Shown piece by piece: positions 1 through 49,258 of a stretch of DNA of 49,258 nucleotides. Location: positions 1 through 49,258 of the forward strand of contig CADEDG010000007.1 of NCBI GenBank assembly GCA_902826035.1, written 5' to 3'. The notes beneath the pieces are model-generated. The model did no database searches, was not told the DNA's origin, and saw only the letters and a program-made list of their open reading frames with translations. The number at the start of each line of letters is the position of its first letter. Position 1 is the stretch's first letter. The translations under genes were made by a program, and so were the position numbers. The stretch comes from an uncultured Alphaproteobacteria bacterium (GTDB taxonomy: Bacteria > Pseudomonadota > Alphaproteobacteria > Caulobacterales > Aquidulcibacteraceae).

Positions 1-60
1 CGAACGGTTCGTGTTTATGGGCCCCGGACTGAATGCTGCGCATTCATCCGGGGATGGGTG
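1..60 (+). repeat. Dispersed hairpin element, copy 1 (cut by window edge)
   Basis: This stretch shares a long near-identical core with 40003-40053: both read cgaacggtt, two variable bases, gtgtttatgggccccgga, then attcatccggggatgggtg. Here the hairpin is longer than in the second copy. Bases 22-28 pair with 47-53 and bases 30-35 pair with 41-46, leaving C29 bulged and a five-base loop. The left part of the element lies outside the window. It is non-coding, downstream of the TPR lipoprotein gene that is read towards it. Confidence 0.7.
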
Positions 61-130
61 GTGATTCAAGCTGAACTAAAATTGCTCTCGAGCGCCCGCG
101 CGCAAGTCAAACGCCGCGAGGCGCCATAAC

Positions 131-230
131 CTTGGACCGCGGGCGTCCTCGCCGGCATTGGTGTTTACTACCGCCCACGGCCCGGTGTGTTTGCAGCGCC
201 GTATGCCGGCGAGGACGCCGGCGGTCCAAG
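131..230. repeat. Large inverted repeat (28-bp arms)
   Basis: Arm 131-158 (begins cttggaccgc, ends gccggcat) and arm 203-230 are reverse complements at 27 of 28 positions, separated by 44 bases. As RNA this would form one very stable long stem. It begins just after the stop codon of the minus-strand TPR gene at 232, so one likely role is 3'-end formation. It may equally be a mobile palindromic repeat. The 44-base loop contains no obvious reading frame. Confidence 0.75.
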
Positions 231-231
231 C

Positions 232-1164
232 TTAGAACGTCTCCACGCCTAGATCCCGGAATTGCTCGCCGATATGACGATCGAAATCGCGGGCCAGATT
301 CATGTCCTCGCGCCCTGCGTCGTCGCCGGCGCGGCGGCGGGCTATGCCGCGACCGAACAGGGCGGTAGGGTTGCCGGCCTCCACCGCCAGCGCCGCGTCG
401 TAACTTTCCTGCGCGGCCTCCCATTCCTGGGCGCGCAATTGCAGCAGGCCGCGGCACATCTGCGCGCGCACGTCGCGGGGATCGGCCGCGGCGGCGGCGT
501 CAGCATCGGAACGCGCTGCTCCAATATCGCCATCCTTCATGAGCACGCGCGCCCAGCAACGGCCGGCGAGCGCGGGAGTAAGCTGCGGATTGATGGCGAG
601 CGCCGCATCGAAATCGGCCAGCGCGCCCGCGTGATCGCTTTGCCCTTGCTTGATCCGTCCGCGCCCGGCGAGCGCTTCGGCGAAGCGCGAATTGGCCTGG
701 ATAGCAGCATCGTAGGCGGCGAGCGCGCCGGCCGCATCGCTGCGCTGGGAGCGAATATCGCCCTTTAGATAATAGGCGATGTCCTTCAGTTCGCCACTCG
801 CAATCAAGCGATCCACCAGGGGCTCAGCGGCATCGAGCTGGCCGGAGGCGATCAGAATGGCGGCGCGGCCGCGCACCGCTCGGAGATTTTCCGGGTCGGC
901 CTCAAGCGCGGCCTGAAAATCACGAAGCGCCGCAGTGACGTCTCCCGCCGCCTCGCTGGCGCCGCCGCGATTGGCAAGCGCGATGGAGCGGTTCGCGGTG
1001 TCCAACTTGCCGGAATCGAGAAGCGCTGTGCAGGCGGCCATCTTCGCTTCGGCCTCAGCGGTGGAGCTTCCGCACACGCTACGCTGCTCCGCCAGCGGGT
1101 CCGGCGGCGAACAGGCAGCTGTCGCGAACACGACCGAGACAAACATAAACTTGCGAAACTTCAT
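232..1164 (-). CDS. Tetratricopeptide-repeat lipoprotein
   Basis: 310 residues. The N-terminus is a short charged stretch and a hydrophobic segment ending in a lipobox, with Cys18 (ATAAC-SPPD) as the predicted lipidated residue, so it is probably anchored in the outer membrane facing the periplasm. The rest is alanine-rich helix pairs in about 34-residue units (for example ALADFDAALAINP and ALRDFQAALEADP), typical of TPR scaffolds. I chose the ATG at 1164 because GGGAG stands just upstream and the signal peptide begins there; a frame six codons longer adds nothing conserved. It lies alone, divergent from the SDR gene. The partner is unknown. Confidence 0.85.
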   Translation of the reverse strand: MKFRKFMFVSVVFATAACSPPDPLAEQRSVCGSSTAEAEAKMAACTALLDSGKLDTANRSIALANRGGASEAAGDVTAALRDFQAALEADPENLRAVRGRAAILIASGQLDAAEPLVDRLIASGELKDIAYYLKGDIRSQRSDAAGALAAYDAAIQANSRFAEALAGRGRIKQGQSDHAGALADFDAALAINPQLTPALAGRCWARVLMKDGDIGAARSDADAAAAADPRDVRAQMCRGLLQLRAQEWEAAQESYDAALAVEAGNPTALFGRGIARRRAGDDAGREDMNLARDFDRHIGEQFRDLGVETF

Positions 1165-1245
1165 CCCCTGCTCCCGAGGCAAACGCCGGCCCTGGACCTC
1201 GCCGAACCGCGCCCTATGGTAAGCTAGTTAGCAGGGAGCAGCATT

Positions 1246-2016
1246 TTGGCCAATCTGTTCGATCTTGCCGGGAAGACCGCCATCATTACCGGCTCCTCCA
1301 AGGGTATCGGCAAAGCGATCGCGCATCGCATGGCCGAACACGGGGCCAATGTCGTGGTTTCCTCGCGCAAGAGCGATGCCTGCGTCGCCGCGGCGGACGA
1401 AATCAACGCCGCTGTGAACCGAACCGCCGCAATCGCCATCCCCGCCAACATCGCGTCCAAGGAGGCGCTTCAGCATTTGGCCGACGAGACCCGGCGCGCC
1501 TTCGGGCGGGTCGACATTCTGGTCTGCAACGCCGCCAGCAACCCCTATTTCGGGCCGATGGAAAACATCGCCGACGAACAGTTCAGCAAAATTCTACAGA
1601 ACAACATCATCTCCAACCATTGGCTGATCACCATGTGCGCGCCGGAAATGCGCGCGCGCAAGGACGGCGCCATCGTCATCGTGTCTTCGATCGGGGGCTT
1701 ACGCGCCTCCCCGGTTCTTGGCGCCTATAACATCTCCAAGGCGGCGGACATGCAGCTGGCGCGCAATCTGGCGCTGGAATTCGGCGGCGACAATGTGCGG
1801 GTCAATACCATTGCGCCGGGTCTTGTGCAGACAGATTTCGCCAAGGCGTTGTGGGACAATCCGGATATTCTAAAAACCTACACCGCGCGTTCGTGCCTCA
1901 AACGCATCGGGCAACCCGACGAAATCGCTGGCATGGCCGTGTTTCTAGCCTCGCCCGCGGGCGCGTTTGCGACCGGGCAGACGTTCGTGATCGACGGCGG
2001 CCAAACCGTGGTCTGA
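1246..2016 (+). CDS. SDR-family NAD(P)-dependent oxidoreductase
   Basis: 256 residues, the usual classical SDR length. A Rossmann nucleotide motif TGSSKGIG is at residues 15-22, NAAS at 95-98, and the catalytic Ser147/148, Tyr161 and Lys165 (YNISK). The C-terminus GQTFVIDGGQTVV is typical of the family. Arg41 after the second strand suggests a preference for NADPH, an inference. The start is a TTG at 1246 preceded by a purine-rich ribosome site (gcagggagcag). Members close to this sequence are called glucose/3-oxoacyl-ACP-type reductases, but substrate cannot be read from sequence. The stop codon is directly adjacent to the stop codon of the convergent receiver gene, with no spacer. Confidence 0.9.
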   Translation: MANLFDLAGKTAIITGSSKGIGKAIAHRMAEHGANVVVSSRKSDACVAAADEINAAVNRTAAIAIPANIASKEALQHLADETRRAFGRVDILVCNAASNPYFGPMENIADEQFSKILQNNIISNHWLITMCAPEMRARKDGAIVIVSSIGGLRASPVLGAYNISKAADMQLARNLALEFGGDNVRVNTIAPGLVQTDFAKALWDNPDILKTYTARSCLKRIGQPDEIAGMAVFLASPAGAFATGQTFVIDGGQTVV

Positions 2017-2394
2017 TCAGAACGCGCCGATAACCGGCTCCAGCTTTTGTTTAAGCGTGAGCGCATCGAACGGCTTGATGATCGCGGCGGCGGTCCTGGC
2101 CTTCGCTTGCGCAGCTTCGCTGTCGTCATTGGCGATCATGACGAAGGGGGTGTCTTGCATGCGCCCGTCGGCGCGAACGCGCGCCAGCAATTCCATGCCT
2201 GACATCGGCGCCATGCGGGCGTCGGAAATGACAAGAGCATAATCCTTGGCGCGTAGTTTGGTGAGCGCGGCGGTGGCGTCGGAGGCTTCGTCGATATTGC
2301 TGAAACCCAATTGCCGCAGCAGGTTCCGCACGATACGCACCATGGTGTTGTAGTCATCGACGATGAGAATAGGCATGGTCATCGAAACTGCCAT
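2017..2394 (-). CDS. Single-domain CheY-like response regulator (atypical)
   Basis: 125 residues, one receiver domain and no output domain. The acidic pair is present (LIVDDYN), as are the phosphoacceptor Asp in VISDARMAPMSG and the Lys in IIKPF. Two departures are visible. The switch Thr/Ser after strand 4 is replaced (FVMIANDD where MVTA is usual), and the Pro after the phosphorylation site is displaced by one position. GGGAG lies six bases before the ATG at 2394; longer in-frame starts exist. No kinase is adjacent, so its partner is unknown. It could be a stalled or phosphate-independent receiver. Confidence 0.85.
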   Translation of the reverse strand: MAVSMTMPILIVDDYNTMVRIVRNLLRQLGFSNIDEASDATAALTKLRAKDYALVISDARMAPMSGMELLARVRADGRMQDTPFVMIANDDSEAAQAKARTAAAIIKPFDALTLKQKLEPVIGAF

Positions 2395-2431
2395 CATCGG
2401 CTCCCGCCCACCCAAGCGCCGCGGAAAACGA

Positions 2432-2469
2432 CACGCCGCCGGACCGAGGTGCGGCGATCCGGCGGCGTG
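2432..2469. repeat. 12-bp perfect inverted repeat between divergent genes
   Basis: CACGCCGCCGGA (2432-2443) pairs exactly with 2458-2469 across a 14-base loop. It sits in the 191-bp space between the receiver gene (minus) and ribF (plus). A T-rich stretch (tctttccggcttttctt) follows on the plus strand, but no plus-strand gene ends here, so a terminator role is not clear. An operator or leader hairpin is possible. Confidence 0.45.
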
Positions 2470-2585
2470 GTCTTTCCGGCTTTTCTTGCGCCGTGTTGCA
2501 CTTAGACATAGAACATGATGCGGAAATTTTCAGTAAAACAAGACTTAAGCATGTGTGAACAAGCATCAGCGCAAACATTGGCGCC

Positions 2586-3509
2586 GTGGCGCGCTCCGTG
2601 AGCGAACCTGCTCCTGCGCGCGACGTAGTCGTTGCACTTGGCAATTTTGACGGCGTGCATGTGGGGCATCGCGCGCTGTTGCAAGCCGCGAGCGCGGTCG
2701 GCGAGCGAAGCGAACTTGGTTTTGTCGCCGCCGTGTTCGAGCCGCATCCGCGGCGCTTCTTCAACCCTGAAGCGCCGCCGTTTCGCCTGCAGAATTCGGC
2801 TCAACGCGCGCGCACGTTGCGCGCACTCGGCGCCGAAGACGTCATTGCCATCTCCTTCGATGCTGCTCTTGCCGCATTGAGTGGGAGCGCCTTCGCCGAG
2901 CAAGTGTTGGTTAACCAACTCAAGGCGGCGCACGTGTGTGTTGGCGCCGATTTTCGCTTCGGCGAAAAGCGTAAGAGCGACGCCGCCGAACTTGCGCGCC
3001 TCGGCAACGAACTCGGGTTCGGGGTCACTGCTATAGCGCCGCTCGAAGCCGATGGCGCCAAATTTTCCTCCTCGACAATTCGCACCGCGATCATCGCTGG
3101 CGACGTTGCACTTGCCGCCAAGATGCTCGCGCGGCCCTGGGCGATTGAAGGCGAAGTGGCGCACGGCTTCGCGCGCGGCCGTGGCTTCGGTTTTCCAACC
3201 GCCAACCTTGCGCTCGGGGATTATGTGCGACCGAAGCTGGGTATCTACGCCGTGCGCGTGTTGATCGAAGGCCACGTTCACGATGGCGTCGCCAGCGTCG
3301 GCATCAATCCGACCGTGGGCGGGTTGCCAGAGCCGATCCTCGAGGCTCACATTTTTGATTTTGGCCGCGACATCTACAGGGAGAACATCGAGGTCTCGTT
3401 CATCGCGCACCTGCGAGATGAGGCGAAGTTCGCGGATGTCGAAGCGCTCAAGGCGCAGATGACGGTCGATTGCCAACAGGCGCGTGCGAAATTGGCGGTC
3501 AGCGTCTAG
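2586..3509 (+). CDS. ribF: Bifunctional riboflavin kinase / FAD synthetase RibF
   Basis: 307 residues, the normal length. The N-terminal nucleotidyltransferase domain makes FAD from FMN and ATP and carries GNFDGVHVGHRALL with its HxGH-type motif. The C-terminal flavokinase domain makes FMN from riboflavin and carries GRGFGFPTANL and the late NIEVSFIAHLRDE segment. It acts in the cytoplasm and supplies cofactors, including for the acyl-CoA dehydrogenase at 13373. The start is a GTG at 2586; another GTG at 2598 is equally possible and no strong ribosome site is visible. Its last 11 bases overlap the convergent tadA gene. I see no FMN-riboswitch consensus in the leader. Confidence 0.95.
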   Translation: MARSVSEPAPARDVVVALGNFDGVHVGHRALLQAASAVGERSELGFVAAVFEPHPRRFFNPEAPPFRLQNSAQRARTLRALGAEDVIAISFDAALAALSGSAFAEQVLVNQLKAAHVCVGADFRFGEKRKSDAAELARLGNELGFGVTAIAPLEADGAKFSSSTIRTAIIAGDVALAAKMLARPWAIEGEVAHGFARGRGFGFPTANLALGDYVRPKLGIYAVRVLIEGHVHDGVASVGINPTVGGLPEPILEAHIFDFGRDIYRENIEVSFIAHLRDEAKFADVEALKAQMTVDCQQARAKLAVSV

Positions 3510-3951
3510 CGCGGAAAAACTCGCGCAGCAGAGACGCGCTCGCTTCAGCCAACACCCCTCCTGAGACTTGCGGCTTCCAGTGGCACGTGGAGTGGTCGAA
3601 CACACGACTCCCATGCTCCACACCCCCGCCCTTAGGGTCGCTCGCCCCATAGACCAGGCGCTCGATCCTGGCCTGCGAGATCGCTCCCGAGCACATGGCG
3701 CAGGGCTCCAGCGTGACGTAGAGGGTAAGCCCGGGTTTCAGCCGATAATTGCCAAGCGCGGCGGCAGCCTTGCGCAGCGCCACGATTTCAGCATGAGCGG
3801 TCGGGTCGTGAGCGGTGATCGGCGCGTTGGCGCCTTCCGCTAGGACGATTCCATCCGCGTCAACGATGACGCAGCCTATCGGCGCTTCTCCAGCTGCGGC
3901 AGCGGCCTTCGCCAGATCCAAGGCTTGGCGCATATGGACGTCGTCGCTCAT
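3499..3951 (-). CDS. tadA: tRNA-specific adenosine deaminase (TadA family)
   Basis: 150 residues. Zinc-dependent CDA-fold deaminase with HAE at 53-55 (zinc His and catalytic Glu) and PCAMC at 83-87 (the two zinc Cys). TadA converts A34 to inosine in tRNA-Arg(ACG). The length and motif spacing fit TadA, and the C-terminal FDHSTCHWKPQVSGGVLAEAS region is of the TadA kind. I use the ATG at 3951 (MSDDVHMRQ), where homology begins; the frame extends 15 codons upstream without support. It overlaps the end of ribF by 11 bases on the opposite strand. A guanine-deaminase-like function is less likely. Confidence 0.9.
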   Translation of the reverse strand: MSDDVHMRQALDLAKAAAAAGEAPIGCVIVDADGIVLAEGANAPITAHDPTAHAEIVALRKAAAALGNYRLKPGLTLYVTLEPCAMCSGAISQARIERLVYGASDPKGGGVEHGSRVFDHSTCHWKPQVSGGVLAEASASLLREFFRARR

Positions 3952-4004
3952 GGTTGACCAAATGGGACTATGGACCCTCGCGTCCGTCGTCGGCATTGTG
4001 CGGC

Positions 4005-4056
4005 CTTCGACAGGCTCAGGCTGACGCAGAACGGCGTCACGCTGAGCCAGTCGAAG
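4005..4056. repeat. Palindromic intergenic element (22-bp arms)
   Basis: Arms 4005-4026 and 4035-4056 are reverse complements at 19 of 22 positions around an eight-base loop. The sequence begins cttcgacaggctcagg, a motif that occurs in very many dispersed palindromes of alphaproteobacteria. It stands between divergent tadA (minus) and rluB (plus), just upstream of both, so a transcription terminator is unlikely; it is probably a mobile REP-like repeat. Confidence 0.7.
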
Positions 4057-4107
4057 CGCGACGCCAAGCGCCGTTCTTGCGATCCACCCCGATAGATCAT
4101 CCCATCC

Positions 4108-4851
4108 ATGCCTTCCCCGCCTCCCCCACCCAGCCCCGAGGGCGAGCGTATCGCCAAGTTCCTGGCGCGCGCCGGCGTTTGCTCGCGTCGCGACGCCGAG
4201 CGATTGATCGAGGAAGGCCGGGTAAAGCTCAACGGCAAAGTGCTGGACACGCCCGCGATCAAGGTGAATCCGGGCGACCGGGTGAGCGTGGACGGACGCT
4301 CCATAGGCGCTGCCGAGCCGACGCGGCTATGGCGTTACCACAAGCCTTCGGGTTTGGTGACCACGCACCGCGATCCCGCTGGACGGCCGACCGTGTTCGA
4401 CCATTTGCCCCCTGGCCTGCCGCGGGTGATCTCGATCGGGCGGCTCGACCTGACCTCCGAGGGCCTGCTGCTGTTGACCAACGACGGCGCGCTGGCGCGG
4501 CGGCTCGAGCTGCCCGCTAATGGTTGGATCAGGCGCTACCGGGCGCGCGCATTCGGGCGCGTGGCGCAACCGGAGCTGGACGCGCTAAGCGGCGGGATCA
4601 CTGTCGAGGGGGTTCGCTATGGACCAATCGAAGCCAAACTCGAGCGCGGCCAGGGCGCGAATTCCTGGATCAATGTCGCGATCGCTGAGGGAAAAAACCG
4701 CGAAGTGCGCCGTGTGCTGGAGGCGATAGGACTCAAAGTGAACCGGCTCATTCGTGTCGCTTACGGACCGTTCAATCTCGGCACGCTGGCGACCGGGGAA
4801 GTCGAGGAAATCCCCTCGCGCCTGCTGAAGCAGCATTTGGGAAGTCAGTGA
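4108..4851 (+). CDS. rluB: 23S rRNA pseudouridine synthase, RluB/RsuA family
   Basis: 247 residues. An S4 RNA-binding domain occupies about residues 13-60 (RIAKFLARAGVCSRRDAERL), followed by an RsuA-type pseudouridine synthase domain. The signature GRLDLTSEGLLLLTND places the catalytic Asp at 114. The motif KNREVRRVLEAIG near the C-terminus marks the RluB/RluE/RsuA group. RluB modifies U2605 of 23S rRNA in E. coli; the exact site here is inferred from the family. The proline-rich N-terminus (MPSPPPPPSP) precedes the conserved start, so the true start may be a few codons later. The end overlaps the convergent TerC gene by seven bases. Confidence 0.9.
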   Translation: MPSPPPPPSPEGERIAKFLARAGVCSRRDAERLIEEGRVKLNGKVLDTPAIKVNPGDRVSVDGRSIGAAEPTRLWRYHKPSGLVTTHRDPAGRPTVFDHLPPGLPRVISIGRLDLTSEGLLLLTNDGALARRLELPANGWIRRYRARAFGRVAQPELDALSGGITVEGVRYGPIEAKLERGQGANSWINVAIAEGKNREVRRVLEAIGLKVNRLIRVAYGPFNLGTLATGEVEEIPSRLLKQHLGSQ

Positions 4852-5543
4852 CCGACCGCGCCCGCGAGGCATGAGCCGCCGCCGCCAAGCCAGGACGGAA
4901 TTTCCATAATCGCGCCGCCGGAAAGGCAAGTTGCGTCATGCCAAACCATGCGCACGCCCGCGAAGATGATGATGACGATGCCGATGATCGCGATCCATTG
5001 GAAGCGCTCGATAACGCGAGCGATGATCGACGCCGCGACGCCCATCAGCACCACTGAGAGCACCAGACCGAAGGCCATGATGTAGGGGTGATGCATGGCC
5101 ACACCCGCGACCGCCAGCACGTTGTCGAGCGACATGGAAACGTCGGCGATGACGATCGTCAGCAGCGCTCGCCCGAACGTCGTTGGCGCCTTGCCCCCGG
5201 AGGCGATGGCCTCCGCCGCATGCTCGCCAGTCACTGGATCGAGCACGGTAACGGGGCGGTGGGCCTTGAGGTCAGCCCACATCCGCCAGGCCACCCAAAA
5301 AAGCAGCAGACCGCCGGCCAGCATCAGGCCGGGGATGTTCTGAAAGCCCAATATCGCGAGCAACGAAAACGCGATCCTCAACACCAGCGCCAGCATGACG
5401 CCCCAAAAGATCGCCCGCCGCTGCTGTACTTGGGGAAGGGCCGAAGCGGCCAAGCCGACTGCGATGGCGTTGTCGCCCGCCAGGGCCAGATCGATCAGGA
5501 TGACTTGGAACAACGCCGAGAATTCTGAGATATTGAAATCCAC
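4845..5543 (-). CDS. TerC/YjbE-family integral membrane protein
   Basis: 232 residues with about seven hydrophobic helices. The family's paired acidic motifs are present in helix 1 (DLALAGDNAIAVGLA) and in the second half (DVSMSLDNVLAVAG), which contribute to a metal-binding site inside the membrane. TerC/YjbE proteins are linked to manganese export and metal loading of exported enzymes; the metal here is an inference. A long cytoplasmic loop lies between the two halves (PVTGEHAAEAIASGGKAPT). The gene is divergent from rsmD with about 126 bp between them, and overlaps the 3' end of rluB by seven bases. Confidence 0.88.
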   Translation of the reverse strand: MDFNISEFSALFQVILIDLALAGDNAIAVGLAASALPQVQQRRAIFWGVMLALVLRIAFSLLAILGFQNIPGLMLAGGLLLFWVAWRMWADLKAHRPVTVLDPVTGEHAAEAIASGGKAPTTFGRALLTIVIADVSMSLDNVLAVAGVAMHHPYIMAFGLVLSVVLMGVAASIIARVIERFQWIAIIGIVIIIFAGVRMVWHDATCLSGGAIMEIPSWLGGGGSCLAGAVGH

Positions 5544-5669
5544 GCGGCTTTGCTCCCCAAATGGCGGCGCCCTTGTTCACGGGTCGCGCGCGCCGGTCAA
5601 GCTCCGGTAGATGGGCGCTTGCGGCAGGGCGACATATGGCGCTCGCCGCCGGCTTTGGAAGGGAGCGTC

Positions 5670-6230
5670 ATGCGGATCGTCGGGGGAAAGTACAGGGGGC
5701 GGGCGATTGCAGCACCCGCTGGGCGCGACACCCGCCCCACTTCCGACCGCGCCCGCGAAGCGCTGTTCAACATCCTCGCACACGCTCCCTGGTCGCCCGG
5801 GCTGGAAGGCAAGCGGGTGCTTGACCTCTTCGCCGGCTCGGGAGCGCTCGGATTCGAGGCGCTCTCGCGCGGGGCGTCCTTCGCCTTATTCGTGGAAACC
5901 GACGCCGCCGCGCGCGGGGCGCTGCGAGAGAATATCGAGGCGCTCGGCCTGTTCGGCGAGACCCGCATCCATCGCCGCGACGCGACCGATCTCGGCCAAA
6001 AGCCCGCAGGCCTCGGCGATCCGTTCGACCTCGTGTTCATGGACCCGCCCTATCGCAAGGGGCTCGGCGAAGCGGCCCTCGCCCAACTTGTCCCTGGCGG
6101 CTGGATCGGGGCTGAAGCGCTGATCGTGCTCGAGTGCGCCGCCGACGAAAGTCCGGAGATTGCGCGTTACGTGACGATGGATGAGCGCGAATACGGCGCG
6201 GCGAAAGTGTTGTTCCTAAAGGCGAGCTGA
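5670..6230 (+). CDS. rsmD: 16S rRNA (guanine966-N2)-methyltransferase RsmD
   Basis: 186 residues. The protein opens with the family hallmark MRIVGGKYRGR, followed by TRPTSDRAREALFNIL. The SAM-binding motif LDLFAGSGALG is at 51-61 and the catalytic DPPY at 125-128. It methylates G966 of 16S rRNA during 30S assembly. The ATG at 5670 follows GGGAG by three bases and matches the family start; the 40 codons open upstream are not conserved. It converges on def with only six bases between the stop codons. Confidence 0.95.
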   Translation: MRIVGGKYRGRAIAAPAGRDTRPTSDRAREALFNILAHAPWSPGLEGKRVLDLFAGSGALGFEALSRGASFALFVETDAAARGALRENIEALGLFGETRIHRRDATDLGQKPAGLGDPFDLVFMDPPYRKGLGEAALAQLVPGGWIGAEALIVLECAADESPEIARYVTMDEREYGAAKVLFLKAS

Positions 6231-6236
6231 TCAGGG

Positions 6237-6755
6237 CTACATCGCCGCGTCCCGCCGCGCTTTCTTCAGCTTCCGGAGCGCGTTTTCGCGCTTGAGGCGC
6301 GAGAGGTGGTCGATGAACAGGACGCCTTCGAGATGATCCATTTCGTGCTGGATGCACACCGCGAACACGCCTTCGGCCTCTTCTTCCACCGCCTTGCCGT
6401 TATAATCCAAATAACGCAGCCGCACCCGCGACGGGCGTTCGACTTCGTCATAGATTTCCGGCACCGAAAGACAGCCCTCCTCGTAGGGGGCGGTCTCATC
6501 CGATTTCCAAAGGATTTCCGGGTTGACGAAATAGCGCGGGGCCTTGGCCTCATCGTCCTTGGCCAGATCCATGACGATGATCCGCACCGGCTCGCCGACC
6601 TGGATCGCGGCGAGGCCAATGCCGGGGGCGGCGTACATGGTCTCCAACATGTCATCCATGAGCGAGCGATGGGCGTCCGTGACCGAGCCGTCCACGGGCC
6701 TGGATTTCTGCTTCAACCGGAGGTCCGGGGCGGTAAGGATAGTGCGCAGCGCCAT
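6237..6755 (-). CDS. def: Peptide deformylase
   Basis: 172 residues, class I length. All three family motifs are present: [10 protein letters not shown] at about 45-54, EEGCLSVPE with metal ligand Cys95, and QHEMDHLEG with ligands His137 and His141 and catalytic Glu138. The enzyme removes the formyl group from nascent N-terminal methionine. The gene is usually next to fmt; here it is convergent with rsmD and no fmt is in the window. There is a 52-bp space to the divergent small membrane protein gene. Confidence 0.97.
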
Positions 6756-6807
6756 GGCCTTCAGGTATTAAGCGCCGGCGATGCCGTCAAGGAAGTGAGC
6801 GCAGCCA

Positions 6808-7311
6808 ATGAACCCACGGATATTGTTCAAGCTTTCCGGCGCCGCCGCGCTGGCGGGCGGGCTGTTGCGGATAGCGTCGGCCCTACCCCTCGAGCTCGAT
6901 GCGCTCAGCCAGGAATGGTTGTGGACAACAATCGACATGGCTCTGACGCTAGGGCTGATCGGGATTTACCTCGTGCGCGCCGACAAACTGGGCTTTCTGG
7001 GGCTTGCGGGTTTCGTTTTTTCCATGGCCTCGCTCTCCTTCATCGGCGGGCCTGACCGGGACGTGTTCGGCTTCTCCACCTATCAGCAAGGCGCCGCAGC
7101 GCTCGCTATTTCGATGGTGGGTTTTGCCCTCGCGTGGCTGCGCGCGGGAGAGAGGCCGTGGGCGCCGCCCCTGCTTTGGTTTGGCAGCGTTCTTGCCGTC
7201 GGCGTGCTGGGCATGCTGCCGGCGCCCGCGCCGGACTATGGCTTCGCGGCGGCGGGCGTGTTGTTCGGTTTGGCGTTCGCGGCGGCTGGTTACGATCTCT
7301 TGCGGCGTTAG
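6808..7311 (+). CDS. Small integral membrane protein of unknown function
   Basis: 167 residues with roughly five hydrophobic segments (starting near residues 6, 44, 65, 95 and 120) and very short loops. A conserved-looking loop GGPDRDVFGFSTYQQG lies between the third and fourth. I do not recognise a family. The ATG at 6808 follows a purine-containing stretch (agtgagcgcagcca). The gene lies between def (divergent) and the SRP RNA (same strand), so it could share transcripts with the RNA, but there is no direct sign of that. Confidence 0.7.
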   Translation: MNPRILFKLSGAAALAGGLLRIASALPLELDALSQEWLWTTIDMALTLGLIGIYLVRADKLGFLGLAGFVFSMASLSFIGGPDRDVFGFSTYQQGAAALAISMVGFALAWLRAGERPWAPPLLWFGSVLAVGVLGMLPAPAPDYGFAAAGVLFGLAFAAAGYDLLRR

Positions 7312-7348
7312 GCTTGCGGGAGAGCGCTGTTGCAGCGATATGGAGCCC

Positions 7349-7441
7349 GCAGGCAGGCGGCGGACGGTCGCCCCGCCAACCCGGTCAGGTCCGGAAGGAA
7401 GCAGCCGTAACGGGTTGCGCACGGGTCGCCGTCCTGTCTGC
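7349..7441 (+). ncRNA. ffs: Signal recognition particle RNA (4.5S, bacterial small type)
   Basis: The universally conserved domain IV core is unmistakable: ggtcaggtccggaaggaagc at 7383-7402, with the GGAA tetraloop and asymmetric loop that bind Ffh. The flanks close into one long rod. Bases 7349-7357 (gcaggcagg) pair with 7433-7441 (cctgtctgc), including one G-U, and aacccg pairs with cgggtt next to the core. The limits are set by this outermost stem; the transcript may extend a few bases further. It lies in the space between the small membrane protein and the convergent histidine kinase. Confidence 0.95.
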
Positions 7442-7457
7442 ACCCTAAACACCGCGC

Positions 7458-8882
7458 CTATGCGGCGGCGCGCTCCGCGCTTTCGATGACCGCCGGTGCG
7501 ACCGGAACGATCAGCGTAAACGCGGACCCGCATCCGAGTTCGCTTTCGGCGTGAACATCCCCGCCCATCAGGCGCGCCAATTGGCGTGTGATCGCCAACC
7601 CAAGCCCGGCGCCGCCATAGAGACGCGTAGTGGAAGGATCGGCCTGTATAAACGGCTGGAACAGGCGAGTGAGATTCTCCGCGCTGATGCCGACGCCGGT
7701 GTCGCGCACGGCGAATGAAATCGCATCAACGCCCTCGAAATCACAGCGCCGCACGTGCACCACAATGCGGCCTTCGCTGGTGAATTTCGCCGCATTCGAG
7801 AGCAGGTTCATCAAGCATTGCCGCACTCGCAACGGATCGGCGTGCATCGCGGAAACGCCCGGCTCCACAACCAGATCCACCGCAGTGCGGTTCGCCCCTG
7901 CCATCGGCGCAACTATCTCCAACGTTTCCCGCGCAAGTGCGGCGACATCGATATCCGCTGGCGTTATGATCAACCTGTCGGCTTCGACCTTGGAGATGTC
8001 CAGTATGTCGGCGATCAGACCCAGAAGGTGCATGGCGGAGGCGCGTATCTTGGCGGCATGCGCCGGACAATCCTCAGTCTGCCCCGCAGCGAAATCCTCG
8101 CAGATGATCTCAGAATAGCCGATCACAGCGTTCAGCGGCGTGCGCAATTCGTGGCTCATATTCGCAAGGAAAGCCGATTTGGCCTTGTTCGCGGCTTCCG
8201 CAACGCGGGTAACTTCCACCAGATCGGCGGTACGCTCGGCGACGCGGCGCTCCAGTGTAGCCGCCGAATCCTCGGCAGCGAGGCGAGCGCGGATCAATTC
8301 GTCGAACGCATCGGCGCCTGCCTGCGTGTTCACAACAATGCTCACAATCGCAACCATCATCAGGAACACCACGCCAACCACCGAGCCTGCCGGCGCCATG
8401 GCAACGCCATTCATGACCATCGCCAGCGCCACCGCCGGAAATGTGTACAATACCATGCTGCGGGTGAGGCCGTGTTGGGTCGCGATCAAAGCCGCCGCTG
8501 TCATACAGAAAATGAGGCCAATAAGTGGCCCAGGCTGCGCGGCGAACGCCAGCGCCATGTTGGGAAGTGCATAAACCGCCACGATAAGGGCGGCCCGGTG
8601 TACGACCCGCCGCAGGAGCCGCTCAGCCTCTTGCTCCGAAAGCTGGTCGAGCGTGTCCAGTTGTTTGGTGACCCAAAGCTCGCTTTGCCTGTCGAGCATG
8701 CAGGCGAGCCCCAATAACCCGGCCGCGAGCGCCCACCACATGCCCGGGACCAGAACCGCGATTGCAATCGTGACCACCGCCACCGAGAAGTAACGAGTCC
8801 TGCCGTGGCCTTGATAGGAGACCTCGTGGTAACGCCGGATGGCCAAGGCTATGCGGCGGCGTTGATGGTGTTGACCGGCCAT
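7458..8882 (-). CDS. Membrane-bound sensor histidine kinase
   Basis: 474 residues. About five or six hydrophobic segments between residues 32 and 186 form the sensor region, then a short coiled coil (TLERRVAERTADLVEV). The HisKA motif FLANMSHELRTPLNAV puts the phosphorylated His at 244. The ATPase boxes follow: NLLSNAAKF (N), DTGVGIS (G1) and GGAGLGLAI (G2). No receiver domain is attached and no regulator is adjacent, so it is an orphan. I start at the ATG at 8882 because the further 121 codons of open frame overlap the dnaX coding region on the other strand and have no kinase-like content. Confidence 0.9.
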   Translation of the reverse strand: MAGQHHQRRRIALAIRRYHEVSYQGHGRTRYFSVAVVTIAIAVLVPGMWWALAAGLLGLACMLDRQSELWVTKQLDTLDQLSEQEAERLLRRVVHRAALIVAVYALPNMALAFAAQPGPLIGLIFCMTAAALIATQHGLTRSMVLYTFPAVALAMVMNGVAMAPAGSVVGVVFLMMVAIVSIVVNTQAGADAFDELIRARLAAEDSAATLERRVAERTADLVEVTRVAEAANKAKSAFLANMSHELRTPLNAVIGYSEIICEDFAAGQTEDCPAHAAKIRASAMHLLGLIADILDISKVEADRLIITPADIDVAALARETLEIVAPMAGANRTAVDLVVEPGVSAMHADPLRVRQCLMNLLSNAAKFTSEGRIVVHVRRCDFEGVDAISFAVRDTGVGISAENLTRLFQPFIQADPSTTRLYGGAGLGLAITRQLARLMGGDVHAESELGCGSAFTLIVPVAPAVIESAERAAA

Positions 8883-9009
8883 GAGGATTAGTCCTTGGGC
8901 AGCCCCCTGGCGCACCAGCCTGAAATAGTACGCAAAATTCCCTAACTTAAGGGAAAGCGCCCAAAGCGGCGCCTCGCGTGACGGCCCGGCGCTGGTGTAG
9001 GATTGGCTA

Positions 9010-10755
9010 ATGAGCGATGAATCGGGGTCCAGCCTGTTCGGCAAGCCCGCCTCTGGTGGGGGGTATCTCGTGCTGGCGCGCAAGTACCGCCCGCGCACCT
9101 TCTCCGACTTGATCGGCCAGGAGGCGATGGTGCGCACCATCGCCAACTCGTTTGCACTGAACCGCATCGCCCATGCCACTATGCTGACCGGCGTGCGGGG
9201 CGTCGGCAAAACCACCACCGCGCGTCTGTTGGCGCGCGCGCTCAACTACAAGCACGGCGGGATCGACGCGCCGACAATAGACCTCGATCCGCCCGGCGAG
9301 CACTGCCAGGCAATCATGGAGAGCCGCCATCCCGACGTGTTCGAGATGGACGCCGCCTCCCGCACCGGCATCAACGACATCCGTGAGATCCTCGACTCGG
9401 TGCGCTACGCACCGGTGATGGCGCGCTACAAGCTCTACATCATCGACGAAGTGCACATGCTCTCGACGCAGGCCTTCAACGGCTTGCTGAAGACGCTCGA
9501 AGAGCCGCCGCCGCACGTCAAGTTCATCTTCGCCACCACCGAAATCCGTAAAGTGCCTGTCACCGTGCTTTCGCGCTGCCAGCGCTTCGATCTGAAGCGC
9601 ATCGACAGCGAGCGGCTCGCGACGCACCTGAGCGCCATCTGCCTCAAGGAGGGCGTCAAGGTCGATGCCGATGGCGTCGCATTGATCGCGCGCGCGGCGG
9701 AAGGTTCGGCACGCGACGGGCTTTCGCTCCTCGATCAGGCGCTGGTTCAAAAGCCAGGCGCAAGCGTCAGCGCCGCTGACATTCGCGAGATGCTCGGTCT
9801 CGCCGACCGCGGGCGGACGCTCGATCTCTTCGACGCCATCGCCAAGGGCGACGCCAAGGCGGCGTTGCTTGAGGTGCGTAGCCAGTACGATTCCGGCGCC
9901 GATCCATCCCTGATCTTGCGCGATCTGCTCGACATCGGCCACGAAGCCGCGCGGGCACAAGCGCTCGGCGCGGAGGCGCGCATCATTGGCGGCGCCGATT
10001 GGACCACGCGCGTGCGTGGATTGGCGTCCAACTTGTCGCCTGCGCAGCTCTCACGGATATGGCAAATGCTGCTGAAGGCATTGGAAGAAGCCGGCAAGGC
10101 GCCCGATCCGATTGCGGCGTTGGAGATGGCCATGGTGCGACTTTGCGCGGCGCAAAAACTGCCGCCGCCGGAGGAAGCTGCGCGCCTGTTGAGAGATGGC
10201 GCCCCTGCTGGGACCGCCGGCGTTCCCGCCAGCGGAAGCACGCCAAGCTCTGGCGGCGTTCGCGCTGACGCCAGCGAGACGCCACCGGCCCAAGAGGCGG
10301 CGCCCACGTTCCAATCTTTCGAGGCGATCACCGCGGCTGTTGCCGCCGAGCGCGACATCGAACTTGAAATTGCGCTCGACCGCATGAAGATCGTCCGCTT
10401 CTCGCCGCAGGGCGAGATCGTGTTCGTCGCGAATGCCGATCAGCCGCGCGATCTGGTACGCCGACTCAAGGCGTTCCTGGAGGAGAGGACGCCGTTCGAA
10501 TGGCGCATCCGTTCGACCGAGGAAGCGGCTGCACCGGTTGAAAGTCTCGCCGAGCGCCGCAAGCGCGAAGAAGTGCGCGCATTAGAAGAGCTGAAGCGCC
10601 AGCCATTTGTCGCCGAAGCGCTGAAGGCGTTCCCGGGCGCCGAGATCGCCGCTGTGCGCGAGCCTGTCGCCGAAGGTGGCGGCGATGTCGTCGCCATGCC
10701 GCAGCAGAGCAAGTCCGCGCCGCTCAGCGAGCGCAAGAAGGAAGCCGACCGATGA
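9010..10755 (+). CDS. dnaX: DNA polymerase III subunit gamma/tau
   Basis: 581 residues. The clamp-loader ATPase has Walker A GVRGVGKT at 61-68, IIDEVHML (Walker B) and VLSRCQRF (SRC arginine finger). The zinc knuckle that normally has four Cys between Walker A and B is degenerate: only Cys99 remains in the region 80-105. From about residue 370 the protein becomes Pro/Ala-rich and then has the tau-like C-terminal domain. No obvious slippery heptamer is seen, so a separate gamma form by frameshifting is not supported. The stop TGA at 10753-10755 lies inside a 25-bp sequence repeated at the start of ybaB, implying that dnaX and ybaB originally overlapped by ATGA. Confidence 0.96.
   Translation: MSDESGSSLFGKPASGGGYLVLARKYRPRTFSDLIGQEAMVRTIANSFALNRIAHATMLTGVRGVGKTTTARLLARALNYKHGGIDAPTIDLDPPGEHCQAIMESRHPDVFEMDAASRTGINDIREILDSVRYAPVMARYKLYIIDEVHMLSTQAFNGLLKTLEEPPPHVKFIFATTEIRKVPVTVLSRCQRFDLKRIDSERLATHLSAICLKEGVKVDADGVALIARAAEGSARDGLSLLDQALVQKPGASVSAADIREMLGLADRGRTLDLFDAIAKGDAKAALLEVRSQYDSGADPSLILRDLLDIGHEAARAQALGAEARIIGGADWTTRVRGLASNLSPAQLSRIWQMLLKALEEAGKAPDPIAALEMAMVRLCAAQKLPPPEEAARLLRDGAPAGTAGVPASGSTPSSGGVRADASETPPAQEAAPTFQSFEAITAAVAAERDIELEIALDRMKIVRFSPQGEIVFVANADQPRDLVRRLKAFLEERTPFEWRIRSTEEAAAPVESLAERRKREEVRALEELKRQPFVAEALKAFPGAEIAAVREPVAEGGGDVVAMPQQSKSAPLSERKKEADR
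10731..10755 (+). repeat. Direct repeat, left copy (dnaX end)
   Basis: 25 bases matching 11356-11380 at 24 of 25 positions; the only difference is an A/C change near the middle. This copy contains the last codons of dnaX (KKEADR) and its stop. The pair brackets the DUF433/DUF5615 module, with 600 bases between the copies. Confidence 0.92.
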
Positions 10756-10794
10756 GCATTGCGACTGACGAGGCTCGCAGGTAAAGTGGAAAAC

Positions 10795-11007
10795 ATGACG
10801 CAATCGCCTATCTCACGCGACCCTGAGGTCATGGGCGGCGCCGCTGTGTTTACGGGCACGCGAGTGCCGTTGCAGACCCTGCTTGACCATTTGGAGGCCG
10901 GCGACACCATCGACGAGTTTCTCGCAGGCTATCCGTCAGTGAAGCGCGAGCAGGTTGTCGCCTTCTTGGAGAGCGCCAAGGATCGCTTGGTAGCCACGCT
11001 GTCGTGA
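10795..11007 (+). CDS. DUF433-family antitoxin
   Basis: 70 residues. The pattern ISRDPEVMGGAAVFTGTRVPLQTLLDHLEAG, followed by TIDEFLAGYPSV, is characteristic of DUF433 proteins, which carry a small helix-turn-helix and serve as antitoxins next to DUF5615 toxins. I start at the ATG at 10795 (MTQSP); a longer frame from 10759 would begin almost on the dnaX stop. The end overlaps the toxin start by four bases (GTGA), the normal coupling in such pairs. The protein is expected to neutralise the toxin and repress the pair's own promoter, which would lie in 10756-10794. That is known for type II systems in general and inferred here. Confidence 0.88.
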   Translation: MTQSPISRDPEVMGGAAVFTGTRVPLQTLLDHLEAGDTIDEFLAGYPSVKREQVVAFLESAKDRLVATLS

Positions 11008-11330
11008 GGGTCTATCTCGATGAATGCATCGATTGGCGTTTGGCGCGCCTGATCTTGAATCACGACGTGAAGTCTGCACGTCAAATGGGTTGGACCGGCC
11101 TGAAAAACGGCGAATTGCTGGCGCTGGCCTCGGCGCAGTTCGATGCATTTGTTACGGTGGACCGAAACCTGGCGTTCCAGCAGAACGTTCCCGGCCTCAA
11201 AATCGCAGTTGTTGTCCTGAAGGCTAAGAGCAATCGTTTGCCGGATTTGGCGGCGCTTGTCCCGAATCTGCTGATTGCGCTTGATTCCGCCTCCCCCGGC
11301 AGCGTTTCTCTCGTCGAGAGCGCTGACTAA
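11004..11330 (+). CDS. DUF5615 (PIN-like) toxin
   Basis: 108 residues. The N-terminus VYLDECIDWRLARLI and the central FVTVDRNLAFQQN are the typical acidic motifs of DUF5615 proteins, a Mut7-C/PIN-related group of presumed RNases. It begins at a GTG overlapping the antitoxin stop and sits 46 bases before ybaB. All acidic positions that I would expect are present (Asp6, Glu7 and the later Asp), so it looks intact. Together with the preceding gene it forms a type II toxin-antitoxin pair inserted between dnaX and ybaB. Confidence 0.88.
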   Translation: MRVYLDECIDWRLARLILNHDVKSARQMGWTGLKNGELLALASAQFDAFVTVDRNLAFQQNVPGLKIAVVVLKAKSNRLPDLAALVPNLLIALDSASPGSVSLVESAD

Positions 11331-11355
11331 TGATATCTTCAGGCGCTTTTCGCGC

Positions 11356-11380
11356 GCGCAAGAAGGACGCCGACCGATGA
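11356..11380 (+). repeat. Direct repeat, right copy (ybaB start)
   Basis: Matches 10731-10755 at 24 of 25 bases. This copy holds the ybaB start ATG (11377-11379), its upstream purine-rich ribosome site (agaagga), and a vestige of the dnaX stop as ATGA. Without the 625-bp segment between equivalent points, the two genes would overlap by four bases. Confidence 0.92.
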
Positions 11381-11700
11381 AAGACATCTCTCAGCTCATG
11401 CGCCAGGCCCAGCAGATGCAGGCCAAGCTCAACGATGCGCAGAAGAAACTCGAGGCCATGGAAGTCGAGGGCACGGCCGGCGGCGGCATGGTGAAGCTGC
11501 GGCTGAACGGCAAGAGCGCGCTCTTAGGCCTCAACATCGATCCGTCACTGATGGCGCCCGATGAGCGCGAAGTCCTGGAGGATCTAATCAAAGCAGCGCA
11601 TGACGACGCACGGCGGAAGCTGGAAGATGCGCAGAACGAAGAGATGAAGGGGTTGAGCGGGGGGTTGGGGATTTTGCCTGGGTTTAAGATGCCGTTTTAG
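11377..11700 (+). CDS. ybaB: YbaB/EbfC nucleoid-associated protein
   Basis: 107 residues, the usual size. MKDISQLMRQAQQMQAKL begins the coiled-coil arm, then VEGTAGGGMVKLRLNGK and the terminal GGLGILPGFKMPF characteristic of the family. It binds DNA as a tweezer-shaped dimer and is generally encoded between dnaX and recR. The ATG at 11377 fits the family N-terminus exactly. The ribosome-binding region is supplied by the right copy of the 25-bp repeat, so expression survives the insertion upstream. The next gene starts three bases after the stop. Confidence 0.95.
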   Translation: MKDISQLMRQAQQMQAKLNDAQKKLEAMEVEGTAGGGMVKLRLNGKSALLGLNIDPSLMAPDEREVLEDLIKAAHDDARRKLEDAQNEEMKGLSGGLGILPGFKMPF

Positions 11701-11703
11701 ACG

Positions 11704-12441
11704 ATGGCCACACAATTCGAAATCTTGAGAATCCTCGACAAATGCTGCCTAGCGTATACGTTTCCGATGTTCGACAATGGGTACATCTACCCCGCTGCAT
11801 CGCGGCTGTCAGCGTATCACTCCCCTGACAACTGGGCGCTTGTCTTCGAACTGTTCGGGTTCTCACCACGCGCCGGATTACCAGACACGACCATCATCAC
11901 ATTCGCGGACTCGCTGTCAGATCGGAACCCGGAAAATAGCTACGTGAGCGCGGATGCCTACAAGAACTATATTGCGCACAATCCGCACAATGAAGATCGC
12001 CGTTTCTGGCCGCTTGCCGAAGGGGCGTGGATGGATGCAGACGACTGCGAACTAATGAGCGCTAATGTGGCTGACTTCGTACTGAGGGGCCGCACGCTCA
12101 AAGCGCCAGAGGCGTCGGAGTACAACAACCATGGCATTGAATTGAGCGAGCGCCCACGTATCATGGTGTTCGAGTTCTGTCGTTGGCTTGGCGCTAATTT
12201 CAGAGAAGACACTCTCGCCACCGCTAGCGAACGGCGCGTCAGCCTAGATCCGTCGCTGCAAGAAATTCTCGTGCTGGACGATTGGAATCACCCCGACCTC
12301 GCCGGCGGGGTACTCGCGAGCCACTCGGAAACCTTCCAACAGCTGGCGCGAGTACTCGCGACAGGTGACGCGGATTTTTATCGGCCGACCACCCCGCACA
12401 ATACCCATTGGCGCAATTGGCCCGAAGGTGGGACACTCTAA
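11704..12441 (+). CDS. Uncharacterised protein, DUF7003-like, inserted in the ybaB-recR operon
   Basis: 245 residues, no signal peptide or membrane segment. The text [19 protein letters not shown], the [11 protein letters not shown] stretch and the ending [13 protein letters not shown] recall what I know as DUF7003, a family of unknown function; I hold this from memory and not from a search. Base composition is visibly more AT-rich than neighbouring genes. It starts three bases after the ybaB stop and ends two bases before recR, so it is co-transcribed. Being absent from the usual dnaX-ybaB-recR order, it is probably an acquired gene. No catalytic motif is evident. Confidence 0.75.
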
Positions 12442-12443
12442 GG

Positions 12444-13055
12444 ATGCGCTCCCGTTCCGCCACCGCAGCCCCCGAGATCGAGGCGCTTATTTCTCTCCTG
12501 GCGAAAGTGCCCGGCCTCGGGCCGCGATCTGCGCGCCGCGCTGCGCTTCAATTACTGAAGAAAAAAGACCAACTCATGGTCCCGCTCGCGACTGCTCTTG
12601 CGGAAGCGGCGGAGAAGGTTCGCGCGTGCTCGAATTGTGGGGCGCTCGATACGCAGGACCCGTGCGCGTTGTGTTCGGCGACGGATCGCGACGACGGACT
12701 CATCTGCGTGGTCGCCGAAGTCGGCGACGTGTGGGCGCTCGAGCGCGCTGGCGCTTTCAAGGGCCGCTATCATGTGCTGGGCGGCGTGCTCTCCGCGCTC
12801 GACGGCGTGAGGCCGGAGGATTTGCGCATACCCAAGCTGATCGAGCGCGCCTCGGCGCCGGGCGTGCGCGAAGTGATCCTGGCGCTCGCCGCCACGGTTG
12901 ATGGGCAAACCACCGCGCATTATCTGGCCGAGCGCCTGGGTTCGCTCAATCTCACCATCAGCCGGCTCTCGCACGGCGTGCCGGTTGGCGGCGAACTCGA
13001 CCTTCTCGACGATGGCACGCTCTTCGCGGCGTTGCAGAGCCGGCGGCCCAGCTGA
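12444..13055 (+). CDS. recR: Recombination mediator protein RecR
   Basis: 203 residues. An N-terminal HhH ([18 protein letters not shown]), a four-Cys zinc finger (Cys62, Cys65, Cys74 and Cys77), and a Toprim domain beginning [14 protein letters not shown] are all in order. The C-terminus has [26 protein letters not shown], diagnostic for RecR. It works with RecO to load RecA on gapped DNA. The ATG at 12444 follows the stop of the inserted gene by two bases (taaggATG), so its translation may now depend on that gene. Convergent with the small lipoprotein at 13062. Confidence 0.96.
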
Positions 13056-13061
13056 TAGAGC

Positions 13062-13376
13062 TCAGCTTGGATGCTTCTCCAAACATTGCGTGCGCGCGCG
13101 AGTGACGCGCGGATCCATCAAGCCTTCATCGCGCATGCGCGTGAGCGCTGCTTCGTAGTCTTCGTACGTCATGCTACGGGTGATCTTATCCCAAGTGCAG
13201 GCGCACGCCGCGCTCGCGGGCGGACAGGTGGACTCGAAATGCGCGCGCGCTTCGGCGGGGTATGGATTGGGCGGCGCCTCGCCGCACGCAGCAAGCACAC
13301 TTGCGCAGAATAGCGCCCCAAGCGCGGCTCGCGTCCAACACCAACCTCCACGCACCCTCAATGCAACCCTTGTCAA
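13062..13376 (-). CDS. Small putative lipoprotein
   Basis: 104 residues. A hydrophobic signal ending in LAAC (Cys31) predicts lipidation. The mature part holds four more Cys (STCPPASAACACTWDKIT and a late TQCLEK), and the segment TWDKITRSMTYEDYEAALTRM recalls short cytoplasmic/periplasmic alphaproteobacterial proteins with a C-x-C-xW motif. Function unknown. The start is a TTG at 13376 that overlaps the mcd stop as TTGA, suggesting translational coupling to mcd. A later GTG at codon 8 is an alternative. Confidence 0.65.
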   Translation of the reverse strand: MTRVALRVRGGWCWTRAALGALFCASVLAACGEAPPNPYPAEARAHFESTCPPASAACACTWDKITRSMTYEDYEAALTRMRDEGLMDPRVTRARTQCLEKHPS

Positions 13377-14992
13377 TTGCGCCCCTCCTCCAACAATCTA
13401 CGCCCAATCACTTGCGCCTGGATCTCTCCCGCGCCTTCGAAAATGTTCAAGATGCGCGCGTCGCAGAGCACGCGACTGATTGGATATTCCAACGCGAAAC
13501 CGTTCCCGCCATGGATTTGCAATGCGTTGTCGGCGGCGGCCCAAGCGACGCGCGCGGCCAACAGCTTTGCCATGCCCGCTTCCAAATCGCAGCGCTTTCC
13601 TGAATCCTTCCGGCGCGCAGCGAAATACGTGATCTGACGGGCCGCCATGATTTCCGCCGCCATCATCGCGAGCTTGTTGGAAACGCGCGGGAACGCGAAT
13701 ATCTCCTGGCCGAATTGCTTGCGCTCGAGCGCATAATTCAAACCCAGCTCCAACGCGCATTGCGCCACGCCGACGGCGCGTGCGGCGGTCTGGATGCGCG
13801 CGCTTTCGAACGTCGCCATCAATTGCTTGAAGCCCTGGCCCTCCTCGCCGCCGAGCAGGTTCGCTGCCGGAACACGGAAGCCGTCGAATCCTATCTCGTA
13901 CTCCTTCATGCCGCGATAGCCGAGCACCGCGATTTCGCCGCCCGACATACCCTGCGCCGGGAACGCATCGGCGTGAGTTCCGCGCGGTTTCTCCGCCAGC
14001 AGCATCGAGAGCCCGCGATGGTCGTTTGACGTCGCATCCGTGCGCACAAGCAACGTCATCAGATCGGCGCGCGCGGCATGTGTGATCCAGGTTTTGGCGC
14101 CGCCGATCAGATAATGGTCGCCGTCGCGCGTCGCACGTGTTTTCAGACTGGCGAGGTCGGAGCCGGTGTTCGGCTCGGTAAACACCGCGGTCGGCAGAAT
14201 TTCCGCGCTGGCGATTTTCGGCAACCAGTGCGCTTTCTGTTCGGGCGTCCCGCCGCTCAGGATCAACTCCGCTGCGATCTCCGAACGCGTGCCGAGCGAA
14301 CCAACGCCGATGTAGCCGCGCGAGAGTTCTTCAGAGACGACGCACATCGCCGTCTTTCCCAATCCCGAGCCACCATATTCTTCTGGAATGGTGAGCCCAA
14401 ACACACCGAGCGCACCCATGTGTTCGATGATCTCGATCGGGATGAGTTCGTCGCGCAAATGCCAGCCATGGGCGTGGGGAACCACTTCCGCGTCCGCGAA
14501 TTTCCGGAACTGGTCGCGGATCAGTTCGAAGTCCGCGTCGAGGCCGGTATTCTCCAAGGCGGCCCGCCCGCGCGCCTCGCACAGCAATTCAGCCAAGCGC
14601 GACTTTTCTTCCTGAGATATGGTCAGCATCGCGGCCGGCGCCCCGACGCCGAAATCGGCGGGGCGGATCGCCTCAACCTGCGTCATCGGCACGCCGCCTG
14701 CGAGCTGCGCGGAATACTCCGCCGCCAAGAGCAGCGCCAGCAAGCGCTCGGTTTCGCGAAATGCAGCCTTTGCGTGCAGAGCCCGCGCCCACTCGGCAAC
14801 TTCGCGCAGCGCTTCGGCATAAGTCGCGACCCACGCCAGGCCGTGAACCAGGTGCTGCTCACGGTCCAGGAGCGCGCGATCGAGCACGTCGTCCGCGGTC
14901 ACCCGCACCAGCACCGCCGCGCGCGCTGCCCTTGCATACCTAGCGGCCTCGACAGCCGTCACATCAAGCAAGGACAACAATTCGGCGTTCAT
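13373..14992 (-). CDS. mcd: (2S)-Methylsuccinyl-CoA dehydrogenase (ethylmalonyl-CoA pathway)
   Basis: 539 residues, much longer than ordinary acyl-CoA dehydrogenases (about 380) and matching Mcd. The N-terminal extension has the features I associate with Mcd: LDREQHLVHGLAWVATYAEALR and YSAQLAGGVPMTQVEAIRP. The dehydrogenase part carries the FAD segment FTEPNTGSDLASLKTRA and WITHAARAD, with the catalytic Glu probably in NIFEGAGEIQAQVIGR. Mcd oxidises (2S)-methylsuccinyl-CoA to mesaconyl-CoA, so the cell probably assimilates acetyl-CoA without isocitrate lyase. The ATG at 14992 has GAGGAA upstream. The other pathway genes (ccr, ecm, mch) are not in the window. Confidence 0.85.
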   Translation of the reverse strand: MNAELLSLLDVTAVEAARYARAARAAVLVRVTADDVLDRALLDREQHLVHGLAWVATYAEALREVAEWARALHAKAAFRETERLLALLLAAEYSAQLAGGVPMTQVEAIRPADFGVGAPAAMLTISQEEKSRLAELLCEARGRAALENTGLDADFELIRDQFRKFADAEVVPHAHGWHLRDELIPIEIIEHMGALGVFGLTIPEEYGGSGLGKTAMCVVSEELSRGYIGVGSLGTRSEIAAELILSGGTPEQKAHWLPKIASAEILPTAVFTEPNTGSDLASLKTRATRDGDHYLIGGAKTWITHAARADLMTLLVRTDATSNDHRGLSMLLAEKPRGTHADAFPAQGMSGGEIAVLGYRGMKEYEIGFDGFRVPAANLLGGEEGQGFKQLMATFESARIQTAARAVGVAQCALELGLNYALERKQFGQEIFAFPRVSNKLAMMAAEIMAARQITYFAARRKDSGKRCDLEAGMAKLLAARVAWAAADNALQIHGGNGFALEYPISRVLCDARILNIFEGAGEIQAQVIGRRLLEEGRN

Positions 14993-15049
14993 ACTGGCTA
15001 ACGATTCCTCAGCAAGCTTAGCCCGGCGCGTGAGGCCCCGCAAAGCCGT

Positions 15050-15745
15050 TCACGCGGCAACGCCGAACAACGCCCCGACGCCAGCAGTAAGCGCCATGGC
15101 CAGCGCGCCCCAGAAGGTCACGCGCAGAGCCGCTCGCGTCATATCAGCTCCGCCCGTGCGCGCGCCCAGCGCGCCAAGCAGCGCCAGAAAGATCAAAGAC
15201 GCAACCGACACCGCAACCGGCATTTGCGCGCGCTGCCAAAGCGCAGCGACCGCAATCGGCAGCGCCGCTCCTGAGGCAAAGGTGAGCGCCGACGTGATGG
15301 CGGCTTGAATGGGGCGCGCGCGCGTCAGGTCGGAGATGCCCAACTCGTCACGGGCATGGGCGGCGAGCGCGTCCTTAGCCATCATTTGCTCGGCGACCTG
15401 GCGCGCAAGCGTTGGCTCGACGCCACGCGCGCGGTAAATCTGAGCAAGCTCCTCCAGTTCGAACTCGGGCTGCGAAGCGATTTCGCCGCGTTCGCGCGTT
15501 AGGTCCGCACGTTCGGTATCGCTCTGCGAACTCACCGACACATATTCGCCTGCCGCCATCGACATCGCGCCTGCGACCAGACCGGCGACGCCGGCGATCA
15601 TCACCGCTTCGCGCGTAGCATTCGCGGCGGCGACCCCGACGATCAGACTCGCGGTTGAGACAATACCGTCATTGGCCCCCAGCACCGCCGCACGCAGCCA
15701 GCCGACGCGAGAGACGTTGTGGCGTTCGAGATGGGGGCGCGGCAT
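15050..15745 (-). CDS. VIT1/CCC1-family iron/manganese transporter
   Basis: 231 residues from the ATG at 15745. The hallmark WLRAAVLGANDGIVSTASLIVGVAAA forms the first helix, followed by GLVAGAMSMAAGEYVSVSSQSDTE. A cytoplasmic metal-binding loop rich in Glu (about 75-130) precedes three further helices. Family members export Fe(II) or Mn(II) from the cytoplasm; substrate cannot be decided here. Unlike MbfA there is no ferritin domain. In-frame starts at 15757 (ATG) and 15781 (GTG) exist, but homology begins near MPRPHLERHN. Confidence 0.9.
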   Translation of the reverse strand: MPRPHLERHNVSRVGWLRAAVLGANDGIVSTASLIVGVAAANATREAVMIAGVAGLVAGAMSMAAGEYVSVSSQSDTERADLTRERGEIASQPEFELEELAQIYRARGVEPTLARQVAEQMMAKDALAAHARDELGISDLTRARPIQAAITSALTFASGAALPIAVAALWQRAQMPVAVSVASLIFLALLGALGARTGGADMTRAALRVTFWGALAMALTAGVGALFGVAA

Positions 15746-15837
15746 GGCGACAACCATACACAAATCAGAGATGCGTCTCACATACCTTGGATCAAATAGC
15801 TCGAATATTTCAGCAAACGACTTCGGGCTTGGCGCGG

Positions 15838-17166
15838 TTATCCCCCCTTGGATCGGGCGGTGATGTGTGCGGCGACCAGATCCACGACTTCAGGCTGATC
15901 GAAATAGGTCGTATGGATCAGGCTGTCCCAGGTCATGGCGTCGGTGGCGAGATTGCTCAGCGGCGCGTTGGTGTCGGCGCCGACGGTAAACAGCGACCAG
16001 CGATATTTTTCGATTAACTTGTCCGCCGCAGCGCCAGCGGCCGTTTGCATACGCTGCGCGCACTCGCCATCGAGCTTTACGCCTTGAGTCGAATGGGTGT
16101 GGGAATCCGTCGATACGTTGCAGATCACTTGGTCGCCATCGCGGCCAAGTGCTACCCCGCGCAGCACGCCGGAAACAAACCCGTTCAGCGGCTTGCGCGC
16201 GCCGACTTCCGCCGCGCCGCCGATGAGGAACCGATAAAGCCCGTAGGTGAGCACGAAAATCGCTGGAGCCAACGAGAACGCGATAATAGTTGCGGTAAAG
16301 ATGTTCGCAGAACGGTCGGCCTCGCCGCCGCCAAAATTCATGATGTCGGGTCCCCCCATCATGTAATTGAGCGGCACGCCCAGCCCGAACGCCAGGACCG
16401 CCATCACGCCCCAGCTGATCGCCGCCGCACTCGACCCACGAAACAGCGACCCCTTGGGAAACGGCTCGATCGGCAAATCCTCGACCCGGCGCAGAAAGCT
16501 GATCGCCTCGTCGTTCTCGTGCCAGATCGCGTGCACAGCATGCGCCTCGCTTTCGGACCGGCGCGGGCGAAAGATACGTCGCGCGCCACGGCGCGAAATA
16601 CCGAACATGAAGAGCAAACAGGCGCCTATCAACCCGAACATTATCAGCAGAACCGGCGTTTCCATCCGACCGCTTTCGGCAAACCACATCGCCGCGGCGA
16701 GCAGCGGGAAGATCACGATGCTCCCCCAGGTCAGCAGGAAAAACAGCAGGCCGGCCAGACGCTGCAACAAGCCGGTGCGCAGATTGAGGAACGGCGTGCC
16801 CACGGTGGTGAGGCTCGCGATCGGCTCGCGCGCGCGCCGCTTACGCCCCCAGCGCAACCGCACCGCGGCTTCGTTGGCGACATTGCCGCCATGGGAGTGC
16901 CCGATGACATGGACGCTTGCGTAGCGGCGCGCGCTCTTGCGCAGCTCGCGCGCCAGTTTCTCGGCGCCCTTCTCGCGCTCGGCGGCGCTGTTGGCGCCTG
17001 ACCAAAGCACGGGGACAATTTCGGCATCCAATCCTTGTTGCGCGAGCTTCTGGCGTAAGCGCTCGCTAAACGCGCCGCCGCGCTGGAACCATTTCTGGCC
17101 TTCTGCGCTGTCAGCGGTATCGCCGGTGCCATGAACCGTGACGATCGCGATTTTGTCCCCTGCCAT
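15838..17166 (-). CDS. Membrane-anchored alpha/beta hydrolase (lipase-like)
   Basis: 442 residues. The first 150 are a hydrolase-like domain: IVTVHGTGDT (oxyanion strand) and VHVIGHSHGGNVA, the nucleophile elbow GHSHG, as in class 3 lipases. Then come four hydrophobic segments in two pairs (about 150-215 and 280-345), separated by a charged cytoplasmic stretch. The C-terminal part contains DGDQVICNVSTDSHTHSTQG and ends with TTYFDQPEVVDLVAAHI, which may supply the Asp/His of the triad. Start at the ATG at 17166 (MAGDKIAIV); the longer frame is unsupported. Substrate unknown. Confidence 0.75.
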   Translation of the reverse strand: MAGDKIAIVTVHGTGDTADSAEGQKWFQRGGAFSERLRQKLAQQGLDAEIVPVLWSGANSAAEREKGAEKLARELRKSARRYASVHVIGHSHGGNVANEAAVRLRWGRKRRAREPIASLTTVGTPFLNLRTGLLQRLAGLLFFLLTWGSIVIFPLLAAAMWFAESGRMETPVLLIMFGLIGACLLFMFGISRRGARRIFRPRRSESEAHAVHAIWHENDEAISFLRRVEDLPIEPFPKGSLFRGSSAAAISWGVMAVLAFGLGVPLNYMMGGPDIMNFGGGEADRSANIFTATIIAFSLAPAIFVLTYGLYRFLIGGAAEVGARKPLNGFVSGVLRGVALGRDGDQVICNVSTDSHTHSTQGVKLDGECAQRMQTAAGAAADKLIEKYRWSLFTVGADTNAPLSNLATDAMTWDSLIHTTYFDQPEVVDLVAAHITARSKGG

Positions 17167-17312
17167 CTGAGCGTTCTCCCTCGCCGAAGCTAAGCAAGCC
17201 CGCGCCCCCCAAGGCAAGCCGGAACACCTGCCAGCGACCCCCGTGTGACGAATCCGTTATTTCTTGTTCCCCTCACAGGGGTGGAGTATTAGTTACTGCG
17301 ACGGAGGGCTGG

Positions 17313-17894
17313 ATGCTTACGGGTCGTTCGCTGATCGCTCTGGTTTTAACTGGCGGCAAGGCATTCCTGGGGAAAGTTGGCGTACATACAAGCCGCCTCA
17401 GCCGCACTGCTGAGGGCGCCGCTGAAAAATTCGCCGGATGGTTCGCAAGGCGCGCCACCCAGGTCACCGCGAGCGCCGCGAAAATCCGATCTGACCAGGT
17501 GCGCAATCGGATGACGGCGGCGGGTAGCTTTGCGGCGATTGCGCTATTTGCCGCCCTGAGCCTCGATGCCCTGCTTGGCGGCGGGCTGGAGTTCGGCTCC
17601 AGCGCGGTCGCTGCTCAACCAGCTCAGCGCTTTGTGGTCTTGGACGCTCTCCCCGAAATTCCATACCAAGCGCCGGCCGCCACTATCGCCGCCCCGCTCG
17701 ACAACGCTCGCGTTGTCACCGTCGCCTATTCGCCGGCCACGGAGCAATTGCTCGGCGGCCCGATCGCCGACGAGGAGGATGAAATCACCGTCTATGGCGA
17801 CAGCGCTCTTGGTCTGACAACTGACACCGCCGACGCGCCGGTAAAGATCGAGGCGCCGCTGCCGGCGGAGGCGACCAAGACGGTCCCGTTCTAA
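17313..17894 (+). CDS. Hypothetical protein with one membrane segment
   Basis: 193 residues. A basic N-terminal half (about residues 1-70, many Arg/Lys) is followed by one hydrophobic segment (about 70-88) and a long acidic, Pro/Ala-rich tail with EEDEITVYGDSALG. The arrangement predicts a single-pass inner membrane protein with a periplasmic tail. I do not recognise a family. The ATG at 17313 is preceded by GGAGG at a good distance. The 5' leader contains cccctcacaggggtgg, a short inverted repeat (CCCCT/AGGGG) near 17269-17281. Confidence 0.7.
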   Translation: MLTGRSLIALVLTGGKAFLGKVGVHTSRLSRTAEGAAEKFAGWFARRATQVTASAAKIRSDQVRNRMTAAGSFAAIALFAALSLDALLGGGLEFGSSAVAAQPAQRFVVLDALPEIPYQAPAATIAAPLDNARVVTVAYSPATEQLLGGPIADEEDEITVYGDSALGLTTDTADAPVKIEAPLPAEATKTVPF

Positions 17895-18034
17895 GGCGAA
17901 TGGCGCGCGCTCCAACCATCAGACAAATTGCGGGCTAAGCCCACCCCAACCCGCGAAAATCGCCCGTGAAACCAGCAGAACGACGTTTGTGCGAAACCGG
18001 AAACGCGCGGCGTTGTCCGGGGTTTCGGCGTGGA

Positions 18035-19087
18035 CTAAGCCCGCCGGAAACGCATGACCTTGGTGAGAAACGCCAACTCGGTCTCTTCGTGACGTAGTCC
18101 ACACTCGCCAAACAGGACCGCCAAATCCTCCTCGACGTAACTGCCGAAATACGGCTCGTGAAAGCCAACGGGAAAATACTCGAGCATGCGGTCGAGATCG
18201 GGCGCGTCGCCGGTTTGTATGGAGTCAGCAAGCACCAGAACGCCGCCGGGCTTGAGCAAACGCGCGATCTCGCGTGCAACATCGCGCCGCACGCGTGGAG
18301 GCAATTCGTGGAACAGGTATACGCAGGTGATCGCATCGAAGCTTGCATCCTCGAACGGCGCCTGCTCGGCCGCTCCGGTCACCAACTCAACTTGCGACCA
18401 CGGCGCAAGGCGTGTGCGCGCTTCGGTGCAGTAGGCCGGCGAGAGGTCCAATCCTGCCGCCGGCATGCGCGGAAACGCCGCCAATATCTGAGACAAGAAC
18501 CGCCCATTGCCGCAAGCGAGATCCAGCAAGCGCACCCGCCGTTGGTCGACACCCTTTATTGCGCGCGCCAAAGAGCCAAGCGCGGTGCGCCGCATCGCGT
18601 CAGCAGCGCCGCCGAACAAGATCTCGACCTGCGTGTCGTACATCTTCGCGCTATCGGGAGAGAGCCAGCCCCCGCTTTGATAATGGAAGTTCTGCAGATA
18701 ATAAGCTGGGTAGCGCCCTTGCTCCGCCATTTCCCGCACTTCGAACCCTGCGCGTTGCAGGCGGCGACGATCCACATTCGGCAGATCGCGAAAGAACTTC
18801 GCCGAGTTGCGCAACGCAGAGAGCGCCTTCGCCAATCGAATATCGACCGGGGCGGGGTAGAGACCGGCTTCAATATTGGCGCGGTCCTTGGCGAACAGGT
18901 CGAGGAACGCGGCGCGTATGCGCTTGGGGTCGCCCTGCTGTTTTTGCGGTTCGAATCTCGGCTCCCCGGGGCGTTCGAACGGATCGGAGACGCGCCGGGC
19001 CAACATATACTGGCCCATGTACCACGCCACCCGCGCTCCTTGAGCTGCGGCATAGCGGACGCGGGCAATGTCACGAGAAAGGGGCAT
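18035..19087 (-). CDS. Class I SAM-dependent methyltransferase
   Basis: 350 residues. The first half (about 1-195) is an uncharacterised helical extension with an aromatic segment GRYPAYYLQNFHYQSGGWLS. The second half is a classical methyltransferase fold with LLDLACGNGRFLSQI (motif I), AAGLDLSPAYC (acidic ribose ligand), DASFDAITCVYLFHELP (motif II) and LLKPGGVLVLADS. It resembles UbiE/small-molecule methyltransferases. A target cannot be assigned. It is divergent from the hypothetical at 17313 by function, lies downstream of the GAF-PAS gene and is separated from it by 45 bp on the same strand. Confidence 0.85.
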   Translation of the reverse strand: MPLSRDIARVRYAAAQGARVAWYMGQYMLARRVSDPFERPGEPRFEPQKQQGDPKRIRAAFLDLFAKDRANIEAGLYPAPVDIRLAKALSALRNSAKFFRDLPNVDRRRLQRAGFEVREMAEQGRYPAYYLQNFHYQSGGWLSPDSAKMYDTQVEILFGGAADAMRRTALGSLARAIKGVDQRRVRLLDLACGNGRFLSQILAAFPRMPAAGLDLSPAYCTEARTRLAPWSQVELVTGAAEQAPFEDASFDAITCVYLFHELPPRVRRDVAREIARLLKPGGVLVLADSIQTGDAPDLDRMLEYFPVGFHEPYFGSYVEEDLAVLFGECGLRHEETELAFLTKVMRFRRA

Positions 19088-19132
19088 GGGGCCAGTGTAG
19101 AATGGATCGCCGCCCCGCTCTACCGCCGTCGA

Positions 19133-20065
19133 TCAGTTTGCGTGCCCAAAGGCAGGTTCGTTCTGGACGATCCGAAACGCTGCGACGACCTGCTCGACCC
19201 GCCAATCTCCCGAACGTCGGATGGGGTAAGTATTGATGCTGATCCAGCGCCGCTCGCCCGCTGGCGTCTCGATGCCCATCACCACTCCGATCTGGGCCTC
19301 GCCGGTGCGGAGCGTCATCATGGCGGGGTGTTCATCGCCGGGAAAGTCCTCGCCGTTCGCCTTGATGGCGCGCCAGCGCGGATCGCGGGACACGCGGCCG
19401 AACAGTTCGTCCTCGGTCAATCCGAGGATCGCCGAAGCGGCGGGATTGGAGTCAATGATAGCGCCGCTCGGCCCATGCACCACCAATCCTTCGGAGATCG
19501 ACTCGATCACCGACTTATAGCGCGTCTCCGCGCGCGCCAGCGCCATCTCCAGAAATCGATGGCGGTCGCGCTCGATATGGGCGCGGCGCGCGTCGATGTG
19601 GCGCGCAACCAGACGCGCGTTGCGTTCCAGGTGGAGGATTTCCAATCCGCTCCATTGCCGCGGCTCCTGGTCGACCGCGCAAACCGTGCCGATGCGGACG
19701 CCGCTCTCGAGCGTTATCGGCGCGCCGGCATAGGCAACGACGTAGGGCTCGCCCGTAACCAGCGGGTTATCCCTGAAGCGAGCGTCGTTGCGGGCGTCGC
19801 CAACGACCAGCGACGCTGGACTAAGGATCGCGTGCGCGCAGAATGCGTGATCGCGTGGGGATTCCGAAGGCTCCAGGCCACGACGCGCTTTGAACCATTG
19901 CCGATGCTCATCCACCAGCGAAACAAGAACGATGGGCGCGCCGACAACGTGCTGAACCGAATCGACAATGTCTTCGAAGAATTGCTCTACCCCGGTGTCG
20001 AGGATCGAGGCTCCAAACAACGCCTCAAGGCGCTTGGTCTCGTCGTGGGGGATCGCCGCGCGCAT
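19133..20065 (-). CDS. GAF-PAS sensory protein without output domain
   Basis: 310 residues. A GAF domain occupies about 10-170 (DIVDSVQHVVGAPIVLVSLVDEHRQWFK, then DHAFCAHAIL and APITLESGVRIGTVCAVD), of the type often found in light- or redox-sensing proteins. A linker helix and a PAS domain (about 178-305; YKSVIESISEGLVVHGPSG) follow. The protein then simply ends: no kinase, GGDEF or methyl-accepting part. The start ATG overlaps the stop of the receiver gene by one base (TGATG), so the two are translated together. It probably signals through a separate partner. Confidence 0.85.
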   Translation of the reverse strand: MRAAIPHDETKRLEALFGASILDTGVEQFFEDIVDSVQHVVGAPIVLVSLVDEHRQWFKARRGLEPSESPRDHAFCAHAILSPASLVVGDARNDARFRDNPLVTGEPYVVAYAGAPITLESGVRIGTVCAVDQEPRQWSGLEILHLERNARLVARHIDARRAHIERDRHRFLEMALARAETRYKSVIESISEGLVVHGPSGAIIDSNPAASAILGLTEDELFGRVSRDPRWRAIKANGEDFPGDEHPAMMTLRTGEAQIGVVMGIETPAGERRWISINTYPIRRSGDWRVEQVVAAFRIVQNEPAFGHAN

Positions 20066-20577
20066 CAGGCGACATCAATGTCAAACACGTCGCTTAGGCC
20101 GTCGGCGGAGCGGCGCAGCGGGCCGACATAATGTCCGGCGCGCGCACGCCGCCGATCGGGGCCGACATAGGTCCGCCCGTCGATAAACGGGCGCGGTTGC
20201 AACAGCACCGCTTGGATGCGAGCGAGCAATTTGGTGGAACTAAGCGGCTTCGAAACGACCTCCGTCGCACCAGCGTCGCGCATCGCTGCAATCCGCGCGG
20301 GCGTCGCGTAAGCCGTCATCATGATCACCGGCAGCCGCCGGTTGGGGCTGGCGGCGCCGGTTCTGATCTGCCCCAAGGTCTTTACGCCGTCATAGGGCAT
20401 TTCGAGATCGAGTATCAGAAAGTCCGGCGCGCGCGCACAAATGAGCTGGCAGGCTTCGCCGCCATCAGCTGCGTGGCGGATGTCGCGCATGCCGGCCGCC
20501 TTCAGGAATTCTGCGACAATCTCGCGCGACGATCGTTGGTCATCGGCAATGACGACGCTCAGATGCTCAAATCTCAT
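20065..20577 (-). CDS. Response regulator with GPDRR-type C-terminal tail
   Basis: 170 residues. Receiver domain with acidic pair (VIADDQRS), phosphoacceptor in FLILDLEMPYDG, Thr in VIMMTAYA and Lys in VVSKPLS. The tail after about residue 125 has no DNA-binding fold. Instead it has two related motifs, YVGPDRRRAR and YVGPLRRSAD, a pattern seen in several alphaproteobacterial receivers. The ATG at 20577 is chosen over a TTG two codons earlier. It is the first gene of a coupled pair with the GAF-PAS protein. Confidence 0.87.
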   Translation of the reverse strand: MRFEHLSVVIADDQRSSREIVAEFLKAAGMRDIRHAADGGEACQLICARAPDFLILDLEMPYDGVKTLGQIRTGAASPNRRLPVIMMTAYATPARIAAMRDAGATEVVSKPLSSTKLLARIQAVLLQPRPFIDGRTYVGPDRRRARAGHYVGPLRRSADGLSDVFDIDVA

Positions 20578-20630
20578 GCCCAATGACGTGCGCCGGCATG
20601 CTTAACAAAAACTTGCCCGAACTGCGCCCT

Positions 20631-21518
20631 TCAGTAGCGCCGCTCGACCACGAAATCGACTGCGCTCAGCAGGATGCGCGCACGCGGGCCGAACAGCGCG
20701 AGGTGCTGCTTGGCCTGCGCAGCGAGCATGGTCACGCGCTCACGGGTCGCATCAGCGCCCATGACGGTGACAAAATTGACCTTGCCGCGATCCTTATCCT
20801 TGCCGACCGCCTTGCCGGTGTCACGCACCACGCCCTCGGCGTCCAAGAGGTCGTCGCGCATCTGAAATGCGAGTCCGACATCGTGGGCATAGCGCGAAAG
20901 CGCAGTGCGCTCAGCCTCGGAGGCACAGCCGATCATCGCGCCCGCTTCCACCGAGAAATTGATCAAAGCCCCAGTCTTCAAGCGGTTCATACGGGTAACA
21001 GCGATGAGGTCGGATTCAATTGCGCCGCCCGCCATGTCCGCGGCTTGTCCGGCCACCATACCCGAAGCTCCAGACGCGCGCGCGAGCCCCGTCGTGAGCA
21101 GGCACCGCATTTGCGGGTCACGGTGGGTCTCGGGCTCGGACATAAGTTCAAACGCAAACGTGAGCAGCGCGTCGCCCGCCAACAGCGCCGTCGCTTCATC
21201 GAACGCGCGATGCAATGTTGGGCGACCCCGGCGCAATTCATCGTCGTCCATGCACGGGAGATCATCATGAATGAGCGAATAGGTGTGGACACATTCGATG
21301 GCGCAGGCAGCCCGCAGCAATGCGCCTTCGTCAGCGTCGAACAACCGCCCTGCCTCGATGGTAAAGAACGGACGCAGCCGCTTGCCGCCGCCCAGCGCGC
21401 TGTAGCGCATGGCTTGCATCAATTCGGATTCCGGTCCCTGCGGCTTTGGCAACAAGGCGTCGAGGGCGGTGTTGACGCGTTCGGCGATTTCGTTGAGGCG
21501 GGTCTGGAGCATCTGCAT
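20631..21518 (-). CDS. ispA: Farnesyl/geranylgeranyl diphosphate synthase IspA
   Basis: 295 residues. The first aspartate-rich motif is DDLPCMDDDELRRGRPT, with the two-residue insertion of bacterial IspA (DDxxxxD), and the second is QMRDDLLDAEG (DDxxD). GGGKRLRPFF binds the isopentenyl diphosphate. The enzyme makes the C15 (or C20) prenyl diphosphates for ubiquinone, undecaprenol and carotenoids; the Tyr/Ser at the fifth and fourth residues before DDxxxxD (HTYSLIHDD) suit farnesyl diphosphate. No exonuclease VII small subunit or dxs is adjacent, unlike in many genomes. The ATG at 21518 has a GGGGAAG site. Confidence 0.93.
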   Translation of the reverse strand: MQMLQTRLNEIAERVNTALDALLPKPQGPESELMQAMRYSALGGGKRLRPFFTIEAGRLFDADEGALLRAACAIECVHTYSLIHDDLPCMDDDELRRGRPTLHRAFDEATALLAGDALLTFAFELMSEPETHRDPQMRCLLTTGLARASGASGMVAGQAADMAGGAIESDLIAVTRMNRLKTGALINFSVEAGAMIGCASEAERTALSRYAHDVGLAFQMRDDLLDAEGVVRDTGKAVGKDKDRGKVNFVTVMGADATRERVTMLAAQAKQHLALFGPRARILLSAVDFVVERRY

Positions 21519-21712
21519 AGGCGGCTTCCCCTAGCAGAGCACCGGGCGCGTGCATACCGCGGCGAAGTTTCCCCATGCGGGCGAGGGCCGGCTGGCTCGC
21601 GGCCTTCCCAAGCAGGCGCGAACCGGGGCAACATGCAGGCGTGGGCAGATTCTCGCGAGCGCTGCCTGAGGGGGCCGTCGCCCTAAGTCATTGAGTTCAG
21701 TGGGGAATTATC

Positions 21713-22738
21713 ATGGCTCAGGTGGTGATCGTCCATGCTTTGGAGGACACCCTGCCGGCTCGGGCGCTGGCCGAAAAGCTCCGTCGCGTCGAACTCGAGG
21801 TGACGCTGGAGCAGCCGGCCGGCGAAGAAACCCGCCGAGCCCTCGAAACCGCCGCGCTTGCAATCGCGCTTTGGTCGCCCAAATCGGTCGGCCAAGCCGG
21901 CCACATTGAGGATGTGACCTACGCGCGGGAAAGGGGCCCGGTCCTACACGCGGTCATGCAGAACGCTGCAGCGCCATCCCAGTTTCATCAGGATCGGGGA
22001 GTCAATCTCACTGGTTGGCGCGGTGAGGAGGACTTCCCCGCTTGGCGCCAACTGGCAAAGTTCGTTGCCGAAGCCGCTGGCGTCACGCCGCCTCCCCCTC
22101 CGACGCCGCAGCCAGACTCAGGCTTCTTCTCGCCGGGACGGGCCGCCGCCGCCGCAGGCGCTCCAAACCCGGTGCGGGAGCGTGAAATTGCGCCGCTCAA
22201 GCCGGGACCAGAGGCGGCTGCGCCTGAACGAGCCAAGGTCCCAAAGCGAAGCTCAGGATTGATCCTGGCAACCCTTGCGGTTGCCGCGCTCGGCGGCGCC
22301 GGGGGGGGATTTTATTTCTGGAACCAATCACGCGCTCCTGCAGAAGCCCGCTCAGTGCTTGACCAACTCGACCCTAACGATGCGGAATCGCTGCGCGCCC
22401 TCATCAATGGAGATTCTGGCGAATTATCCGAGCGGGCGCAGCGGGCTTTGAGCGATCTGGAGGAGCGCAGCTTCGAAGCCGCCAGCGACGCCGACATCGC
22501 CGAACTCGAAGCATTCCTGAGCGAATTTCCACAAAGCCAACACGCCGCAGCCGCGCGGCTGCGGCTTGCCGAGTTGCAGCGCACAGCAACGGTGGAACCG
22601 CAACCCGAACCGCCGAGCGAACCAGTCCGCGCCGATCCAGAGAGCCCCGCGCAGGAGAGCGAGCCGGTGCTTGGCGAGCCGCCCTCGCTGGACGAGACAC
22701 AACAACCATCAGACCCGGCCGCGGCGCCGCCGAGTTAA
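21713..22738 (+). CDS. Membrane-anchored TIR-like protein
   Basis: 341 residues. Residues 1-123 resemble the TIR_2 fold: VVIVHALEDTLPARALAEKL, a central AALAIALWSPKSV and an acidic helix HIEDVTYARE. Glu66 is placed where the NADase Glu of active TIR domains stands, then GVNLTGW and a Trp-rich end. A Pro-rich linker leads to one membrane helix (182-203) and a periplasmic tail with short helical repeats (EAFLSEFPQSQHAAAARLRLAEL), as in YbgF-type TPRs, ending Pro/Glu-rich. The ATG at 21713 follows GGGGAA. GNAT starts two bases after the stop. A defence, stress or envelope role is possible; not established. Confidence 0.65.
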   Translation: MAQVVIVHALEDTLPARALAEKLRRVELEVTLEQPAGEETRRALETAALAIALWSPKSVGQAGHIEDVTYARERGPVLHAVMQNAAAPSQFHQDRGVNLTGWRGEEDFPAWRQLAKFVAEAAGVTPPPPPTPQPDSGFFSPGRAAAAAGAPNPVREREIAPLKPGPEAAAPERAKVPKRSSGLILATLAVAALGGAGGGFYFWNQSRAPAEARSVLDQLDPNDAESLRALINGDSGELSERAQRALSDLEERSFEAASDADIAELEAFLSEFPQSQHAAAARLRLAELQRTATVEPQPEPPSEPVRADPESPAQESEPVLGEPPSLDETQQPSDPAAAPPS

Positions 22739-22740
22739 TT

Positions 22741-23283
22741 GTGCTCAATTTCCGCACAGCCGCCCCCTCCGACATCGCCGCAGTACTGGCGCTGGTCGAA
22801 AAGGCGTTTCGCGGTGAAACTGCGACCCGTGGCTGGACCCACGAGGCCCACCTCCTCGGCGGTCAGCGAACGGATGCACAGGCGTTGCGCGACATCATCG
22901 CGAGACCAACCGATTCCCTGATCTTGGCCGAACGAGGCGCCGCCTTGATTGGTTGCGTCATGCTCGCCGACAGGGGCGTGTTCGAAGGGCGCCGGATCGG
23001 TTATCTTGGGCTTCTGGCCGTGGATCCTGACCTACAAGCCGGCGGCATTGGCGGCGCCCTCGTTAACGAAGCCGAGCGGCGGGCGCGTGAACTTGGCGCC
23101 GAAAGCATGGAAATGACGGTGATCAAACGCCGGACCGAGTTGATCGAATGGTATCTGCGCCGCGGTTACGGTCTCACCGGTCGCGAAGAGCCATTCCCGC
23201 TAGACGATCCGCGTTTTGGGCTCCCGAAAACGCGCGATCTTTCATTTGTTGTGTTAGCCAAACCGCTCACGCCAGCGCGTTAA
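22741..23283 (+). CDS. GNAT-family N-acetyltransferase
   Basis: 180 residues, one GNAT domain. IGYLGLLAVDPDLQAGGIGGAL contains the acetyl-CoA pyrophosphate loop (usually QxxGxG/A; here QAGGIG). The late strand-helix EMTVIKRRTELIEWYLRRGY is also typical. The substrate is unknown. It starts with a GTG two bases after the TIR-like gene and is thus probably in the same transcript. The following gene has its own sigma-54 promoter in the 123-bp gap. Confidence 0.87.
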   Translation: MLNFRTAAPSDIAAVLALVEKAFRGETATRGWTHEAHLLGGQRTDAQALRDIIARPTDSLILAERGAALIGCVMLADRGVFEGRRIGYLGLLAVDPDLQAGGIGGALVNEAERRARELGAESMEMTVIKRRTELIEWYLRRGYGLTGREEPFPLDDPRFGLPKTRDLSFVVLAKPLTPAR

Positions 23284-23332
23284 CCGCGCAATTGCCGCCT
23301 TTCGGCGAACCGAAATAGGACTTTTCCCCATT

Positions 23333-23349
23333 CTGGCACGAGCGTTGCA
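23333..23349 (+). promoter_or_regulatory. Sigma-54 (RpoN) promoter
   Basis: CTGGCACGAGCGTTGCA matches the consensus YTGGCACGrNNNTTGCW at every constrained base. The -24 GG (23335-23336) and -12 GC (23347-23348) are separated by exactly ten bases. Transcription would start near 23360, about 47 bases before the ATG of the TipN-like gene. RpoN promoters need an AAA+ activator bound upstream; no activator site is identified by eye. Confidence 0.85.
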
Positions 23350-23406
23350 GCCGCCCCCCGTTAACGCCGCCCAACCAAGGTCCCGCGGCGACGGGAGTTC
23401 TGCGCA

Positions 23407-25206
23407 ATGTATTATCAATTGGATGAAGAAGAGCCTGACACGCGCAGTTCATTCGAGATGTTCGGCGAGTTGGAAACTCAGGCAGCGAACGATGCCCAAG
23501 AATCCGAACAGGAAGCGAGGCCACGCGCTATCGCACCGGCGCAGGCGCCGTTAAAGAACGGCTTCTCTTGGGCGGCCTTCGCTGGGGGGCTGGCGGCGTT
23601 CACATGGATTGGCGCAGCCATCGGCGTGCCCTTGTCCTATTTCGGCATCGATGCCGTCCTCTCCATGGATCCGGCCATGCAAGCGGGACTGGTTGCGCTC
23701 GCCTGCGGGCCCGCCCTGCTGTTTTGGGTATCGGCCTCTGCGGCCGGCGAAGCGTTGAAAGCGCGCCGGCTCGCCGCAGAGCTCACGCGAATTGCGCGGA
23801 CGCCAACATTGGCGACCGAAGCCGGGGAGGTTGGCGCACGCCGGCTCTCCGAAACAGTTAAGTCAGAAATTGAATCCCTGAATGACGCGGTGGCCACTGC
23901 ACTCACGAGGTTAGCTGAGCTCGAGCGCAGCGCGCAGCGCAATGCCGCTCTGTTCAACGAAGCCGTGACCGCCTCGCGTGAAGGGGGCGAAGAACTCACC
24001 CAGACGCTCCAACGCGAACGCGATTCCATGCGCGAACTCAATGGCGAATTGCGCAACGAAACCGAAGTAATCGCACACTCGGTGGGGCGCCAGGTTCGGT
24101 TGATGCGCGAAGCGTCGAAGCTGGTAAGCACGGAGATGGGCGCTGCAGAAAACGCGCTGGAACGCCACTTGACCGCATTCGCCGCATCGGCGACCACGCT
24201 AAGCACCCACACCAGCGCCTTCAGGCACGCCGCTGGCGACGCCAATGCGGCCGCCACGGCGCTTAACGGCAAGGTCGCGGGGATGCTCGACGGTCTTAGC
24301 GAAGCCACGCGCCTAACGGACGCGGCGCGCCAATCAGCCGAGCACGCTGTGGCCGCCGCCTCCGAGACCGCCCATGCCGTCCGCGAATCCACGCGTACTG
24401 CTGTCATAGAAGCCAAACGCGCCGCGCAATTGGTGCGCGAAGAGACCATCGCGCTCCAGGATGCCGCCGGTGAAACCCTGTCCAAGCTGTCGGCCGCCGC
24501 GAACGCTGCGCGCGACGCGTCGGAACAAAGCCAAGCCGCCGCCGACCGCCACGCCTCCTCGATCGAAAAGCGCTTGTCGGCGCTGGCCGCAACCGCCTCG
24601 GCGAAGAAAGCCGCCCTGCCCCAACGCTCTGAGCGACCCGCTGAGCCGATCGTCGTGGCGAATGAATCGACGCTTGAGAGCGTTGGGAATCTGCAAGCGG
24701 CCGCAAACGCCGCCGCATCACGCTGGTCGCAACCGCGCGCCAGCCAAGCCCGCGAGACCGAGTCCAGTGGCATCTTCAAAGGCTTCACGGGTTGGAACAA
24801 CTTCCTGCCGCTGGCGCCCACGCGCGGCGCGCCGAAACCCGCCAACGAGAGCGAAGCGTTCAACCTTGTCGAGTTCGCATCGGTCGACCACGACACAATA
24901 TTGAAGAATGACGCCATCGACCTTGTTGCCGATGCTGGTGTCGATCTGGACGCCGTGCTCGCCGCCCGCGATCTTGAGCGCATCGCGCAAAGCTCACGCC
25001 ATGGCGCCGCCGCCCGCCGCCGCGCTGTCGTGGACGCTGCGCCCGGCGCGGTCAACCGCGTCGCACGCCACGTCAAACGCAATGGCGACGCTCAGCGTCT
25101 GGCGACGCAATTCCGCGCCCGCCCCGACCTCGCTAAAAGCGAGCGCAAAGGCGAAAGCTCGGAACTGGTGCGCGCCTATCTGTTGATCGACGCCGCATTG
25201 TCCTGA
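23407..25206 (+). CDS. TipN-like polar coiled-coil membrane protein
   Basis: 599 residues. An acidic cytoplasmic N-terminus (1-45) precedes two membrane helices (about 52-75 and 90-113). A very long Ala/Glu/Arg-rich coiled coil follows (about 115-400), then a linker and a compact C-terminal domain from about 485 (FNLVEFASVDHDTILKNDAI, ending RAYLLIDAALS). This layout matches Caulobacter TipN, the new-pole marker that places the flagellum and chromosome segregation machinery, although that protein is longer. My identification rests on architecture and on memory of the C-terminal pattern. It starts at the ATG after GGGAG. Expression from an RpoN promoter fits a flagellar or polar programme. The 3' end overlaps the convergent pqiC-like gene by 31 bases. 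Confidence 0.5.
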   Translation: MYYQLDEEEPDTRSSFEMFGELETQAANDAQESEQEARPRAIAPAQAPLKNGFSWAAFAGGLAAFTWIGAAIGVPLSYFGIDAVLSMDPAMQAGLVALACGPALLFWVSASAAGEALKARRLAAELTRIARTPTLATEAGEVGARRLSETVKSEIESLNDAVATALTRLAELERSAQRNAALFNEAVTASREGGEELTQTLQRERDSMRELNGELRNETEVIAHSVGRQVRLMREASKLVSTEMGAAENALERHLTAFAASATTLSTHTSAFRHAAGDANAAATALNGKVAGMLDGLSEATRLTDAARQSAEHAVAAASETAHAVRESTRTAVIEAKRAAQLVREETIALQDAAGETLSKLSAAANAARDASEQSQAAADRHASSIEKRLSALAATASAKKAALPQRSERPAEPIVVANESTLESVGNLQAAANAAASRWSQPRASQARETESSGIFKGFTGWNNFLPLAPTRGAPKPANESEAFNLVEFASVDHDTILKNDAIDLVADAGVDLDAVLAARDLERIAQSSRHGAAARRRAVVDAAPGAVNRVARHVKRNGDAQRLATQFRARPDLAKSERKGESSELVRAYLLIDAALS

Positions 25207-25787
25207 GCGGCGCCGCGGGCTGCAAATTCGCCAATGCGCGCGCTGCCTTCACGGGCGGCGCGCGCAAGCGCTTGGGCCGCTGCGCTCGCGGTGCGCGCGC
25301 CTACCGGTTCATCGCCGTTGATGATTTCCTGCGCCACGACCGTACGGTTTGGCAGCGCAACGAGCATGACATCAGCGCGGAAGAGCGCTGTCATGCTCTC
25401 GTCGTGCACCTCGAAATCGAGCACCTCCCAGCGCAATTCATAATCGCCGTGTGCTTCGCCTGAACGCACGACGGCGTGGAACCGATCCTGTCCCGTCATC
25501 GTTTCGATCAGCATGGATTGCAGAGAAGCATCGGCGCGGCTTGACCATTGCGACTGGCCGAGGAACGAGAGACGGTCGCCGTTGCGCCAAATCAGGTCCG
25601 AGCCAAGCAAAGTGCGCTCGCCTGAGGGCTGGGCGACGCCAATTACCGCATTCACCGTCGCGCCCGGTTGCGATGGCGCGTTGTCGGCTTCCAACACGTA
25701 GATCGCGGGCGGAGGCGGAGGCGGAGGCAGCAACGATATGCATCCCCCGAGCAGCAGCAGCGGAGCGAAGGCGGCGGAGGGCTTCAT
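25176..25787 (-). CDS. ABC-transport auxiliary lipoprotein (PqiC/YmbA-like)
   Basis: 203 residues. A signal peptide with lipobox Cys16 (LLLLGGC), a run of eight consecutive prolines (residues 21-28), then a periplasmic domain with ATPLQS-like LQSMLIETMTGQDRF and YELRWEVLDFEV. This pattern is that of the DUF330/PqiC group, which accompanies MlaD-type permeases and connects them to the outer membrane. It is the last gene of the operon; its ATG overlaps the mlaD stop by four bases. Its final 31 bases overlap the convergent TipN-like gene. Confidence 0.8.
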   Translation of the reverse strand: MKPSAAFAPLLLLGGCISLLPPPPPPPAIYVLEADNAPSQPGATVNAVIGVAQPSGERTLLGSDLIWRNGDRLSFLGQSQWSSRADASLQSMLIETMTGQDRFHAVVRSGEAHGDYELRWEVLDFEVHDESMTALFRADVMLVALPNRTVVAQEIINGDEPVGARTASAAAQALARAAREGSARIGEFAARGAAQDNAASINR

Positions 25788-26653
25788 TGCGGCAACTCCA
25801 AAGTAGGCCGCGGCGAGCGCGGTGTGAGCACGGAGGGATTTTCTTCAAGATTATTGGCCACACGACCAATCGCAAGCGCGGCCTGGCGGATTTCTTCCGC
25901 CGCAGCGCCGATATCGGGCAGCGTTTCGCTGTTGGCGGTGGCCGCCGCGGAGCGCATGTCGCGCATGATCTGGTCGAGATCGGCTAGGTCTGCCTGGGTC
26001 TGACGCGCCAGCGTGCTTACGTCGGCGGCTGCGGCGCCCAGCGCTGTGGCGGTTTCCGCGGAACGGGAAATCACGGAATTCCTGTCCGCCAGGCGAGCGC
26101 TGATAGTCTCGAGATTGTCGAGAATGCCGCTGACGCGGGTTACGTTCTCCTCGGTGAGCAAACGCTGCACGGCGGCAAGCGCCCGACTTGCCTCCATGAC
26201 GATGTCCTCGCTTTGGTCGAACAGAATGTCGATCTGGCTGCCGTGGCCAGCGATACGCGGCGGCTGACCGAATATTTCCGAGCGCGCCGCGGACGCGCCC
26301 TCAGAACCAGGCGTAAGCTGGATCAGCGATACCCCTGTCAGGCCCACCGGCTCCAAGCGCGCCTCGCTGTCTTGCTTTACCGGCACCACCGATGAAACGC
26401 GGATGCGGGCGATGACGCGCCGCGTATTATCCGCATCGATCCGCAGCGCCCGCACTTCGCCGACCTTGATGCCGTTAAAGCGCACTTCGCCGCCGTCGGT
26501 CAGCCCGCGCACCGGATCGTCGAACACCACTTCGTATTCGTTGAAACCGCCGCGATAATCGGAATTGGCGAGCCACATCGCAAACAGCATAAACGCCGCC
26601 GCACCGACCAGGGTCGCGACACCGATGAGAACGTAATTGGCTTTAGTTTCCAT
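25784..26653 (-). CDS. mlaD: MlaD-family MCE-domain protein
   Basis: 289 residues. One N-terminal membrane helix (7-28) is followed by the MCE domain (about 38-115: YEVVFDDPVRGLTDGGEVRFNGIKVGEV and VGLTGVSLIQLTPG), the phospholipid-binding ring. A helical C-terminal part of about 150 residues (ILDNLETISARLADRN and DLDQIMRDMRSAAATANSETL) would form the tube seen in longer MCE proteins. It works with the permease and ATPase encoded just upstream and the lipoprotein downstream. The start overlaps the end of mlaF by 11 bases. Confidence 0.92.
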   Translation of the reverse strand: METKANYVLIGVATLVGAAAFMLFAMWLANSDYRGGFNEYEVVFDDPVRGLTDGGEVRFNGIKVGEVRALRIDADNTRRVIARIRVSSVVPVKQDSEARLEPVGLTGVSLIQLTPGSEGASAARSEIFGQPPRIAGHGSQIDILFDQSEDIVMEASRALAAVQRLLTEENVTRVSGILDNLETISARLADRNSVISRSAETATALGAAAADVSTLARQTQADLADLDQIMRDMRSAAATANSETLPDIGAAAEEIRQAALAIGRVANNLEENPSVLTPRSPRPTLELPQ

Positions 26654-27404
26654 GACCCATCCCCGGAGCGGAGTTCATTTGCACGGCCCGCCCACGGGGC
26701 CCGCAGAAATATTCCTTGACCCAACCGCTGGCGTTGGCGGCCACATCTTCCACGGCGCCAAGTGCGGCCACTTCGCGACCGTACAGAACCGCCACCCGGT
26801 CACAGACCGCATACAAGGTGTCGAGGTCGTGCGTGACCAGGAACACCGTCAGGCCCAACGCCTTCGCCAGTTCGCGCACCATGCGATCAAATTGCTCGGC
26901 GGCGATCGGATCGAGGCCAGCGGTCGGTTCGTCCAAAAACAGCAATTCGGGGTCGAGCGCGATCGCCCGCGCGACGGCCGCGCGCTTGCGCATGCCGCCG
27001 GAAATTTGCGCCGGCTTCTTGTGGTGCGCTTCAGGCCCGAGGCCGGCCATCGACAATTTCAGCGCGGCGATCTCAGCGCGCAGCGCCGGGGTCAAATGCA
27101 CGTGCTCCCGCAGCGGCGCTTCAACGTTCTCAAGCACCGTCAGGTTGGAAAACAGCGCCCCGTCTTGGAACATCACACCCATGCGCGGCGCTCGCCCGCT
27201 GAACGCGGGAAAATCAATTTCGCCCGCGGTCGCGCGGTCCAGGCCGACGATCTCGCGCAGCAACACCGATTTGCCGCTCCCGGAGGGGCCGACAACGCCC
27301 AGAACCTCGCCACGCAACACGTCCAGGTCGAGACCCTCGTGCACGACCTGCGCGCCAAAGCGCGTGGTGAGCCCACGAACGCGGATGGCGATCTCGGCGC
27401 TCAC
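26643..27404 (-). CDS. mlaF: Lipid ABC transporter ATP-binding protein, MlaF-like
   Basis: 253 residues. All ABC motifs are in order: GPSGSGKS (Walker A), GVMFQDGALF (Q-loop), QISGGMRKRAAVARAIA (signature), LLFLDEPTAGLDP (Walker B) and VTHDLDT (switch His). The pattern ISGGMRKR is typical of Mla/Ttg2A ATPases. The GTG at 27404 gives a GTGA overlap with mlaE; a TTG one codon upstream is the alternative. Energises phospholipid movement through MlaE, in the inner membrane. Confidence 0.94.
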   Translation of the reverse strand: MSAEIAIRVRGLTTRFGAQVVHEGLDLDVLRGEVLGVVGPSGSGKSVLLREIVGLDRATAGEIDFPAFSGRAPRMGVMFQDGALFSNLTVLENVEAPLREHVHLTPALRAEIAALKLSMAGLGPEAHHKKPAQISGGMRKRAAVARAIALDPELLFLDEPTAGLDPIAAEQFDRMVRELAKALGLTVFLVTHDLDTLYAVCDRVAVLYGREVAALGAVEDVAANASGWVKEYFCGPRGRAVQMNSAPGMGHGN

Positions 27405-28522
27405 CAATCCATCTCCAGGAACCAGAGCGCGAACAACGCGTCGAGCAGGATCACCATGAAGATCGACTGCACCACCGAAGCGGTGACGCGTCGCCCAAGC
27501 GAACCCACATCACCGCCGACCGACAATCCTTGCTTGCAACCGATGATCGCGAGCGTCAGCGCGAACACCGGCGCCTTCACCATGCCTACCCAGAAATGCT
27601 GCTCGGGAACGGCGTCGGAAATGCGGGTGAAAAACATGGTTGGGCTGACGCCAAGATTGGCCCACGTCACCAGAAGCCCCCCAGCGAGACCCGCAAGCAT
27701 CGCCGCGAGCGTCAGCAGCGGCGTCATCACGAGCATGGCGAGCACGCGCGGAGCCACGAGCGCCTCCATCGGAGCGATGCCCATGACGCGCATCGCGTCA
27801 ACTTCCTGGCGCATTTTCATGGCGCCAATCTCGGCAGTGAACGCGCTGTTGGTGCGACCCGCCAGCAGAACTGCGGTAATCACCACCGCAAATTCCCGCA
27901 GCATCGAAAACGCCACCAATTCGACGGTGAAAACCGAAGCACCGAAATCGCCCAGAACACGTGCACCGAGGTATGCAACAACAAGCCCGATAAAGAATGA
28001 CAAGAGCGTCACGATAGGCAGTGCGTTGAGGCCCGCCTGTTCCATGACATGGACGATGGACACCCAACGCAGCCGCCGTGGCCGCACCAGAAGTCTAGCC
28101 AATGTCGTCAGCGTTTCACCCAAGAACGAAACGGTCTCGAGCGCCTCTTGGCTAATTTCGGCGACAGCGCGGCCGGTCTGCTGCAAAATCCCGCTTAGAC
28201 CCCGTGGGCGCTCGGGCGCCGGCTCTGGCGCAGTAATGGCGCTAACAACCACTTGCAGCAGGCGCGCTGCATTGGCGTGTTCGCCGCGCACTCCAATCGG
28301 CGACGCCCCACGAGACTCCCCGAGCGTTCGTACAACTAGGTAAGCGCCGGCAACGTCGAAGCGGCCAAGTCCGCTGACTTCTACCTCCGTGCCCACAGCC
28401 GGTGAAAGCGAACGCAGCGCGGGCTCCAGGTCGGCTATAGTGTCGATGGTCCAATCGCCGGCTAACGCCAGCACCGGGGTGCGACCGTCTTGGGTCAGAT
28501 CGAAGGCCGTCGCACGGGCCAT
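27401..28522 (-). CDS. mlaE: MlaE-family permease with fused N-terminal STAS domain
   Basis: 373 residues. The first 95 or so form a STAS-like domain (TPVLALAGDWTIDTIADLEPAL, then GRFDVAGAYLVVRTLG), which in E. coli is a separate protein, MlaB. The permease follows, with about five membrane helices and the family motifs FAVVITAVLLAGRTNSAFTAEIGAMK and LTLAIIGCKQGL. It is the first gene of the operon mlaE-mlaF-mlaD-pqiC; GGAG lies nine bases before the ATG. Fusion of STAS and permease makes MlaB unnecessary. This form is known in alphaproteobacteria. Confidence 0.92.
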   Translation of the reverse strand: MARATAFDLTQDGRTPVLALAGDWTIDTIADLEPALRSLSPAVGTEVEVSGLGRFDVAGAYLVVRTLGESRGASPIGVRGEHANAARLLQVVVSAITAPEPAPERPRGLSGILQQTGRAVAEISQEALETVSFLGETLTTLARLLVRPRRLRWVSIVHVMEQAGLNALPIVTLLSFFIGLVVAYLGARVLGDFGASVFTVELVAFSMLREFAVVITAVLLAGRTNSAFTAEIGAMKMRQEVDAMRVMGIAPMEALVAPRVLAMLVMTPLLTLAAMLAGLAGGLLVTWANLGVSPTMFFTRISDAVPEQHFWVGMVKAPVFALTLAIIGCKQGLSVGGDVGSLGRRVTASVVQSIFMVILLDALFALWFLEMDW

Positions 28523-28580
28523 AGGGTCAATCGCTCCTTAACGCGATCCGCTCCGGGCGGTCCCGCCTTAAACCTATAGC

Positions 28581-28601
28581 GCCTAACAGAAAAGATTAGG
28601 C
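28581..28601. repeat. Short inverted repeat upstream of mlaE
   Basis: gcctaa (28581-28586) and ttaggc (28596-28601) are perfect complements around nine bases, about 60 bases upstream of mlaE and downstream of the MFS gene. It could be an operator or, on the minus strand, a weak terminator of the MFS transcript. No strong run of T follows. Confidence 0.35.
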
Positions 28602-28651
28602 AAAGATGCCGCTGGCTCCTGCCGCGTGTTCGCCCGACAGGGGAACTTTGG

Positions 28652-29842
28652 TTAAGTGGAATTAGCGGTTCGAGGCGGCGCGATCAGCACCGCCAACGCT
28701 CCCCCGAGAGCGGCGAGGCCCGCCATCAGCCAATATCCGCGCGCGCCATGCAAGTCGTACAAAATGCCCGAGAATTGGCTCGACGCGCCCATAAACAAAC
28801 CGCCGGATAGGCCCGCGTATAATGTTTGCGCCAGTGCAGCACGCTCCGGGGCGGCACGGTACAACAACCGCATGGCGCCAACATGGGCGGCGGCGAAAGA
28901 GAGCATGTGCAGCGCCTGCAACGGCCAGAGCAATAGGCCAACCGGCGCAAAACCCATCATTAACCAACGCACGACGCCGCCGGCCGCCCCCGCCAAGATC
29001 AAGGTGCGCGGCGAAACGCGGCGTTCTATTGGCGACAAGCACAATAGAAACACCACCTCCACCGCCACGCCGAACCCCCACAACAACCCCGCCGTCGCAT
29101 CGCCCAATCCCTGCGCCTGCCAGACCAGCGTGGAAAACCCATAATAGAAAGCGTGTGCGCTCTGGATCAGCCCGCAAGAAACGATCAAAACCAAAAACCC
29201 CGGCTGACGCACCAGCGCGGCGATCGCGTGTACCCCGTCGCGAGCCGTCGGCACGGTCGCAACACGGAATTCTCGCCTCAGCCCAAACCATGCCGACGTG
29301 GCCGCCATCGTGCATGCCGCGAGAGTCCAGACGACCACCGCCCCCGGGCCAAAACGAGAAACAAGGAGCCCACCCGCAGTCGTGGCCACGATAAAGCTTA
29401 TCGAGCCGATGCCGCGTGCAATGCCGTAGCTGAGCTTGCCTTGTGCGGTCGCACGCAGAACGCCCGCCTCAACCAGCGGCGTCATCGCTTGCATCAGCGA
29501 CAGCGCGGCAAACCCCCAGAGCAATAGCGACCAAAAATCGTTGGCAACGAAAAAGAACCCCGCAAAAGCCGCGATCGTTGCCACGGAGACGATCCGAAGC
29601 GGCGCACTGCGATCGGTGGCGGCGTCCGCCCAGTAAGCGATAATCGGCCCAGTGAGGATGCGCGTCAGTTGCGCCAACGAAAACACCGCGCCGATCTGGA
29701 CCCCAGTGAGGCCATGCTCGCCCGCTAGCCAGCGCGGCAGGAACACCATGAGCATACCTGAAGCGCTGAACAGGAAGGCCATCACCAGGGTCAAGCGCGA
29801 CGCACTCCCCGCTAAACTCGAAGATTGGCTTATGCTGTTCAT
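28652..29842 (-). CDS. MFS transporter (phenylpropionate-permease-like)
   Basis: 396 residues, twelve hydrophobic segments. FLPRWLAGEHGLTGVQIGAVFSLAQLTRILTGPIIAYWAD at the start and the loop after the second helix are similar to the HcaT/PPP (2.A.1.27) permease group; identification is from overall pattern. Substrate is unknown, possibly an aromatic acid. The ATG at 29842 (MNSISQSSS) is chosen; the frame continues 11 codons upstream with no sign of coding. It is divergent from proline iminopeptidase by about 102 bp and followed by the mla operon on the same strand. Confidence 0.85.
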   Translation of the reverse strand: MNSISQSSSLAGSASRLTLVMAFLFSASGMLMVFLPRWLAGEHGLTGVQIGAVFSLAQLTRILTGPIIAYWADAATDRSAPLRIVSVATIAAFAGFFFVANDFWSLLLWGFAALSLMQAMTPLVEAGVLRATAQGKLSYGIARGIGSISFIVATTAGGLLVSRFGPGAVVVWTLAACTMAATSAWFGLRREFRVATVPTARDGVHAIAALVRQPGFLVLIVSCGLIQSAHAFYYGFSTLVWQAQGLGDATAGLLWGFGVAVEVVFLLCLSPIERRVSPRTLILAGAAGGVVRWLMMGFAPVGLLLWPLQALHMLSFAAAHVGAMRLLYRAAPERAALAQTLYAGLSGGLFMGASSQFSGILYDLHGARGYWLMAGLAALGGALAVLIAPPRTANST

Positions 29843-29944
29843 GTCGCGCCGCCCCGCAGGCAGACCGCCTAGCATTCCCAGTCAGTCGCGACAAACGCCC
29901 CGAAACGCCCTTGCTGTATCTCACGCGCTCGCTAAACCCGCGCC

Positions 29945-30925
29945 ATGAATTCTTACACACTGCAACCGCGCCGGGATCTTTACCCCGTAATCGAGCCGTT
30001 CGCGAGCGAGATGCTGGAGGTGTCACGGCTGCATACGATCTATATCGAGCGCAGCGGCGCGCCCGGAGGCAAGCCGGCGCTGGCGCTGCACGGCGGCCCG
30101 GGCGGAGGATTGTCGCCGGATATGCGGCGGTTCTTCGACCCACGGAAATATTGCGTCACGCTCATGGATCAGCGCGGCTGTGGACGCTCTACGCCGCACG
30201 CAGAGATCGAGGCGAACACCACGTGGGATCTGATCGCCGACATCGAACGCGTGCGCGAACGATATGGGGTCGATAAATGGTTGGTATTTGGCGGCTCGTG
30301 GGGCTCAACATTGGCGCTCGCCTATGCCGCCAGCCACCCAGAGCGCGTCGCCGGCTTGGTGTTGCGTGGGATTTTTCTGCTGACCAAGTCGGAGATCGAT
30401 TGGTTCTACCAATATGGCGCCAGCAACATCTATCCTGACGCTTTCGCGCGCTACGCCTCGACGATACCAGCGGCGGAGCGGGACGATTTGCTTGGCGCCT
30501 TTCGGCGACGACTGGTTTCTTCGAATATGGACGAGCGCATCGGCGCGGCGCGTGCGTGGGCGCGTTGGGAGGGTGAGACCATTTCCATTGCTGGCCCCAG
30601 CGCGCTACCCGCGCGTTTCAACGACGACAAGTTCGTCGAAGCCTTCGCCCGCATCGAGAACCATTATTTCGTCAACAAAGGATTTTTCGAATACGATGGC
30701 TGGCTGCTCGATCAAACGCCTCTGATTCGCCACATCCCCTGCAGCATCGCGCACGGACGTTACGATATTTGCACGCCGTTGGCCTCAGCCTGGGCGCTCA
30801 AACAACGATGGCCGGAGGCCCAACTCGACATCATCCACGATGCCGGGCACTCAAGCTTGGAACCGGGCATCGTGGACTCGCTCGTGCGCGCAACCGACGC
30901 GATGCAGCACGAGGCGGCCTGGTAG
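29945..30925 (+). CDS. pip: Proline iminopeptidase
   Basis: 326 residues. The oxyanion motif LHGGPGGG, the DQRGCGRSTPH stretch and the nucleophile elbow FGGSWGSTLALAYA (Ser in GGSWG) are the S33 family signature. The Asp (HGRYDICTP) and His (DAGHSS) of the triad are near the end. It removes N-terminal proline from peptides in the cytoplasm. No signal peptide. The ATG at 29945 is the family start. Convergent with rodA, whose stop is two bases from its own. Confidence 0.95.
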   Translation: MNSYTLQPRRDLYPVIEPFASEMLEVSRLHTIYIERSGAPGGKPALALHGGPGGGLSPDMRRFFDPRKYCVTLMDQRGCGRSTPHAEIEANTTWDLIADIERVRERYGVDKWLVFGGSWGSTLALAYAASHPERVAGLVLRGIFLLTKSEIDWFYQYGASNIYPDAFARYASTIPAAERDDLLGAFRRRLVSSNMDERIGAARAWARWEGETISIAGPSALPARFNDDKFVEAFARIENHYFVNKGFFEYDGWLLDQTPLIRHIPCSIAHGRYDICTPLASAWALKQRWPEAQLDIIHDAGHSSLEPGIVDSLVRATDAMQHEAAW

Positions 30926-30927
30926 GT

Positions 30928-32073
30928 CTACCAGAGCCAACCGCGCGAACCATGCGCGTCCTTGTGCAGGTCGATCGACAGCACGATGCAGAAACCCACC
31001 ATCAAAGTCATCATCGCCGTGCCACCGAACGAAATCATCGGCAAGGGAATGCCCACCACCGGCACCAGCCCGATCACCATCGCGGTGTTGATCAGCACGT
31101 AACTCGCCAACATCGCCGCGACGCTCGCGGCCGCGAGTTTGCTGAACATAGTGCGCGCGCGCAGCGCCACCTGCATGGCCAGCGCCATGAGCGCGCCGAA
31201 CAACAAAAGCACAACCGCACCGCCGATCAGCCCGAATTCCTCGACGATCATTGTGAAAATAAAGTCGGTGTGCTTCTCGGGGAGGAAGTCGAGCTGCGCC
31301 TGCGATCCCTGCAGGTAGCCGCGTCCGAACAACCCCGCCGAGCCGATCGCGATCTTCGATTGGAGTACGTGGTAGCCCGCGCCGAGCGGATCGTTGGACA
31401 GCCCAAGGAATACATCGACGCGGTTGCGCTGATATTCGTGCAGAACATAACTGTACGCGAACCAAGCGCCCAAGGCGCCGAGGACCACGCCACTGCCCAC
31501 AATCCACCAGGAAAGACCAGCTAAGAACATGGTGGCGAGCCCCGCAAACATGATCAACATGGCGGTGCCGAGATCGGGCTGGTGCATCACCAGCGCCACC
31601 GGCGCGATAATGGCTAGAAATGGCGGGAGCGACCACACCATCGCCCCGGCGCGGCGCGGGCCGATTTGCATGTAATATTTGGCCAGGGCCAGAACGATGC
31701 CAACCTTCATGAATTCCGACGGCTGCAACGAAAGCGGTCCGATCGAAAGCCAGCGCGTTGCGCCCATGCGCGTTTCGCCAAAAAGTTCGACAGCCAACAG
31801 CAACAAAAGCGCGCCAGCATAGAGTGGGTAGGATATCGCCAGCCAGAAGCGCGTATCGAGAAACATCGCAGCCGTCACTGCGACGGCCAGCAACACCGCA
31901 AACCGCAAACCATGCGTCATCGGCATGTCGAGGCGGGCGCCGGAATTGGCCACGGAAAAATGCATCAGTACGCCGACAATCGCGAGGGCGCACAAGAGTG
32001 TGATGATGCCCCAATTGAGGCGTGAAATCCGCTCTGCGATTGTGCGCGGGCCCGGGGTAGTGGCGATGCTCAT
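30928..32073 (-). CDS. rodA: Rod-shape peptidoglycan polymerase RodA
   Basis: 381 residues with about ten membrane helices (SEDS family). Diagnostic segments include GATRWLSIGPLSLQPSEFMKVG, HQPDLGTAMLIMFAG and FIFTMIVEEFGLIGGAVVLLLFG, then GIPLPMISFGGTAM. It polymerises lipid II glycan strands during elongation with PBP2, encoded immediately upstream. Its ATG overlaps the PBP2 stop by four bases. Last gene of mreBCD-mrdA-rodA. Confidence 0.97.
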   Translation of the reverse strand: MSIATTPGPRTIAERISRLNWGIITLLCALAIVGVLMHFSVANSGARLDMPMTHGLRFAVLLAVAVTAAMFLDTRFWLAISYPLYAGALLLLLAVELFGETRMGATRWLSIGPLSLQPSEFMKVGIVLALAKYYMQIGPRRAGAMVWSLPPFLAIIAPVALVMHQPDLGTAMLIMFAGLATMFLAGLSWWIVGSGVVLGALGAWFAYSYVLHEYQRNRVDVFLGLSNDPLGAGYHVLQSKIAIGSAGLFGRGYLQGSQAQLDFLPEKHTDFIFTMIVEEFGLIGGAVVLLLFGALMALAMQVALRARTMFSKLAAASVAAMLASYVLINTAMVIGLVPVVGIPLPMISFGGTAMMTLMVGFCIVLSIDLHKDAHGSRGWLW

Positions 32074-34061
32074 GCTTGGCTCCGCGGAGGCGGCTCAAGA
32101 GCAGCGAGGTTTGCTGGCGCGCGCCGCGACGGATCGCGGAGCAGCGCCGCACGCATGATCTCGCGCGCGATGGGGCCCGCGACCGCGGAGCCGGCGCCAC
32201 CGTGCTCGACGATCACGGCGCAGGCGTAGCGTGGGTCGTGCCATGGGCCGAAGCAGCAGAAGAGCGCATTGTCGCGGTAGCGCCACTCAATGGTCGAGAA
32301 ATGGCGTCCGCGCGTTGCGTCTGTCAACGCGCGCACCTGCGCAGTGCCGGTCTTCCCTGCGATTTGCACGGGCTGCCAGCTAGCATTCTCTGAGGTTCGC
32401 CCAACCGCGGCGCCAGACTGCGGATCGCGCACCAGTTCGAGCGCGCCGGCCCGCGTCGCGGTGCCGCCGGGCTCATTGCAAACGCCAAACATGCCATCGC
32501 GGACACGTGCCAGGAATTCCGGCTCAATGCCGTCGATAATGGGCGCGGGCGCGGGCTCGCTCACGCCCGGCGCTTCACGCACCAAGCGCGGAACCACCGC
32601 CCGTCCATTATTCCCGAGCCTTGCGGCCATCACCGCCAATTGCAACGGCGACACTTGCAGTGCACCTTGGCCGATCCCGTAATTCAGCGTCAGACCTCCG
32701 GTCCACCCCTCCTTGCGCCGCTCGCGCCAGGAAACCGGATCGGGCACCCAGCCGTCGAGAATGTTCGGTACGCCGACATCGAAATGCTCTCCCAAGCCGA
32801 ATTTGCGCGATACCGCAGCAATACGATCGGGCCCTGCTTGCAGCGCCGCCTGGTAGAAATACACGTCGCAGGAGTGCTTGATCGCGTCGTGCAGGTTGAC
32901 GCGGCCATGACCCTCGCGCCGCCAGCAATGGAAGTTGCGACCGCCATACGGGAAATAACCCGGGCAAGAAACCGACCAATCGTCCGATACGCCCGCCTGC
33001 TTGGCGGCGATGCCGACCATCATCTTAAAAGTCGAACCCGGCGCGTAGAGTCCGGTCACGGCCTTGTGGAACAACGGCTTCATTTCATCGGTGTTGAGCC
33101 CGGCGAATTCGTCGCGTCCGATGCCGTTGACGAAGTGATTGGGATCGAACCCGGGCGCCGACGCCATTGCCAGCAGATCGCCGTTGACGATATCCATGAC
33201 GATTGCGGATCCCGATTGCTGGGCAAAGTTCTGCATCGCCGTGCGCTGCAATTCGTGGTCCAGCGTCAACACAACACCCGAACCGCGCACCGGATCGCGC
33301 CGCTCGTCGGGATCCTCACCCATTTCGACGCCGCGCGCGTTGACAATCACCTTGCGCCAGCCAGCATGGCCGTGAAGGGTTCCTTCCAGCTTCGCTTCGA
33401 GCCCCGCCTTCCCGACCCGGACGTGCGGATTGCGCAGATACATCGCCCGGCTTGCGCCCTCGCCTTCGGTCTGCATTGCGCGGTCTATGTCGCGTTGCGT
33501 GGGCTTTGCGACATAACCAAGCGGATGAGCGTAGACGACATCGTACGGGTAGGCGCGCACGTCGGCGGAGCCGGCGATGACGCCACGAAGTTCCGGCAAG
33601 CGCACATTGACCGCGTTGAACTCTTCCCAGGTCAAGCCTTCGCAGATCGGCATCGGTTCCCCGCGCGGCCCGCTCTCGACCCTAACCTTCGCTCGCCGCG
33701 CCCATATGGGGCTGAGCCCCAGGATCTGCCCTACGCGCGCAATTGCGGTTTCCAGGTCCTCCACATCATCACGTACGATGGATACTTGATAATCCTTGCT
33801 GGTCTGCGCCAACACAATCCCAAAACGATCGTAGATCACTCCGCGCGGCGGCGCGACAATGCGGGTATCGAAGCGATTTTCGTCGGCGGCGTTGGAATAC
33901 TCCTGGCTGAACAAATTCGTGGCCTGGAGGTGCGCCATGCGCGTGATCACCGCGCCGATCGCGCCTACGCCTACGAACGACATCAGCGCCGCCCGGCGCG
34001 AAAAAATGACGTTCACGTCGCGCTTGGGCAGCGTCGAGCCGACTTTCTTGCCACGCTTCAT
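32070..34061 (-). CDS. mrdA: Penicillin-binding protein 2
   Basis: 663 residues. One N-terminal helix (about 24-44), a dimerisation/pedestal domain, then the transpeptidase domain with STFK (catalytic Ser343), SCD at 397-399 (the SxN motif, Asp variant as in PBP2) and KTGTAQ at 570-575. Elongation-specific transpeptidase acting in the periplasm with RodA. The start overlaps the mreD stop by four bases and the end overlaps rodA by four bases. C-terminus is Pro/Arg-rich. Length is that of normal PBP2. Confidence 0.97.
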   Translation of the reverse strand: MKRGKKVGSTLPKRDVNVIFSRRAALMSFVGVGAIGAVITRMAHLQATNLFSQEYSNAADENRFDTRIVAPPRGVIYDRFGIVLAQTSKDYQVSIVRDDVEDLETAIARVGQILGLSPIWARRAKVRVESGPRGEPMPICEGLTWEEFNAVNVRLPELRGVIAGSADVRAYPYDVVYAHPLGYVAKPTQRDIDRAMQTEGEGASRAMYLRNPHVRVGKAGLEAKLEGTLHGHAGWRKVIVNARGVEMGEDPDERRDPVRGSGVVLTLDHELQRTAMQNFAQQSGSAIVMDIVNGDLLAMASAPGFDPNHFVNGIGRDEFAGLNTDEMKPLFHKAVTGLYAPGSTFKMMVGIAAKQAGVSDDWSVSCPGYFPYGGRNFHCWRREGHGRVNLHDAIKHSCDVYFYQAALQAGPDRIAAVSRKFGLGEHFDVGVPNILDGWVPDPVSWRERRKEGWTGGLTLNYGIGQGALQVSPLQLAVMAARLGNNGRAVVPRLVREAPGVSEPAPAPIIDGIEPEFLARVRDGMFGVCNEPGGTATRAGALELVRDPQSGAAVGRTSENASWQPVQIAGKTGTAQVRALTDATRGRHFSTIEWRYRDNALFCCFGPWHDPRYACAVIVEHGGAGSAVAGPIAREIMRAALLRDPSRRAPANLAALEPPPRSQA

Positions 34062-34570
34062 CGCCGTGCCCTACCGCGAAAGCTCGATGCCTCGCCCATG
34101 TAAAGCGGACGGGCCAGCGGGAACAGCAGCGCCGTTATGGCTGCTGCCTCAGCGTACAACCGAACTGACGCTCCGCTGCCGATGGCGACAGGCGCCAGCA
34201 TCCAGGCGACGCCGATAGTTGCAGCGGCAGTGAGGGCAAATCCGCCCCACAGTGGCAACAGATTCGGCGCCGACATCGCCACCGCCGCCACGCGACCGGC
34301 AAGGTAAGCTGACAGATAGAGTGTTACAAACAACCCATAAGGCCCGCCAGCGAGTTGGTCATGCAGCAAGCCCAACCCGGCCAACAATACTGGCGACTGC
34401 CAACCGGTTTTGTCTTCGGCCGCCCACCCGTACGCCGCCCACAACGCCGCCAGCGGGAGTGGCGGTTGCGCAAACAAGGGTCCCAGCGGTAGTGCAGGCA
34501 GCGTCACACTCGCAAGCGCCAGGGCGAAGCCCCATCCCCGCAACATTGCGTGGCTGAGCGGTTCGTTCAT
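34058..34570 (-). CDS. mreD: Rod shape-determining protein MreD
   Basis: 170 residues with about five or six membrane helices and only short loops. Sequence alone is weak, but the position between mreC and mrdA, size and the motif ALWAAYGWAAEDKTGWQSPVLLAGLGLLHDQLAGGPYG of the central helix-loop are as in MreD. Overlaps both neighbours by four bases. Confidence 0.88.
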   Translation of the reverse strand: MNEPLSHAMLRGWGFALALASVTLPALPLGPLFAQPPLPLAALWAAYGWAAEDKTGWQSPVLLAGLGLLHDQLAGGPYGLFVTLYLSAYLAGRVAAVAMSAPNLLPLWGGFALTAAATIGVAWMLAPVAIGSGASVRLYAEAAAITALLFPLARPLYMGEASSFRGRARR

Positions 34571-35664
34571 TGTGGCGGCCCTGTTGGAGCGGGCGCTTCA
34601 GTTGAGGCTTGCGGCTCCGGTGCTGGCGGCACGGCTTGTGTTTCCGTTGCGCGCCTTGGGCGCGGTTGTGGCGGGGGACTTGGTTCGGTCGGCGCCGCAG
34701 CGGTGATGTCGCGTCCTATCGCCGACACTGACGATGTCGATGCAAGAGGCGGGCCTAGTCCGGCTACTTCGTTTGCTTCCGGCGGCTCAACGCCGACAAA
34801 GGGAATGATGCGCACGAAATCGATCGGCCGCTGTGCTGCCGACAACGACACCCGCCATTCGCCATTGGCGCTGCCGCGGGCGACGCCGACAAGCACGCCG
34901 CGCGGGAACAAGCCGCCTTCGCCTGAAGTGATGACGCGTTCGCCTTCGCGCAGATTTTGCGCCCCCACGATGTAATCGAGCCGCGGCGGCTGCACTTGAT
35001 AGGGCTGCGTAATCAGTTCGGGCGCATGCGTCGCCTGCCCCGCCAGCACAGCACGCACGCGCGAAGCTTCCCCCATCACTGGAATACGCGAGGTATAATC
35101 GTCCAACATCAGCACACGAGAGGAGCGGCGCCCTACCGAGACCACCCGGCCCACGAGGCCGTTCTCGTTCAGCACGATGTATCCTCCACGCACGCCATGG
35201 TCTGCGCCGGCATTCGCCACTAAGGTGCGCGTGAACGGCCCTCCGGAATCGAGCACCAATTGCGCCGCGATGGCGCTACCTACATCCGCGCCCTCGCCGA
35301 AAGCGTTGTTTGGCATGCGCAAAAGCGCCTCGTAGCGGGCGTTGCGTTCCGCAAGCCTTCCTGAAAGTTCCTTCCAGGTCTGCAATTCGCGGTTTTCACG
35401 CTCGAGTTCCTGCACCCGCGCGCTTGCATTCCACATCGTCGCCAAGCGTTGGAAGAAACCCTTGCCTTCCCTCGCCGGTCCAGTCGCAACGCGGCCCGCT
35501 ATCGCTGCGCCGTCGTCCCCCGCGCCCACAATGGTGGGCGACCGGCCGGAATTGGTGAGCACCAGCGCAACGGCGCCGACGCCGAGCAACAGTGCGAGAA
35601 TGATTCCAGGAGGGAACCGTTTTCCCGCACCGGCGCGCCGCACCATACTTCTGCGTTTGGCCAC
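34567..35664 (-). CDS. mreC: Rod shape-determining protein MreC
   Basis: 365 residues. One membrane helix (about 18-38), a coiled coil (ARVQELERENRELQTWKEL) and the MreC beta domain with GVRGGYIVLNENGLVGRVVSVG, SRVLMLDDYTSRIPV and VITSGEGGLFPRGVLVG. A Pro-rich, disordered tail of about 70 residues follows the domain, as in Caulobacter-type MreC. It links the cytoplasmic MreB filament to the wall enzymes. Begins 28 bases after mreB and ends inside mreD (four-base overlap). Confidence 0.95.
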   Translation of the reverse strand: MAKRRSMVRRAGAGKRFPPGIILALLLGVGAVALVLTNSGRSPTIVGAGDDGAAIAGRVATGPAREGKGFFQRLATMWNASARVQELERENRELQTWKELSGRLAERNARYEALLRMPNNAFGEGADVGSAIAAQLVLDSGGPFTRTLVANAGADHGVRGGYIVLNENGLVGRVVSVGRRSSRVLMLDDYTSRIPVMGEASRVRAVLAGQATHAPELITQPYQVQPPRLDYIVGAQNLREGERVITSGEGGLFPRGVLVGVARGSANGEWRVSLSAAQRPIDFVRIIPFVGVEPPEANEVAGLGPPLASTSSVSAIGRDITAAAPTEPSPPPQPRPRRATETQAVPPAPEPQASTEAPAPTGPPQ

Positions 35665-35692
35665 TTGGCGACGCCCTTCTATCCCGCGCGGC

Positions 35693-37021
<1,329 letters not shown>

Positions 37022-38617
37022 ATGACGGGGAATTGCTTGATCGCTCGGGTAATAAGAGGCCTCGCGGCGGTACTGGCGCTGGCGCTGGTCGGCTCCGCAG
37101 CTGCGCAGACCAGCGTCGATGACGCAGAACGCGGTATTGTGCGCGTCGTCGTAATCCTGGAAACGCCCGAGGGGCGGTCGCTTTACGGCTCAGGCTCTGG
37201 TTTCGTAGTCGCCCCCAATCTGGTGGTGACGGCTGCCCACGTCGTGCAGCCGGCTCGGCAACGCGCCGAATTTGGGCTTGCTATAGTCCCCCCCGAAGGC
37301 GACGGCTTGGTGCCGGCGCGGATCATCCGGTTTTCCCCGTCACAAGAATTCGCGCTGCTGGAATTCCGCGGCCCCGACTTGCCGGCGCTGACCATCTCGA
37401 CGGTCGAACCGCAAGCTGGCGACGGCGTAGTCGCGCTCGGTTATCCGGATGTGGATTACCAAGGCGCCACCGGCGCGGACCTTTTGCGGCCCACGCCCGC
37501 CTCGCGCACCTCCGGCCAAATCTCTTCGCTGCGCGACCGCGCCCCGACTCGCGATCCGATCCCCACCATCAACCACCAAGCGGTGATTTCCTCCGGCTCC
37601 TCGGGCGGGCCGCTGTTGGACGAGTGCGGACGCGTCATCGGCGTCAACACATGGCATGTCTCCGGCGCCGACACGCGCGAAACGCGCGGGGTCTCCACGC
37701 GTGCGGGTTCGCTGTTGCAGTTTCTCGACGAAGCCGGCGTTACCCCGACGCTGAGCGACGATCGATGCCTCTCCTTCGCTGAACGCATCGAGGCCGACCG
37801 CTCCGCCACGATCCAGGCCTTACAGACCCAAAATCAAAGCCTGGCAGCGAAGCTGGAGACCGCTGACCGCCTCACCCGCATCGCGCTGGTGATCCTCATC
37901 GGCGGCACGCTCGCGCTGTTTGTGGCCGTGTGCGTGTTGGGCGCAATTGTGATGTCGCGTCGGCGCGGCCAAAACGGCGAGCTACACCCGCATGATGCGC
38001 CAGCCCAGCACCACACCGCCGCTCCCGCCAGAGCCCACGAGCACCCAGCGCAGCATGACCCGCATCACCAAGAGCATTCCGGTCGCCGCCGCGTCGGCGT
38101 CATCGCCATTGTAGGCGGGGCAGCCGCAGCTGTCGCCTTGATCGTCGGTGCCAGCGTGATGCTCCTCAACGGGCGCAGCCAGAATGCCGCCCAACCCCAG
38201 GCTTCATCGGAATTTTCCGGCGCCATCGCCTGCACGCTCGACCGCGAACGCAGCGTCGGAGCGCAGGGCGTCTCCGACATGAGCTTCACGGCGTCGGGCG
38301 AACTTTGCGTCAATGAGCGCACGCTCTACGCGCGTGTCGGTGAGGGCAAGCAATTCAGACGCGCCATCGTGCTAGGCGAAGCGCGCGCGCTCGACGTGCT
38401 AACAATCGACACCGCCACTGGTGAGTTCCGCCGCGAACGCTACCCGCTCGACGATGAAGCCTTCGCAGCCGCCAACGAGGCGGTCGCCGCATCCGGCGCG
38501 GGGCGCAGCTGCGACGGGGACCCCAAAGCCGTGGCGCGCCGCAACGAAGCGATCACGCCGTTCGCGCAAGGCGAACCGAGCCAACGCCTGATCTGGCGCT
38601 GCGAAGCGCGGAACTAA
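37022..38617 (+). CDS. Trypsin-like serine protease homologue with two membrane segments and His-rich linker
   Basis: 531 residues from the ATG at 37022. A signal sequence (to about Ala28) precedes a trypsin-like domain of 31-240 with VVTAAHVV (His73) and SSGSSGGPLL (Ser194). The triad Asp, usually DxALL, is replaced by Glu109 in QEFALLEF. A coiled-coil stretch (about 255-282) leads into one membrane helix (286-311), then a linker with ten His in 322-352, a second membrane helix (359-382) and a C-terminal domain with three Cys (394-531). It may be a regulated protease or a catalytically altered one. No further family identified. Confidence 0.75.
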   Translation: MTGNCLIARVIRGLAAVLALALVGSAAAQTSVDDAERGIVRVVVILETPEGRSLYGSGSGFVVAPNLVVTAAHVVQPARQRAEFGLAIVPPEGDGLVPARIIRFSPSQEFALLEFRGPDLPALTISTVEPQAGDGVVALGYPDVDYQGATGADLLRPTPASRTSGQISSLRDRAPTRDPIPTINHQAVISSGSSGGPLLDECGRVIGVNTWHVSGADTRETRGVSTRAGSLLQFLDEAGVTPTLSDDRCLSFAERIEADRSATIQALQTQNQSLAAKLETADRLTRIALVILIGGTLALFVAVCVLGAIVMSRRRGQNGELHPHDAPAQHHTAAPARAHEHPAQHDPHHQEHSGRRRVGVIAIVGGAAAAVALIVGASVMLLNGRSQNAAQPQASSEFSGAIACTLDRERSVGAQGVSDMSFTASGELCVNERTLYARVGEGKQFRRAIVLGEARALDVLTIDTATGEFRRERYPLDDEAFAAANEAVAASGAGRSCDGDPKAVARRNEAITPFAQGEPSQRLIWRCEARN

Positions 38618-38630
38618 AGCAACAACCGCT

Positions 38631-39923
38631 TCAACGACCCGGCGCCACCCGCCACACGATGTCGCCGACATCGTCCGCAACCAGCAGCGCTCCCGTTGCA
38701 TCTTCGGCGACGCCCACTGGCCTGCCCTGCGCCTCGCCGCGCTCGTTGAGGAAGCCCGTCAGGAAATCCTCCGGCGGACCAGCCGGCGCGCCGTTCGCGA
38801 ACGGCACGTAAATCACCTTGTAGCCGGCCGGTTCGCTTCTGTTCCATGAGCCATGTTGGCCGACAAAAACACCGCTGCGAAAGCGTTCGAGCAACGCAGC
38901 GCCGCGATAGAAATGCAAGCCCAGCGAAGCGGTGTGCGCGCCAAGCGCATAATCCGGCGCGATCGGCGTTTGCAGGCGCACGTTTTCGGGGATCGCGACC
39001 CGCTCGTCACGGTTTCCCCCGTAATAATAATACGGCCAGCCATAGAAGCCGCCGTCTCGTACGCTGGTCATGTAGTCGGGAACCAGATTGTCGCCCAGCA
39101 TGTCGCGCTCATTGACCGCCACCCAGAGCGCGCCGCTCACAGGCGCCCAATCCATACCCACCGGATTGCGCAAGCCGGAGGCAAACACTCGAGCCTCCGA
39201 GCCATCGGGATTGAACTCCCAGATCGCCGCGCGCCCCTCCTCGGCCTCCATGCCTTCGTCGGCGATATTGGAAGACGAGCCGACCGCAACATAGAGCTTG
39301 GAGCCATTGGCATTGGCCACCAGTGCACGCGTCCAATGTCCGTTGTCGCCCTCGCGATACGGCAGCCGCAGCACCACTTCGCCCGCGCCCTCAATGCGCA
39401 GCGCACCGGTTACATACCGAAAGCGCAACACAGCGTCCGTATTTGCGATGTAGAGATCATCGCCGATCAACGCCATGCCGAACGGCTGGTTGAGATTTTC
39501 CGCGAAAACATGGCGCTCATCGACGTCGCCATCGAGGTCGCGATCACGCAACAGCGTGATGCGGTTGGCGCTCTCCGCGAGCGCGCCCGCGCCGCGCTGC
39601 ACATTGTTGCGGATCCAGCCTACAAACCCGCCACCGCGCGCGGGCAGCGTCGAGCTCTCGGCCACCAACACATCGTGATTCGGCAAGACGTAGATCCAGC
39701 GAGGATGCTGCAGACTTTCCGCGTAACGGGAAACGACCATGCCGTCGGGCGCTCGCGGCGCCGCATCCGCCGGCCAGCCGACTGCCTTCGCGGTGTTAAT
39801 GGTCGGCAGCAAACCGCCGTTCGGCGAAGGCAGTTGCGGGTTTGCGCCGTAGCCCTGATCGACCGGCGGCGTGCCCCCGCACGCGGCGAGCAAGAGAGAG
39901 ATGACGAGAAGTACAATTCTCAT
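38631..39923 (-). CDS. PQQ-type sugar (sorbosone/glucose) dehydrogenase lipoprotein
   Basis: 430 residues. Lipobox Cys15 (LLLAAC) and then a six-bladed propeller: LLRDRDLDGDVDERHVFAENLNQPFGMAL, GHWTRALVANANGSKLYVAVGSSSN, EFNPDGSEARVFASGLRNPVGMDW and FVGQHGSWNR. This is the soluble glucose/L-sorbosone dehydrogenase family, which needs PQQ for activity in characterised members. Substrate cannot be assigned. The ATG at 39923 is used; the longer frame lies within the repeat upstream. Convergent with the protease (13 bp between stops). Confidence 0.85.
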   Translation of the reverse strand: MRIVLLVISLLLAACGGTPPVDQGYGANPQLPSPNGGLLPTINTAKAVGWPADAAPRAPDGMVVSRYAESLQHPRWIYVLPNHDVLVAESSTLPARGGGFVGWIRNNVQRGAGALAESANRITLLRDRDLDGDVDERHVFAENLNQPFGMALIGDDLYIANTDAVLRFRYVTGALRIEGAGEVVLRLPYREGDNGHWTRALVANANGSKLYVAVGSSSNIADEGMEAEEGRAAIWEFNPDGSEARVFASGLRNPVGMDWAPVSGALWVAVNERDMLGDNLVPDYMTSVRDGGFYGWPYYYYGGNRDERVAIPENVRLQTPIAPDYALGAHTASLGLHFYRGAALLERFRSGVFVGQHGSWNRSEPAGYKVIYVPFANGAPAGPPEDFLTGFLNERGEAQGRPVGVAEDATGALLVADDVGDIVWRVAPGR

Positions 39924-39946
39924 TGCATGTTTCCATTCCACATGGA

Positions 39947-40065
39947 GCTGGATTACACCCATTCCCGGATTGCGCGAAGCGCAAGTCGGGGACCCAATAT
40001 CGCGAACGGTTAGTGTTTATGGGCCCCGGATCGATTCATCCGGGGATGGGTGATGTAATTGGAGC
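39947..40065 (+). repeat. Dispersed hairpin element, copy 2 (complete)
   Basis: 119 bases. Outer arms (gctggattacaccc, and its imperfect complement ending at 40065) enclose two hairpins. Hairpin 1 is ttgcgcgaagcgcaa within 39968-39986, flanked by CCCGG/CGGGG. Hairpin 2 is CCCCGGAT (40024-40031) with ATCCGGGG (40038-40045). The core 40003-40053 matches 1-60. It lies in the 5' leader of the sugar dehydrogenase gene. Confidence 0.72.
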
Positions 40066-40087
40066 CTCCAGCGGCGTGCGGCCCACG

Positions 40088-40852
40088 CTATTCATCAGGG
40101 GTATCCTTCGCCGCATCCGGTCTCCGCACCCAACGGCGGATCACGAGCGTCACCAGCAACCATAGGACAATGGCCACACCTCCCGCCAGCGCGGCCGAGC
40201 CGATATTGCCTTCGATGGCATCCATGATGCCGTCGCCAGCAAACGCGATGATCGCGGTCTTTGGCAGCACGCCGAGCGTGAGCCCCGCGATATAGGCCCA
40301 AAAATTTACCCTTGCGGCGCCGAACGCCGTGTTCACGACAATGAACGGTGCGGTGGGCAGATTGCGCACAACCAGACTGGCCAGGAACGCGTTCTTGCCC
40401 ATGAAACGGGTAAACCGCCCGCCAGTGGCGCCGCCGAGGCGTTTGCGGGTCTCCCGCCCGACCAAGCGACCGGTTATGTAAGTAATGATCCCCGAAATGA
40501 TCGTTGCGGCCCACGAATACCAGAAACCCACCTCTGGCCCGAACGCGACGACACACGCGGTGATCAACAGGAATTGCGGCGCGCCCACATAGGCCGTGAG
40601 CGTGAACACCAGCATGGTGGCCGGCAGGCCCCAGCGCGCGCGCCGCGCTTCGCCCAAGGTGCCGTCAATGAATGACTCGATTTCGGCGCCATAATAAAGC
40701 CGCCCGACCACCAATACGGCCGCCGCCACCACCACCATGGCGATCGTGATCGCCAAGGCCCGCCAGGCCCTGGAATCCATGTTGTTGGCGAAATCCTTGA
40801 CCTGGCCCCATAGCCCGGGCGGCGGAGAGCTGGGATCGACTGGGCTGGTCAT
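40088..40852 (-). CDS. DedA-like (TVP38/TMEM64, VTT-domain) membrane protein
   Basis: 254 residues. Six or so hydrophobic segments; the VTT core runs from about 75 to 210: LTAYVGAPQFLLITACVVAFGPEVGFWYSWAATIISGIITY, then GGRFTRFMGKNAFLASLVVRNLPTAPFIVVNTAFGA. Related proteins are lipid scramblases or undecaprenyl phosphate flippases; the role here is inferred only. ATG at 40852 with GGCAGGGC before it; a TTG four codons upstream is less likely. It follows the GIY-YIG gene by 34 bp on the same strand and precedes the repeat element. Confidence 0.85.
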   Translation of the reverse strand: MTSPVDPSSPPPGLWGQVKDFANNMDSRAWRALAITIAMVVVAAAVLVVGRLYYGAEIESFIDGTLGEARRARWGLPATMLVFTLTAYVGAPQFLLITACVVAFGPEVGFWYSWAATIISGIITYITGRLVGRETRKRLGGATGGRFTRFMGKNAFLASLVVRNLPTAPFIVVNTAFGAARVNFWAYIAGLTLGVLPKTAIIAFAGDGIMDAIEGNIGSAALAGGVAIVLWLLVTLVIRRWVRRPDAAKDTPDE

Positions 40853-40885
40853 GCGCCCTGCCAATCGCCCGCGCGAAGGCTGGGG

Positions 40886-41335
40886 TCAAGCCGAAGCGCG
40901 GGTGGTTCCTGAAGCTTGCGACTTTTGCGCCATTGAGAGCCCGAACAAACGCCGCAATTGCGCGCCGTGGGCCTTCGCGTCGTGTCCGGCCTTGGGAATT
41001 TCCACGTCGTTCATCCGCGGGCGGAGCCCGTGGATGAGGTCCTCCTCCACCCGGCGGCGGTCGATTTCGTCCCGGATTGGCTCGGAAACGTGGCGCTCTG
41101 TGGCGCCATAGTACCAGAACGCCCGCGGCCATTTCTCGTGCCCGAGCAGACGCGAACGGAGGTCGTGCGCCTTGCCGACATAAAGCGGCTCAAGGATAAA
41201 AACCCAGCGCCTACGCACAAAGATGTAGATGCCACCTATCCCTTCGGGCGGCAGCCCGTTCTTGGTTAGAACACTCTTGAACCGATAGCGGGTTCCGCTT
41301 TCGCCTCGCCACGTGTGGGCGCCAAACAAGAACAT
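40886..41335 (-). CDS. GIY-YIG-superfamily nuclease-like protein
   Basis: 149 residues. GIYIF at 35-39 and PLYVGKAHDLRSRL at 50-63 are the GIY-YIG motifs (GIY..YVG), and Arg60 and Glu98 (VEEDLIHGLRPRMND) match the catalytic Arg/Glu and terminal Asn (109). It is a small stand-alone nuclease-domain protein, similar in size to DUF123-like ones. The target is unknown. The ATG at 41335 has GGAG at nine bases; a TTG six codons before is an alternative. Divergent from the oxygenase gene by 92 bp. Confidence 0.75.
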   Translation of the reverse strand: MFLFGAHTWRGESGTRYRFKSVLTKNGLPPEGIGGIYIFVRRRWVFILEPLYVGKAHDLRSRLLGHEKWPRAFWYYGATERHVSEPIRDEIDRRRVEEDLIHGLRPRMNDVEIPKAGHDAKAHGAQLRRLFGLSMAQKSQASGTTRASA

Positions 41336-41427
41336 CGGATTTTGCTCCAACAATGCGGCAACGCGCCCGGGAGAATCGCACTGCAGCGAGGTTGCGCGTC
41401 CGCGTCGCCGGGCGCAATTTCCAGGGC

Positions 41428-42357
41428 ATGAGTTTGCACACCCTTTCGCTCACGCAACGGCGTGCCGATCCAGAGGCCTTTGCGCGAGCCATGGGCGAAA
41501 GTTACGCGCGCTACGGCTTTGCCATCGTCGCCGACCATGGCCTGGACACGGCGATGATCGCGCACGCGAATGAAGCGGTGAAAGCGTTCTTCGCGCTGCC
41601 GGAAGCGGTCAAGCAGCGCTACCATATGCCCGGCGGCGGCGGGCAGCGCGGCTATGTGCCGTTTGGGGTGGAAGCGGCCAAGGGTGCGGACAAAGTCGAC
41701 CTCAAGGAATTCTGGCACGTCGGCCGCGAATTGCCGGCTGGGCACAGATATTCGCAGACCATGCCCGCGAATTTGTGGCCCGAGGAATTGCCCGATTTTC
41801 GCGCGCGCGTTTATACGCTCTACCAGTCGCTCGATGCGCTTGGCCTCGATCTGCTGCGCTCGATCGCGCGCTTTCTCGGCCAGCGCGAGGAATTCTTCGG
41901 CGCCGCGGTGCGCGAGGGAAACTCAATCCTGCGCCTACTGCATTATCCCCCGGTTCCCGCCAATCCCGAGGGCGTGCGCGCGGAGGCGCATGAAGACATC
42001 AACGCCATTACGCTGCTGCTCGGCGCGGAGGAGGCAGGCTTGCAATTGTTGACCCGCGAAGGCGCGTGGATCGAAGTCAACCCACCCGAAGGCGCGCTGG
42101 TGGTCAATATTGGCGACATGTTGCAGCGCCTGACCAATCACAAACTCCCCTCCACCACGCACCGCGTGCGCAATCCAAGTGCGGATCGCGCGCATCTGCC
42201 GCGCTACTCGATCCCGTTCTTTTTGCACTTCGCGCCGGACTTTCTGATCGAAACGCTGCCGTCGTGCATCGATAACGAGCACCCGAACCGCTACCCGGAG
42301 CCCATCAGCGCGCAGGATTATTTGCTGGAGCGGTTGCGGGAGATCAGGCTGGCGTGA
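41428..42357 (+). CDS. Isopenicillin-N-synthase-like Fe(II)/2-oxoglutarate dioxygenase
   Basis: 309 residues. The DIOX_N domain (1-120) has ARYGFAIVADHGLD and the 2OG-FeII domain contains His188, Asp190 (AHEDINAITLLLG) and His245 (THRVRNP), the iron triad, plus RYS at 259-261 for 2-oxoglutarate. It resembles the bacterial group that acts on small molecules, flavonoid-like or amino acid related; the substrate is unknown. The ATG at 41428 follows ccaggg; 25 upstream codons are open but overlap the divergent promoter region. Confidence 0.9.
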   Translation: MSLHTLSLTQRRADPEAFARAMGESYARYGFAIVADHGLDTAMIAHANEAVKAFFALPEAVKQRYHMPGGGGQRGYVPFGVEAAKGADKVDLKEFWHVGRELPAGHRYSQTMPANLWPEELPDFRARVYTLYQSLDALGLDLLRSIARFLGQREEFFGAAVREGNSILRLLHYPPVPANPEGVRAEAHEDINAITLLLGAEEAGLQLLTREGAWIEVNPPEGALVVNIGDMLQRLTNHKLPSTTHRVRNPSADRAHLPRYSIPFFLHFAPDFLIETLPSCIDNEHPNRYPEPISAQDYLLERLREIRLA

Positions 42358-42399
42358 AGGGCGCTTTGCGACGACGAGACAATCGGTTAGCCTGAACCG

Positions 42400-42936
42400 A
42401 TGACTCCCGATCCAGTGCTGCAATTCTGGACCGCCGCAGGCCCCGCCGCCTGGTTCAAGAAGGACGCGGCCTTCGACAACGAGTTGCGCGCCCGCTTTGA
42501 ACCACCCCACCACGCCGCCGCACGCGGCGAGTTCGCGGATTGGGAGCAGAGCGCCGAGGGCGCGTTGGCGCTGATCCTCCTGCTCGACCAGATCCCGCGC
42601 AACATCTATCGCAACTCGGCGCATGCCTTCGCGACTGACCCGCTGGCGCAGGCACTGGCCGACCGCGCTTTGAATGCCGGCTTCGACCGCGCCATCGCAA
42701 TGCCACTGCGCATCTTCTTCTACCTGCCGTTCGAGCACGCGGAGAACGTTGCATTGCAGGCGCGGTGTATAGCGCTGATGGAAACAACCGGCGATGCGGA
42801 GTTCTTGAAGTACGCGGTGCTTCATCGCGACATCATCGTTCGCTTCGGTCGCTTCCCACATCGCAACGCGGCGTTGGGGCGCACGAGTACGGCGGAGGAA
42901 GTGGCGTTTCTCGCTGCGGGTGGATTTGCGGGGTAA
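42400..42936 (+). CDS. DUF924-family protein
   Basis: 178 residues. VLQFWTAAGPAAWFKKDAAFDNELRARFEPPHHAAARGE opens the sequence; LALILLLDQIPRNIYRNSAHAFATDPLA and RIFFYLPFEHAENVALQ follow, the standard DUF924 pattern. All helices, TPR-like fold, function unknown in the family. Complete with DIIVRFGRFPHRNAALGR at the end. Located 42 bp after the oxygenase and possibly transcribed with it. Followed by a large palindromic element. Confidence 0.93.
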   Translation: MTPDPVLQFWTAAGPAAWFKKDAAFDNELRARFEPPHHAAARGEFADWEQSAEGALALILLLDQIPRNIYRNSAHAFATDPLAQALADRALNAGFDRAIAMPLRIFFYLPFEHAENVALQARCIALMETTGDAEFLKYAVLHRDIIVRFGRFPHRNAALGRTSTAEEVAFLAAGGFAG

Positions 42937-42990
42937 GGACGGTGCGTTCGGACGTGCAGGGCGCGAAACACTCAAGGAGCAGTTCAATTC

Positions 42991-43093
42991 GTCATTCCGG
43001 GGCCGCCGGAGGCGGAGCCCGGAACCCAGGGGATCGTAGATCGGCGCGCGTGGCCCCTGGGTCCCGGATCGCGCTCCGCGCGTCCGGGATGAC
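42991..43093. repeat. Large palindromic element between convergent genes
   Basis: 103 bases. Outer ends gtcattccgg and ccgggatgac pair with one mismatch; inside, acccagggg pairs with cccctgggt, and each side has a small hairpin (gccgccggaggcgg; gcgctccgcgc). It is the typical dispersed gtcatt...gatgac palindrome. It lies in the 202-bp gap between DUF924 (plus) and a secreted protein gene (minus), so it may end both transcripts. Confidence 0.75.
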
Positions 43094-43138
43094 GAAGTTT
43101 GTACCCTATAATAAGCAATGCCATGCCACGCGGAGGCA

Positions 43139-44071
43139 TCACTCCACGCCAGCATCCAGCGCGAACCGCCAATTGCCATCCAGATCACGCGTCCAAACAG
43201 AAACATAACGCCCTGGCGTGCGCACTCCGTCCGCGGCGACGAAAACAGAGTCGCCCCAGGTCCAACCCATATCGCCACGCGCGGAAACCCGCCCCGCTTG
43301 CGGGGCCCATTCTAGCCGCGCGCCCGCCGGCCACGCCGCGAAACGCTGCGCCACACCTGCGCGCCCGGAGACGACGTTCTCCCGCGTCACCATCAGCGCA
43401 TCTTCCGCTGCGTACGCCAGGAACGCAGCCGGCACGCCGTCGCTAGCTGCTTTTGCGGCGAAGGCGCGGTCGGCGTCCAGCAATTCGCTCAGCGCGGCAG
43501 CCGCCAATTCCTCCTCGGTGCGCGAGCCCGCCAGCGCCGACAGGCGCAACACCAAACGCCCCACCGCGTCCGCATCGGAAAGGCACGCGCGCGTGAGGCT
43601 GGTTGAACGGCCGCCGACGAGGACCTCCACAAATGCTTGCTCGCCCGCGGAGCAGATTTCATCGCCGCCCGCCGCCGCACCCGCGACACCCGACGCCGAG
43701 CGCGCCAGACCTGATATCTCTTCGCGTTGCGCTGGCGTGAGCGTCGTGATGCGCGGCGAATCCGAGCCCCACAGCCACCAGCCGATGTTGGGATGGCCGG
43801 TGAAGCGGCGCACCGAGAGTTGCGCCTCCTGGCCGCGCAAATCGTAGCGGACAACGCGCGCCACGCCACCGCGCGGCGGCGCAATGGTGGCGCGCACAGA
43901 CGCATCGATCCCGGGAGCGCTGAGAATGGCGCGCCCGCCCGTGGTCGGCGTGATATCAGCCGCCAACAGAGCTTGAGCCCATGGCGGCGCACGCAAGCTT
44001 AGATTCTGCGCAAACGCCGATCCAGCCAGCACCAAAGCAAACCCTAGTATCGCCATCAGTTTTCGTGTCAT
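43139..44071 (-). CDS. Secreted protein with C-terminal SnoaL/DUF4440-like domain
   Basis: 310 residues. A clear signal peptide (MTRKLMAILGFALVLAGSAFA) is followed by an unknown domain of about 170 residues containing two Cys (ICSAGEQ and RACLSD). The last 115 look like a SnoaL-like fold: LLDADRAFAAKAASDGVPAAFLAYAAEDALMV, then a closing RYVSVWTRDLDGNWRFALDAG. It is periplasmic or secreted; the ligand is unknown. It is 34 bp downstream of astB on the same strand, so may belong to that transcript. Confidence 0.75.
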   Translation of the reverse strand: MTRKLMAILGFALVLAGSAFAQNLSLRAPPWAQALLAADITPTTGGRAILSAPGIDASVRATIAPPRGGVARVVRYDLRGQEAQLSVRRFTGHPNIGWWLWGSDSPRITTLTPAQREEISGLARSASGVAGAAAGGDEICSAGEQAFVEVLVGGRSTSLTRACLSDADAVGRLVLRLSALAGSRTEEELAAAALSELLDADRAFAAKAASDGVPAAFLAYAAEDALMVTRENVVSGRAGVAQRFAAWPAGARLEWAPQAGRVSARGDMGWTWGDSVFVAADGVRTPGRYVSVWTRDLDGNWRFALDAGVE

Positions 44072-44105
44072 TTCAGTCTCGCCTTCTGAGCGGATGCGCG
44101 CGGCG

Positions 44106-45446
44106 TCAGTTCCGCTGAAATGGATAAAAATCGGCGCCCAGGGGCAGGATGCTTGTTAGTTCGTCGAGCGCGGTCTGGGTCTCGCCTACCAAAGCGGGAT
44201 CGGCAAGATCGTCCGGCGCCAATTCCTCGCGGTAATGGGCCTTGATCCAGTTCTCGAGTTTAGCGGCGAGCGCATCGTCCAGGAAAAAACCAGCGGCGGC
44301 CGCTGCGCGTTCCTGCGCGTTCATTGCGATCCGCAAGCGCAAGCACGCGGGTCCGCCGCCATTGCGCATGCTTTCACGCACTTCCACATACTCCACCGAA
44401 CCGATGGCGGCGCCAGGCGCGTCCACCATGTCACGCACAAAATCGGCAGCGCGATTATTTTCCCGCACCTCGGTCGGCGCGATGAGCGTCAGCGACGACG
44501 CGCCCGGCAGCCGCACGAGTTGCGAGTTGAATAGGTAGGACGAGACCGCGTCCTCCAGCCCGACGCGCGCGCGTGGAACTTCAACGAAAACCGGCTCGAA
44601 CAAGCCGGCTGCTGCGGCGCGCACCTCCGAATGGAGCGCGGCCTTGTCCGCGAACGCGTCCTCGTGGTGGAACAGGACATGTTCGTGCGCGACTGCCACG
44701 ACATCGTTGTGAAAGGCGCCCGCGTCGATCGCCGCGCTTGATTGGCGTGCGTGCACGGTTCGACCGCCCAGCAAGCCATGCCGACGCGCCAGCGCTTGGC
44801 ATGCCTCCAAAGTCTGGCGCGCCGGGAAACCGGAACGCGGCTCCCCGGCCTTTCGCCCATAAACGAATATCTCGACGCCAGGCGCACCCGCGCTCGCTGC
44901 CATGCGCATGTGGTTGGCCGCACCCTCGTCTGACAATGCATCGTGCGCCAAGAGAGCCGGATGCACTGCAAAGCGCGCATGGTCTGGCATCAATCGGCGC
45001 AGCGTGCGTTCGGTTTGCTCCGCTTCTAGAATGCGATGGAGCATCGTTTGCAGGTTGGCGACGCTCGCGTGCAACCTGCCATCGTCGCAATCGGAGCTTG
45101 GAGAAATGGTAGCCGCGTTCGCCGCCCACATCGCCGACGAAGAAAGCGCCGCGCGCGCCATGGTTTGCTCATCGCGCCAGGCCCGCTCCCAGACTTGCGC
45201 ATCAGTGCCGCCAAATCCGAGCGTGCGGAGCCAAGCAATGTTCGGTCGCTCGTGGGGGGGTAACACGCCTTGGCTCAGTCCAAGTCCGCGCAGGCGCTGC
45301 ATCTTGGCGAGCCCCTGGAGCGCGGCCTCGCGCGGACGCGCCGCCATGTTGGCGTTACGCAGCGACGCGAGATTGCCCTCCGACAGCCCGGCATAATTGT
45401 GCGTCAGCCCGACGAGTCCGTCGAAATTGGTTTCCACCGCGCTCAT
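44106..45446 (-). CDS. astB: N-succinylarginine dihydrolase AstB
   Basis: 446 residues, as in E. coli (447). NFDGLVGLTHNYAGLSEGN near the start, FHNDVVAVAHEHVLFHHEDAF in the centre and NGGGPACLRLRIAM with the probable catalytic Cys near residue 350. It splits succinylarginine to succinylornithine, two ammonia and CO2. Last gene of the AST operon, starting within the astD stop (four-base overlap). Confidence 0.96.
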   Translation of the reverse strand: MSAVETNFDGLVGLTHNYAGLSEGNLASLRNANMAARPREAALQGLAKMQRLRGLGLSQGVLPPHERPNIAWLRTLGFGGTDAQVWERAWRDEQTMARAALSSSAMWAANAATISPSSDCDDGRLHASVANLQTMLHRILEAEQTERTLRRLMPDHARFAVHPALLAHDALSDEGAANHMRMAASAGAPGVEIFVYGRKAGEPRSGFPARQTLEACQALARRHGLLGGRTVHARQSSAAIDAGAFHNDVVAVAHEHVLFHHEDAFADKAALHSEVRAAAAGLFEPVFVEVPRARVGLEDAVSSYLFNSQLVRLPGASSLTLIAPTEVRENNRAADFVRDMVDAPGAAIGSVEYVEVRESMRNGGGPACLRLRIAMNAQERAAAAAGFFLDDALAAKLENWIKAHYREELAPDDLADPALVGETQTALDELTSILPLGADFYPFQRN

Positions 45447-46891
45447 GCCGGCAAACCCGGCGCAGCGATCGGCAGCGCCTTCTCCGCGATCTGCGAGGCG
45501 ATAGGGTAAGCGACATAATCAGCGGCGTAATAGGCGCTTGGCCGCAACGAGCCCGACAGGCCCGGTCCGCCAAACGGCATCGCGCCCGAGGCGCCGGTGG
45601 TGGGCCGGTTCCAGTTCAACACGCCCGCGCGCAACTCTTGCTTTACCCGCGCCCACAGCGCCGCCTCGTCGCTGATCAAGCCGCCCGCGAGCCCGAAGCG
45701 CGTGGCGTTGGCGACATCGAGCGCATGATCGAAATCGGCGACGCGATAGAGCTGCAGCACAGGACCGAACAATTCTTCATCCGGAGGCGACAGCCCGGTC
45801 ACGTCGACCAATGCCGGATACACGACCGCGCCTTCACGTTTCACAGCGACGAGCGGCTTGGCCCCCATGGCGATAAGGCCTTGCTCAAACAACATCGCGC
45901 GCTCGGCTGACGCGACATTTACCAGTGGGCCCATGAAGGGCTCGGGCGACGCCGTGAAAGCGCCCACACCGACCTGCGGCAGCAGCGCGATCAACGCCGT
46001 CACGATTTCGTCTCCGACCGCGCCTTCGGGCACGATCAAGCGCCGCGCGCACGAGCAGCGCTGCCCGCTTGTCGCGAAAGCGGAGTGCACAATGAGATTG
46101 GCCGCCGACTGCGCATCGACTGAAGGCCACACGATGAGCGGGTTGTTGCCGCCGAGTTCAAGCGCCAACAACACGTCAGGGCGTCCCGCGAATTTCCGGT
46201 GTATCAGCGCGCCTGTGTGAGCCGAGCCGGTGAACAGCACGCCCGCAAGTCCATGTGCATCCAGGAGCGCCGCCCCGGTATCACGCCCGCCCTGCAACAG
46301 GTTCAGGACGCCAGCGGGCAAGCCTGCTTCTTCCCACGCTTGAACCATCAAGGCGCCGACGCCAGGCGCCAGTTCGCTCGGCTTGAACAGCACGCAATTG
46401 CCGGCGAGCAGCGCCGGCACGATGTGCCCATTGGGCAGGTGCCCAGGAAAATTGAACGGCCCAAACACCGCCAGCACGCCGTGGGCGGCGTGCGACAGCG
46501 TCATGGCGCCAAACGCCGCCTTTTCCTCACGCGCGCCCGCACGTTCAGCCTGGGCGCGGATCGACAATTCGATCTTGCCGATCATGGCCTGGACTTCGCC
46601 CTTGGAATCCCAGAGCGCCTTGCCCATTTCGCGGCTGATCAGGTTCGCGAGTTCGCCGCCGCGCGCTTCGATCGCCTTCGCAAACGCGCGCACAATGGCG
46701 ATACGCTCCTCAACCGGGCGCCGCAACCAGGCGGGGAACGCCAGCCGCGCGGCCGCCATGGCTTCGGCTACGTCGTCCTCGTTGGCGGCGCGCCCTTCCC
46801 AGACTTTGTCCCCAGTTGCGGGATCAGTGGACGCGAACGCCTCACCCGCGCCCGATTGCCACTTCCCGTCCATGTAGAGTTCAGCGCGCAT
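45443..46891 (-). CDS. astD: Succinylglutamate semialdehyde dehydrogenase AstD
   Basis: 482 residues. NAD-dependent aldehyde dehydrogenase: FGPFNFPGHLPNGHIVPALLAGN (coenzyme segment), LELGGNNP (catalytic Glu) and ATSGQRCSCARR (catalytic Cys). The YMDGKWQSGAGEAF start and GPGLSGSLRPSAYYAADYVAYP end are AstD-like. Fourth step of the AST pathway. The start ATG at 46891 overlaps the astA end by 11 bases; the longer open frame inside astA is rejected. Confidence 0.95.
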   Translation of the reverse strand: MRAELYMDGKWQSGAGEAFASTDPATGDKVWEGRAANEDDVAEAMAAARLAFPAWLRRPVEERIAIVRAFAKAIEARGGELANLISREMGKALWDSKGEVQAMIGKIELSIRAQAERAGAREEKAAFGAMTLSHAAHGVLAVFGPFNFPGHLPNGHIVPALLAGNCVLFKPSELAPGVGALMVQAWEEAGLPAGVLNLLQGGRDTGAALLDAHGLAGVLFTGSAHTGALIHRKFAGRPDVLLALELGGNNPLIVWPSVDAQSAANLIVHSAFATSGQRCSCARRLIVPEGAVGDEIVTALIALLPQVGVGAFTASPEPFMGPLVNVASAERAMLFEQGLIAMGAKPLVAVKREGAVVYPALVDVTGLSPPDEELFGPVLQLYRVADFDHALDVANATRFGLAGGLISDEAALWARVKQELRAGVLNWNRPTTGASGAMPFGGPGLSGSLRPSAYYAADYVAYPIASQIAEKALPIAAPGLPA

Positions 46892-47915
46892 CGTCCACCC
46901 ACACCAAAGCCTCTGCGCCCGGTTCGAGGTTGAGCGCCGCCAAGATCTCCGGCCCCACGCTGACAGCGCCCTCACGAATTTGCACACGACTGGAAACGCA
47001 GCGAAAGTCGCGCAACGAATTCACCGCGATCAAGGCGCGCTTGCCTGCGCTTGCGTCGGCGGCGATGTCGAGCCGAACGCGCCTGGACTCGCGCAGCGTG
47101 CGGATGTGATCGCGCCTGACGCTCATCAAAGGGCCGCCGTCGAAGATATCGATCACGTTGGAAAAGCTAAACCCTTCCCATTCGAGCAATTTGCGCGCGC
47201 CCTCGCCGTCCTTGTGGCACTGGCCGATCACGGCCCGGGCCGGCTCCGGCAGCAGGTCGACATAGATCGGATGCTGGGGCGTGAGATCGAGAATAAATTG
47301 ATTGTCGGTGATGGCGCTCAATTTGTCTGCCTCGGCGAAATCCATGCGGAAGAAGTGGCGCCCCACTGCTTCCCAAAATGGCGCTACGCCCTCCGGCGAC
47401 ACCACCCCGCGCAATTCCGACACCACCTGCTCGCGGAATCGCCGCGGCGCGCTCGTCATCAGCATGTAGCGGCTCTGCGCCACCATGCGCCCGATGCCAT
47501 TCGCGCGATGCTCGGGGCGCACGAACAGCGAGCCAACCTCAGAGCAGCCGGTGAAATCGTTGACGCCGACAAGCACGCGCATATCGAAGCGGCGGTTCAC
47601 CACTGGCGAAGATTGCGCCTCGGTGATGATACGGAAATTGAAAAAGGGCGGCGTCTCACCGATCGTCGCTTTGACGCCGCAGCAGCCCGCGAGCGTGGCG
47701 GTTTCGACGTGCTCCAGCGCCAGGAAGTAGCGCTCAGCGCCGGCCTCGGCGGCGCTGGAAGCGAAACTCTCCGCGACGTGGTCAAGCTTGGCCGCCATCG
47801 CCTTGTCGTCGAGCATCAAGCTGGTGAACCCGGCCCCGGCGATCTCGCGCAATTGCTTGAAACCTTCCAAGTCCGCGGGGCCCGCGGCGCGAATGACGTA
47901 GCTTGGATTGCTCAT
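46881..47915 (-). CDS. astA: Arginine N-succinyltransferase AstA
   Basis: 344 residues. YVIRAAGPADLEGFKQLREIAGAGFTSL opens the protein and NRRFDMRVLVGVNDFTGCSEVGSLFVRPEHR, RFREQVVSELRGV and PIYVDLLPEPARAVIGQ are characteristic. Uses succinyl-CoA and arginine in the first step of the pathway; some family members prefer ornithine, which cannot be excluded. Its ATG overlaps the M20 hydrolase stop by four bases. Confidence 0.95.
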   Translation of the reverse strand: MSNPSYVIRAAGPADLEGFKQLREIAGAGFTSLMLDDKAMAAKLDHVAESFASSAAEAGAERYFLALEHVETATLAGCCGVKATIGETPPFFNFRIITEAQSSPVVNRRFDMRVLVGVNDFTGCSEVGSLFVRPEHRANGIGRMVAQSRYMLMTSAPRRFREQVVSELRGVVSPEGVAPFWEAVGRHFFRMDFAEADKLSAITDNQFILDLTPQHPIYVDLLPEPARAVIGQCHKDGEGARKLLEWEGFSFSNVIDIFDGGPLMSVRRDHIRTLRESRRVRLDIAADASAGKRALIAVNSLRDFRCVSSRVQIREGAVSVGPEILAALNLEPGAEALVWVDDAR

Positions 47916-49150
47916 GGCCGCAGGCTCGCAACGTCGAAGGCGCCGCGCTCAATTCCAGCCAGCAGCAGCAAGGAGAGTTTGGCGCGTTCGGCAAAGCTCG
48001 AAGCGTGCGCGAATTCTTCATCGCTGTGCAGCCCGCCGCCGCATGGCCCAAGCGTGTCGATGTTGGGGCAGCCGGCGGCGGCGAGATTGTTGCCTTCGCA
48101 CACGCCGCCCGATGGTTGGAATTTGAGGTCGAGGCCAAGTGCCGCGCCAGCTTGGCGCGTCCAATCCACCATCGTGCGCTGCGCCTCATTGAGCGGCTTG
48201 GGCGGGCGCGCGAAGCTCCCGTGCAGGACAGCGCTCACGCCATCGCGCCTTCCGGCGGCGGCGACGATCTGCGCAATCTCCGTTTCCGCCCAGGCGACGC
48301 TTTCAGCGTCGGGCGCGCGCGCATTAAAGCGCAACACAGCGCGCTCTGGCACGACGTTGGAAGGGCCGCCGCCATCGACCGCGCCTACATTGAAAGTTAC
48401 GCCGTCGCGTTTGCCATTGAGCGCGTCGAGCGCAAGTGCTGCTTCCGCGGCCGCCAGCACGGCGCTGCGCCCATCGGCGAAGGCGCGCCCGACATGCGCG
48501 GCGCGACCCTTGAGCGCCAGACTGAAATTTCCCGAACCCTTGCGCGCATCCACCAGCGCGCCACTTGCCATAGCCGGCTCGTAGGTCATGCCGAGATGCG
48601 CGCGCGCTCCAAGCTCCGCCAGCAGCATCGCGCTCGCCGGCGAACCGATCTCTTCGTCCGGGCTCAGCAGCACTTCGTAGCCGACGCGCTTTTCTCCGGG
48701 CAGCGCCTCGAAAGCGCGCAACGCCGCCAGCATGACGCACAGTCCGCCCTTCATGTCGGCGACGCCCGGCCCGCGCAGCAGATCGCCCTCGCGCCAGGGC
48801 GACTGAAACGAGTGCGATGCCGGAAAAACTGTGTCGTAATGGCCGGTCAGCGCGACCTGGATCGGCGCATCGGGACGAACCCGAACGCGTAGCGAGGCGC
48901 CGTGCTCGACTGTTACGATGTCACCGTCGGAGCGCACGCGCTGCGATGGCGAGAGTTCGACGCGCTCAACCGGCCCGGGCAAAGCTGAAAAGGCGTCGGC
49001 CAAGAGCGACCGCATGCGCGCCAGGCCTGAAAGCTCGTAAGAGCCGCTATTCACCGCCGACCATTCGAGGGTCGTGGCGAGCAATGCAGCTCCATCCGCG
49101 TCGAGGCGATCCAGCACGGGACCAAGGCCGGCGCGCAAAGCGTCCGGCAT
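47912..49150 (-). CDS. M20-family metallohydrolase (possible succinylglutamate desuccinylase)
   Basis: 412 residues. Metal-binding motifs of the carboxypeptidase G2 class: TGHYDTVFP (His104, Asp106), GPGVADMKGG (Asp132), LSPDEEIGS (catalytic Glu166 and Glu167), and GGGLHSDEEF at the end. It heads the operon with astA-astD-astB, all coupled. AstE (M14 family) normally removes succinate from succinylglutamate; no astE is seen, and an M20 amidohydrolase in this position is a natural substitute (inference). It could instead be an acetylornithine deacetylase-like or glutamate carboxypeptidase. Starts at the ATG at 49150 with AGGAAG upstream. Confidence 0.85.
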   Translation of the reverse strand: MPDALRAGLGPVLDRLDADGAALLATTLEWSAVNSGSYELSGLARMRSLLADAFSALPGPVERVELSPSQRVRSDGDIVTVEHGASLRVRVRPDAPIQVALTGHYDTVFPASHSFQSPWREGDLLRGPGVADMKGGLCVMLAALRAFEALPGEKRVGYEVLLSPDEEIGSPASAMLLAELGARAHLGMTYEPAMASGALVDARKGSGNFSLALKGRAAHVGRAFADGRSAVLAAAEAALALDALNGKRDGVTFNVGAVDGGGPSNVVPERAVLRFNARAPDAESVAWAETEIAQIVAAAGRRDGVSAVLHGSFARPPKPLNEAQRTMVDWTRQAGAALGLDLKFQPSGGVCEGNNLAAAGCPNIDTLGPCGGGLHSDEEFAHASSFAERAKLSLLLLAGIERGAFDVASLRP

Positions 49151-49187
49151 TACGCTTCCTGGCGGATGGGATGGCATGGGTTTGGGG

Positions 49188-49258
49188 TTAGCTGACCGAC
49201 GGGCCGAGGTCCACCCCGACGCGATGGGACCAGAGCGGCGCGTCGAACTCCCAAAGCA
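49188..49258 (-). CDS. C-terminal end of an unidentified protein
   Basis: Reading from the right edge, 22 codons are open in one frame (LWEFDAPLWSHRVGVDLGPS followed by VS) and end in TAA at 49188-49190. The rest lies outside the window. The tail ends 37 bases before the M20 start, so it would be the gene preceding the AST operon on the same strand. I do not recognise it; the short length means it may be chance. Confidence 0.35.
   Translation of the reverse strand, partial: LWEFDAPLWSHRVGVDLGPSVS

Follow-up and report, generated by a model that had tools for sequence, protein, structure and literature searches.

Does the element at 23334-23349 place a TipN-type polarity gene under sigma-54 (RpoN) control, and in which programme would that gene then be expressed? 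TipN, a protein of about 890 aa in Caulobacter, is a new-pole landmark that determines the site of the next new pole. The initial annotation had read a near-perfect RpoN promoter about 58 bases ahead of a TipN-like gene and had suggested that this would place pole marking under the flagellar or cell-cycle programme. We searched the literature and found no paper linking tipN to sigma-54 or TacA. We followed up this reading in the window (the whole 49,258-nt stretch of DNA analysed), in its 3.14-Mb assembly and in related genomes. The gene downstream of the element is called P1 here, and the second family member P2.

The -24/-12 element upstream of P1

Direct reading of 23333-23349 gave C-TGGCACG-AGCG-TTGCA, in which the GG (23335-23336) and the GC (23347-23348) are separated by 10 bp, the fixed sigma-54 spacing, and which agrees with the TGGCAC/TTGCW consensus. 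The end of the element lies 57 nt from the ATG at 23407. Consensus, spacing and distance were thus confirmed as annotated, and the start position predicted for sigma-54 coincides with the one near 23360 that had been proposed for 5'-end mapping (Table 1). The block around this predicted start, GTTAACGCC, is also common at the same distance in relatives, with GTTAACG seen in most, and relatives carry a similar GGGAGTTT-N2-5-ATG. A scan of 23150-23450 revealed no sigma-70-like promoters and no terminators.

The exact pattern TGGCAC-N5-TTGCA occurred once in the whole window and once in the assembly, at this site, and TGGCAYRN4TTGCW matched twice in the window's own genome, before P1 and before hfaA. 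Loose matches were not commoner in the window than expected (116 observed, 153 in shuffles), so the weight rests on the exact match and its conservation.

Table 1. Positions of the features at the P1 locus, in window coordinates
Feature	Position	Strand	Basis or remark
GNAT acetyltransferase, upstream neighbour	22741..23283	+	Pfam PF00583
GCCTTTCGGCGA, candidate activator site (weak)	23297..23308	+	Common to the window and its sister genome (L020) in a 60-nt alignment upstream of the motif
-24/-12 promoter element TGGCACG-N4-TTGCA, sigma-54 type (TGGCACGAGCGTTGCA)	23334..23349	+	Exact match unique in the genome; conserved
Predicted transcription start 23360, within block GTTAACGCC	23360..23368	+	Placed 12 nt past the C of TTGC
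Likely ribosome-binding site GGGAG, ahead of ATG 23407	23393..23397	+	Read from sequence
TipN-family paralogue P1, 599 aa	23407..25206	+	Translation, hydropathy, tree, AlphaFold2 model
Mla-type cluster, convergent (lipoprotein, MlaD-like, putative MlaF-like, putative MlaE-like)	25176..28522	-	Last two named from sequence and gene order

For the 599-aa gene, orthologues were taken from the genus and near relatives. TGGCAY-N5-TTGCW was present upstream in 29/29 orthologous loci, with TTGCA as the -12 box except for TTGCT in one, and usually 38-57 nt from the likely start codon; the encoded proteins were 43-84% identical to the window protein. Across 27 non-duplicate rows, TGGCA and TTGC were 100% invariant, and mean information fell from 2.0 bits per consensus position to 0.8 within the spacer and 0.35 over the -90..-45 flank. 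Five genus genomes contained one to four matches each to TGGCAYN5TTGCW, the P1 site always among them. Aligned among relatives, as the initial annotation had suggested, the region therefore keeps its motif in every locus while the flanks drift. On this evidence the element at 23334-23349 is very probably a sigma-54 promoter, and RpoN presumably transcribes P1.

Two TipN-type paralogues

The P1 protein matched no Pfam or NCBIfam family. Hydropathy peaks near residues 56-76 and 90-114 marked two N-terminal transmembrane segments. The AlphaFold2 model (mean pLDDT 64 overall) comprised a disordered N-terminus, a helical hairpin with membrane helices at about 55-79 and 89-115, and long helices at 140-255 and 265-396 of moderate confidence, which form a predicted coil region. 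A small helical domain at the C-terminus (residues 495-598; window 24890-25203, +) was confidently modelled, and its conservation extends to P2 and to many homologues. The PDB sequence search with P1 returned no matches, and structure comparison with the PDB gave no meaningful match for P1, in which coils dominate, or for the 495-598 domain.

TipN has been outlined as two N-terminal membrane domains followed by a large coiled-coil part (PMC9178275). As modelled, P1 resembles Caulobacter crescentus TipN in this topology, with two N-terminal membrane helices and a long helical C-terminal part, but it is shorter (599 aa) and one of two paralogues. Homologues in other families of the order were 600-1030 aa long and usually present once per genome. 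The TipN-like gene of the initial annotation was thus upheld as regards the topology encoded downstream of the motif, but not as the sole TipN gene, since it has a sister paralogue. P1 would presumably mark a pole.

P2 was found at C9:1753-3450 (-) in the window's own genome, and in many relatives the two genes adjoin in the order P2 then P1. In the tree, P1 and P2 each formed one clade (100/99); the two clades were mutual sisters (96/91) and the single-copy homologues fell outside them, indicating one duplication inside the family. We then compared the upstream regions. Every P1, including those of genera g8, g22, g23 and g24, scored 13.4-14.9 of 14.9 (p ≤ 0.005 vs shuffles), and the element was also present at a cut-off P1 candidate at the end of a stretch in g21. 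No comparable sigma-54 element was detected upstream of P2 (best 12.2, p 0.07) or of homologues present as single copies in other families (best 12.7; among 31 scanned, p 0.015). A different conserved block, CCCTTGAA...CGTT, precedes P2, and full CtrA sites (TTAA-N7-TTAA) formed no consistent pattern before P2 and the single copies. With the element at every P1 and at no P2, sigma-54 control belongs to one duplicated copy. The view that tipN is under RpoN as in all relatives is ruled out, the motif being missing from the single-copy homologues of other families.

As to the gene neighbourhood, the stop codon of the GNAT acetyltransferase lies 50 nt ahead of the promoter, and the Mla-type cluster is a conserved downstream neighbour of P1. 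In the window and its sister genome, P1 no longer stands beside P2, and the old upstream neighbour has been lost; the P2 half and the P1/Mla half lie on separate contigs in the window's genome. Next to P2 lies a DivK-like response regulator with a single domain, joined in most genomes by a hybrid histidine kinase (L058, L060, L061, L063, L068). Window positions 21713-22738 (+) encode a protein that combines a membrane segment with a TIR-like N-terminus, weak and under the Pfam cut-off, and a tail faintly resembling YbgF/BamD.

Candidate activators and the programme of P1

RpoN is encoded in 60/61 genomes, including the window's own (C31), which also encodes four regulators whose sigma-54-activator-type domain is complete. 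FlbD, in a fliF-fliG-fliH neighbourhood, carries GAFTGA and scored 775 bits with the NCBIfam FlbD model (cut-off 750); the C58 regulator has the domain order receiver-AAA-HTH_8 and carries GSFTGA; NtrC and NtrX (L080 8029-9216 and 4355-5869) are without the GAFTGA loop. Caulobacter has the same four, NtrC, NtrX, FlbD and TacA, and the same two are without the loop (PMC10274813). By elimination and by domain order, compared with this described Caulobacter set, the C58 protein appears to be TacA-like. NtrC and NtrX are ruled out as direct activators because the GAFTGA loop is missing.

Two further gene groups share the promoter type. In the window's own genome, the other strict sigma-54 promoter stands before hfaA, which is followed by hfaB (L081 2235-2250, contig C19), and this site was kept in 12/12 genus loci examined, with the -12 box variant TTGCT. 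The hfaABD holdfast-anchor operon therefore has the same strict -24/-12 promoter in the genus as P1, but it encodes outer-membrane anchor proteins, and the palindrome found upstream of P1 in most genus members (see below) is missing at hfaA. In nearly all genus members (L244-L252, L254), SpmX-like genes were preceded by TGGCGC-N5-TTGCC, 66-77 nt before the ATG; these sites were individually weak (p 0.015-0.07) yet conserved. The SpmX-like gene encodes a lysozyme domain and resembles spmX. In Caulobacter, TacA activates spmX. The TGGCGC-N5-TTGCC element is close to the Caulobacter RpoN motif GGCNC-N4-CTTGC, which is located at -26 of spmX (PMC4287350). By analogy, P1 would be like Caulobacter spmX in being the gene of a membrane-linked polar-type protein with a sigma-54 promoter, whereas SpmX is a stalked-pole muramidase-like protein and, unlike P1, no TipN-type scaffold.

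If FlbD drove P1, the gene would belong to the late flagellar programme, and the pole marker would be made only after basal body assembly. The GAFTGA-bearing FlbD beside fliF-fliG-fliH speaks for this possibility, as do the sigma-54 flagellar genes that FlbD drives in Caulobacter (PMC3930126), whose promoter class is that of P1, and the distance of 30-40 kb that separates the P1/P2 locus from flagellin in several relatives. However, the two flagellar genes covered, flagellin and flgE (L185-L205, L232-L241), had no sigma-54 motif directly upstream in this genus, though FlbD is encoded, in contrast to the late flagellar genes of Caulobacter and to hfaA and the SpmX-like genes here; flagellin and flgE may use promoters further upstream. 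We regard control by FlbD as rather unlikely. The motif at hfaA and the SpmX-like genes and its absence at flagellin and flgE favour a polar/holdfast programme over a late flagellar one, and the former, with a TacA-like activator, is the likelier of the two on these sequence comparisons. The flagellar part of the original proposal was thereby weakened, while the sigma-54 promoter itself held. That the TacA-like protein activates P1 has, in our estimate, an even chance of being correct.

The conserved block could instead be kept for another DNA-binding protein and be no RpoN promoter at all. Conservation alone is no proof of sigma-54, and GTTAACGCC and the upstream palindrome are conserved too. 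However, the invariant letters are exactly those that sigma-54 needs, the spacer is freer, and hfaA, too, is preceded by this element, with the -12 box as TTGCT. We judge this reading very improbable.

We also considered nitrogen control through NtrC, in which the palindrome would make P1 nitrogen-responsive. NtrC sites have a 6-5-6 form, and so does the palindrome, TGCNCC-N5-GGNGCA, which was located exactly -47 from the element in most genus members (L021-L042 and others). It is nearly unique in each genome, turning up at only a few places of which P1 is the constant one, unlike a global NtrC site, and it is missing before P1 in the window and its sister genome; moreover, NtrC and NtrX are without the GAFTGA loop, as in Caulobacter (PMC10274813). 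Nitrogen control is accordingly judged very unlikely. With regard to the FlbD/NtrC-type upstream sites that the initial annotation had suggested searching for, the NtrC-like palindrome is a candidate in most relatives, but not in the window's lineage. A dyad search upstream of the window element was not significant (p=0.12). Besides the weak candidate activator site in Table 1, ACTTTTCCCC (23320-23329) is likewise common to the window and its sister genome. The palindrome was ruled out as a general regulon marker, being almost confined to P1 and missing at hfaA.

Chance agreement with a short consensus, for which the abundance of loose two-mismatch matches in the genome might speak (669, vs 543 with the reversed pattern), is ruled out by a site that is exact, unique, at the right distance and kept in every orthologue over large divergence.

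A proposed sigma-54 switch on one TipN copy

Taken together, we propose, with a probability of about 0.8, that a sigma-54 -24/-12 core drives the single gene P1, one of two TipN copies, in a developmental programme. One duplication, in a group of uncultured bacteria related to the stalked ones, gave rise to two TipN copies. The region upstream of P2 is different and not of the sigma-54 type, and P1 would have come under sigma-54 control and then stayed there. The RpoN holoenzyme would wait as a closed complex on 23334-23349 until triggered by an AAA+ activator like FlbD or TacA, leading to transcription from about 23360. The second TipN copy would then be made in a pulse, in a programme common to hfaA and the SpmX-like gene. 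The claim of the initial annotation is to be narrowed accordingly, to one of two TipN-type paralogues under RpoN, probably along with holdfast-anchor and SpmX-like genes.

Whether P1 was captured by a sigma-54 switch common to the holdfast-anchor and SpmX-like genes, so as to provide a second, timed pole mark while P2 kept a different, presumably older promoter, is a question on which the odds appear balanced. If true, polarity and adhesion would be coupled through one sigma factor, and P1, hfaA and the SpmX-like gene would probably form a co-regulated set. A lineage in which one TipN copy is always under sigma-54 and the other never would offer a natural experiment on standing versus timed pole marking.
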